A DNA stretch of 64,000 nt from Diplolepis rosae (Eukaryota; Arthropoda; Insecta; Hymenoptera; Diplolepididae), in contig JAPYXD010000716.1 of the NCBI GenBank assembly GCA_030998225.1, forward strand, positions 2,542,001-2,606,000, read 5' to 3'. Made by a program: the position numbers and the translations under genes. The notes under the pieces were generated by a model. The model was given only the letters and a program-made list of their open reading frames with translations. It was not told the origin of the DNA and ran no database searches. This document shows, one piece after another, positions 1-64,000 of the stretch; positions within the stretch are counted from its first letter, which is position 1, and each line of letters begins with the position of its first letter.

Positions 1-154
1 AAAATATTCCTCAACTACTTTTTATGGTCGAATTCAAAGAATTGTTAACGCGTTAGTATACATACAAAAAGTAGTCACAGCGACTAAATACAAATATCAA
101 TGGTGACTGAAAATATCCCATTAAGGCCATAATTAATTCCTTGAAACTTTATAG

Positions 155-414
155 AATTCTCATCATCACATCTGCAAAGTAAAATGAAACATGGAATGTC
201 TGTGGAGGAAGATATACGAACATTTTTAGGTTCTGTAAGAATTCATGATGCCCAAGCATGCACTGCAACTACAATTTCCAAAAATATGTTTTTGTGTACG
301 GATTATTGTACACGTTATATTCGTGATGACGATGGCGATAACTACAGAGGAATTCACGTTCACCCTATAGATGATTGTGCGAGAGGGCTACACGGCTATC
401 CGGTTATACACACA
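155..414 (+). pseudogene. Serine-protease-homologue exon 2 fragment (SPH-B), cut at its 3' side
   Basis: After the acceptor TTTATAG the open frame reads FSSSHLQSK, then CTATTISKNMFLCTDYC, and ends near HGYPVIHT. The complete SPH at 10229-14367 reads FSSSQLESK, then CNAFAVSENILLSAGRC, and YGYPIIWS at the same places, so this is a paralogous exon 2 in the same phase (1). CTDYC sits where active chymotrypsin-fold proteases have AAHC, so catalytic His is Tyr. The frame breaks at a T-run (415-425), the 3' tail of a retroelement on the other strand. No exon 3 or 4 is found downstream on this strand. A signal exon, if any on this strand, lies outside the window. I call it a gene remnant; an inactive paralogue broken by insertion is the simplest reading. 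Confidence 0.72.
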
Positions 415-940
415 TTTTTTTTTTTGAGGAAGGAAGAAATGCTTTATGCACCGTCAAGGGAACTCCGTGCCCCCCTGGCATGTGGGACTCTGCTGCTCGC
501 GCAGCCCTACCCACTAAAACTCCCTCCCTGTCTCTAGGCCGTGGAATCCCACCCCGGAACCGCCGTTAGGCATTACTTCAAGGTGGGGGCCATCTTGAGG
601 CGATGTTAACCTCTCCTCCGTGCTTCTTCGTCTATTTTCCTGGACTTGCACCTCCAGATCTCTTCTCCATGGCGGCCCTCCTAAGGCTTCCTGTTGGGGG
701 CTGCCTCCCGAAAGGCGGCACAGCGCATAGTCCCCGGTATATGATCATTCTGGGGCTTTTCTTCCATTGCGGTACAGAGGTAGCACCGCGGTTGCCTTGT
801 GCAGGACCCCGCACCTACTTCGGTCTGGTCCACGACAGTCCACTGCTATGTGGCCAAAGCCAAGGCAGCGATAGCACCGGTTAATCTCCTTCTTCCTGCG
901 AACCCTGCATGATACCCACCCAATATTATTAACATGGAGG
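415..940 (-). mobile_element. R1-clade-like non-LTR retrotransposon remnant (gag zinc knuckles joined to 3' tail)
   Basis: On the minus strand about 935-840 encodes GWVSCRVRRKKEINRCYRC and then a CCHC zinc knuckle (CYRCLGFGHIAVDC), followed by RGPDRSRC. This is the nucleic-acid-binding end of ORF1 (gag) in R1/Jockey-type elements. The second knuckle region is reached only by changing frame: PRCYLC followed by DHIPGT, then a conserved Cys and FREA. No ORF2 (endonuclease or reverse transcriptase) follows. Instead a GC-rich untranslated stretch ends in an A-run, seen as T at 415-425. The copy is 5' truncated, internally deleted and frameshifted, so it is dead. GC content is clearly above that of the surroundings. 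Confidence 0.78.
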
Positions 941-1138
941 GATAGCAACTAACAATTCGAAGCACGTGCAAAAAACTGGATGGAAAAATATGAAATAAGA
1001 ATCGTTGTGGTGGGTATATCTCAATCCATTGATATTCTATAAAGTTTGAAGGAATTAATTATGATATAGCAATCAATGATTAAAGGACAAAAAAGTTTGT
1101 CATAAAATAATCAATCAAGCAATCTGCATTCCCTTGTA

Positions 1139-1328
1139 GAAAAAAATAATTGGACCCGATTGGGACCGATTGATCCGATTGACCCCATTTCAAAAACATC
1201 ATTGAAACCGATTTATTAATCGGATTCAAAATGATCTCGCCTGATTGAATCCGATTAATAAATCGATTTCAATGATATGTTTGAAATGGGGTCAATCGGT
1301 CCCAATCGGGTCCAATTATTTTTTTTTA
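1139..1328. repeat. Fold-back element with CCGATTGA-rich arms
   Basis: Arms of about 85 bp (1139-1228 and about 1244-1328) are inverted copies separated by a loop of about 15 bp. Each arm repeats degenerate CCGATT units (GGACCGATTGATCCGATTG). The element ends in A and T runs. The motif resembles the AATCCGA units of the larger fold-back at 49.2-49.7 kb. Confidence 0.85.
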
Positions 1329-1427
1329 CAAGGGTTAACATGACAGATCTTGCTAGATTACAAAAAAAATTACATGGGCCAAAGAAATATTGATTACTTG
1401 GTTACGTAGCCCACCTAGGACATGGCC

Positions 1428-1770
1428 TTAAAGCCATAGGACTACCTGATCACATGACTAGATTCCTACTTTACCGGCATTTCAGTTAATGTGACCCTTT
1501 TTTTATATGAAATAAGATAGGTAACTGAAAATTTGTAGGATTATATAAAATTCACTAACATAGATCTTTTTGGTCATAAATTTTGGTATTTATGTTAAAA
1601 GTTAGCTTTGAAAAACAGCAATTTTATAATTATAGACATTTATGAGCAGACAGGTCTGTCTCAAATTTTAATCTTGTTATCTCATTTCTATCAAAAAGTG
1701 GGTTACACAAATTAAAAATGCTGGTAAGGTAAGAATCTAGTCGCGTGGTCCGGTTGGTCTATAGCCTTAA
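1428..1770. mobile_element. TTAA-flanked MITE, family M1, copy 1
   Basis: TTAA at 1428-1431 and 1767-1770 bounds an element with inverted ends. The left end reads GCCATAGGACTACCTGATCA and the right end is its near complement (GGTCCGGTTGGTCTATAGCC). Related copies lie at 13841, 18096 and 41758. TTAA flanks are typical of piggyBac- and Kolobok-type transposition. No coding capacity is seen. Confidence 0.72.
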
Positions 1771-2590
1771 GGGGGTAGACCTGTGTGTCACTTTCGAGAA
1801 ATCGATCTTTTTTTATTGCTTGTTTCTAATCTAAAACATGTTAAAAAGACTTTTCTAAAAGGGTTTGTTCGAAACCAGCTTAGTTTTTGAGCTGCAGGAC
1901 CTAAAGGCTCCTGCGGTCGGTTGATCAAAACAATGATTCATCCCGTTTTCAAACTTTGAGCTCGTTTTTCTCAAAACCGTGTTTTTCAAGTTGGTCTGCA
2001 GGATTGCGGAAAATCTATTCAATCGATTCGGGTCAAATTTTGTGTAATTAATTTTTATGTATAATGCGAGGTACGAACGTAGGAATTTCTATAAAAAAAA
2101 ATTTTTTCCCATTTTTTACGGCTCATTACGCTCGAAAAAAGAGGGAAAAACGAAATTTTTTTTTGCAAAGTGCGTCATTTTGTCAATTTTCCAAAATTTA
2201 CTAAATCCCACGTCAGTACCTCGGCAACTTAATCACGAATAACGAAGTATTTTCGTTTTTCGTTTTAGAAGACAGATGCGTACTGTATCTTGCACACCGA
2301 TTGGGTCTGCCATTTTGAGAAGGTCTCATTCCCGCTTCGATCATTTATTTACTTATTTAATAACACCTTTGAAACAATTAATGTAAAATATTTAAGAATA
2401 AAGCGAGAAAATCGCGAAGGAATAATTAAAAAATCCTAATTACTTTACCTACACGTTGATCCTAAAAAAGCGCTCTAAAATCGCTCTTGACACAGGTCTA
2501 CCCCTTTAAGAAAACCATAATTAAAGCGTTATTGTGGCCTTTTTACTTGGTCATAGTAACCAGAATAGCAGATGATTTTCCAAAAAATTA
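1771..2590. other. AT-rich intergenic stretch with no recognisable gene
   Basis: No coding similarity and no clean inverted repeat was seen. An open frame near 2057-2242 is low-complexity Lys/Phe and is not credible as a gene. CGAAA-rich and TTTTT-rich tracts dominate. Confidence 0.5.
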
Positions 2591-2593
2591 ATA

Positions 2594-2700
2594 TCCTGTG
2601 TAGCTCAGTGGTTAGAGCAGTCGACCGACAATCGAAAGACCTGGGCTCGAATCCCAGCGCAGTCGAAAGCGTCTTTTTTCCCACAGAAAGATTTCAAATT
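2594..2700 (+). mobile_element. tRNA-derived SINE-like element, copy 1
   Basis: A perfect A-box (TAGCTCAGTGG, 2601-2611) and a near-perfect B-box (GGCTCGAATCC, 2644-2654) sit in a tRNA-like cloverleaf. The D stem is GCTC/GAGC and the T stem CTGGG/CCCAG. The acceptor stem pairs at only about five of seven positions. The anticodon loop CCGACAA lacks U33, so a working tRNA is unlikely. The tail downstream (AAGCGTCTTTTTTCCCACAG) recurs after the B-box in a second partial copy at 52173-52252, which makes this a dispersed SINE rather than a lone pseudo-tRNA. Confidence 0.7.
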
Positions 2701-3560
2701 CTTTAAAATTTATATATAATACTTCTATAGATTTGTCCTCCATACTGGCTGTGTCTCAACACTCACGCGCTTGCACTGCAGTACTCAATGTTGATTTCCA
2801 AAAAAGGGGGGAAAAAGTGGGTGCTCCGAAATCATTATCACATTCTCAATACTTTTTTCCACATAAAACAAGTGCAAACAGCATGAGATCTCGGGGGATC
2901 ACAACTATTTCGATGCACATGCCCATGTTTTGTGTGAAAACAGGGATTGGTACTATAGCTCTATTAATATATATATTACATTAAAATAATATATCAAGAA
3001 GTCACTTCAATAAATATGTAAATACTGTATACACCTACAAGAACACCCTCCAATTCATGCAATTGCTTTTCAACTATTATTCGCAGAAATATTACTATTT
3101 ACAAGTATGATACAACTCTATAATATCAAAGTAAATTGATCAACTTTTCCTTGCTCTTTCATATAAAAGTATTCGTTCCTGCTGTATTTCTGTCACTTTC
3201 TGATTTTACCCCGCCAACGTAGCATAAACTTTGCATGTTTATGACTTAAATTTGTCACAATCAAAAGTATAAAATAGAAAAACGAGGACATAATTGTCAA
3301 TCAGAACAATTTCGAGAATTCTGAAACTGTTTTCATTGCATTTTCATCCATCCAATGATGGCTATTATGATGATTATTACTAGTTATTACTCTGGTCCAT
3401 GGCTTTGATTGATACTTAGAGATAACCAAAAATATTGCAAGGTAAATTCCAAACTCAAAGATTTTTTCAAACTGATTTTTATTAATTCTCTCCAATGTCA
3501 ATTGGACTGAGAAAATCGGTTGATTGTCCCTCCAATTTGTCGGTTGGCACAAAAAACGAC

Positions 3561-4047
3561 TTGCTCTCTGACCTCGCATTATTATGGCTAAGAACGATAA
3601 AAAAAAAAACATTTAAAACATTGCAATTATGATTCTGCGATCAAATTTGAATTAGCAGGTGTAGGAATAAATACAAAAATTTTATTATTCAGAGATACAA
3701 ACTAGAAAAATATCGTATACCTGTCATTGAAGGCAGTGCAGTGGTTCACAATTGGCGGAACGTCTCCATCGTGAAGGTTTACTATGGGTGGAGACGTTCC
3801 GCAAATGGTGAACCACTGCACTGCCTTCAATGACAGGTACATGATGTTTTCCTAGTTTTTATCGCTGAAAAATAAAATAATTGTATTTATTCCTTCGCCT
3901 TCTATTCCAAATTTTGCCATGGAATTATAATTGCAATCTTTTAAATGTTTTTTTATCGTTCTTAGCTATAATAATGCGAGGTCAGAGAACAGTCAGAGAA
4001 CGGTCAGAGTATTCTATGACCGTTCTCTCAACCGGGTCCGCTAGGGA
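3561..4047. mobile_element. Palindromic MITE, family M2 (CCCTAGCGGACC ends), copy A
   Basis: The core at 3721-3838 is a near-perfect palindrome built on TGTCATTGAAGGCAGTGCAG and GGCGGAACGTCTCCA. The outer arms carry repeated CAGAGAACGGT units and the right end is GGGTCCGCTAGGGA. The left end is truncated. Sister copies lie at 11991, 12768 and 13391. Copy A directly abuts a half copy of another MITE (4048-4159), as if it had inserted into it. Confidence 0.82.
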
Positions 4048-4159
4048 TGAAAAATAAAAAATGGAAATATTTTTAAATTATGGTACATTTAAGGGGTATG
4101 GTACACGAGGGATGGTACATGGTACGATTACATAATTATGGTATGGTCTGGCAACGCTG
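4048..4159. mobile_element. Half copy of MITE family M3 (AGCGTTGCCAGAC ends)
   Basis: This is the reverse complement of about 10967-11090. It ends in the terminal repeat GTCTGGCAACGCTG and carries several GGTACATGGTAC-type short palindromes. The other half is missing next to MITE M2 copy A, so M2 probably inserted into it. Confidence 0.72.
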
Positions 4160-5317
4160 GATATATCTAAATATTACCATGAAATAAAAAATTTCTTTTT
4201 ACTTTAAAGTAGTACTGTCGTAAATGTAAATACCGTTCAGATATTGATAAAATTGAAATCACTGGTGAACATTAAGCCAGAAATGACTCAATTAAATTTT
4301 TGAGGACCTAGGGTACACTGGGGGGGAGTAATTAGTAATTGCATTTTGAGACGATTAACACCTAACTTTATGGGAAACCGAGTTCATTTACAAATCCAGC
4401 CATAACTACCGTTCAGATTTCAATGAAAATGACTGATGCATTGATTGATAATATAAGCATCATTTTGCAAGTTAAAACATCTCAATTAAATAAGTGTAAG
4501 CGTAGCAAAATCCAATTAAGTAAGCAAAAATATAATTTTTCTCCAGTAACCGACGGCGATTAAATATATGTGGCAACGTCGCAGAATAAGTGAAAGCAGG
4601 CGCCATTCACGTATCGTAAAAAGTTATCTGCTATACACACATGTATAGTTGCTTTCTTATGCGACGTTGACAAATTTAGATACTACGTGAAGCAAATGAG
4701 AAAAAGTACTCATTTGATTAGCTGCGTACCGACAGTACTACCTTAAGAACACCGAACGATGTGTTGATTTAAGAAATGCTCTAAAAAAAGTATCATTTAA
4801 AAAATTTGAAGTCCTATGTAAATTTTCATGCCATGTCAGTAAATTTAATCATCAGTAATATTTCCGGTTATTCAGAAATCTTATTTTTTATCTTGGTAAT
4901 AACATTTTCTGAAAGTTCATTATTTAGAGTCAATACAATTAAAACTTGTCATCGTTATTAAACATGTCACAATATAATTTTTGCTCTCGATTATATTACT
5001 CGGGTAATATGACACATATGAAACGACAAAAACATTACTGTTTACGATTGTGACATGAAAAAATGGTATACAAACACTCGTTAAAAATCGGCCCTTCCCG
5101 TGTAGCATACGATACTTGTTTTTTGATTTTAATCAAATTTCCACGTTGTTTATAAGTGAAACGGAGTGCAAACACGCCTATTCCTGAGCAATGACATGTG
5201 AGCATGCGCAGTTGAGCATGTGTGCATGGAGCTTCTTCATTACTCTCGAAGAAGTTAATGAAAAACTACAGCGCATGCGTGAGCAACTTCGAATTCGAAT
5301 AAAAATATTAGAGCACA
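4160..5317. other. Intergenic, no gene; one small inverted repeat
   Basis: Apart from a short hairpin-flanked segment (GGCAACGTCGCAGAATAAG at 4572-4590 against CTTATGCGACGTTGAC at 4656-4671) I see no gene or RNA. The 62-residue minus-strand frame near 4920-5108 has no recognisable family signature. Confidence 0.5.
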
Positions 5318-5419
5318 GGAAACCATATGGGAAACTACATAGAATCTTACTCGAATTACTATGTGGTTTCCCACATGGTTTCTTATGTAGTTTTTTATAT
5401 AGTTTGCCGCATGGTTTTC
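5318..5419. repeat. Short fold-back with repeated ATGTGGTTTCC-type units
   Basis: The arms 5318-5342 and 5359-5382 are inverted copies (GAAACCATATGGGAAACTAC). The right arm continues as two more degenerate direct repeats of about 20 bp, TTATGTAGTTT and GCATGGTTTTC. It is a small version of the motif-array fold-backs elsewhere in the window. Confidence 0.7.
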
Positions 5420-5770
5420 AATCTAATTTCCAAAATACATTAAAGACTCATAATTGGGGGACTAGGTTTAGGAACTTTCTAATAATAGTTTTGATGGTGC
5501 GGTGCTTTGGGTTCGAAAGAGTGGCGACTTAAAGTCGTTAAGTGCTGTAAGATGAAAAGGTGGCAGCACCACTTCATCGTGTTCGCTTTAACTCTCTCCC
5601 ATGACTGAAATAGTTCCTACGGCCCTGATTATTTTGATTTAAGGATTACCTGAGTTCAAGGAGGCAACACCCGAAATGAGCCTAATTATGAGTCTTTAGT
5701 GCATGCTTACAAAGAGACAGATTTTTTATAAACGTAAAGTCAAAAAATTCATAAGAGCCCATAAAGTATG

Positions 5771-6068
5771 CACTGTTAAAAATCTTATTAATTTTAATAG
5801 ACTTTAATATACAAAAGGTAAATTAAAATTAATAGATTTTTATATAATGAAAAAGTAATATACAATCATATCAAATTTAATTTAATAACTTTTCAATCAA
5901 AATATATTATAATTATCAAAGATTATTAAAATATATACACATGTGTATTAAATTTTAAATAAAAGTTTGTTTTTTTTTAGATTAGAGTATTTTGAATTTA
6001 ATTTAAGTTACTAACAAAAATTTCCGTTACATGTATTGGAAGTTTAATACAGAAATTTCTAGCAGTGT
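5771..6068. mobile_element. MITE-like element with CACTG ends
   Basis: The left end CACTGTTAAAAAT and the right end, which reads CACACTGCTAGAAATTTCTG on the opposite strand, form imperfect terminal inverted repeats around an AT-rich interior without coding capacity. CACTG-type termini are common in hAT-like MITEs. No autonomous partner is in the window. Confidence 0.5.
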
Positions 6069-6226
6069 GAAAATTCCCATATGGAACATACCCTACATAT
6101 TATCCTTTATTATTTTCTGTATCAGAAATTTTTTTGTGTACAAGATATATTTTGCAATGAAATGAAATATACTAATGCTAACCAACTTTAGAAATATAAA
6201 AAAAGTTAATTTCTTCAGATATTCAC

Positions 6227-6284
6227 CTCTAGCATCAGCGATGGTTATAAAGATGAAAATTAGGTAGAAAAATGGAATCTTCAT
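6227..6284 (-). pseudogene. Orphan signal-peptide exon of an SPH paralogue (SPH-C)
   Basis: The exon encodes MKIPFFYLIFIFITIADAR and then a phase-1 donor (G|GTGAATATC). The complete SPH gene has an exon 1 of the same design: MSFKWKITIMYLIFVFIIGV, with a phase-1 donor G|GTGAATATC at its end. Both have a TATA box some 35-50 bp upstream of the ATG; here GTATATAAG lies near 6333-6341. No in-frame exon 2 was found downstream on the minus strand (6226 to 1). The nearest exon 2 lies on the opposite strand at 155-414. It may be the first exon of a gene broken by rearrangement, or the remaining exons may lie beyond position 1. Confidence 0.6.
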
Positions 6285-6332
6285 TTTCACTTATTTTTTA
6301 GTAACTAATGTCTTACATTTCGCATGTCAAGT

Positions 6333-6342
6333 TCTTATATAC
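6333..6342 (-). promoter_or_regulatory. TATA box of the orphan SPH signal exon
   Basis: Minus-strand GTATATAAG lies about 50 bp upstream of the ATG at 6284. This matches the arrangement of the intact SPH gene, where ACTATATACT at 14401-14410 lies about 35 bp upstream of its ATG. Confidence 0.5.
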
Positions 6343-6411
6343 TTTTTTGTAAATATCCTCAATGACAAATTTTTATCTAACCTTCCTCGTCGGTATGGGG
6401 ATTGAAAGGCT

Positions 6412-6865
6412 ATGCTGTAAAAAATATCGGTAAATTTTCCTACTACGTATTAGGAAATTTTTCCTGAATCCTTAGGAAGCATTGATTTTTCTAGATTGAG
6501 TGGAAATATACTTCATAGATTTGAGGAAAATTGACCGAATTTTCGGACTTATTTCCAAACTATCGGAAAATATATCAAAAAGGTGAGAACATTTCACAAA
6601 TTTCCTAAGTTGTAGGAAATTTTTCCCATGAAAAGCGGAAATTATTCCACAAAAACGGAAATTTGTTCACTTTTTTGGGTCTTTTTTTACTTAAATTATG
6701 AAATATATCATTTTTTTCTAATAAACTGGATATTTCTCCGAACAAACAGTAGGAACTATTTTCAGTTCTATGTCGGAAACATTTCCGACTATATCTTTGT
6801 TAAAATTTACGACCCATTTGTATTTTAAGCTGTCCGACTAATTTTGGAAAATTTTTTTACAGTGT
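6412..6865. mobile_element. MITE-like element with CTGTAAAAAA ends and GGAAATTTTCC half-sites
   Basis: The termini GCTGTAAAAAATAT and TTTTTTTACAGTG are inverted. Between them GGAAATTT and AAATTTCC units recur many times in both orientations, for example near 6460, 6625, 6655 and 6780. This gives a degenerate motif-array interior. There is no coding content. Confidence 0.55.
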
Positions 6866-7237
6866 ATATAATTTCGAAACTTTACTGAATTTTTTTAAAT
6901 TTATTTTAAAATTACAAAACTGTAATAGAAATTTTTCAAAGTTTATTTTGGATTAAGTTACGAAACTGTTAAAGAATTTTCAGTTTACGTATAACTGTAC
7001 AAATCTTCACGTATATGAAATATAAAATTTCTTCTGTTCAAGTCTCAAAATTTTCAGATACAAGTATCGAAATATATAGTAATTTGTAACTGAAAATTGA
7101 AATATTTCCTCTTAAATTTATTAAAAGGTAACTGAATTTTCTTAAATTGATCTTAATTTTACGAAATTGTAACTGGGTTATATAAAGCTCTGGTAACGTA
7201 TTTCGGAAAATTCTAGCATTAATTTCTAACAGTAGAC

Positions 7238-7297
7238 TCAAGGCCGTATTTAGGTTGGTTGAGGCCTCTCTGGCCTCGTCCTAAATCGGCCCTGAGT
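7238..7297. repeat. Small inverted repeat around TGAGGCC/GGCCTC
   Basis: AAGGCCGTATTTAGG is matched in inverse orientation by CCTAAATCGGCC about 30 bp later, with TGAGGCC and GGCCTC between. The region from about 7300 to 7975 is otherwise plain AT-rich DNA. Confidence 0.45.
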
Positions 7298-7979
7298 AAA
7301 CTAAAACACTGTATAATATCGATATATTTATACGTAAGAAAATGAAATATTTTTAGCGAAAAAAATATTGGATTCAGTGCTTACCAATATTTTTTTTCAT
7401 AAGAATGTTCCAAAATAATTCCAATGCATATTATATAACTTATTTGGCACTTATAAACCTTATTCTTTGACCTTATTCAGCTGTTTCCGTGTGCAGTGTT
7501 GCCACAGGTAATGAGATTAAGTAGGTGCAATCGAAATGTATTAAAATTCAAGCAAATTACAATTTTTGAATGAGAAATACTTTGAAACTAGAGGTGTGCA
7601 AAAAGATTCGATTCGATTTTTGATCCGATATTGGCCTCCGTCGAATCAATTTTAATACACATTCCTTTAAATGATATGTATTAATCGCATAAGACAAAAA
7701 AAATTTCTTTAGACTCACGATTCCGATATGATAAACTATTTATTAATTATAACTTGAAAAAATTATTTACCAACTATTTTAAATTTAATATTATATTTAA
7801 TAAAATGAATAATTATATATTTTTAAAAACTTAGTTAAAATTATATAACATTAATGTGTCAAATTAAAATAATTAATTTAATTAATATTTTTTTATTCCT
7901 CAAATATGACGATATAAAATTAAAATGCAATTATTCAATGTTATATTGTGTAATGTGTGATTAAAAATTGCAAACTATA

Positions 7980-8178
7980 CTGGTCAAGGCGCGAGGTTTT
8001 AAAAATGAAAACTGTGATTACGCCCTAAAAAGATTCATAGTATAAGAGATCTAGATTTTTTGGTTTTTAAGTATTGAAAATTTATATTTAAGAATTTTGA
8101 AGAAAAATGCACGTAAGCCCTCATTTTCGCCGCCCTGGGCAGCTGCCCATGTTGCCCTTGTGTAAATCCACCCCTGCT
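7980..8178. repeat. Dispersed repeat M7, copy 1
   Basis: GTCAAGGCGCGAGG is followed by about 150 bp that recurs at about 42372-42510 with the same order of words (GATTTTTTGGTTTTT, then TTATATTTAAGAATTTTGAA). It ends in a GC-rich tail with GCCGCCCTGGGCAG and GGATTTACAC read on the opposite strand. No coding capacity is visible. Confidence 0.65.
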
Positions 8179-8244
8179 TATAATGTTCTCGAGACTTTTA
8201 ATTTGGACAATAAGTACCTTAGAGATCCCGCCATTTCCTCATAA

Positions 8245-8687
8245 GGGGCAAAATTCGTCAAGTGTACCCGCCTAAAAACTTTTTGTCTTCGATTTCCCTG
8301 AAAGTCCGCGAAATTATTGTCCTAGTGAACCTCTTTTAATTCCCCTAAGAGAACGTCTCTAGTACGACGGGTTGTCAGTATACAGGGGCTCGAATTTTCA
8401 ACCTTTTACCGCGCACGCTGATACTCAATTAACCATAACTTCTACAAAAGTTATCCAAATTAATTTTTTTATGGAAGTCTTAGAAATGTTTTTTCATTAG
8501 CTTTACGCTGAAGGCAAAGGTTTTAGATAAAAAAAATTATTTGAGCTTCATTTTTTAATTTTAAACATATTTTTGAGTTTTTCTCCAAGTGCGGCCGCTA
8601 ATTTTTTTTCCAAAATTATGTTTAAAAAAAAACTTGACTTTTTCCCTTTAAAATTTTTAGGCGGGTACACTTGACGAATTTTTCCCC
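8245..8687. mobile_element. Element with 34 bp terminal inverted repeats (GTACCCGCC family)
   Basis: GGGGCAAAATTCGTCAAGTG plus TACCCGCCTAAAAA at 8245-8278 is matched in inverse orientation at 8654-8687. The interior (about 375 bp) is non-coding. The right end coincides with the left end of the large GAACGTTC fold-back, so the two are adjacent or nested. Confidence 0.8.
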
Positions 8688-9775
8688 ATAGCACAATACC
8701 TTCCCTGAACGTTCTATGAACGTTCCCGTGGAATGTTCGGAAGATTCCATCGGAATGTTCGGAAGGTTCCATCGGAACGTTCGGAAGGTTCTATCGGAAC
8801 GTTCAAGGAACGTTCCTAGAACTAAGAAAATGTCCGGGTTTTTTGAACGTTCCAAAGCAATGTTCTCTGAATGTTCCTGTGGAACGTTCCAGGAACGTTC
8901 AAAAGGAATATTGAGAGAACATTCCGCAGCAATATTCAGAGAATATTCAAAGAGAACGTTCCTGAAACCTTCCATAGGAACGTTCAGAGAGCATTTGTAT
9001 CGAACGTTCGTAGAACTTTTCGTGGGAACATTTGCAGAGAACGTTTTGGAACATTCCGCGGGAACATTTAGGGAACATTTTTTGAGAATGTTCCTGGAAT
9101 TATTTTCTACAGCATTCAGGAAACTTTCTTTATAGATAATCCTGCAGCTTCAAACATACTAATGCAGAAAATGTTTTTTATAAATAATTTTGGGAATTAA
9201 TTTATAGGTAAAATGAAAACAATTAATTACAGATAATAATATTTGGTTTATATATTTTAAAATACTTTCAGTACAAAGAGGAAGATGCTATAACGTTTAC
9301 TGAAACATGTTTTTAATAAAATATTTAAATAAATTACATTCTTTCATAAATGTAACATTTGATTATCTATATAGAAAGTTTCCTGAATGCCATAGAAAAT
9401 AATTCCAGGAACATTCTCAAAAAATGTTCCCGCGGAATGTTCCAAAACGTTCTCTGCGAATGTTCCCTGAATGTTCCCACGAAAAGTTCTACGAACGTTC
9501 GATACAAATGCTCTCTGAACGTTCCTATGGAAGGTTCCAGGAACGTTCTCTTTGAATATTCTCTGAATATTGCTGCAGAACGTTCTCTCAATATTCCTTT
9601 TGAACGTTCCTGGAACGTTCCACAGGAACATTCAGAAAACATTGCTTTGGAACATTCAAAAAACCCGGACATTTTCTTAGTTCTAGGAACGTTCCTTGAA
9701 CGTTCCGATGGAACCTTCCGAACATTCCACGGGAACGTTCATAGAACGTTCAGGGAAGGTATTGTGCTATGGGGG
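8684..9775. repeat. Giant fold-back whose arms are GAACGTTCC motif arrays
   Basis: The left arm 8684-9141 and right arm 9361-9775 are inverted copies around a loop of about 220 bp of unrelated AT-rich DNA. Outer ends: CCATAGCACAATACC and its complement. Inner ends: CAGGAAACTTTC and its complement. Within each arm GAACGTTC, itself a perfect 8-bp palindrome, and its variants GAACATTC, GAATATTC and GAATGTTC recur every roughly 10-20 bp. Open frames of 100-140 codons in both directions are translations of this repeat (Arg/Asn/Phe/Glu-rich), not genes. The motif happens to match two adjoining heat-shock-element units (nGAAnnTTCn). Whether any factor binds is unknown. Confidence 0.93.
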
Positions 9776-10228
9776 AAATAAATATTCTTTTGTAAAAGAA
9801 TACATTAATTTGCCAATGTATCCCAAAAACTTTAATAATCTCTTGAATTAATAATTAATTCATATACATTTCATGCACTAGAAATAATAACCATAAATGG
9901 ATTTCACAATTTAATATTTTATTGGAGAATATATAAACTTATATTGAATAGTTAGAATTCTATCTTATATATGATACATTTACAGCTATATGAAGAACAA
10001 GAATTTTGTTTTCTTAAATTTATATAGTAATGTTGTATATATAAATTTTTTAATAAGACAGAGTCCTGTGTTACGTAAAACATGAAAGAAGAGTGAGAGA
10101 GATAATATAAAATATTCGATGTACTATAATCATTGTAAAATGGACTATAGTATAGTGTCGAATACACGGCCTTGAAACAAACTTTTCTCGCTCGGCATTT
10201 CTGACATCATTTTTCTTTTATTAAAATA

Positions 10229-13200
10229 TTATTCTTTTTTGATGCCATGTTTTATTTGTAATGCAAATGGTATAAAAGATGGATACTCGATAATTCTTTT
10301 TTGAACCCAGTCGTTTATTTCTTTAACTCGAAGAAAAATAGCTGGAGCAAATTCTTTGCGTTTTAAATAAGTTGCATCATTAAAAATTCCGATAACCATA
10401 TCATTGTAAACCAAAGGACTACCAACATCTGCCTACAAAATAAATTAAAAGAATATTTTAGCGTATTTTAGACGCATTACTTTTCATGGACTACAAATCA
10501 AATAATGTTAATCACCTGAGTAAAAAATTGATCACAAACAGTTGGCAATCCACAGATCTGGGAATCCGATGTTATAAAATGTTTTATCCGATTTTGATTA
10601 TAAGCTTGCATGCAATATGAACTTGGTATGGATATAATATTTATTTTGTTTAATTGTGTTTCCTGCATTATGCCATTTTCATCTTTCCATCCAAATAAGT
10701 CAGCTGTTTCGTTAAATGGCATGTCATCACGTGACAACCCAATTGGGGTTATAGGTATTTTTTTCCCCGGTTCAACAGGCTCTGTTTTAATCTAGAACAA
10801 TTATTTCAATCTTTCATTCTAACCATCTTAATGCGATTCAATCCAAGTCAGCAGAAAAATTTGTCTCAAATATAATATATATGTTTTTGAATCAAGTAGT
10901 TTTATTGATACTATTATTTTTTCATTAAAATAAAAATTAAAAAAATTAAATAAGTTTCACCTCAATCAGCGTTGCCAGACCGTACCATAATTATGTAATC
11001 GTACCATAATTTTGATTCTTGTACCATGTACCACCCCTCGTGTACCATACCCCTTAAATGTACCATAATTTAAAAATATTTCCATTTTTTATTTTTCATT
11101 TAACTCGAATGAAATGAAGAGAAAAGCAGAATAGCCATTATCCAATGAAAATCGTTTTCTGCTCTATATGAAGCATGTTTGACCAGTCAAATTTTTTTTT
11201 AAATGAAGGCTGAGTAGAGTTAATTAAAGTTAAAAAAAAAAATGTTCTTTGATAAGAGTTACTTTAAGTAAATAATACAAAATACAAAAACTTAAAAAAG
11301 TAGAAAGTGTGTTATAATTATTATTAAAATAGTTTTATTAAAACATAATATTATTATATTTATTAACAAAATGGTATTAGCATTTTATTTATGAAAAATA
11401 TTAAACTTTAAAGTATTTGAAGATATATTAATTTGAATTTCGCGCCGCGCATGCGTCTTGTAATCATGTACCATAGTGTACCATAATTTTAACATGTCGA
11501 TTCCATAATTTCGCTCCGTGTGTCTGGCAACGCTGACTTCATTGTCCCTTCCTGCAAAATAATTATAATATTTTCAATTAAAGAATGAAAGTAATTGATA
11601 TACTTGCCACAAAAAGTCCTGCATCATTATCACCAGCTATTTCTAAAGTTCTTTTGGCATGTATGAAATACGTCATTGACCATATAATTGGATATCCGTA
11701 CTGATTTTTTGATCCATCAACATTTACCAGGAGAGCTTTAGAATGTTTGTAATTAGTATCAACTTTTCGGATAAACAAAATACACCGACCTGCAGATAAA
11801 AGGATATTTTCGCTAACCGCAAATGCATTACATATGTGATTAATCCATGTTACAGAAAACATGTACCTTACAGATACATTTGTTACTGCTTTTCCATTAT
11901 CTATTTTACTTTCCAGTTGAGATGAAGAAAATACTGTGAAATGTAAATGATCATTTAATTTTGCAAGTGCTCTTCTTTTTTAAATGAATATCCCTAGTGG
12001 TCACGTTTGATAGAACGGTCTGAGTATTCTCTGACCGTTCTCTGACTGTTTTCTGACCATTCTCTGACCTTGCATTATTATGGCTAAGAACGGTAAAAAG
12101 CATTTAAAGCATTGCAATTAGGATCCTGTGGCGAAATTTGAATTAGAAAGTCTAGGAATGAATACAATTTTTTTTTTTCATCGATAAAAACTAGAAAAAC
12201 ATCGTATACCTGTCATTGAAGGCAGTGCAGTGGTTCACAATTGGCGGAACGTCTCCACCGTCAAGGTTGACTACTGGTTGGAGTGAGACACGCCTACTTT
12301 TTATCTCACTTCTACCAATTGCCAATCATAGCGGCGGAGACGTTCCGCAAATGGTGAACCACTGCACTGCCTTCAATGCCAGGTATACGATGTTTTTCTA
12401 GTTTTTATCGCTGAAAAAAAAAAATTTGTATTTATTCCTACACCTTCAAATTCAAATGTCGCCACAGAATCCTAATTGCAATGCTTTAAATACTCAGGGA
12501 GAAAAATGGGTAGTCAACTTGAATATCTGAAATGTTAACCTCATTATATTTGAGTTTTAACTATGGGACAACATTCTACATAGTGTAACGTACTATCTCT
12601 GAAATGTCAAAACTAGATGTTCAGCTTGACTTTCCCAGAATGTATGACAATTATAGAATGTAAACCTGAGTATCTCAGGAGAGTTAGCTCGATTATCTCG
12701 GAGTCTAAGTATTGACAGGTTAACTATTTCAGAATGTAAACCTAACATTCTGTCGATATTCAAACAGCCCTAACGGACCTCTCTGACCGTTCTCTGACCT
12801 CGCATTAATATGGCTAAGAACGATAAAAAAAACATTTAAAACATTGCAATTATGATTCCGTGGCAAAATTTGGAATAGAAGGCGTAGGAATAAATACAAT
12901 AATTTTATTTTTCAGCGATAAAAACTAGGAAAACATCATGTACCTGTCATTGAAGGCAGTGCAGTGGTTCACCATTTGCGGAACGTCTCCACCCATAGTA
13001 AACCTTCACGGTGGAGACGTTCCGCCAATTGTGAACCACTGCACTGCCTTCAATGACAGGTATACGATGTTTTTCTAGTTTTTATCGATGAAAAAAAAAT
13101 TTGTATTTATTCCTAGACTTTCTAATTCAAATTTCGCCACAGGATCCTAATTGCAATGCTTTAAATGCTTTTTACCGTTCTTAGCCATAATAATGCGAGG

Positions 13201-14367
13201 TCAGAGAACGGTCAGAGAGCAGTCAGAGAACGGTCAGAGTATTCTAAGACCGTTCTCTCAACCGGGTCCGCTAGGGAGACTATAAAATTATGGTCTCCCT
13301 GGCTATCAAGAAAAAATTATAGATAGTACATGGTACTATTTGCAATATAAAACTGACTACCTAAATTTTGACACTCTATTTTTTTCCTTGCTTTTTTTAC
13401 CATTCTTAGCCATAATAATGCAAGGTCAGAGAATTGTCAGAAAACGGTCAGTGTATTCTCTGACCGTTCTCTCAATCGGGTCCGCTAGGGATATTACTGG
13501 AATATTTTATAAATTGAAATCTTTATCTCCGCATTTAAAAAATCAACAGATTTTCAAATATTTTAACCAGACATATAAAGAGTGGCAACGAGTCTATTCC
13601 AGAATAGGAATTATACAGTATAAAATAGTTTAGCATAGAATGCAATTGTCTCAATCGGTAATACAGTTTATATTGTGTATACTAAAGTCTAAATACTATA
13701 TTCCTATTCTACAACCCACTTGTGACCATTCTGTCTGTTAAATATCTGCACAATAAACAGTAAACCATTATTTCATAGTCAAATTCTGTTGATTCAATTA
13801 GTACTAATAAATAAATGAGTAGAAATTGATAATTAATCGCTTAATGCCATGGATCAACCAGATCACGTGACCAAATTCCTCTAAAATTTCGTGTAAGATA
13901 ACTTTCTTATTTTACAAAATGTCTTCCTGGAAATTTGAAAAGTACAAAAGAAAACCATAAGGAACATATGTTAAATTCGTTTGATTCAAAATTTTGCAGA
14001 AAATTTTACTATTAACTGTAATTGTCGATAGGTTTTCGAATATTTTTCAAAATTTTTACTAAAAAGAAGTTAACAGACGTGCTTTATTGTCTTTTGTTAC
14101 GTTTCCCAAATTTTCAGAAAGATACTTTGTAAATTTAAAAAGTTATCTTACATAAACGAATAAATGTATAATTTAGTCACGTGGTCCGATTGATACATGG
14201 ACTTAACCAATTCCTCACTTATAATTCAATTAATAATACGAGATGCATAAATAGTTTTAAGGTAATTTTAATGTTCTTCAGATTTTAGGATATTCACCTT
14301 TATTATCAACGCCGATTATGAAAACGAAGATTAGATACATAATCGTAATCTTCCATTTGAACGACAT
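10229..14367 (-). CDS. Secreted serine protease homologue with lost catalytic residues (SPH-A)
   Basis: Four exons join in phase: 14367-14298 (signal peptide), 11933-11604, 10781-10516, 10432-10229 (stop). They give 289 aa. Exon 1 encodes a hydrophobic leader ending near FIIGVDNK. The chymotrypsin fold follows: KIDNGKAV in place of IVGG, HICNAFAVSENILLSAGRC (Cys42-Cys58 pair kept, His57 replaced by Arg), DNDAGLFVAKPVEPG around the Asp102 region, a GWKDENG strand, Cys168/Cys182-type cysteines, then ADVGSPLV where active enzymes have GDSGGPLV, so Ser195 is Val. The C-terminal helix is FLRVKEINDWVQ. With His and Ser gone it cannot be a normal protease. Known insect SPHs act as cofactors in prophenoloxidase or Toll cascades, or as venom or salivary proteins; the role here is inference. 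Introns 1 and 2 are packed with MITEs, yet all splice sites and the frame are intact. Confidence 0.85.
10967..11535. mobile_element. MITE family M3, full copy inside SPH-A intron 2
   Basis: The termini CAGCGTTGCCAGAC and GTCTGGCAACGCTG are perfect inverted repeats. Both ends carry repeated GTACCATAATT units. The flanking octamers ACCTCAAT and ACTTCATT match at six of eight positions, consistent with an aged 8-bp hAT-type target duplication. The interior is AT-rich and non-coding. A half copy lies at 4048-4159. Confidence 0.82.
11991..12490. mobile_element. Palindromic MITE family M2, copy B
   Basis: The left end is TCCCTAGTGGTCACG, with repeated TGACCGTTCTC units in the arm. The core palindrome on TGTCATTGAAGGCAGTGCAG holds a longer loop than the other copies (about 12270-12330). 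The right arm stops near 12490, where an unrelated segment begins. It lies in SPH-A intron 1, just upstream of exon 2. Confidence 0.82.
12491..12767. mobile_element. Unclassified segment between two M2 copies
   Basis: This 277-bp stretch interrupts the M2 pair. GAATATCTGAAATGTTAACC near its left side recurs loosely inverted near its right side, and AGAATGTAAACCT appears twice. It looks like a separate short inverted-repeat element with weak termini. No coding content. Confidence 0.45.
12768..13277. mobile_element. Palindromic MITE family M2, copy C
   Basis: This is the best preserved palindrome of the family. The left end is GCCCTAACGGACC, the core is TGTCATTGAAGGCAGTGCAG with a very short loop (CCATAGTAAACC), and the right end is CCGGGTCCGCTAGGGA. 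It is inverted relative to copy A in the loop. It lies within SPH-A intron 1. Confidence 0.85.
13391..13491. mobile_element. M2 terminal fragment, copy D
   Basis: Only the outer right arm remains: TTCTTAGCCATAATAATG, CAGAGAATTGTCAGAAAACG-type units and the end TCGGGTCCGCTAGGG. Confidence 0.75.
13841..14206. mobile_element. TTAA-flanked MITE family M1, copy 2
   Basis: TTAA at 13841 and 14203 flanks inverted ends TGCCATGGATCAACCAGATC and GGTCCGATTGATACATGG. The interior shares words with copies 3 and 4 (CTTTCTTATTTTACAAAAT, then ACAGACGTGC). It sits in SPH-A intron 1 about 90 bp from exon 1. Confidence 0.82.
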
Positions 14368-14400
14368 CTTTTAACTCTTTAAAACGTGGCGAGTCGAGTC

Positions 14401-14410
14401 ACTATATACT
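14401..14410 (-). promoter_or_regulatory. TATA box of SPH-A
   Basis: Minus-strand AGTATATAGT lies about 35 bp upstream of the ATG at 14367. That leaves room for a very short leader. TATA-type promoters with short leaders fit strongly expressed secretory genes; expression itself cannot be read from sequence. Confidence 0.5.
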
Positions 14411-14449
14411 TAATTATGGGAAAAATTCTCAACGTCAAGCTTATCTGAA

Positions 14450-14767
14450 ATACATTGTCGAAAAACGTATTTATGTACGAAATAATTAAAATTTGGTTTC
14501 CAAAATTTACAAATGATAAAGGAGATAAAAACGAATATAGATTACTTTTGGTTTGGTAATGAAAAAAATGTCACCGATATAGTTTAATAAAATTGAACTG
14601 TTTTTCATTTTACAAACCAAAAGATGTCTAATATCTACGTCCGTTTTTATATTCTCTGATACTTTACAAATTTCGAAAACAAAATATTATGTATTTTGGA
14701 TACAAACGCGTAGAAACCTAAAATCCGTAAAATTTGCTAATTTCCTAAGTATAACATATGCTCTTAA
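14450..14767. mobile_element. TTAA-flanked MITE family M4, copy 1
   Basis: The inverted halves share TAGATTACTTTTGGTTTGG and CCAAAAGATGTCTAATATC. The right end is ACATATGCTCTTAA, with TTAA at 14764-14767. Better copies are at 40496 and 41436. This copy lies upstream of the SPH-A promoter. Confidence 0.65.
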
Positions 14768-14918
14768 TTAAATATTTAGCTATATGGAACGAATATTTTA
14801 ACAGACTTAACTACGAGTTCTATTCATTATAAACTAATATTTTAACTAATTTTTGTACAACTTTGTTTTTATCTGTGAGGAACGCGCATTCCTTTTCACA
14901 ATACAGGTATACCTTTAG

Positions 14919-15215
14919 TTACTGTTCACGAAAAAATTCAAACACCATTTCAAAATGTTTGATTTGTAGGATCAGTGGTGTAACAACCACATAGTCCTTA
15001 ACAAATTTTTTTCGAGCTTTTGCATTTTCAAACGCTGCCACCGAGTTCCGTACATCAACCTTTTTTGCTACGTAATTTTCGATTGAAATTATAGCCAGAG
15101 AGCTCAGTCTTTCTTGTCCCGTCGTGTTCCGAAGATAATGTTTTATTATATTCAATTTCGAAAATGATCTTTCCGCTTTTGCGACGGTAAATTTTAAGGG
15201 ATCCGGAGCCTTAGG
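14919..15215 (-). pseudogene. hAT-type transposase C-terminal fragment
   Basis: The open frame reads TVAKAERSFSKLNIIKHYLR, then GQERLSSLAIISIE and KKVDVRNSVAAFENAKARKK. This is the dimerisation region that closes hAT transposases and their domesticated relatives (ZMYM/52-kDa-repressor-like). Nothing N-terminal, neither the BED zinc finger nor the DDE catalytic residues, is found upstream on the minus strand. It is a remnant. It could have supplied the hAT-like MITEs nearby, but this fragment cannot. Confidence 0.8.
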
Positions 15216-16153
15216 GGCCCCCTGGCTCTTGATAATAATAAAAGTTTATTTAAAATAATAATTGTAAAATTATTAACTAAATATCCAAAATAAGGTTCAA
15301 ATAATAATAATAGTGTAATTTATTTTCTTCTGATACGCTGGATAAACAAATTTTATTGACGATAAAACTTACAGTACTTTTAATTATAAGTCTTTTTAGG
15401 GATTGAATCACATATATCTGTTTAGGTTTAATAGCTTTGTATTACGTCTATAAAATGATTTATAGTGTCTGGTGTCCTCTACTTCGGCAAACGTGCAACG
15501 ATTTTTTGTAGGCTAGAAGTTTGAATCTTAAATGCTTTAAGCCGAAAACTGTCTAAGATTAACAAAAACGGCGATTTTTGATAGTATATACCATAGACCT
15601 AACAGGAAATACATCGAACCAAACTATTTTCTCTGAAAAAATGCTAAAGACTGATTGAGAGCGCTTGGAGACATAACAGAACATGACTTAAAGAATATTT
15701 GCATGCATAATGCCTGCATGCAGAGGTGTAATGTAAGTCCTCCTTTAGACGCGTCCCTATTCTTTATAGCTTTATATTAAGTGACAGTAGCGTCGCGACG
15801 CGTATATTTTATGAACTAAATCTAATACCGAAATAAACTTTTCAAACTGTCAACAGCTGATGTTTGTTTAAGGTAGTCTGGTAGTGGGAGGGGGGGTGTT
15901 TAAGTGCCCTTTTTTATTAGATATATAATTTCATAACAATATTAATTTTTCTTTGAAAATCGTATCTTTCCGTATATCTCGGAAAGTTATTTCGAAATAA
16001 ACGCCAGAAAACAAGAAGCGCAGCGCGATGATTGCCGAAGTTCACCGAAAGAAATACTCCGAGAATCAAATAAAGATTGTAAATTAATGGAAAACATTTT
16101 TTTTTCAATCTTTATAGGCATTAACAGTCATATATAACGGAAAAATACACGCA
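15216..16153. other. Intergenic between hAT remnant and RPB3, no gene
   Basis: It contains one copy of the GCATGCAGAGGTGTAAT word (15714-15732) that forms an inverted pair at 19.7 kb. A minus-strand open frame at about 16108-15917 starts with a hydrophobic leader-like stretch, but no matching downstream exon was found. Confidence 0.45.
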
Positions 16154-16465
16154 CGGTCGTATAGACAGGTCTGGCATCTCCCGTGGTAGGGGATGTTCCC
16201 TTATTGTAGTCAGAATGTTTCATATTTTTGCCACGGATAGCGCTAGTATCGAGTAGTGGCCCGAATGACCGCATCGTAGCATGTATGTATATAGATATAC
16301 CCAGAACGTAGTCAGCTGTGAAAGCTGTCTGTAAACCACGGGTATTCCTTCAACTACTCGATTGCAGCGCTGCCCAAGCGGTCATTTTCGAAACTACTAC
16401 TCGTCACGATAAGGGAACATCCCCCACCACGGGAGATGCCAGACCTGTCTATACGACCGTGGTTT
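16154..16465. mobile_element. Long-inverted-repeat element M5 copy 1, just upstream of RPB3
   Basis: CACGGTCGTATAGACAGGTC plus TGGCATCTCCCGTGG at 16154-16190 is matched in inverse orientation at about 16426-16463. The pairing continues inward past GGGAACATCCCC to the CGAGTAGTGG region. A second copy of one arm occurs at 22862-22985. The right end is about 180 bp from the RPB3 start codon, so the RPB3 core promoter lies in or right next to it. Confidence 0.82.
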
Positions 16466-16641
16466 CTACTCTATATATAATAACTCTGTGGTTTCCGCAG
16501 ATTTTCGGGTTTGTTGTATTTGGTTATGTCAACGACTTTTCTGCCGTTTTGACTTTTTTGTGTGGACTTTACCTGAGCTTTCTGTAATTTACTTCAATTC
16601 AATAATTTGGTTTTCCACGTAATAGCACTTAGCTCACCAAA

Positions 16642-17874
<1,233 letters not shown>

Positions 17875-18095
17875 TAATAAGTGTTTAGTATTATAAACGT
17901 ATAATAAAATGTCTATTAAGTCATATAATAAAAAATTAGGATATTTTAATCAGGCGTACATTATTGAAGCTGATAAATAAAACTGATAACTGATAAATAA
18001 ATAAAACTCTTTTTGTAATTTCATGAGTCATTTTTAATATAGTGTTTTTGTACGTACTCTGTATTTTAATTCCAATTTATGCTTTTATTCTAGAA

Positions 18096-18854
18096 TTAAG
18101 GTTATGGATCAATCAGATCACCTGACTAAATTATAGATTAATTCGTTCTTGTAAAATAAATTTTTTAACTTACAAAATATCCAAACCTGAACTCGAACCC
18201 GTATCACTACTCGCTCGAATTCCTCCCAACGTCCAAATAAAAGTATAATTAAAAATTTCAAGAATTCGAAACAACTCGAATCCTCAAAACATAAAAAACA
18301 CGACCAAATTTGGAACAAAATCACCACACCTCAAACAAACAAAAAAGAAGGAAACCTTCCAAAACCCCTTCCTTCTTTTTCTTTCTTTGGTCCTCTTTTG
18401 TCTTTATTACCCACGGAACGTCGGCGAGTAGTTTTATTTTTAAATTTTTATTTATGTAAATGTTGGTGAGTAATAAAGACAAAAGAGAACAAAAGAAAGA
18501 AAAAGAAGGAATTATGGTCCAAATTTGGTCTGTGTTTTTTATGTTTTGAGGATTCGAATTGTTTTGAATTCTTGAAATTTTTAGTTTTACAAAATATCTT
18601 TCTGAAAATTTGGTAAATATAACAAAAAATAATTTAGCACGTCTGTTAACTTCTTTATAGCAAAATTTTGAAAAAAATTTGAAAATTTATCAATAATTAC
18701 AGTTAACCATAAAAAATTTTGCAAAATTTGATAGACGTTTTTTTATTGTTGTATTTTCCAATTTTTCAGGAGAATATTTAGTAAAATTAATAAGTTATTT
18801 CACATGAACTTTACAGGAATTATGTAATGTAGTCTGGTTGATCCATAGCCTTAA
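18096..18854. mobile_element. TTAA-flanked MITE family M1, copy 3, split by a nested insertion
   Basis: TTAA at 18096-18099 and 18851-18854 flanks GGTTATGGATCAATCAGATC and its inverted partner TCTGGTTGATCCATAGCC. The copy is twice the family length because 406 bp is inserted at 18182-18587. Confidence 0.8.
18182..18587. mobile_element. Fold-back nested in M1 copy 3, with target duplication
   Basis: The insert is flanked by the direct repeat TACAAAATATC (18171-18181 and 18588-18598), which is present once in other M1 copies in altered form. Its arms pair GAATTCGAAACAACTCGAAT with ATTCGAATTGTTTTGAATTC, and CCTTCTTTTTCTTTCTTTGG with the inverse near 18475-18509. The arms are purine- or pyrimidine-rich. 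No coding content. Confidence 0.8.
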
Positions 18855-19350
18855 AATAAATTTTCCTGTACATTTTTATTTTCAATAATGTATCAAAATT
18901 AACCAAATGGAAATGCACCTTATAAATTCACTTAAAACTTTGAGATAACTTTTGCATGAGATTAAATTTTGAGTTCTCGACGATGCTACACTTATAATTA
19001 AAATGCTTATTGGCATGAGTGTTTTAGAGTTCTATAATTCGCAAATCTCTTTAATATAAACTTCGATCAAGTTTATGAAGTGCACCTTGATTTTTATAAA
19101 TAATTAATTTAAATACAAATAACCGCCGACAATCATTTGTTTCTAAATAAATTGCTAATGGTCGCAGTACCCTTCTTCATATTTAGGTTTATTCAGCATA
19201 TAGCCTTTTCTTTCTTCGGACATTTGTCCCACCTAATTCGATTATTGTGCTTGACTTCGCTAATCACTTAAAAAATTATAAATAAACAGTCCGCAATTGT
19301 GAAAATTTTCATGTCATGATTTTCATATCTTTCATCTGTAAATTGGAATA

Positions 19351-19609
19351 CAGTCAAGTCTCGTTTATTTCAAGTCTCTTTTATTTCAAGTCTCGTTTAT
19401 CTCAAGTCGAGCGTCTCGTGTATTTCAAGTTTCACGCTCCCCTTCGCGCCCCACTATTTCTCTGTGGAGCACTCAGAAGAAGTGTGAAGAGTGGTGGGGA
19501 GGTGCATTCGGTCGGTATGGCAACTGAGGAAGTGGTGGGAACCCCTCGTAACGTGAAATAAACAAGACTCTCTCGTTTCGGGATACTTGAAATAAACGAG
19601 ACTTGACTG
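19351..19609. mobile_element. pogo/Tigger-like MITE
   Basis: The termini CAGTCAAGTCTCGTTTATTT and its inverted partner (AAATAAACGAGACTTGACTG) are flanked by TA on both sides, as in Tc1/mariner-pogo elements. The left side carries three tandem copies of TCTCGTTTATTTCAAG. The interior of 259 bp total is too short for a transposase. Confidence 0.85.
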
Positions 19610-19667
19610 TATATCTAATCCCAAATCCCAATGCCACCTGCATATAGATAAAAACATTCTTAAGGAG

Positions 19668-19790
19668 AAATTACACCTCTGCATGCAGGTTACCATGGTA
19701 ACATACAAGAGAGAAAGAAACCATCAATTTTCCTGTTTCATTCCCACTAATATGTTGCCATGGTAATCTGCATGCAGAGGTGTAATTCCT
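19668..19790. repeat. Hairpin with ACACCTCTGCATGCAG arms
   Basis: AATTACACCTCTGCATGCAG at about 19669-19688 pairs with CTGCATGCAGAGGTGTAATT at about 19770-19789, and TTACCATGGTAAC sits inside the left arm. A single arm recurs at 15714-15732. Confidence 0.75.
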
Positions 19791-19794
19791 CCTT

Positions 19795-20342
19795 GAGGTA
19801 GTTCGAGCGGAAACCCAGTTAGCACAAGATTATTCTGTAATTTTGTATACTGAATTTAGGCAGTATAACGGATGTCGATGCAAAAAATCAATCGTTGCTA
19901 CAGTACAGTTTTTGAGAAATTAAATAATGAAATTAGCTGAGCTCTTATGGGAAGTATCCTTATTTGCCGCTATTTGTCGTATAACTTGAAAACGCAGCAC
20001 AAGATGTAAAAAAAATTGACATATATAATGAAGTAATCATTAATAAACTACTTTTTTCATACTTTGTGAACTTTTACAGCACCGTTTTTTCACAATTGTT
20101 ACTTTCGCGCGAGTTTACACGTTTGATATTTTCAATTGGAATATATGGCAACGTTGCAGGGCACTAAAGATGATGAAGTGGCTGCAAGTGGCGGGAACCT
20201 GGATAATTCAATAATAAACACGCGCGCTGTGTTGCCGATCAAAAGTTGTGAAACCTTATGAAGTTCTCCACTTTCTGTTGCAGACGACATTTCACTCGAG
20301 ATTAACTTCAGTATGACAGTGTCCGCTCGAACTACCTTAATC
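19795..20342. repeat. Segment bounded by GGTAGTTCGAGCGG inverted ends
   Basis: GAGGTAGTTCGAGCGGA at 19795-19811 is matched in inverse orientation by TCCGCTCGAACTACCT at about 20322-20338. The interior is non-coding. It may be another element lying between the hairpin at 19.7 kb and the large inverted repeat at 20.4 kb. Confidence 0.55.
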
Positions 20343-20376
20343 ACGAAGGAATAATAAGGAGACCTATCTCCATGTA

Positions 20377-21040
20377 AGCGACTTGGCAGGAGCAACGGCA
20401 CGGTAAGTGCCCGGCTTGTAAGTTGGAAGTAGTGGAAAGGAGTGCGCAAGTGCGCAGTTGTCCCCTTCTTACTCACGGGAAAATGTGCGAGTGAGACGAA
20501 TTTGTCAAATTGTCAAATTGATCTAAGCCAGAGTGGTTATGTTGATTGATATTTTGATCATTTGCAAGCGGCAGATATTTGTTCAATTTCAATTTAGTTT
20601 AAATAAAAAATATATATTATCTCACGACTCCTATAAAGCTAAAGGAGTGCATTATAAAAGTGGTAAGTATATATCAAATATAAGATTGTAAATCTTGAAA
20701 TTGAAATTATGGTATTTGTTATTACTTCGTAAATCGTGTGTTAAATAATGTTGAATAGTTTTTTCCTTTAAAGGTGAGGGAATTTAATCCGAGAAATTTT
20801 CAAGATTTTGATGATCGCATATAATATAATATAATGCATTTAATATAATAAATTTTTTTCTTAGCAATGTCGTGTCGCGTACCGGGTTGCATAACCTCTC
20901 TGGCTTAGATCAATTTGACAAGTTCGTCTCACTCGCACATTTTCCCGTGAGTAAGAAGAGGACAACTATGCACTTGCGCACTCCTTTCCACTGCTTCCAA
21001 CTTACAAGCTGGGCACTTACCGTGCCGTTGCTCCTACCAG
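20377..21040. repeat. Large GC-rich inverted repeat (about 165-bp arms)
   Basis: Left arm 20377-20542 and right arm 20891-21040 are inverted copies at roughly 85-90 percent by eye. They share GAGCAACGGCACGGTAAGTG and TACTCACGGGAAAATGTGCG. The spacer of about 350 bp is AT-rich. The arms are much richer in GC than the surroundings. Just before the right arm ATGTCGTGTCGC opens a short frame, MSCRVPGC, that recalls the first residues of THAP domains but stops after 13 codons. Confidence 0.82.
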
Positions 21041-21652
21041 ATTCGGAAAAGTTTCCCATGGCAGTTTGGCCTCCTTATAGACCTTTTCATCTTGAATATT
21101 TTTTGGTGCGCATGCGTCTCGAATAATTCAAGTTCCGGTGAAGATTAGGTCATTTCAGTGCAAAGTACATTACAAATTGGCAATAATATTATTTAAAAAA
21201 TAATTTGATAAAGTTTAAGTAGAAAAGTGAGTAAAAAAAGAAAATTATTTACAAACTTGATATCTTAACTTCAAATTGTGTGAAAATATAATTTAAGTTA
21301 TTATATTAAGTTAATAATATAATTTAATATTCTCGAACCAAAATCGAAGTCTCGTCATCAACTTCTTTATGTTATTGTCATTTTATCTTATTTCTTACAT
21401 TCGTAAAAATATCTGTATTAAATTAAAAATATATCAACTTTTCTCTCTTTAAACGATTAATTTGCACAATAAAACGAAACCACCAGGCAGTAATACGAAA
21501 TAATACATACAAATATTATTTGTTTGGAAATAATTCTTTTTTTATTTGAACTTTTATCTTCGAGGAAAGGCAGCGTTACATATATATACAGAGTATATTT
21601 CTTCAGAAAATTTTATAACAAATGCTTTTTCTTTATTATAACTCCCCTATTG
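21041..21652. other. AT-rich intergenic, no gene seen
   Basis: No family signature or clean repeat was seen. Poly-A/T-rich words dominate. Confidence 0.5.
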
Positions 21653-22009
21653 AAAAATCCTATGTAGGATACCATATAGGATCTCATATAGGATCTTACA
21701 TAGGATCCTACATAAGATCCTGTGTAAGATCTTATATAAGATCCTATGTATTTTAAAGAAATAATTTTCAACTTTACATTCTAATTCAAAATTTTCTGAA
21801 TAATCTCATCTATCAGGATGCTAGCAGCAGAATTTCATTAATGAGTTACTAAATACATTTTAACGATATTTTTTATTATAAAAAGAAAATAATATAGATC
21901 AGATTATTTAGAAAATTTTGAATTAGAATGTAAAGTTGAAAATTATTACTTTAAAATACATAGGATCTTATGTAAGATCTTATGTGGTATCCTACATAGG
22001 ATTTTTAAA
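21653..22009. repeat. Fold-back with TAGGATCTTACA motif-array arms
   Basis: The outer arms hold about nine degenerate tandem units of 10-12 bp: TATAGGATCTCA, TATAGGATCTTA, CATAGGATCCTA, CATAAGATCCTG and so on (21661-21752), with the inverse at about 21960-22002. The inner arms share TTTTCAACTTTACATTCTAA and its complement. The loop is about 85 bp. The design is the same as the GAACGTTC fold-back: palindromic short units (AGGATCCT) inside a long palindrome. Confidence 0.85.
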
Positions 22010-22239
22010 TACGGTCATTAAATATAAATTTCCACATCACCTAACGCCTTCTAATTAACAATTAAATACTTCACCATTTTCATTAAAAAAGTAGATATTA
22101 GTTCAAATATGCTACTTTTTATCATTAAAAATACAAGTGCCAATCTGATTTTTAAACTTTTTATAATATTACATTCTTTTTAATAGAATATTTACATGAG
22201 AAAGCATACATCACGCATCATGAAAGTATAACCTCTCAC

Positions 22240-22480
22240 CTTGCAATTAAATCGTGTTTTCTTCCTGTAGTCGGTTGTTTTCGACAACTCAGCCACCTTC
22301 GCAGTTGTTCACTGCTGTTGCTTTCCACTTTTCTATGTGGCAATATTGCACCCGGTACATCTTTCTCCTTTAAATTTATTTTTGAATAAGGTACACTTGC
22401 AGCACACATGTCGATATCCAAAATATGACCTAATTTATGAATTTCGCGGTAAGTGCCATGGCAGCCGCGTTTGCGCACAT
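22240..22480 (-). pseudogene. Orphan exon with a SAP-like C-terminal motif
   Basis: The minus-strand frame runs GCHGTYREIHKLGHILDIDM, then KVESNSSEQLRRWLSCRKQP and TTGRKHDLIAR, and ends at a good donor (GCAAG|GTGAGA). The pattern Leu-x-x-Trp-Leu-x-x-Arg-x-x-x-x-Thr-Gly-(K/R)-Lys-x-x-Leu-(I/V)-x-Arg is a SAP-like helix-turn-helix. It is often seen at the start of uncharacterised, transposon-related insect proteins that also carry YqaJ-type or SWIM modules. No neighbouring exon is recognised. It lies in a mobile-element patch, so a transposon origin is likely, but a host exon is not excluded. Confidence 0.5.
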
Positions 22481-22483
22481 CAA

Positions 22484-22986
22484 CTTCCTATTCAAGATGA
22501 AAAGGTCTATTATTCCTTCCTGGAGCCATCACATACATGTTTATCTACATACATACATGCTATGGTGCGGTCATGGAGACTAGATATAAGGAGACCAATC
22601 TCTTATGGCCGTACTTCACAAAACACGAAATGAAGTTCAGCCAAGTACTTGGTTAGGAAACTTCCCGATGAGGGCACGTGTGTTCCCTGGGTGCAAATTG
22701 GCGGCATTCACGGTTTATAAGCACCGTGTATTGGGCTTCGCCATTTTGCACCCAGGGAACACACATGCCTTCATCGGGAAGTTTTGTAACTATGTACTTG
22801 GCAGAACTTCATTTCGGGAAAGGGTATATGGAGATTGGTCTCCTTATATCTAGTCTCCATGGGTGCGGTCATCGGGCCACTACTCGATACCAGCGCTATC
22901 CGTAGCCAAAATATGAAACATTCTGACTTCAATAAGGGAACATCCCCCACCACGGGAGATGCCAGACCTGTCTATACGACCGTGGG
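22484..22986. mobile_element. Element M5 copy 2, split by a nested fold-back
   Basis: 22862-22985 repeats (inverted) most of 16154-16280 of M5 copy 1: GGTGCGGTCATCGGGCCACT, GCGCTATCCGTAGCC, ATGAAACATTCTGACT and GGGAACATCCCC. The part before 22574 (ACATACATACATGCTATGG) continues the same copy across a nested insert. Confidence 0.78.
22575..22861. mobile_element. Nested fold-back M6 with target duplication
   Basis: The termini GGAGACTAGATATAAGGAGA and its exact inverse, and further inward GAAACTTCCCGATGA/TCATCGGGAAGTTTT and TTCCCTGGGTGCAAA/TTTGCACCCAGGGAA, form nested paired arms. GGTGCGGTCAT flanks it directly at 22564-22574 and 22862-22872; the intact target is seen once in M5 copy 1. The duplication is 11 bp, perhaps up to 14 with one indel. 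Confidence 0.85.
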
Positions 22987-24767
22987 AGCCATTTATGACG
23001 TATATGTCTATGGTCGCAACCCATCCCTGATTGCTGACCCGTGTTGCTGACCAACCTATATCAAAGTCTTCTTTATCGACTATTGGTACCAATCACACAA
23101 AAATCAACGCTAAAAAAAGGTTTTATCAACCCACGTCAACAAATAAACACCTAATTCACAACCTTCTTATGTAAATCGCAAGCTCAAGTATACTATTTAT
23201 TATCTTATTTCGAATTACTTGCAAAAATTCAATAAAAATTTTAACTTTTCGGAAAATGAGGTTGGCATCAGTGCGACTTAACCTGTCAGAATTAAAGCAG
23301 CAAGTTAACTAATTAGTTTCTACATTTCGTGTAAAATTGCTGCCTGAACAATTAAGATTAACACAAAATTCCTTTAACGTTGCCCTCTACAAGGTTTTTT
23401 CTTCCCAAGGAGCTTTTCTTTACATTTGACCTGTAATGCGGTGGTAAAAATTGACAGATTGAGGGTAAGTAAGTTTTCTCGATTTCGACAATTTTGCCCT
23501 CTTCTCGATTTAAAATCACTGTCTTGGAATCTGTTTTTCCCACACCAAAGAAACAAGAGTTTTATTTTTTCTCCGGGAAATTCTACCCTTCCGAAAACTG
23601 CATTTTTTATGTAAGGAAAAAGCAGTCGAAGAAAAAGACAAAATAATTAGTCCACACTTAATTTACCACCACGCGTCCTGATCTAACGGTATCGGTGAGC
23701 GATTTCGTTGGATTTTTCTTTGCATTTCTCAGAAATTGTTTTTATCGTGGAAATAAAGTGTGGAAGTTTCTAAAAATGCAGATCTTATGGACATCTGAAA
23801 ATTGAGGAGCGAATATTTTTCTTTTTTTTTTTTAGTTTGGAGATGTGTTTATAGTCTTTGTCTTGAAATCTGAAACAAAGTTTATTCTTTTTTTGAGTGC
23901 AGTCGTCATCTGAATTGATCTGAATGATAAATGCTTACCATAAAAGTCTCTTTAAAGTTCTTTATTTGTACGACTTTAAGACTAACGTCCAAATTAAGAG
24001 TTAACTAATCAGTTGTAGATCCTGTTGAATTTTAACCTCTCATTGTGATTTTCGAGTCTTCTACTCCGAAATATCTAGTCTGTTTTTCTGATATTTTAAT
24101 CACGTATTGCAAAATTATTGCTGCAATTATCTTAAACTCAATATCAACTAAGCAATTTGTTATTACCACCCTATTACCATTATTCAACATTTCATGGATC
24201 GTAGGTGTCAAGTTTCTTGAAACTTTTTTGCATTTAAGTGACATATTTTCATTGATATTATATTACGATTTGAATCATCATGAAAAAAGATAATTTTACT
24301 TTCGGTTATAAAATCCTGCATCAGAATACTGCAATGATTCATATTATGAGGCTCTTCAACTAATATACATAAATGTAATTTTACAAAATAATATTTTATG
24401 TTTAAGTGTTACGATTCCTTATAAAATAATGGATGAGATTCAAGAATTAAAGACATTGAACTTGTTTAGCAAATATACAAATATTTCATTTTGAAGGTTG
24501 CTAAAAATAACATTTATTTATATTCATCTATTTGTGTCTCTCCGTATATTAAAATATAGATCTATATTAAGAAATATCAGCTTTGGCATTGATTAATGGA
24601 TCAAAAACAAAGCGTTTATGCTGCCAATTATTGAATCTGAATATTATTCGATACGTTTTTATATCAGTTCAATGTACTTAACATTTAAAATGTATCTAAG
24701 CATACTGTTTGAATTTTAAAAATTTCTATTTTCATTAAGCATAAATATTCGTTTTTTAATTTTTCAG
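22987..24767. other. Intergenic upstream of CUL1; probable site of its 5' noncoding exon
   Basis: No coding family is recognised. A GC-richer patch at about 23650-23760 (ACCACGCGTCCTGATCTAAC, GTGAGCGATTTCG) could be the CUL1 promoter or first noncoding exon, because the first coding exon is preceded by a clear acceptor at 24767. This is inference. Confidence 0.4.
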
Positions 24768-24820
24768 AGGAATTGCAGTAGAATTCGGAAATAATTGATC
24801 TTGACATAATCAAAAGGGAA

Positions 24821-27800
24821 ATGTCGGGATACAGGGGTGGAGGTGCTGGAAACCACCAGGGTGGCCCACCAGGCCTAAAACAAATTGATCTGGATCAGAT
24901 CTGGGGAGATCTTCGAGAAGGCATAGAACAAGTTTACAACAGACAATGCATGTCGAAGCCAAGATATATCGAGCTTTATACTCATGTATACAATTATTGC
25001 ACGAGTGTTCATCAACAATTAACCAGGACTTGTAATAAAAGTAAAAAGGGTCAAATGTCTGGAGGTGCACAACTTGTGGGCCTAGAACTATACAAACGAT
25101 TACGAGAATTCCTCCGAAATTATCTCATTAATTTACTTAAGGTGAGACACTTAATTGTTTTTATATTACCCATTCCAGAACACTATGCTTTAATTTTATT
25201 ATCAGTTTAAAATTTTATTTGAAAAAAAAGAATATTAATTAAAAATAAAAGTATTTTAAAAAAGGAAAATTATTTTAGAACCACGGATTAAAATTGGCGA
25301 GAAACATGGGAGGCACATTTGCTTCCTGCTTCCTGCTAGCCCCTTCCTTGGCTTCATTACTGCTTTCCCCTGTAGGTCTAAAAATGAAAAAAGCAAATAT
25401 TAATTTTCTATAGAAAATGAGGTTTTTATTTTCCGTCAATTTGTAGCTTTGTGCCGTCAAGTTCATCACTCACATCTTGTATAAGAAGCGTCAACTAATA
25501 GAAAATAGATTAGTTAAATTTAAAACATTTGAAATCTTGTTCCAATCACAAAAAGCAATAATATGACTTGCTCAGAAACTGGAACTTGAGAAATTTTCAT
25601 GGTAAAAATACGCAAATGGTAGGAAATTTCCTTAAATATCAGGAATATAAACCACTAAATTTTTTTAAATTTATTTAACCTCTAAAAAACCAAGAGCTTC
25701 GGTCTGGAAAGTAACGGAATTAATCGCTACTAAAGTAGAAGAAATTCTGACTAGTTAAGCATGGAAGTAAAATTTGCTTATAAAACCTGAAATGAGTACG
25801 AAATACTTGGACTGTGTAAATGTGTTGATTATTGTCATTAAGGGTTTTTTTGTTTTACTTACTCTAGCATGGAGTGGATTTGATGGACGAAGACGTGCTA
25901 CAGTTTTACACGAGACAGTGGGAAGAATATCAATTTAGTAGTAAAGTGCTCAATGGTGTTTGTGCGTATCTAAATCGACATTGGGTTCGACGAGAGTGCG
26001 AAGAAGGTCGCAAAGGAATTTATGAAATTTATCAACTGGCTTTGGTAACGTGGAGAGATAATCTTTTTAAGCATCTCAACAGACAGGTTTGTTTGAAATA
26101 ATAATAGGAAATATAGAAAAATTGCAAGTATTTACTGATCCTTTGAATCCATTTTTTTCCCAGGTAACGAATGCTGTTCTCAAATTAATAGAACGTGAGC
26201 GAAATGGCGAGACAATTAATACTCGATTAGTAAGTGGTGTGATAAATTGTTATGTCGAATTGGGTCTAAACGAAGAAGATCCAGGAGCGAAAGGTCAGAA
26301 TCTCACCGTTTACAAAGATTCGTTCGAAACCCTCTTTCTCGAAGACACAGAAAGATTCTACACTCGAGAGAGCTCCGATTTCCTACGCCAAAATCCAGTG
26401 ACTGAATATATGAAAAAAGCGGAACAAAGACTACTTGAAGAAGAAAAACGCGTTCAGGTTTATCTACATCAAACGACACAGGATCGTTTAGCAAAAACTT
26501 GTGAGAGGGTTTTAATCGAGAAACACTTGGACATCTTTCACTCTGAATTCCAAAATCTATTAGATTCTGATAAAAACACAGATTTAGGAAGGATGTACCA
26601 ACTTGTGGCGAGGATACCGAATGGCCTTGGAGAATTGAGAAATCTTTTGGAAAGTCACATTGCTAATCAAGGCCTGGCTGCCATCGATAAGTGCGGAGAT
26701 ACTGCTGGAAATGTAAAAACTTGTTAAAAAATATTTATAAATAGGTTATCTTAGTTTATTTTTAAAAATTTGAATTGAATATTTTACAGGATCCCAAGAT
26801 GTACGTGAATACAATTTTAGTAGTCCATAAAAAATATAACGCTTTAGTTCTTGACGCATTTAATAATGACAGTGGATTTGTGGCAGCGCTTGACAAAGCC
26901 TGTGGTCGATTCATAAATAGTAATTCAGTCACGAAAGCAGCCAACAGCAGTAGCAAATCTCCAGAATTATTGGCAAAATACTGTGATCTACTTTTAAAGA
27001 AGAGTAGTAAAAATCCCGAGGAGGCAGAACTTGAAGATACTCTCAATCAAGTTGTGAGTTCTATTGATCGAAAAATTTACGAAAAAGATGATCGGGATTT
27101 TGTATTGAGAAGTATAATTATTATTTTTCTGCTTCTTGCAGATGGTAGTCTTTAAATACATAGAAGATAAAGACGTGTTCCAAAAGTTCTACAGCAAAAT
27201 GCTGGCAAAACGATTGGTACAGCACGTGTCTGCAAGTGATGACGCTGAAGCTTCAATGATCTCGAAATTAAAACAGGCTTGTGGATTTGAATACACATCG
27301 AAGCTACAGCGAATGTTTCAAGACATTGGAGTGTCAAAGGACTTGAATGAACAATTCCGTAGACACTTGACAAATTCAGCCGAGCCACTGGATATTGACT
27401 TCAGCATTCAAGTGCTCTCTTCTGGCTCTTGGCCTTTCCAGCAATCTTTCGCCTTTTCCTTGCCAACTGAGGTACATTTTTTGCTTTATAAATTATATCT
27501 TAATTATAATTCGATTTAAATAAATAAATAGACTAATTTTTTTAGTTGGAGAGGTCTGTACATAGGTTTACAACTTTCTACAGTTCCCAGCATAGTGGAA
27601 GAAAGTTAAATTGGATGTACAACATGTCTAAGGGCGAGTTACACACAAACTGCTTTAAAAATAGGTATACATTGCAAGCGTCTACTTTCCAAATGGCTGT
27701 TTTATTACAGTATAATGTTTCTACTTCGTGGACGATACAGCAATTGCATGAATCTACACAGATAAAAATGGACTTTCTGATCCAGGTGAATTTCAAGGAT

Positions 27801-28404
27801 GTTCAAAATGTTATGCTAGTAAATTAGAACTAGTCTAAATTTGGATTTAAAATTAATCTTTCAGGTGATCCAGATCCTTTTAAAAGCAAAACTTTTGATC
27901 TCATCCACGGAAGATGAAGCCGAACTCTCGCCATCGTCATCTGCTGAACTTTTCGTAGGATACAAAAAGTGAGCATCAAATTCTAGTGAACAGTTTTCTT
28001 TTTAAAATACCACTAATGCTTTTATTGTACTTTTTTGTAGCAAAAAACTAAGGGTAAATATTAATATCCCGATGAAAACTGAACTAAAAGTGGAGCAAGA
28101 GACGACTCATAAGCATATCGAAGAAGACAGAAAATTATTAATTCAAGCGGCTATAGTGAGGATCATGAAAATGCGGAAGGTCTTGAAACATCAACAACTC
28201 GTTGCTGAAGTTCTGAACCAATTAAGTACTAGGTTCAAACCAAGAGTGCACGTAATTAAGGTAAGATCTATATTTAATTGAAAAGGTGTATAAAATATTA
28301 AACTTTTTTTTTTTTTTTTTCAGAAATGTATAGATATTTTAATAGAAAAAGAGTATCTGGAGCGCACAGAAGGTCAGAAGGATACATACAGCTATCTAGC
28401 ATGA
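24821..28404 (+). CDS. Cul1: Cullin-1, SCF ubiquitin ligase scaffold
   Basis: Nine coding exons (24821-25141, 25868-26086, 26164-26712, 26790-27053, 27142-27471, 27546-27785, 27865-27968, 28041-28260, 28324-28404) join in phase to 775 aa, the family length. CUL1 links SKP1/F-box substrate receptors at its N-terminus to RBX1 at its C-terminus. Visible are the SKP1-binding [15 protein letters not shown] region, cullin repeats ([32 protein letters not shown]), the cullin-homology segment [19 protein letters not shown] with [20 protein letters not shown], and the winged-helix tail with the neddylation motif [11 protein letters not shown] ending DTYSYLA. The ATG is preceded by 53 nt of leader after an acceptor at 24767, so a noncoding first exon lies upstream. 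A candidate AATAAA is at 28589-28594. Identity is secure. Confidence 0.98.
25281..25378 (-). other. GC-richer island in CUL1 intron 1 with a possible minus-strand terminal exon
   Basis: In the otherwise AT-rich 726-bp intron, about 98 bp is balanced in base composition. On the minus strand, after a TTTTTAG acceptor, it reads [20 protein letters not shown] and [13 protein letters not shown], then a stop. The reading has natural amino-acid use, but no upstream exon could be matched in phase. It could be the last exon of a nested gene, a processed fragment or chance. Confidence 0.3.
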
Positions 28405-30158
28405 TCTGTCCATGCAAAGCTTCAACGCAAAAAAGGTGATGTATGTGAAACAAAGACCATTGTATTCTACTGCTGTTATACACGTGTCCTAATATTTATT
28501 AACGTCGACGGTTAATGTTCTGCGCGTGGATACTCGCAGCCATGTCGCTTCCCTGATCGCATTTAGATTCTGGTTTTTATAATATGTTAATAAAATTATT
28601 TTATAGCCATTTCGCTAGGCCTTTTTCTAGTTGTCGAGCTTGCAATTTTTCTGTACCTGTTCTGTGTATCAAATCATACTTTAAGTGCTTTAGACTTTTG
28701 ATTACACATCTTGAGAAAAATTGGAACCTCGACGATTGCTTAGCATATCATCTTTATGAAATGCGATGCGTTTTACAAGCTCTTGAATTTTCAACGTCAA
28801 AGTCAGCCTGTTAAATTAATTTGTCCAATATAAGTTTGGATTTAGGTCGACGATACTCATGGCTGTAATTAATGTATAAAGTCTCGTTTGACAAGTCGCT
28901 GGTTTTTATCTTAGTAGCTAAAAATGAACACAGGCTGGAAATGGCGTTGTAGTTTAATTTAATAAATTTAAAACCAACTTCTAATTTTTTTTACATGAAG
29001 TTACGATTGTTTTGAAAAAAAATGTTGCCTAATTGACTCGACCTTACATAATTCGAGCTCTCAGTGATCAACATTCAAAACTCGAATGCCTGGAGTGCAA
29101 TAAAAACGACGAAAGTGTCTTTATCAAGGAATTTGATTGAACTTGTTATTATTTTTAGTAACGTGTAAAAAATACGATGGCGAGGTTTTATCCAGAATTC
29201 GTTGATGCGAGCTCTTATATTTTATATTTCCATGATCCGATTTTATTGCTTTTCGATGTGTGTCTGAAATCGCGTAGTGTAAAATTTTAGAAACCGTTTG
29301 AAACGTTCGCATAGAAAAATTATTTTTTCGCACTAAATACGAATGAAATATAAATACTGATAAAGATTAAAGATACCATTAAAAACTATAAATACCGTTC
29401 TAAAAAGGCTGAAATCAATCCAGCAGAGTTGCTTATCAAATTATGCTTAGACTCGTTCGTGAGAGATGGTTGACTTTTTCTCAGCGCCACAAACGACCTA
29501 TGTATTTTATTAGGTGAAGTTTATTACTAAACTAAATATAATAATAAAAATTCTTCGAATCCAGAGCCAGGGTCCTCGTAAAAGTGAAGCGTTAACTTAA
29601 TTTCTGTGTATTTCATGCCTTGTGAAGAATGTTTTAATTGGTAGATTCAAGGCTTCACAGAATCGACTAAGCGATGAAATTTTTTATTTGTAACGAGTGA
29701 ATCTATGTACGAAAAATTCTAATCTGTACTTTTTAACAAAACTACTTCTGCTACTGAAAAGGTCTGTTGACCTGAAATTTTGTACAGTCCAATATAATTA
29801 CCCTTAGAATTATTTCTTGCACAAAAATAAGACTTATGTAAATAAAGCGAAAAGTCATTTGGAACGACTTTGACATGATTTTACCAAAACCAACAGTTTT
29901 GTTGGAAACTATTTGCCTTAATTGATAATTAGATTTATAATTAATTGGATTATTTAATCAGAAACTAGTAAAATTATAAACGATATCAAAATTGATATAT
30001 TTCAGTTTCCAAAACAACTGTCTGGGAATTGGAGTTTTTATACCCACCCTTTTCCATTTTATGATTTTTATTTAAAGAATAAACACTAGTTTACTTAAAT
30101 TAGCATTTTTATTTCCATCTCTGAGTCAGTACATAATATTATATCAAGTTTTGATTAA
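28405..30158. other. CUL1 3' UTR and intergenic, no gene
   Basis: The convergent ends of CUL1 and TEX9 bound 1.75 kb without coding signatures. The first 200-500 bp after the CUL1 stop is probably 3' UTR, with AATAAA candidates at 28589 and about 29099. Confidence 0.5.
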
Positions 30159-31768
30159 TTATTGTAAATTACGCTCTGGTTTCCATTCCAAGAGTTTCGT
30201 AAAATCCTCCTCCGTTATTTGTATCTGTCTACTTGCCTCTAAATATGTCTGTAATACGTATATAAATTTTTAAAACCCGGAGTTTAATTAGACTAACAAT
30301 TTCATTATTATTGCAATTAATATAACTTTACTCGAAACCTTTTGTTTTTTCAGATTATCCACAAGATGCATTTGCTTTTTGTAAGCTTGGTATAATTCTG
30401 ATCGTTGCCTCTCCAAATTTTTAATCGCAAGCCTTTTTTCTTCCTGTAGTTTTCGTATTTGATCTCGTAAATCCTAAATAACAATAATAGAAATAATGAA
30501 ATATGCTACACTACAAAAATATGAATTAAAATATATACAATTTTTATACCTTTTCATCTAATTTGCTAAATTTGAGAGAACTGCGAAGTTTTTCGATTTC
30601 TTCTAAACTTCTATTTAGTCTCACGTCGGTGCTAACGTTTTGCTGATTTAAAATTTTTACTTCCCTTTTTAGCTCTTCAATTTCCTTAAATTTAAAAGTT
30701 CTTAGCGTAAGTCTAATTTTTAATTAAAACTTTTTCACACAATTCAATGAATAATAAATTAATACCTTTTTCAAAGCTGCAGTTTCGACACTTTGCTCCT
30801 GGATTTTCGTTTGAAGATTGCTGTTAACAGCTTCCATTTTCATGATCGTATCTTTTAAAGAACTTATTTGATTTTGTAACTTTTCTCTTGTTTCTGCTTG
30901 TTTTTTACTCTCAGCCTCCAATTCTTTGCAGCAGTTATACTAAAATAAAAAAAAACTAGATTGCAATCTTATTCACAAAGTTTACTTAAATTAAAAAATC
31001 AACTTTTATTAATAAAAAATATTTTACAATGCGATAAAAAATCGGACCCTGAATTGTACACATTGACTAGACTTCTATAGAATTATGTGTCGTTTATATA
31101 TTTCTATTTCCTCATATAATGTAGAAAAGCGTAAACCACAAGCATAAAATGAAATTGGTGCAGATAAGAAGAAATGAAAACAGAAAACAAATATTTGGTT
31201 TCAATTATGTTACCTTTTTTTTATATTCTGTTTGAATTGATTGTATTTCATTTTGTTGTGATGATATCTTTGATTTAAGAAACTGAATTACTGTTTCACT
31301 TTTGGAGTTAGTTTCATTTCTTGTTGGAAAATCATTAAGATTTCCTAGCTCGGTATTTCTATCACAGCGAAAACAATTTATTATTTGTTTTTTTTCTACT
31401 TACTTTTTTTTATTGACTTGTCTTTTATGTGTTGAATAAGAATCTGAAAGAATTATTAAAGGTATAGGAATAATTTTGACTTACTCTTTCGAAAGCTGGA
31501 ATTGATCAGAGAAATTTGGTAGCGAATTTTTTTTTTTCAAATGCATTGGTTCGGATTGTCTTTCCATTAAAGTTGGAGCATCTAGTAGTTTCTCGTTGAT
31601 ATCTTCGAGCATTGGTATTGAATAATGTTGACTTAAAGAGGATAAATAAGAATTATTTTTAGGTCCCATCACATAATCAACCTCTTGCAATAATTCACGT
31701 GTTTTTTTATCCAATTCCTTATTTAGCCGGTAGAACTCTTTTTCCCTAGCCAATAAATCTTCAGTCAT
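30159..31768 (-). CDS. TEX9: TEX9-like coiled-coil protein
   Basis: Six exons (31768-31485, 31358-31214, 30939-30766, 30684-30550, 30473-30339, 30248-30159) join in phase to 320 aa. The N-terminus LLAREKEFYRLNKELDKKT and the C-terminus TYLEASRQIQITEEDFTKLLEW match the two conserved ends of TEX9. Between them lies a long charged coiled coil with the family word STDVRLNRSLEEIEKL and then QMHLVDNLKKQK. TEX9 is linked in vertebrates to centriolar satellites and sperm or cilia functions, so a ciliary or testis role is expected; that is from family knowledge. The insect form is shorter in the N-terminal disordered part than the mammalian protein of about 390 aa. Confidence 0.88.
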
Positions 31769-33929
31769 TTTATATTAAATTCTTTTTATACTTTCTGAAA
31801 AATTGAAAATGATCATTATACTGTAGAAATTAAAAAATGATCATCTTTAATGGTATTATATAAAAAATAATATTTTAAACATTTTTAGTCTAAAATCAGA
31901 ATTAAATATATTGGAATTTCAAAAATATTACATAGTTTCAATTCACCGCAATTTCGTTATCCAAATTTAATCATAATCATAACCCATGATTTCGAATAAA
32001 AAAAGCATTAAAAATTTGCATGGAGGAAAAATCATATTGTAAGTAGCTAAAAGCGACATATTATTAAATTATAAGTAAATTATATTGTAAAGATTGCATA
32101 CCAGGAAAATTGTTAACGAAATAGCAATATTAAATTATTAGATTGGCATTAAATGAACAATACTAATGTTTAAAACAAACTATAAGAAATACAAATCATA
32201 CTATCATAGTAGGCAGACGACATTGTAAACAAATGTTTGAGGTTGCTGAGGGTGTAGAATGACTGACACATTTCAATTAAATGAAAACTTCAGTGAAACT
32301 TTTCACATTTTTTAAAAATTCTAAACGATTTTATAACGTTTGTGTATAGTGTATAAAATAATTCAAACATTTTTATGCAAATTTATTTTCTATCACAATC
32401 GTTTTTCAATTTTTTTAAAAATATATTTTCAGATGGTAAAAAATAATGTTATTTTAAAATTGAGGGCGGTTTCATACTTCAGCTAGCTAGCTAGCAGCCG
32501 CATGCGCAGTACCTTTCTGTGTTGGCAGAGCAGAGAAAAAAGATTTATATCTTTCTCTGTTCTTCCAACACAGAAAGGCTGAAGTATGAGGGTGCAGTTT
32601 CATGCCAGATGCCAGCGTTTTTATGCGACGTAAAGCAGAAAATCATGAGGCAGAAAGAGAGTAGTGTATCTATGTAGCTCCTTCTCCCTCATTATTTTCT
32701 GATTTACGCTGCGTAAAAACGCTGACATGGAACTGCTTACAGCACCCTGAAACTGCTTTCACATTAATGGTGCATTTATACCTCTGTCTGCCTGACCGGT
32801 GCGGACAGAAAATACATAAGAGTAAAGGAGACAGTCAGTGTAAAATTGGACAAAAAGAAAACGTCTGTCTTTTTTACTCTTATGTATTTTCTGTATTTTC
32901 TCTATTTAAAATCGGGTAACGTTATCGTGAACGTTACCGTAACTTACCAAAATTAGGAGGATTTATGAAAATTTATGCTTTTAAAAATTATTTTAGGTTT
33001 ATGAACATTCAAACGTATAAAAATATCAACATTTAGATATATAAAGCAATTAAAAATTTCCTAATTAGTTTTTTAACCCTTTTTCACCTAAAAAATTATT
33101 GTAAACTCAAAAAATGTAATATTTTCTAAATTTTTCCCTAATTTTCTGTGTATCAATGTGTTATATAAATATATATATATATAAATATAGCAATAAAATA
33201 TTGTTTAAAATATTGATAGCGTAATTATATTACCCACTGAAAACTCTAATCACATGCCCCTCCACGCTTCTATTTTATGCCGCTTTCTCCGCTTGCGCTG
33301 GTTTGCGCAGCAAGAAAGGTAGTAAGTTTCTGACATCACTGCTCAGACCTATAACATAATCTTGTTTGTACATACCACGCATTCATGCATACATTGTGTT
33401 CAATCAGGTTCAATTTATTAAAATTTTTCTCAGTTTATCACGGTTTATAAACTTCTCTATTGTTTGGGTGTCCTTATCTTTCCTTATAAGGAAAAAGAAA
33501 AATCGCTGTGAACATTATAAAAGGTATTTATTTCCAAAAACGAAATTTTAACTCTCAATTATGGTATAATCCGAATTGTAATAAACTTAGCCTTAAATTT
33601 CGAGATTATGCAGTTATTTTTCCCTTACATATTCCAATTTTTGAAGTTATCAACATGCCTATCACAACTTTATTAATTTTGAATCTTTGTCATAAAAAAC
33701 TTCCCAATTTCTGTCAAATTTTCTTCAAATGCTTTAAACTTAAAATGATTAATATGATGATGGTGATGACTTGTATGTACCTGTAATATATTTTTGTCGA
33801 AATCATAATGCTATTGTGTAGATGACAGATTTTTTTCTCTAGGAGGCCTGGTTTTGATCGCTTCTTAATAATTCAGGTGATGTGGATGGCAGTTTGATAT
33901 TTTAATTTTCTTTTGTATACATCTAAGTT
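31769..33929. other. Divergent intergenic region between TEX9 and the NYN ribonuclease
   Basis: The promoters of both genes should lie here. The main feature is a run of three hairpins at 32472-32893 (separate entry). An AT microsatellite (TATATATATA) lies near 33168-33184. No gene is recognised. Confidence 0.5.
32472..32893. repeat. Three successive hairpin elements
   Basis: Hairpin 1 (32472-32589) pairs TCATACTTCAGC with GCTGAAGTATGA and CCTTTCTGTGTTGG with CCAACACAGAAAGG. Hairpin 2 (about 32597-32735) pairs GCCAGCGTTTTTATGCG with CGTAAAAACGCTGAC and CAGAAAATCATGAGG with CCTCATTATTTTCTG. Hairpin 3 (32806-32893) pairs CAGAAAATACATAAGAGTAA with its complement. The unrelated arms suggest three separate mini-elements packed within 420 bp. 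Confidence 0.82.
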
Positions 33930-35616
33930 ATGAAAAGAAATATAAAAAAGACTCCGACTAAAACGCGGCAAAGAAGGTCTCCTCGGAAAATTGGTGGTAT
34001 GATTAAGAAAAGTCCAGTGAAAAGATTAAAAAAGATGAAAATCGCCTATGAAAGCCCTTTAAAGCACTTACGAAGTGCAAGGTATGAATGTTATGGTGAA
34101 ACTTGATTAGCTTTAATTTTTATAAACTTATATTTCCTGAATTAGATTAGTTTTTTCTATAATAATTTAATGAAATTGATGCAAATTAAAAAAATTATTT
34201 TATGCATTTCATTCATAAGAAACAAATTTTATTTACACAATAATATTATTATGAGTTTATTTTGCTTAGAATTATTATCAATTCTGAATCAAATTGTAGC
34301 AAGCGTCAGCTGATTTGTGATGAATTAAATGTAAGCCAACCACGCATAAGACAAAAAGTAAGTCGCAAAAGAGAAAGTATTATAATTATACATGACGAAA
34401 ATGATGATTCTTTCCGAACATCAAAACCAAAAACAATGAAGATTCATAATTCTAAGAAAAAGAATCCTAAAGGTAAAATCAGTCGGATTAACACTAAAGA
34501 TAAAAACGACTCTGTCATCATTTTAGAAGAAGACGAAAACCAGGGTTGGTGACTTTTTAGAATTAATAATCTAACTTCTTACTCTTAATTTACAATTTAT
34601 AAATTTTTAATTATAGCAGCAACATCTGGTAATTCAAATCAGACTGAAGACGTCATGGTAGTTTGGTCCTCAATTCCAAAATCTCAAGAAAGTCAGAAAA
34701 AAAAAACAACGTCTGGGGGATCTTTAAATTTCGTAATTGACAAAACTCCGGATTTCTCTAAGTTACACATGCTAAAGGGTGATTACCCACAAAAGTGGCT
34801 TGGTAATTGGTTTTCAGGAGAAAAGAAGAAAGCAAAAAATAATACAAGTAATAAAAATAAGCTGAAGGTTAATGAAAAGAAACAGGAACAAACACAAACC
34901 TCAGATTCAATTCCTTCTGGCAAATTACGCGAAATTGTCATTGATGGAGTGAATGTTGCTAGATCGTACGTTTTTAAATTTTTTATAGAGAATAAAAAAT
35001 ATTGAATTAATCTGTATAATTAATTCAATATTTTTCTCATGTACAAGTTGTACGATTATACTTTTTTAATTATATATCAAGAGATTCAAGGATATCGTTA
35101 GCAAGAACTCAATTTTACAGGCATTCGAAGGGAAAGTTTTTTTCAGACCTGGGCCTCAAGTTAGTTATCGACTATTTTAAACAGAGGGGTCATACTGTCA
35201 AGGCTTTCGTACCCCAATATGCTCGATCAAGGCAACACCAGCTTTTGGAAGATCTTTATCTACATGGTGATGTTGTCTTTACTCCTAGTCGCAAAGCTGG
35301 AACAAAATCTATTACACCATACGACGACAGGTAATTTTGACAAAGATTAATTAAATTCTAATTGTAGTCTACTAATATAATTAAAAACTATAACTAATTA
35401 TTACTTCATAGATATATTTTGGAATATGCCACGAAATGTGAGGGGATTGTCGTTTCTAACGACCAATTTCAAGATCTTTACAAAGAGAAGCCAGAATGGC
35501 GAGAAACAATTGAAAACAGGCTTCTTCCTCCAACATTTGTTGGGGATCACCTTATGTTCCCAGAGGACCCTTTGGGCAGGCATGGACCAAAGCTCGATAA
35601 ATTCTTGAGGCATTAG
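33930..35616 (+). CDS. NYN/PIN-domain endoribonuclease, N4BP1/Regnase type
   Basis: Five exons (33930-34081, 34270-34544, 34617-34965, 35121-35330, 35412-35616) join in phase to 396 aa. The first 235 residues or so are basic, low-complexity and likely disordered and nuclear (KRNIKKTPTKTRQRRSPRK). The C-terminal 150 residues are a NYN nuclease: REIVIDGVNVARS with the first catalytic Asp, VIDYFKQRGHTVKAFVPQ, ITPYDDRYIL with the paired Asp, GIVVSNDQFQDL with the last acidic residue, and the family ending EDPLGRHGPKLDKFLRH. Acidic residues for metal binding are all present, so it should cleave RNA. No CCCH zinc finger follows, unlike Regnase/ZC3H12, and no KH domain is seen, so N4BP1/KHNYN-like is the closest label. 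Exon 3 has a TAGCAG tandem acceptor. Confidence 0.9.
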
Positions 35617-36349
35617 ACTCAAGAATTTTAAGCACTGGGAAATATATAAAGTAATGCTCAATTGAAAATTTCTGTGCGGAGATTCTGTAGAGAACTTTTC
35701 AATTGGGTGATAAGTAAATAAATTTTTTTTTAGTTAATAAATTGTACAAGACTCCTTATATTTAATTTTTAATGTACTTAGTGTTTAAATAGAAAATTTT
35801 CATCCCAAATTCTGAACATTTGAAGCTTTTAAAAATTGCAACTTCTTTAACAATTAAAACGTCTCAAAAACCAGATGAAAATTTCAGTTAGAAACATTAA
35901 GAACACTAGCGTAGAAATATTGCTTTATTTATTTCTCACCGTGTTTAATACTTTAATCTCGGAAGATAGATTAGTCTGCGTAATATTTTTGAAGTAAGAT
36001 TTTTAATGAAATTGAATAATCAAAAATGGGTGCTAAAATTTGCATTGTTGCTGAGAGTTTTAAACATTGATTATTAAATTACAAAAAAAAATAATATTTC
36101 AAAATTCGTTGTAGTATTTAAGAATTAGGATTATCTTTAAAGGATGCAGTTATGAGAACTAAATTCTTATTTGCGAGAGTGTTTTTGTATAAAATATATT
36201 TTTTGTATTTAATGTTGTACAAAAATTCGAACGATGTTATAGTAAATAAATACAACCGTATAATACTGAATTTTAAATTATGCTCAGGTTCTCCCGTTTC
36301 TAAATTTAATTTAAACGATATTTACAGAAAACAATGTTTTAATTTTTGA
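35617..36349. other. Convergent intergenic between NYN ribonuclease and ERCC6, 3' UTRs
   Basis: AT-rich, with no gene or strong repeat. It likely holds both 3' UTRs (AATAAA-like words near 35745 and 36247). Confidence 0.45.
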
Positions 36350-40977
<4,628 letters not shown>

Positions 40978-41435
40978 TTTCTCTTTATATTCTTTTTATT
41001 ACTGTAACCAACACGAATACTATTTTTCATACATAAACAATAAAAAGTAACAAAACTCTAAAGTAGTTTTTTAAAGTTTATGACATTATAAAATGTTAAT
41101 ATAAATTCAAACTTTATATATATCTTTAACGCGATGTCATATTCAGTACTTATCCAAAAACGCGTGAAAAAATATAAATATACATAGTGTATACATATAT
41201 AGTAAACTTGTCCTTGGGATTTAATCAATTCTTTAATGACATAACGCCAATACCAGAGACAATAAAGATGAGGTAGATAAGAACCTCACATGGGAATATT
41301 AGATTAGAAGCAGAGAGGGGTTCCCTAGGTAATTTAGTTAGGTTCTTTACAGTATTTTACCAGGTATTTTACGTCTCTAGTTTTTTACACAATGTATTTT
41401 TTCTGTCGTGGGGGTAAATTACGTAATATACGTAT

Positions 41436-41761
41436 TTAAGGGCAAGTTCATGTGAACAATTTGGTCCAGTTTCTACATGTTTGTGTCTAAAATGCATAAA
41501 ATTATGTTTTCAAAATTTGGAAAATGATAGAAAAGATTAAAGCGGACGTAGATAGACTACTTTTGGTTTTGAAAATGAAAAAAAAATTACCGATATATTT
41601 TACTAAAACTGAACTTTTTTTAAATTTTGAAATCAAATGTAATCTATCTACTTCCGTTTTTAGCTTCTCTACTATTTCCCAAATTTTAAGCAGAAAATTT
41701 TATGGACTTTAGACACAAACATGTAGATACCTAAAATCAATAAAATTTGCTAATCTCTTAA
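41436..41761. mobile_element. TTAA-flanked MITE family M4, copy 3, interrupted by M1
   Basis: The left end TTAAGGGCAAGTTCATGTGA starts at 41436. The halves share GTAGATAGACTACTTTTGG and its inverse. It stops at CTAATCTCTTAA, an internal TTAA that copy 2 retains (ACTTAAGAGATTAGC), exactly where an M1 copy begins. Confidence 0.82.
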
Positions 41762-42123
41762 GGCCATGGATCAATCGGACCACGTGACTAAATTATACAT
41801 TTATTCGTTCATGTAAGATAATTTTTTCAATTTACAATGTATCTTTCTGATAATTTGGGAAACGTAACAAAAGATAATAAAGCACGTCTGTTAACTTCTT
41901 TATAGTAAAAATTTTGAAAAAAATTCGAAAACTTATCGACAATTACAGTTGACTGTAAAATTTTTTGCAAAATTTTCACTCATACAAAGTTGACAGACGT
42001 TCTCTATCGTGTTCTGTAGTATTTTCCAAATTTTCAGGAAGATATTTTGTAAAAGAACAAAGTTATCTTACACGAACTTTTACAGGAATTTGGTCACGTG
42101 ATCTGGTTGATCCATGGCCTTAA
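41758..42123. mobile_element. TTAA-flanked MITE family M1, copy 4 (best preserved)
   Basis: TTAA at 41758-41761 and 42120-42123 flanks GGCCATGGATCAATCGGACC and its inverted partner GTCACGTGATCTGGTTGATC. The body pairs ACAAAATATCTTCCTGAAAA-type words across the centre. Non-coding, 366 bp with one TTAA counted at each side. Confidence 0.88.
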
Positions 42124-42279
42124 GTTTATTATAACGGGGTCATTTTTTATCTTTATAAGGAGGTACGTTATATGGGGGTCCTACTATATACATCTGCCTA
42201 CACCCATTATGATGCAACTCAGACGCATCCATGCAACCGCACCCTTAGAAAAACTAAATTTTTAAATATTTCTTTTGTT

Positions 42280-42512
42280 GTAATCAGGGCCGAATTTAGC
42301 GACTAGGGCACCCTGGGAAAACTAGAATAACCGCCCCGCGCCCTTCCCCTCTATTACTTCAACAAATATTGTCAAGGCGCGAGTTTTTAAAAATAAAAAC
42401 AGTGATTACGTTCTAATAAGATTCATATACGAGATCCAGATTTTTTGGTTTTTGAGTAATGAAAATTTATATTTAAGAATTTTGAAGAAAAATTCATATA
42501 AAATTCACATAT
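42280..42512. repeat. Dispersed repeat M7, copy 2
   Basis: GGGCCGAATTTAGCGACTAG and CCGCCCCGCGCCC precede GTCAAGGCGCGAGTTTTT, then the same 140-bp body as at 7980-8120. The GC-rich cap resembles the ends of hAT-like elements (CAGGGGCGGATTT type). Confidence 0.6.
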
Positions 42513-42852
42513 TTTTCGTTGTTACAAGTAACAAAAATCCTAAATACCAGGTTCATTCTAGATAATCACAAAAATATTTTACTTAAAAATGAAATAAAAA
42601 GATCTAATTTCTATATACCCTTCTAGGTACTGAATAAATTTTAAATACATATTAGTTGTAAAAACAAACGTCACTCAAATTTTTTAAGAAACTTGTTTCA
42701 CACCACAGTAAAATAAAGGTTGAATTAATACATTGAAATTGATAAATTTTTTCCTAGTGCGGAATAAAATTGATAAAATAATATTAATAAGTATATGAAC
42801 TTAAGTCATGACAATTTTGAATTTCAGATAATAATAATCTTTTTCTTGAAAT

Positions 42853-43896
42853 ATGCCATTTCTCAAACCATTAAAAGACAGTGTTATAAAAGAAAAAATT
42901 AAGACTACAGAAAGAAATGGTTTACGACACGCAATATTTAGTTCAAGGAAAAGTAAATATATTGGAGAATGGTTCCAAGATAAACGTAATGGAAAAGGAA
43001 CTGAACTCACCAGGTTTTAATCATTTTTATAACGGTTTTTAATATTATAAATTTATAATTGATTTGATTCAAATAATTTCTTTAACCTTTAGTAAAAATT
43101 TTCTTTATGAGGGAAATTGGTCCAAAGGAAAGAGACATGGTTTTGGAATTTTAAGTAGAAAATTAAAAACAACACCCTTTTGCAAGTGTTATGCAGGCCA
43201 TTGGGTTGATGGAAAAAAACATGGGCTTGGAGCAAATTGGTATCCTGATGGCAGTTATTATGAGGGCATGTTTTGTAAAAATAAGAAACAAGGTTTTGGC
43301 AGATTTTGGTTCAAAGATGAATTTTATCAAGGAGCTTGGAAAAACGATCTACCTCATGGAGAAGGAATGCTTCTTCAAGGTTCATTAAATAAACAAATTT
43401 AGGAATATCTTCATTAAGAATTTATAACTTTAATTATAAAAATCATGAAATTAATAAAAATTTATAAATTAATAAGACTTTTTTATGTACTAAAGCAGAT
43501 GGAAATCGATACGAAGGTCAATTTTTCTGTGGCAAAAAAGAAGGATGGGGTATTTTTTATCATTTAAAAACGGGCCAAATTCAAGAAGGTTTTTGGAAAA
43601 ATGGAAAATGTTTGGAAAGTGTGATACAAGATATTTATTGGAGACAATCTGCCTCCCAACCTTCTCCATATCCAATTCCAAAGGTCTCTTCACCTGCTTC
43701 AGTCTTCAACTTTTATTATTTTAAAATCAATTTCTAATTACAATAATTTTAAACCTTGCAGTTGGAGTTGAAAAATTTCCATCAAATTCTAAGCCAAAGG
43801 AAAATTCAATTGTTGGAGACCACAGTGGAAAAATGGAGTAATAATCCTCCCGTCAAATCGGAGGATTATATTTTAGATTGCCAATATATTTTATAA
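42853..43896 (+). CDS. MORN3: MORN repeat-containing protein 3
   Basis: Four exons (42853-43013, 43093-43379, 43499-43683, 43762-43896) join in phase to 255 aa. After RNGLRHAIFSSRKSKYIGEW come about six MORN repeats: YIGEWFQDKRNGKGTEL, YEGNWSKGKRHGFGIL, YAGHWVDGKKHGLGANWY, YYEGMFCKNKKQGFGRFW, YQGAWKNDLPHGEGML, NRYEGQFFCGKKEGWGIF, then a half repeat QEGFWKNGKC. A tail with PSPYPIPK matches the MORN3 family FPIP motif. MORN3 is a sperm/cilium-associated scaffold in vertebrates. The length is close to that of the mammalian protein (240 aa). It runs divergently from ERCC6. Confidence 0.93.
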
Positions 43897-44778
43897 TTAT
43901 TACGTCAGAAATTCTAAATAAGATTAAAAGAATTAAAAAATCTTCTTTCAAGTTATAAATTTATTTCACTGATTCAATCGCTGTACGTACATGTATATTA
44001 AGTATAAATGTCATGTTGTATCATATAATACTGCTACATTTGGTTGAAAAGAAAATATCATTCGCAAATTATGCATACACTTTTCATAGAAAGCGTGGAA
44101 GTACTTTACATATTTTAAGATCGCAGTCAATTGAGCAGTTACCACTAAAAAGTTCTTCATTCTTAATTTCGATTCAACAAAATTAATTTTATGGATCCGA
44201 GTTTAACTAATAGTCCTGACTTTTCAAATTTAAAAAAAGATCAGCCTTTTTACGTCAAAGATTTTGCAACGCTTTCGAGATTCTAATTTGATTCTTCCAT
44301 CTAAAAAAACTCTAGGATTTCAGATCTTGAAAATTTTTCTAAAAATAACGTTAAAATGAGAAATTATTCTGAAACCTGAAAGCGTTGAATAAATAGAGAT
44401 TCAAAATTTATTTCACAGTAATAAGATATTTAAGTCCCTATGCATTGTAAGGAATGTACAGTATTTTTCTTATCTACAGAGATTCAAGTCGCTCGATATA
44501 TTATAAGAAAATCGAACAAACGCTTTTTTTTTAAAAAAAAAAGCAAGACTTAGAATACAATATACCTCACTGGGTTTAGAAAGGCAGTCTTAAATAAGGG
44601 ATTCAGTAAGTTTTAATGCTTTAAAAGCAAAAGCATTTTAAATTTGTAAGATAAGTTTCTCCTGCATTTCATCAATATTTTAACTCATTTCCAGAGGAAT
44701 TTCCTTCCTTAGCTCTTCTCTTTCTCCTTTTCTACTTTTCCCAAGTAGAGTGTAAATGGAGTCTTTTCTCCCTTTGAA
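43897..44778. other. Convergent intergenic of MORN3 and Orai, no gene
   Basis: Plain AT-rich sequence. The pyrimidine-rich CTTCCTTAGCTCTTCTCTTT patch at about 44705-44740 lies just past the Orai stop and is probably its 3' UTR. Confidence 0.5.
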
Positions 44779-47061
44779 TCAAACAATGTGAGTGCTGCCC
44801 TGCAGAATATTCACTCCATTCCTTCCACCTTCGACATCCGAAGACTCGATTTGTTCCTTAAGTAACTCAAGTTCTCTAATTCCGGATACAGTAACTTCGT
44901 ATTTATGAGCAACGAGGCTTCGATAAAAATGAATTGCGAAAGCTAGGAAGATAATTAAAACTGGAATAAGAACTATACACGCTGACCACGCAGCAACTTG
45001 GGAAAAATCGTAGAATTTAACCCAACAAAGGATCGCGATTTCAAGAAGGAAGAGTAAAAGTCCTAAAAGGGTCGAGAAGGCCCAAGCCACTTCAATATAC
45101 CAGTGTAGACGTTCGTGAGGAGATTCATGGACGAGACTTATGCTATGGAGATTGCAGACAGCTTCGATGTTTGGGAGAATACAAGTTGATATCATTAGAG
45201 CAAGCATGTGAACTGCTACAAGAAGAGTTGTACAAACTGCAAAGGCAATCAGCATTTCCTTGGGAACTTTTGTATCCGAGTTTAACTGCACCTCAACCAT
45301 TGCAACCTTTAATGATAAATAATAAAGTTTTTGAGTTCGAACTTTAAAACAATTTCTAAGATTAGAAAAATGTCTAACTTGAAATACGATTAAAAATCAA
45401 TTAAAATTTATCAAGTTTGAAATAAAAAATGAAAGATTACCATGGCAAAACCTGAGAGAAGTGCAGACGTCTTGCTTGAAGCTTTGAGTTTTGCTCTGCT
45501 GAGCTGAAGTTTCCTCCACGCAAGGTATCCGGGAGTGTGGAGGCCATCTCCAGATTGAGACATCTTAGACTAGAGAACAAAAGAAGTTATCAATATGATT
45601 CATGACAAAAAAACAAACTGTGATCATGTAACTGATGAAAATTTTTTCCTGATCCTCAGGAGGCTCAGTGATAAAAAGACTAAGAGTTTAAAACAAATAA
45701 AAATCAAACATTCATAATAAATAAGAATAATATTTTATATTTGTAATAACTCTTTTTCATTTTTTCCAGGGAAATATAAGACGATCTCCTAGAATGAAAA
45801 ATAAATAACTTGAAAGGAAAAATGTGAAGATAAAAGACATTTAAAAATCCTGTTTCTACATAATTTTAGAAAAGTGAAAAAAAAAGGATGGTTAGTAGCG
45901 AGAGTTTAAGCTCGTGTGTTGAGCATTAAGCAATTAGAAGAACATACCAAACGATGGTGACAACAGAAGAGCTTGTTGCAAGTCCCACGTAGGACAAAAA
46001 AACCAACAGGTGCTGAACCAAACAAAACAACAAGTATAATAATTATTAGAAAAGAATAAGAGAAGCTGAAATGAGATGTTAATGGATCGTAAATAAATCA
46101 ATTGTGCAGGAACAACTAAAAGTTACCTAAAACAATAAAATCAAATAAGGAAAATCAAAATTGACAATAGAAGATGTTTTTTTGATTTTACGTAAATGGT
46201 TCACAAAATAATAATTGTGCTGCAGAAACGTTATTAAGCAGTAAGAATAAGAAAAAGGAAGCTAATAAAATATCTCTAAACTCTTTTGCAATTTTATATC
46301 ATAATTTTAAACACTAAACCATTGTGCAGTATTGCTTAAGCGAAAAGTGATTTAATTAAAGGAGAATATACTATTATAATTTGTAATAAAAATTCCAAAT
46401 ACTCAACTTACGATTGGATGTTTTGAAAATTTGAGAGCAAGCAGTCCCAAAAATAACCAGCAATTATTAATCATTTGATTACCGAAAAACTAACTACTTA
46501 ATTATAATTTGTTAATCTTAATCTTTTTTTCTATATTTTATCTTCTCTTAGATTAATGTGATTTTTAACTTTTTTCTTGATTGAAAATTTGATGAAGTAC
46601 TATTATTGAAAAATGGGTGTCTCTTTATAAAAATAAAGTATACTCTTTAAAATATTGCTATTTTAATTTCTACAAAACAGCCACTGAGATTTAAAAAATC
46701 ATTTTATATCAATAGCTCTCAATACGACTTTTCTTTTATTTCATTATCAGTTATATATATATAAATTTTTGTTATCAATGAAGAGGATTTTTTTATTTAT
46801 ATAAATAGTTTTGTTAATTAATTTTATAAATAGATATTTTTTTAAATTATATTTATATTGAAAGCCAAGCTAGAATAGTAAATTTTAGTATATAAAAAAA
46901 CTAACCTGGCAGTTATGAAATCGTTTATGAAAACAATGGCCGTTAGTGCTGTGTAGATGTGAAAGGGGTTGTGAATGAATTGATAGGTGTGAGGAGGGGG
47001 GCAATCCACCCTCCGCACCAAAAACTGAATTGCGTCCAGTGCTTGTCGACCATACAGACAT
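44779..47061 (-). CDS. Orai: Orai store-operated calcium channel
   Basis: Three coding exons (47061-46906, 45569-45441, 45306-44779) join in phase 0 to 270 aa. Orai forms the hexameric CRAC channel in the plasma membrane that STIM opens when ER calcium falls. Signatures are the insect start [12 protein letters not shown], the cytosolic TM1 extension [20 protein letters not shown], pore helix [16 protein letters not shown] with the selectivity-filter Glu at about residue 100, TM2 [19 protein letters not shown], the loop [15 protein letters not shown]3 [22 protein letters not shown]4 [20 protein letters not shown], and the C-terminal STIM-binding coiled coil [16 protein letters not shown] pyrimidine-AG acceptor 32 nt before the ATG shows that a noncoding exon lies further upstream. 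Confidence 0.96.
45570..46905. other. Orai intron 1, with a candidate alternative exon at 45948-46012
   Basis: On the minus strand TTCAG|CACCTG at 46012 and CGTTTG|GTATGT at 45948 enclose 65 nt. Including it would shift frame between exons 1 and 2. It fits only an alternative 5' exon with translation starting at [11 protein letters not shown] in exon 2. The rest of the intron is AT-rich without features. Confidence 0.35.
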
Positions 47062-47093
47062 TAGGCCGAAATATTAGATTTTCTTGTTCGAAA

Positions 47094-49160
47094 CTGAAAC
47101 AAAAAAAATTACTTAGCTAAAAAAACCGTTTCTCAAAACCTTAACCCCTTGAATGACAAAGAAAAATTGAAATGGCTCCTGATTAATTAATAATTCAATT
47201 TAAAATAGTAAAACGGCAAGTCATATCAAGTGTAGCCTAGCAAACAGAAATTTTGAGAATTGCAATTGCAAGAAGTAAAATTGTAATTAAAAATTAATTT
47301 AGATCATTTTAAAATTATATCTCTTGTATTATGCAACTTAAGCTGTTGCTAAAATATCCGAACTGTTAGAAATTATTTAAGGATTCATTTTATTTATTGT
47401 GCAGAAAAAACAAGCTAAAGGTGAGAAATCTAAACATTGCATTATCTACTAGGTTAAGTTTTCTCACACTAATTCTGGATCCTGGGGACGAATGAAATAT
47501 CTGGAAAATAATGTTAATCTTTTGAGTTCAAGGTATTAAACACCATGTAAAATCGATTAAAAGCATCCGTTCGTCTTAATTACCGGAAAGTTCTTCTTCT
47601 TCTTCTTGTTTGTGGCTTTTAGCTGTAAATAGCAAATAGCCATACCACCTACCGGAAAGTTAAATGACTTCTGCAATTAGAAATTGCTATTATTTGCATT
47701 TATTATTAACTGCTATGAAAGCATCATTCCTCGATTATTAAACGATTTCATTGTACTTCTTTTATCCTGACGGAGCAATTTTCCCACATAAATTGGTTTG
47801 AGAATCAAGATACCTTTATCTTATATGAGAAACAGCTTCTTGAATAAATATTATGAGTTGATTACAATCTATTTAAATACGTTTTGAAGAGTGACAGATA
47901 TGCAAATTCGTTACCACGAGGCTTTCACGAGAAAATTTATAGTCGAGAAAACGGAGACAATTAAATTCTGAATTTCATTGACGATTGGAATGATACTAAT
48001 ACCATTAAAAAAAAATGTTTCATGCTTTTTTGAAATCGTCATTGTCACAAATAACCTTTATTTGATCACGGAAAAACAATTACAGAAATTAATTAATTGT
48101 ATGTCTTTGCCCAAAGATAAACGAATTAATAAATATATAAATGTTTAAAATATAATAATCAATTAGATTTAAAAAAAAGATTATTTGGAAAATTATTTAG
48201 TTAATAACAGTGAAACTTTTATTAAAAGTCAATATTAACTCAACGACGACGACATTCATTTGTTTAATTAATGACTAATATTCATTGTAGCCAATGCAAT
48301 TGTTATCTGAGTTAGAAAAGCGATGCAAATAACAAAATCAACAATCTTACAATAGATATTTTATTTAATAGTAAAGCAAATAATCAACTTGATATTTAGA
48401 ATAAAAATAAAAAAAATAAATTATTTCAATTTTAGAAACAGAAAATTAACTGGTTCAAATAAATATTTTTGAATATATATATCTGCTTAAAACGAATAAA
48501 TTTTTTCTCTTGAAGGTCTAAGACAATCTTTCGAGTTACATACATGAAATATGAGGAGACTGAAGCAATATTTACTCGCAATTCTGCTAATTTTAAAAGA
48601 GTCGATCAAATTTTACTTCACGATACTTGCTCCAAAGTGTCAAAAAATGAATTCCTCTAATTATTTCTTGTAGCGACAAAAACAATGATCAAATTTGTAA
48701 CATTCTATTTATCTTTTTAATTAACAATTTTCCTACCACGAAAAATTTCATATGTAAATTGAAATCGTTTGTCTCTCCGAGAAGCTATTCTGAAACTCGA
48801 CCTATTTTGTCAGATGAAGCTTTCGAATATCACAATGCAAACAAAAAATTAATTCCATTCTAATTTGTTATGCTTACAGTTTATTTTTTCACGCTGAATT
48901 TAGGAAGAATTTAACCTTGACACGTTTTAGAAGTCGGTGAAATTTTCTAAAAAATTGTTTAAAAACTGCTAGGTACATATAAATGAAATATTACATATGT
49001 TTTTATTATCTCTTTAATTCAAACAATAAATAAAAAATGTAACATGCATTTTGCTCTAATTGGAATGATTTTCTTCAAAATAATGTTATTTTATTTGATA
49101 TATATATATTTGGAATAAATAAATAATACAATAATTTATATATGTACAAGTAGTTACGTT
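47094..49160. other. Upstream of Orai: AT-rich, no gene
   Basis: No coding family, RNA gene or long repeat was recognised. A (CTT)n-rich TTCTTCTTCTTCTTC tract lies near 47590. The Orai noncoding exon and promoter may be here. Confidence 0.45.
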
Positions 49161-49212
49161 TGGAAAGGCCAGACAAGAAATTAATCGATTCATTTCCCTT
49201 GGAAATATTGGA

Positions 49213-49725
49213 TTGAAATTCATTCCGAGCTAATCAGAACTATTCTGATATCTGTATCCAAGCTAACGCGAATCATTCCGAACCAATCCGAAAAATGCTT
49301 TGTATCTCGTTTAATGAAAAACAGTGAAAAATAAATCCGACTCAATCTAATTCAATCCGAGGCATCAATCCGAATTAATCCGAAACAATCTGAATCAATC
49401 CGAGCTCGGATTGATCCGAACAAAATTTTCAATCAGAATTAATCCGAATCGTTCCGACCACGGTTTCATTCAGATTGATCCTGATTGGAAATTAAATTTA
49501 GATCAATCCAAACCCGGATTGATTCGGATTGGTTTCGATTCATTCGGATTGAATCGGATCAAGTCGGATTGATTTTTGACCGTTTTTCATCAAACAAGAT
49601 ACAAAACTTTCTTCGGATTAGTTCGGAATGATTCGAATTGGCTCGGATACAGATATCGGAATGATTCGGAATAGTTCTGATTGGCTCGGAATTGATTCCT
49701 ATCCGAAACTTTCACCAGGGTATTG
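49213..49725. repeat. Large fold-back with AATCCGA motif-array arms
   Basis: Left arm about 49213-49425 and right arm about 49492-49725 are inverted copies. They share GAAAAACAGTGAAAAAT/ATTTTTGACCGTTTTTC, TGTATCTCGTTTAATG and CTGATATCTGTATCC. Much of each arm consists of degenerate AATCCGA or CATTCCGA units about every 7-12 bp. The centre (CCGAGCTCGG and CCACGGTTTC) is a short loop region. No coding content. Confidence 0.88.
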
Positions 49726-50777
49726 ACGCTTTTGACTCCCCGATGAAGCGGTCCTTATCTTTACAGATGCGAATCGAAGGGGATCCAAAAATAGTACATT
49801 TGTGTAATTAATAATAAAAATTTAAAGCTCATAAATAACAAGAAATTATAACTATTTTATTAAGTGTGCAGATGAGTATGCATAATCTTTAGTTACCCCC
49901 CACACCCTTCGCTGGATTCGCCCCTGCATATTCAATGGACAGTGCCAGTGCAAATCACTAAAAATACCAATTGGTTTCATTGGATTATCTCTCACTGCTC
50001 GTTGTACGAATTTAAATCACGTTTCACGCCATTTAAAGCCTCAGGTTAATTGTGAGACAGGAAGCAACATTATCGTGTGCTATATTATAATATAAAACTT
50101 TAAACTGGCAAACTGCTTTGCTTACTTATTAACACTTGTGAACCCACGGAGAAATCATCAGATCGTCATTTATGGAAAATAATCGAATGGAATAATTTTG
50201 TATATGCATGGATGATATGAATGTTTTTGTACACTATACAAGTTTTCAAGATTAGGAACTGAGATTACTTTTGGTCAAGTGATCTTGAGATATTCGTGCC
50301 AAAGTCAAAATTTACACTCAAACTGCTTTCAATCCAAGTTAAGCTCAATTTTTACGCACTTCTAGAAGTGGTTTTGAAATTTAAATGTTAAGCGTTTTAA
50401 TCAATCTTAATCTCACGACTGTCAACTAGTTATTCATCTAAAAAAAGCGGATTCTAATTGACATTCAAGCTGTCTTTTCCAATTAAAAATTATCGAGATC
50501 AAGGCTATTGAGTATAATTTATTAGGAAAAAGGAATAACACAATTTTGAAATTTGAAGGATAATTTATCTAAACTAATTATTACGAATTATATATTATTA
50601 AACAGATAATACAGAAGCTAATTTGAAAAATACTTATAAAAAATGAAAATAAAACTGTGCAAATATTAAATGCGGACTTTGGACCTCTAAATCGCGACTC
50701 AAGCTACGAGTTGTTGGGTATTAAATAGCGAACCTTCTGCTCCAAATCAGCCGGGGAAAAAGCAATTTTTACCATTT
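49726..50777. other. Gene-poor, with a transposon-end-like word
   Basis: CGCTGGATTCGCCCCTG at about 49909-49925 (CAGGGGCGAATCCAGCG on the other strand) looks like a hAT-family terminus, but no partner end was found. Otherwise AT-rich. Confidence 0.4.
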
Positions 50778-51137
50778 CTAGGTGGGTAGACTTCGGCACT
50801 TGAGATACATTTCCGAGACGATGTAAGAGTAACGCCTAATCTCTTGTAGTTTGACAAGCAGATTCTTTGTTGTGAGGATATTTAAGAAGTACGTATTGTC
50901 AGAATTATTGTCGTTTTTCACTAAAAACCCGCATACCGCTCCGTTGTCAGACGGTGAACTAAACAAATGCTGCTTACATCGCCGACCTACTCCGAGAATT
51001 GCCGACATTAAACGAAAACTACAAGCCGTGTGTATCAAAACAGTATTCGCAAATACATTACACTTACACGTTGTGATACAGTGACCCTCAATCTTCAGAC
51101 CATTTAAGAATGTTTTACCCGTTTTACCCAATGACAT
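50778..51137 (-). CDS. Unidentified 119-aa open reading frame with coding-like composition
   Basis: ATG at 51137 to stop at 50778, single exon. GC content is visibly higher than in the flanks on both sides, and codons end in a mix of bases, as in real coding sequence. The protein has eight cysteines, most in HCITTCKC, HTACSF, RRCKQH and AVCGF, then an acidic Asn-rich patch (KNDNNSDNTY) and a basic tail. No signal peptide or family signature is recognised. Upstream on the minus strand TATAAATA ends about 20 nt before the ATG and a TTAAG lies just before the start. An isolated intronless ORF in a gene-poor region may be a horizontally acquired gene, a domesticated element or a degenerating copy. 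I cannot name it. Confidence 0.35.
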   Translation of the reverse strand: MSLGKTGKTFLNGLKIEGHCITTCKCNVFANTVLIHTACSFRLMSAILGVGRRCKQHLFSSPSDNGAVCGFLVKNDNNSDNTYFLNILTTKNLLVKLQEIRRYSYIVSEMYLKCRSLPT

Positions 51138-52155
51138 AACCTTAAAATAAAATAGCTATTTATAAAAGAGAAAATTGGAAAGATGTGAAATCCAGAGGTT
51201 TACCTTACAAAAAATTGTTTGCTCCCGAGCCCAGAATTTTTTTGGTTAGTGTTCATAATAATTTTTTTATTAATCATGGTTAAGTTTAAGGTTATAGCAA
51301 TGTCTGAAATAAAAATGTGTTGGTAATTTGTGAAATCAAAACAGTTTTTTATTTTAATTTAACTAATTTTTTTTGTTTCAACGGAAGAAATTATTGTTCG
51401 GCTGTTAGCTGAAGAAAGTTAATTTTATTGGCACCAATAAAACAGAAACTGCTCTTCAAACGCTTCAAACAAAATCGATAAATAAATAACACTTTTTGAA
51501 GTTGACTATTAAATTACCATTATTAAAAAGTATCATTTTCCTCACATTATCAACTTAAAAAGTGTATATAATATAATATTAAAAACAATTATTTCAGAGT
51601 ATACAATGCAGCAGCAATGAATAAGATATAGATTTCTTTAAAACCCATTTTTCCTGCGTTGAGAACCTCTAAAGTAAGAAACTATGTTAAGAACTCAAGT
51701 GCAATTTCAAGTTCAAGGCAAATTATACAAGTTTCAAAAATATTTTCTAAATGATATGCAGTTACAAGAAATACAAGATATTGTTTCTTCTGTTAATTGT
51801 AATGAGGTTATCTTTTCTTATAGCCGGAACTTTAATGTAAAAATACTAAGAAATTTTTAAAACATATAACACTTTGAGAATAAACTTAGAAAATGTCCGC
51901 AAAATATCTGGGAAATTTGGCAGGTAGCCCTTTGCGTAGATATAAAAAACACTTGACATCCGATACTTTCTGGTTCACGTATATTGTAACATAAAAATAC
52001 AAAATTCTTTCAAATTTTCATCAAATAATAAAAGTGTAAAATCTAATCTATAATAAATTTCTATGTTACAAGTCCAAATCAAAGTGATAAAAAAGCAATT
52101 ACCAATCTTTAGCTTCGAAGATATAATATTGTTATAAGACTTAACACTAAATAAA
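51138..52155. other. Intergenic, AT-rich, no gene seen
   Basis: No feature beyond simple AT-rich sequence was recognised. Confidence 0.45.
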
Positions 52156-52523
52156 GATGGAAAACTCAGTTCTGTTTACTCAATTGAAAGGTCCTGGGCT
52201 CGATACCCAGCGGAGTAAAAGTGTTTCTTTTCTCACAGAAAATATTTTTGCAAACTCAGTTCAGGTTGGAATCTTTCAGACGGTTTATTGTAATTAATTA
52301 AATAACTCGACGTTTGCTTGCCTTTCTGGCAGCATTTTAGGTTTATTGGTTAAAACCTACTTTTAATTATTGCTTAAAATCAGTCATAAATTTAAAAATA
52401 GTATGAAATGTTGAAAATACATCAGTTTTTAACAATTTATACTATTTACTCCAGAATTTTTCTAAAAATGCTGCTAGACAGGCAAACAAAATGAAAATTC
52501 AAACCAGAACTGAGTTTTCCATC
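52156..52523. repeat. Fold-back element split by a SINE
   Basis: GATGGAAAACTCAGTTCTG (52156-52174) pairs with CAGAACTGAGTTTTCCATC (52505-52523). Past the SINE the left arm continues as AGGTTGGAATCTTTCAG and TTGCTTGCCTTTCTGGCAGC, matched by GCTGCTAGACAGGCAAAC and GAAAATTCAAACC on the right. The loop is about 130 bp. Confidence 0.8.
52173..52252 (+). mobile_element. 5'-truncated tRNA-derived SINE, copy 2, with target duplication
   Basis: It carries the B-box region GGTCCTGGGCTCGATACCCA, then AGTGTTTCTTTTCTCACAG, matching copy 1 at 2638-2690. The A-box is missing. The direct repeat AAACTCAGTTC (52162-52172 and 52253-52263) flanks it. The duplicated word is part of the host fold-back arm, so the SINE landed in an existing element. 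Confidence 0.8.
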
Positions 52524-55500
52524 TTCATCTAGTATTATCTCTTATAATAAAATTATAGCTATTTTCAATGAATTATTTCAATTTTTAGTTCTACTGAGAA
52601 ATTAAATAATATACAGAAATATGTTTTTTACACATCTGTGTGGGTTGAAAATCCTTATGTGGTATTTTTTTTGATAATCATAAAACGCTTATGGAATATG
52701 AAAAATAAACTCAAAATATTTTCTATATTTTTTATACTTTTTGAATGAACTTCAATTAGGCAGATAATTTATTGACAAGTCGACCAAAATAACTCTGAAT
52801 TTCACACCCAGTTTGTTTTCTCTTGAAACTTTGCATATACGAAGGAAATAAATGACAGTGGAATATTCCTTTCATCCAAGAATATGGAACGTGTTAGTAA
52901 CTTAGAAAATTTTTAATATAATTTACAATTCACTAAATAAAATAAATCAATAATGAGCGAAATTTATTATGAAAAGCTGTTTTTAACTTAAACGCAAAAA
53001 AAATAATTAGTAAATTACCTGTGCAGATGATTTTGAAATATTATAATATGTGACTCTTGTTCAATGATTATTCCATATGTTATTGAAGCAAATACCAGTT
53101 CTGCTGTATATGGTTTCTACAGGTTAAAACTGTATCACATATGTGAAAATAATTATTCACTTTCCTTTATGGCCATGACTTGACTTTAACTAGAAGACTT
53201 TGCTCTTCGACTCCAAAGCAAACATATGAATAAAAAAAAAAAAGAATCTTCTGAGAATTATATGAACAAAAATTTGAATCCGGATTTGCAATATCAACTG
53301 CCATAACCCAACAGCTTATTTTACCTATAAACCAGATTCTGGTCCTCCCTCCACAAAAAGGACACATGAGTTTTTATCTAGATAAATTTTTTTTTCATAT
53401 TTCATTTATGCAGTTGATTCTAAAAATGTATTGATATTGATTAAAATATATTTTCAAAGTAAAATATCCTATACTGGGGTAATATGTATATTAATGATAT
53501 TGTTTTTCTCAGGCTAATTCCTTTCTCCAGTGTTTCTGTAATATCAGAATGTTAATAGATGCGAGGCATTTTCCGTGTGCATATGACATATTTTTTACCA
53601 ATCAAGCAGAGTTTTATGTTTATCAGTAAAATTTTTATGATTTCATACAACTGTTTTAAACTGTCGTCAAGGCTTTTTATCATAGTTTTGTATCTGCGAC
53701 TTGCTATTCGTAATATCCTGTTTGCGTTACGAGACTAGTTAATGGTTTCTTCTCTATGATTTGGAGGTGACGCGATATTTAATTATCATATTTTCGCGTA
53801 TATCGAACACCGACCTACACGATTAAAATCTTATTCCACGATAATATTCCACTCTCCCTATTATTTCTATTAATTTATATAGGGCTGAGAAAAATATATA
53901 TTACTCAAATAAAACATGTGTCGAGTTTCAGTTTTATTTATTCATTTAATTTAATAATGCATTTTAAGTATTAAATGTTATTTTTATTAACATTTTCAAT
54001 ATCTCTTTGCCCATTTATACACATATTAACTAAATTTCATATGCCTGAGAACAAAAAATTATTTTGGTCCTTGTCAAAGTGACATAATTTTCACAGTCAT
54101 AAAATCTATATCAAAACCTCACACAATATTATTAAAAATTCCATTATTGCAAAATACAATTTTTTAAATAAACAGTTAGATCCGTAGACACATTCCTTAA
54201 GATTAAAAGATTTTTTACTCACGAATAAGAAACTCGTTCAAATAATTTCATAGAATGCAGACGGACTTTCTTTCTTGCACTGATGGTCACTGTCAAAAGA
54301 TAGTAAATCGTGTATGAGTTTGAACTATAGGAGATTGCTGGAAGCGTGGCAAAACTTGAAATATTTAATGCTACGCATGCGCCGAAGTTAAAACACTCAA
54401 ATGCTTCATAATTGGTTTAATAAAGGCATTTGTTGCGCTCCATTAGAATATATTCTTCTCACTCACAATAAATATAAATAAATTTTTTTTACAATAAATC
54501 ACAATAAAATGACAATTATAATTTTTGTTGCTTTTATTGGATTTTAAAGGTTATTACAAATTTCCACAAATAATTACAAAAATGTCATGCAAATTATCGT
54601 GATCAATCCTAAAAATACATTTTCACCAGAATTTTATTAAAATAATTTAGTTCTCAAAGTTATTTCATATACATTAATAAAACTCACATATGTATTTTAG
54701 TATGTTATAAAGTGCACATTCGAAAAAGCGAATAAATATAATACGGAGTTGTGCTAACGAGGATTTTGTACGACAAGTGAGCGACTCGTATTGTCAATAT
54801 AAAGTCTTCTTGGAATCTGTACAATCAATGTAAAGGGTGTACCGTTATTTAAGATACTTCTTAGTCACTGAAACAACTATGTTTCATTTGAGGAAAAATT
54901 ACGTAATGAATTATATAGAAATTTAGGAATCAATAAATTCTTTGACACGTCATTTTAAGAGGTTATAAAACTCCTACATTGAGCCCTTTTCATAAGATGT
55001 TCAGAAGCTGTAAAACAATTTACGTCCTTTTTTGAGAAATAGTTAAATAATATCCGGGATAAGATATTTATAAATGTTTCTTTGATGGTGATAAGAAATG
55101 GAAAAACTATAGAGGAGACGAGTATGAATATAACTTATTAGATACTCATATTTTTCACTTTAATTAAAATGTTGATTTTCGAGTATCGTTATTATTTATA
55201 AGTAACCTTACAGTTTTAAAACAGTTAGAAGATTTAAATTAATGTCGAGTCAGAACTTCCACCTAACGGTTAAAAATTGAATCAGCAGAATGTATCGACA
55301 TTAAAGCAGCCAGACTATTTTCAATATCGACCGTGGTATCTTAATTTCTCTGGAAAATAATGATATTTTTCTTTAAAAAAAAGTTTTTCAATTTAAAAAA
55401 GTATCGTTTTTGAGACTTTCTAATTTTCAATTCACGTGCACGTCAAAACAAAGAGAACTGGTCAATTAAAAAATATCAATTAAACAATTTTGGAATTCTT

Positions 55501-56069
55501 CCTTCTCTCGACATTTCGTTGCAATTCCACTTTCATTTGTGATCGAATGTGCAGTATTGGCAATTCTCACCTCCATCGGGAAAATAGTGGGGAATTCACT
55601 CATTTACTGCAGTTATCTCCAGTTCCTTCACATTTATAGTTTCTGTCAGTTTAGTCGTTGATCAACTTGTGCGGAGTCAAGATGAGTTTAGACCAAAAAC
55701 TCATTCACTAATCGGCGTGAGTTTTAAATAAGCAAATTGACATAATTTTAAAAATCTCATAATTTACGTTCCTCACTGCAAATTTTTCAAGTGAATATCT
55801 CAAAAGAATTTTCTGCTTCAATAAGTAATTTATCAAAATTATGATTAATTAAAAAATAGTTCTTATTCTTCATATTGAATATAAATTTTTATAAATCTAA
55901 GATCGCAAAGTTATACATTATAAACTGAAATAAACCGTTCTAAAGTGAATATATATACCCTAAACTATTAATACAGAAAAGAAAATACAGTTACACTAAA
56001 TTTTTCGATATCAACAAATCGATCGACAACCGGCAAACAATAAACAATTGATTGCATTTAAGTGCAATT
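52524..56069. other. Gene-poor region upstream of the SEC14-like gene
   Basis: No coding family or long repeat was recognised. A TTTAGTTAAT-rich background is broken only by small GC-richer patches, for example near 54345-54390 and 55500-55640. The second (CATTTGTGATCGAATGTGCAG, CTCACCTCCATCGGG) could be promoter-proximal for the SEC14-like gene. Confidence 0.45.
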
Positions 56070-59000
56070 ATGACTCCATCATTGAAACTCGCAGATGATC
56101 AACGTTTTGCTCTTATGAAGGTAATTAATTCGTTACTAATTGTAATTTGTAATAAAAGACAAAAATCTTCAAAAAACTAGAATTTTTCTTTTTCAATATG
56201 TATAAAACACATGTGTATAAATGCATAAATGAATCCACAATGTATGCGGATTTTATTTATCAATATCAATTCAGAAATTGAGTGCATAAATGTTATTCAA
56301 TTAATATAGAAAGAGAAGCTAGTCAAGAACAATGTAAAAAGTGAAGATCGAATACTTGCAAGTATGAATGAAATATATATTTGCTAAAAGGGCCGAATGT
56401 TGAAAAAGAGTATAAAATCAAACTTAAAGTTTTATTAAAAATATAAAAGAATGATATTGTGACATTTGCAAGCAAAATGTTCAGGTTGTCGGCCTTAAGT
56501 ATTAACCTGGAAAAATTCTAATGAGGTCATCGAATGACAATCAAGCGTGAGAAAATATTAATTCTTCTTTTAACAAAAAAGACCAAACACTTCATTAAAT
56601 ACCCAATAGGTAGTTAATAATAGATTTCTTCGTTTTTAAAATTATTGTTGAAGTATCGTTTCAATGACGCAAAAACATTTTAAAATATCAAAAGGAGACA
56701 AATCCCAACAAATCCTCTAAATTAGGACTGATGACTGTGAAGCAAGTACTACTTTCTCAAAATGAACGTCAGAATTCAACTTTCATTGGTCGAAAGCTTC
56801 CAATATTGGATGAATAGGAAACGTTTTTACAATTCGATATTTAATTCAATCATTAATCAGATTTATTTCAATAGTATTTCTTTTATTCTTTAAACTTTAA
56901 TATTAACAATCTCACGATATTACTGACTTATTCAATCAATAATGTACGTTTATCAACTCAATTATAATTTTAGGTATATTAATAATCTATCATTTTTTTT
57001 AATATTAAAAATGATGTAACTTATTTTGCACTTTGACATTTGTAATTAAAAATAAAAAAAGTCTTTAAACATAACCTTGATCGTCGTTCTGTTTGTGTTA
57101 TATTGATGCTAATAGTTCGTCTTGACATTATTCCTGGAAAACATTTAAAAAATTTAATTTCTAAAACTATTTTTTACTAATTGCTCTTTTTCAATACTTA
57201 TTTAGTGAAAATGTAAAAAAATACTTTGTTTATATATGAAGAGAAGAAAATTTAAAACACGAGCTCTAAAAAAGAATTGACTTTTTTTAAAAAAGAGGTA
57301 AAATAGATTCAACTTTTTTAATAATAATGGTGCCTTTTGTGATTCTACAGGTAGGTTCAAGGTGAATTACGCAATTTTTTTCAGTATTATAATCATTCCT
57401 TTGAGAGGTTGTACCCTGTGAACTCCCATATATTTCCTCCAATAAACGGAAATTAAATTATCTTTATAGCAATTCACGTAAATATTTTAATTTATATAAT
57501 TTTTTAACAATTATATACCATTTATTATTTTATATTATTTCTGAAGAAAAAATTTTATTATTCATATAAATATGTATTTTAGGCACGTATAGATACGCAT
57601 TTTTAGAATAAGTCATAAGACGTTCTTAATGTCATTTGAATTTGAATGTACATTGTGTGTGACCCACATTTAGTGATGTAATCTGTAATGTCTGTATCAT
57701 ACAAAAGTTGGTCAACTTATTATAGTTACAATATAACCTTCACACGAGTACAACAATAATGATATACAATATGGCTCAGTCTCGATCTTAAAATATATTG
57801 AAATATGTAGCAAGCGTAAAACTCAAATCGACGTGATGTCCCTATAATTTTCCAGTTCATTGCTTTTCCATCTAAACTCTTATTAATTTATTCAAAATCC
57901 TAGTTCCTTCACTTACTGTAAAATCGCTTAAAAAGGGTTTCTTGAAATTTCCAACTCCAGTTAAGTTTATGAAGTTGAAGAGAAATGATCTATCAATTTA
58001 GCTAGAAGAAAACAAAATCTCAAATATTAATTTAGAGTTCGTATAAAAATCAGTTTTGGATTGAATTATGGGATACATAAGAGAGTTACTGAAAAGAGTA
58101 ATTTTGAATTTATCTGAAATGTTCAACTTGTTTGATTAAAGATACCATAAGTAGATTTCTGAATATTCGTTTCATAAAGAACAATGTAGTTAAATTAAAG
58201 TGTATGTCATGTTCTGGAGTATTTACAAAAGCAAATTTACTTCAGTCACTGAAACGTCTTTTCTCCTGTAAATTATGCGAAGAGAAACGTGCAATAAATC
58301 GCAACAAACATTTTCTTATTACAATGGAGAGAATAAACTTTATTCAGTAGCATCTGTCGAAACAATTTTGCACAAGAAATATATTTTTTATTTTTTTTTT
58401 AAAACGCAAAAAATAAAGTATATCCATGTAATGATTAATTATTGTGCATTAAAGTATGTATATGTCGTAATGAGTCTGGATTGAAATTACGTTGTTACTC
58501 TAAGTGTCGATTAGATATTTATAAAAAGACTTTCATAAGCGATTTAGTTCTTAATAGTGTTTTTTGGTTTACCCAAGCCTGAAAGCGATAAGTTTCATCA
58601 ACGACCTGTGCAGAATCTTGAAAATAAAATCCTCAGATCAGAAAAAACTCGTTGGCCTTGTCACAGTATTTTACATTTCAATTTGATAATTTTTCAATTT
58701 CCCGAATTCCTAAGTATATTCTAAAATACATTTCCATTCATCCACCATCAATTATTCCCTCTATGTGAAACGTCCTTGAAAAGGAAAGATTTTATAATCG
58801 CATTTGGATTACATTCGTGGGTTATTATATTACGGTACATACATAATGAGAACTTTTACGAGAGAAAGAAATTGACGGATATTGACATAATTCACTTCCT
58901 TGGAAGTTATAACATTTCTGAACGTGTACAAGAAATATGAAAAAACGTCGTTAAAACTCATTGGTCAAGGTGTTGAGTATATATTTACGCATATACGAAG

Positions 59001-62000
59001 TGAAAGTCTCTTTAAAGATCAATTCCATATATTACATGAAACAAATTAATTTATAAATTACAATTCCAGAACATCAAAAAAATCTAAAAGATCACTTTTA
59101 GAAATGCAATAAGTATTTTGATTAAGAATTATTTTATATATATAGTATAGTCAGATTATAATTTTTATAAAACTTTTTTTTTCAGTTTAGAAGAAGTGTT
59201 CAAGATGTTTTGAAGCCGGAACATGACGATCACTTTTTAGTTCGATGGCTCAGAGGTAATGAAATTTTTTACAAGTAATCAAATATGAAAAGGGATTTTC
59301 TGCTTTTATCTAGGAAGAATATCTTCGGCAAATTTCTAATTAAAATTCTACTTGCTGATACAATTTGCCCTTTGAGCTTCACATTAATGAATTTCTAATG
59401 AATATATCTGCCAAGAATCAACGAGATAATTTATGAATACTTATACAGAGAGTCTACATTAAATTTCAAGAATAAATTAATATTTAAAAGTAAATATTTC
59501 CGTGTTATCGATGAATTACGAAATTAACTCCATCCTTTAATAAACTTCGTGTGAAGCACTCCATAAATTTTTCTAAAAGTAAATAGGGTACGAGCACTAG
59601 TGATTTCAAGATTCCTTTTAATTTTTCCAAATTTAAAAACTTAATATTGATGTTGATTATTCATAACATGTAAACAGTATAAATTTATAAATATTAAGTT
59701 TCTAAAGTACGCATCACTTTTAGCCATGGTTCAAACCAGTTTTAAGATAAGAAGTCTCATTCAAAACTTTAAGCAATCTGAATCAATTTGAATTCTTAAA
59801 TTAGTAAACGACCAAATTTGGACCAAAACAATCATTTTTTTTACCCAGTTAACAACCACAATAATCCAATAAAAAAAGAGCAAAAAAAAAAGAAGTTGAC
59901 ATTAAAAGATGTTGAGTTTGTATGGGATATAAATTCGAATTTTGTTTTGAATAAGAAGTCCCTTGCCTATTAATTTATTTTTTTTAACCTTTATGTTCAA
60001 TTGTTGGAACACTGATTAAATTTTGTTTTTTGCTTTTAGCAAGAAAATGGGATGCAGTAGCAGCTGAAAAGATGTTAAGAGACGTGAGTATCTATATTAT
60101 TTACTAACAAAATTAATAACTTATCTCTATAAGATTAGTGCTTATAATAATCATAATTAATTGCACGTTTGAATAATAAATTTATATCATAAATTGAAAC
60201 TAGGCTGAAAAAAATTCATTTTTCTGTAGCTAAAACTCACTTGAAGTTCGATTGTAAATAATATTTGAGCATGAATATAACTGTAATTTAATTTGAAGAA
60301 ATTTAGTTAATTTAATAATATATAGAATAGACTTTCTCTTTATAATCTTGGTGAGAAGAAAAAAGAATATTTTCAAACGTGGAGGGAAAAACTTGTTGTA
60401 AAGAGCTATAAGTATCGTAAATTAAGTGAAATAATGTAGATTTACTAGAATGCATTTAGATTAACAAGCATGACGCTGTGAAAGCTACTCTCTCTCATCA
60501 CTTATTATCGCTGACTAATGACGATCAGACACGTGAGAAATATAATATGCTCTAAGATTAATAACGCCTTCGAATGAAACATTCAAACCAGACAAATCTA
60601 TTTGAGTAATGTGATAAATTTAATGTTAGTCCTTAGAGTGGAGAAAACAATGGGAAGTAGATAAACTAGAAGAATGGGATCCACCGGAAGTTCTAAAGAA
60701 TTATTTACCTCATGGATTGAGCGGCTTCGACAAAGATGGTGCCCCAGGTATACTATATCAATGAATTGCAATAAGAATGATAACTTTAATAAAAGTCACT
60801 GTTAACAATATTTTAATTAAAATTCCAGTTGCAATAATTCCATTTGCTGGTATGGATATGTATGGAATTTTGCACGTGGTTTCAAGAAGGGATATGATTA
60901 AAGTAACCATAAGGCATTTGGAACATTATTTGAAAATTTGTAAAGAACAGGCGGAGAAGCATGGTACAGTAGCTGGACAAGTAACAGTAATTTTTGACAT
61001 GGAAGGATTCAATTTACGGCAGTATATGTGGAGACCAGGTTAAAACTCATTTTTCCAATTTACATTGATGTTTATAACATATAATCAAAAACAAAATTTC
61101 AAAACGATATTTTTAATTTATATTGTTTTTTAGCTGGAGAAGTTGTGATAGCTCTGATTCAAATGTATGAGGCAAATTATCCAGAAATTCTAAAAATATG
61201 TTTTATTATAAATGGTAAGAGAATGCGAAATTTCTATTTTATGATGCTATAAAAACATTCAATTGTACAACACTTTTTTGAAACAGTCAATTATACAAGA
61301 TGTGTTTCTAGCTCCAAAAGTATTTACTCTTGCATTCTCAATTGCAAAGAAATTTATGAACGAGTACACATTGTCAAAAATTCAGATCATTAAAGCTGAT
61401 CCAAATAAATGGAAGCCTGCGATTTTACAAGTTGTACCTGCTGATCAATTACCTGTTCATTTTGGTGGAACCCTCAAGGATCCAGATGGAAACCCTAAAC
61501 TCGTGACAAAAGTGAATTAATGTTTACAAAATTTTTTCAAATTTATTTCAAGTTGTAATTGTTTATTTAAAAATTATTCACTATTTCAGATTTGCCAAGG
61601 TGGTAAAGTTCCAAAACATATGTATATAAATAAATCTGAAAAAGATAAACAAAACGATTTTACAACTGCTACAGTGAGAAAAGGAGATAAACTTAAATTA
61701 GAACTTCCTGTGGACGAAGGTGGATCAATTTTGAGGTAAAAATGCTAAAAGGAGATAAGCTTGCTTCAAAATATTCTATTATAAATAATTTTTTTTAGCT
61801 GGGAATTTCGAACGGAAGACCATGATATTAAGTTTGGAATAATGAAAAAGAATAATGAAGGAGCTCAAGTTGAAATTATTCCAGTCCATAGGGTTTCTGC
61901 CCATGAAATGGACGAAATTGGTCTCCTTACATGCGAAGAACCTACTACTTGTAAGTAAAATAACTTAAATTTTTCTGAATAATTAAAAGTCAATTATTAA

Positions 62001-62162
62001 AATAATGGATTAAAAATAATTATAAATTCTAGAATAGAATTTTTTCTTTTAGATTCTGTTGTTTTCGATAATAGCTATAGCCTTTTGAGAAATAAGAAAA
62101 TTCATTATTCCGTACGGGTTTTACCACCTACTAATGCATTGGAAGAAGTCGCAAACTCTTAA
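56070..62162 (+). CDS. SEC14-like protein with CRAL-TRIO and GOLD domains
   Basis: Ten exons (56070-56120, 59186-59255, 60040-60083, 60630-60747, 60829-61038, 61134-61214, 61312-61511, 61590-61735, 61799-61950, 62053-62162) join in phase to 393 aa, close to SEC14L2 (403 aa). Proteins of this family bind hydrophobic ligands (phosphoinositides, tocopherols, squalene) and move them between membranes. Visible are the CRAL-TRIO N-helix LVRWLRARKWDAVAAEKML, the lipid-binding core GMDMYGILHVVSRRDMIK, VTVIFDMEGFNLRQYMWRP and APKVFTLAFSIAKKF, the end motif QLPVHFGGTLKDPDGNP, and a C-terminal GOLD beta-sandwich with ISWEFRTEDHDIKFG-like words. Intron 1 is about 3 kb with no recognised gene in it; the other introns are under 800 bp. 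AATAAA lies at 62161 and at 62496-62501. Confidence 0.94.
56121..59185. other. SEC14-like intron 1 (3.1 kb)
   Basis: AT-rich. One frame at 58132-58350 contains CMSC and CKLC pairs that resemble a zinc ribbon, but it lacks splice context and composition evidence. No other feature. Confidence 0.45.
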
Positions 62163-62691
62163 TAAAAGCACGTGAAAATTATGAATCTACTTAATATAAA
62201 ATGTATTTTTTGTTGTAAAAATGTCTACAAAAATCTCACTGAAAAAGCTTTAGTGTATTTAGCTTTTGCATTTTGGTTGAATTTCAAGAATGTATCTTCA
62301 ACTTACTTGTAAATAGTTGTAAAAAAGGGGATAAGCTATATATAAAATTCCTATTTTCCTATTCTATTTCCTTTAATGCTCTTTCAAAAACTTTGTAATC
62401 AATATATATCTTCAATTATTAATTAAGGGTCAATGTAAGTCCAGAATATGAATATTTAAATATCTTATCATAACTTATGGTTTCAAATTTAAAAGAATAA
62501 ATATATTTTTCAGTTACAAAAATACGATTCATTTTATTAGGTTCTACAATTAAATGTCAAAAGCTGCTTGAAAAACATGGATCTTACGTTTCTATTTTAC
62601 TTTTAAAAAAAAATTACATCAAGTGGAAATTATAAATGTGCCTTGATTTGTACAATAATCTAAAAATATGTGTAAAATTCTTAAAATATAC

Positions 62692-63857
62692 TCAATCCTC
62701 TTCATCAGCAACTAACATTTCCACAAGTTCTGCTTTCAAACAATTATCGCCTTCTAACCGTTTTTGAGTTCCCCATCTTACTAAGGTAGGTAAAACATTC
62801 AACTTCGTTCTAGCATCCGTTCGAAAAGGACATTTTTGATCCTTCCAACTGAAAAAACTTAGTTCTAAATCTCTTTCATAATGTTATTATTTCATAATTA
62901 TAAACATTTATTTGTAATTATAATTTCCCTAAAGGAAGGTAATGGCCCTAAATAAGAATTGTAAAATTGCTAAAACACAATATTTGGACAGAAGGTTGCG
63001 GACTCAAATATTGTTGTTTCTACTGTTTTCAAATCTATTGTTCTTTAGGAAAATTTGTATGCAAACAGTTTATTTTATTTTCCAAAATGTTTATATGAAA
63101 ATTTTCATAAAGTAGAAGCAAAGCAAGTTGATCTCACAACCTTCTGCCCAAACCTTATGTCTTATCAATTTCATACTTTTTACATAGGTTCATGACTTTC
63201 CTTTAGGAAAATTATTAATCCAAACAAAAAAGACCACGTGTGAAGTTCCCCTTGTTAGTGCATTTTATTTAATTTCCTAATTTTTTAACTCGAAATCTCA
63301 TTTTGCATGGAAATAGGGTTACAGAAACTGAAATGCTTATAAGGTAGGAGTCATTGAGTGTTCTATGGCCCTAAAGTTTCCGAATTTTAATTTACGAACT
63401 TACAAGGTTCTGTCACCAACTTCGACATAAACAAAATGCGAATTTTCCGGTGCAGCTTTAATTCCCTCCTCGATATGTGGCATAGCTGAAGAAAAAAAGA
63501 TCCATCTTCATTTATGATTATTAAAAATATCTATCACAAGTCTAGACAGATAACGATAATGAATAATAATCTTTGAATCAGAGAAAATGATAAGCACTTT
63601 GAGGTTATGTAATGTAGTATCCTCTTTTAAATATTAAGATATTCAAGAATACCTTCTACACAATCAGGACACCAGCTTCTTCCATCAGGCAATTTGCTTC
63701 CACTAAAAAGAACGTATACAACCCCATCACCTTTGAATTTCTCCATAAAATTTAAGAAATTATCGTAGCCTTCTACATGATGACGAATTACCATTTTCGT
63801 TGGTTTTTTCACTGAATTCGTAAACTGCCTGATTATGTTGAAGCTTCTATGAAGCAT
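62692..63857 (-). CDS. TXNDC17: Thioredoxin domain-containing protein 17 (TRP14)
   Basis: Three exons (63857-63653, 63485-63404, 62848-62692) join in phase. From the first ATG the product is 147 aa; from the internal ATG (MVIRHHVEGYDNF) it is 126 aa, matching the usual 123 aa. TRP14 is a cytosolic oxidoreductase that reduces cystine and protein disulfides using thioredoxin reductase. The active site is SWCPDC in GSKLPDGRSWCPDC, followed by MPHIEEGIKAAPENSHFVYV, a WKDQKCPFR stretch, the cis-Pro loop LNVLPTLVRWG and a C-terminal LKAELVEMLVADEED. The first 22 residues of the long form (LHRSFNIIRQFTNSVKKPTK) are basic and amphipathic, like a mitochondrial presequence. It is convergent with the SEC14-like gene, about 530 bp away. 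Confidence 0.94.
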
Positions 63858-64000
63858 AAACACGATTCTAGTAATGAGTTTATTGCTTATTGTTTATATT
63901 TGCGAACAAAGTATGAAAGAAAATTATATAATGAAATGTAACCTTTCAAACCTTTGACAGATATCTTTTTTTAAAAATTACAGACATGAAGAATTGATGA

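Follow-up and report, generated by a model that had tools for sequence, protein, structure and literature searches.

The inverted repeat at 8684 to 9775 of the window (the whole 64,000-nt stretch of Diplolepis rosae DNA that was analysed) is very probably a MITE-like, non-autonomous fold-back transposon that arose by deletion from a giant CACTA transposon of the animal kind (TRC, CMC superfamily). The sequence-only reading had described two inverted arms of degenerate GAACGTTC dyads around a loop, and this layout (Table 1) was right to the base. The arms consisted of ungapped inverted pairs of 271, 81, 71 and 46 nt with a complementarity of 96–98%. The left side started with CCCC, the fifth terminal base being T in the window copy, and the right side ended with GGGGG. 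The motif GAANNTTC was counted 41 times between 8684 and 9775. Open frames across the arms were by-products of the repeat. The arms do differ in length, as had been noted (here measured as 458 versus 414 bp), but the surplus is a private 44-bp expansion that was present in the window copy alone (1 of 30 copies). In most other copies the arm lengths were 0–24 bp apart, commonly 414 and 425 bp, and blocks of approximately 11, 22 or 44 bp were gained and lost among the copies.

Table 1. Coordinates of the features of the window element.
Feature	Position	Strand	Remark
Non-autonomous fold-back element, whole	8684..9775	.	Boundaries common to other copies
Left terminal inverted repeat CCCCATAGCACAATACC	8684..8700	+	519 terminus matches genome-wide
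Left arm, 458 bp, array of GAANNTTC dyads	8684..9141	+	
Private 44-bp tandem expansion (2 x 22 bp) lengthening the left arm	8735..8778	+	Placing within the 22-bp repeats arbitrary
Loop, ~219 bp, unpartnered inner stretch of one of the parental terminal repeats	9142..9360	+	Maps to parental end positions ~424–645
Junction of the deletion, linking parental end position 645 to 423 in reverse	9362..9363	.	
Right arm, 414 bp	9361..9774	-	
Right terminal inverted repeat GGTATTGTGCTATGGGG	9758..9774	-	

The genome (757.7 Mb, 428 contigs) was searched with the DNA of the window element, and the best 40 of 463 candidates were scored. The copy sample comprised 30 copies from this search (L001–L030) and 20 further stretches chosen by coordinates. 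The 21-base terminus, with up to 2 mismatches allowed, was found 263 times in forward and 256 times in reverse orientation (519 in total), and the reversed-pattern control gave 0 matches; the listing of positions covered a part of these matches. Copies of the family begin and end with CCCCCATAG...CTATGGGGG, with CCC at the termini. Other copies started and stopped at the same bases as the window element, which confirmed 8684 and 9775 as true ends and disposed of the possibility that no other copy shares its termini. The delimited elements were 388–2647 bp long, most of them 1000–1093 bp. With these 42 elements and the 519 terminus matches, the proposal of a mobile fold-back element with many copies was borne out. 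In viral contigs, two exact 17-base matches were found; one had a single dyad within 500 bp and the other had none, and both were taken as chance.

Identical flanking dinucleotides, of 14 different kinds, were present in 38 of the 42 delimited elements when a fixed end rule was applied; re-pairing of the flanks gave a mean of 4.4 matches and a maximum of 11 (of 42). L011, an exact duplicate of L010, was left out of this count, as were L036, L038, L039, L040, L046, L047 and L049, which had no second end within 3 kb. The third flanking base matched in just 1 of the 38, so the duplication is 2 bp long. Target duplications had been expected from the alignment of copies, and they were found, but not in the window copy itself (flanks TT/AA), nor in L004, L031 and L044. 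Joined flanks were compared with the retrieved stretches, and only the stronger matches were inspected singly; uninterrupted paralogous sites were obtained in this way for 9 of the 42 elements (L013, L014, L017, L021, L022, L025, L028, L035 and L045) at identities of 75–98%, the clearest being that of L021 (98% over 300 bp, ungapped). L021, L023 and L026 differed from each other by 1–3 bases in 1047 and had different flanks; the identical pair L010/L011 was left out of this comparison. The family must therefore have moved recently, and such copies are young. The family is short, non-coding and multicopy, and has terminal inverted repeats and a target duplication, as MITEs have; with long terminal inverted repeats, internal repeats and a loop it also belongs to the fold-back structural class.

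A separate abundant repeat with its own inverted ends abuts the window element (8241–8690; best 40 of 1878 candidates scored). One other copy of this repeat, on contig C367, could be matched as far as 8690, which means that the CCCCATA end of the repeat is identical in position with the first 7 bases of the element. Plausibly, this repeat was inserted at TA in the left terminus of the element, but no target duplication of the element itself was recovered.

Three of the further stretches, L038 (C45) and L046 and L047 (C94), carried the same terminus and were 99.0–99.7% identical over 2.3–5.8 kb from the end. A 30.8-kb segment (C94:3924683-3955496) with the flanks AT|AT has L046 at one end and L047 at the other. 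In inverted orientation these ends agree at 99.6% over 2.3 kb, and their outer ~420 bp consist of the GAACGTTC array. On C252, a transposase gene was located between two listed termini that bound a 21.3-kb segment (C252:4595435-4616732) with the flanks TA|TA. Two-base flanks matched by chance in about one tenth of re-paired flanks; taken together, the matching ends, the duplications and the enclosed gene suggest that the 21.3- and 30.8-kb segments are each one intact unit. An empty site for the C94 segment was not found among the retrieved stretches.

L001–L030 were mapped on the C94 end. Apart from gains and losses of blocks, they followed this end up to position 645 and continued with positions 423–1 of the opposite end. 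What is left of the parent in the ~1.05-kb family is 645 bp from one end and 423 bp from the opposite one. Since one deletion junction (645 to 423 reversed) was present in 30 copies, the loop is the surplus of one long terminal repeat of the large parent and not unique sequence, as had been assumed. The common junction in L001–L030 is partly an artefact of choice because these copies were picked by likeness to the window element. Junctions were also read in 13 other delimited elements. L037 and L045 had the same 645|423 junction, and L031 and L048 contained it in opposite orientation inside rearranged copies. The junction was 1188|883 in L032 and 376|577 in L035 and L042, which had opposite orientations, and it looked like 173|281 in L044; L033, L034, L041, L043 and L050 were too diverged or rearranged for a simple reading. 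At least three different deletion junctions were thus seen, and the loop surplus by junction was 222, 305, 201 and ~108 bp.

The sequence-only reading had invoked gene conversion for the likeness of the arms. This is not needed, because the arms are the terminal repeats of a large parent, which are themselves nearly identical. As the chief cause it was not borne out: only 1 of 58 arms had its own partner as nearest relative, and 46 of 58 were closest to the same side of another copy, a count that includes the duplicate pair L010/L011. Variants mirrored between the two arms of the same copy were still slightly in excess (18 of 437, with 5.7 expected and a maximum of 15 in 1000 re-paired runs). 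This test covered 28 of the 30 copies; L010 and L011 were left out because their left arms could not be delimited. Several mirrored variants recurred in different copies and are possibly inherited.

The transposase was represented by P0121, a 752-aa protein from public contigs. Its alignment to L046 was broken into pieces, of which three had 95–99.5% identity; the frames of L046 were interrupted, and a 187-aa piece was 95% identical to P0121. Matches of at least 94% were located on C372, C45, C182, C252 and C94 (best 60 of 950 candidates scored). The C372 gene was full length without a stop, and the C45 gene covered residues 89–752 without a stop. Among the termini listed, the C45 and C182 genes lay 16–20 kb inward of a terminus. 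Three relatives in Leptopilina boulardi were 57–59% identical. P0121 itself matched no Pfam family at E <= 1e-3, and Pfam scans of the interrupted pieces gave nothing below 0.08. Transposase_21 was detected in 8 of 40 and DUF4218 in 20 of 40 of its relatives, so that the Transposase_21 assignment is made via relatives; at C94 and C252, ends of this kind enclose the gene. The CMC superfamily is characterized by an RNase H-like core related to RAG1/Transib. The transposase model matched RAG1/Transib, with P element transposase listed lower (VIA-align), and a sequence search of solved structures gave a best E of only 0.49. From the model, the transposase is predicted to have the RNase H-like core, and the parental enzyme is probably RAG1/Transib-like. 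A BAH-like domain was predicted at the C-terminus, which could tether the transposase to chromatin. Many related transposase genes of 31–69% identity were observed in the same genome, several of them open over at least 700 residues; those on C154, C358, C107 and C347 were 55–69% related. Together they represent a large CACTA/TRC radiation.

Short frames common to two large copies were found in L047:2795-6947 and the matching part of L038. They look like exons of a second gene, the product of which could be DUF4806-like. In Pfam, the frames had no hit at E <= 1e-3; the best one, DUF4559, had an E of 0.0077 and stayed under the cut-off of that family. No homologues were found among 6 candidates.

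An element of the FB/Galileo type of Drosophila, with a P-superfamily (THAP) transposase and THAP sites as arm repeats, is very improbable. FB and Galileo make long target duplications of 7–9 bp; the duplication here is 2 bp, as the near absence of third-base matches indicates. The gene between such ends is of the Transposase_21/DUF4218 kind, and P element transposase was also listed for its model, at a lower rank. The arm repeats of Galileo are described as holding transposase (THAP) binding sites, and the element is placed in the P superfamily (PMC3688188), which sets it apart from the family here with its CACTA-type parent, 2-bp duplication and 11/13-bp steps. Tetris is also different: its description gives an apparently non-autonomous element with internal repeats of ~220 bp (PMC4079207), in contrast to the 11/13-bp steps and the CACTA-type parent here.

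The dyads had further been read as heat-shock-factor (HSF) sites. An HSF array that makes the element heat-responsive or lets it recruit HSF can scarcely be upheld. GAANNTTC corresponds to the two-pentamer core of HSF sites, and a heat-shock element consists of at least three contiguous alternating nGAAn pentamers. The dyad itself was abundant, with 80 occurrences in the whole 64-kb window (mean 33.6 and largest 48 in dinucleotide shuffles) and a mean of 34.3 per element compared to 0.34 in mononucleotide shuffles (30 fetched copies). Three contiguous pentamers were rare, though above shuffles (GAAnnTTCnnGAA 0.17 per element versus 0.003, TTCnnGAAnnTTC 0.07 versus 0.008; 30 elements), and one looser gapped form reached 0.93 per element versus 0.005. 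On a lattice set by the analyst, the consensus arm contained 27 dyads, and the 26 steps between them comprised 13 of 13 bp, 10 of 11 bp and others. Steps of 11 or 13 bp, 23 of the 26, give a double unit of roughly 24 bp; the lattice has steps of 11, 13, 9 or 24 bp, not the 10 bp of HSF pentamer arrays. HSF binding cannot explain the array because the dyad spacing is wrong and contiguous three-pentamer sites are rare. HSF may bind weakly to the arms.

The information content was 1.2–2.0 bits at the GAA and TTC columns and 0.08–0.86 bits in the spacers. In arm ends less than 85% identical to the consensus, changes were counted at 251 of 1501 GAA/TTC positions, 457 of 1547 spacer positions and 3 of 180 positions of the first 20 bases. 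The lower count at GAA/TTC is no proof of selection, because aligning repetitive sequence is biased towards motif positions and because a comparison of shared with private variants for selection on dyads was null with an opposite lean (P 48:23, spacer 65:18, p 0.15); it may be an alignment effect. CpG decay was not marked at the central CG of the dyads (C at CpG 27/663 versus 16/450 outside).

L010 and L011 on contig C277 are identical copies ~18 kb apart with mirror-image flanks, and go back either to a segmental duplication in inverted orientation or to a local artefact of the assembly. This pair and the tandem-like arms would suit a satellite or an assembly artefact with repeat units joined head to head, an explanation that can be practically dismissed for the family, since the 42 delimited elements lie on many contigs with distinct flanks and duplications and since uninterrupted paralogous sites exist for 9 of them.

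Further repeats were observed in the window. The stretches 11992–13490 (with a further CTAGGG end at 13276) and 3565–4048 belong to an inverted-repeat family in which the ends read CCCTAG...CTAGGG and 11-bp units (GTTCTCTGACC) lie close to them; 11992–13490 was flanked by AT on both sides. This is possibly another TRC/CACTA family. A small inverted element starting with CCCCTATTGAAAAATCC was located at 21644–22012. Its arms consist of a palindromic ATCCTATATAGGAT-like unit, a design of palindromes within a palindrome with a different motif. The inverted repeat at 49221–49683 has AATCCGA-like short units and 140-nt arms of 82% complementarity; related DNA was present in L041 and L002. Pieces of host genes were found at 24782–27519, 38206–39912 and 44779–45396. 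The first was listed as ERCC6-like, with its best named relatives in Hymenoptera (Chelonus, Apis, Microplitis and Cotesia), which places the host in this order, and the others are taken by us to resemble cullin-1 and Orai.

Animal transposons related to CACTA (TRC) are described as SmTRC1 of Schistosoma and as TRCs of Tribolium and Aedes (PMC1636069). The CCC ends, the 2-bp flanking duplication and the Transposase_21-type parental transposase agree with this description. The TRCs are given there as 4.5–9.2 kb long with terminal repeats of 10–54 bp (PMC1636069), whereas the parent segments here span 21–31 kb and the terminal inverted repeats of the C94 segment exceed 2.3 kb and begin with a palindromic dyad array. 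In plant CACTA elements (En/Spm, soybean Tgmt), subterminal repeats are reported to bind a TNPA-like protein, and deletion derivatives move in trans (PMC2613891). Subterminal repeats and deletion derivatives are shared with the family here, and Tgmt is 20.5 kb long (PMC2613891); protein binding and movement in trans would be further likenesses by analogy. The plant elements differ by their CACTA ends, by the 3-bp duplication of Tgmt and by subterminal regions that, as described, are not folded into long arms (PMC2613891). CACTA-derived MITEs of ichneumonoid wasps and their viruses are likewise small and non-autonomous with 2-bp duplications, and occur in Hymenoptera; the description gives CAC...GTG ends and mentions no dyad array, and by this description they are set apart (PMC6004678). 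A CACTA-derived MITE family of the ant Camponotus is cited in the same paper (PMC6004678), and a review of giant transposons reports CACTA families of 16–20 kb in a red alga (PMC6431247). None of the titles and abstract openings covered described this family or combined an array of dyads in fold-back arms with so large a CACTA parent from an animal; Repbase and subscription papers were outside this scope.

For the deletion derivative of a giant CACTA parent, the following mechanism is proposed. The shared ends and duplications suggest that the parent transposase would move the miniature in trans, acting at the CCCCC termini. By analogy with the TNPA sites of plant CACTA elements and the THAP sites in Galileo arms, the dyads at 11/13-bp steps would be bound subterminally by a dimeric protein that the element encodes, either its transposase or an accessory protein of the TnpA type, and this protein would assemble the paired ends. 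Unequally cut derivatives would persist because they retain a loop, so that they do not form a perfect, unstable palindrome. A more far-reaching picture is put forward tentatively, as one that may well not hold: a giant (21–31 kb) animal CACTA lineage would form its transpososome on a phased lattice of ~27 dyads in each multi-kb terminal repeat, to which a dimeric protein encoded by the element binds; its transposase would have the predicted BAH-like domain, and asymmetric deletion would repeatedly yield fold-back miniatures whose loop is set by palindrome stability.

In this family, three subjects that are mostly treated separately come together: the architecture of fold-back elements, the way in which miniature elements arise, and CACTA subterminal repeats. 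With near-identical copies, parental transposase genes with open frames and several junctions, the origin of fold-back miniatures becomes directly testable. To our knowledge, the binding sites of an animal CACTA transpososome have not been mapped, and the 11/13-bp dyad steps offer a concrete prediction of such sites.
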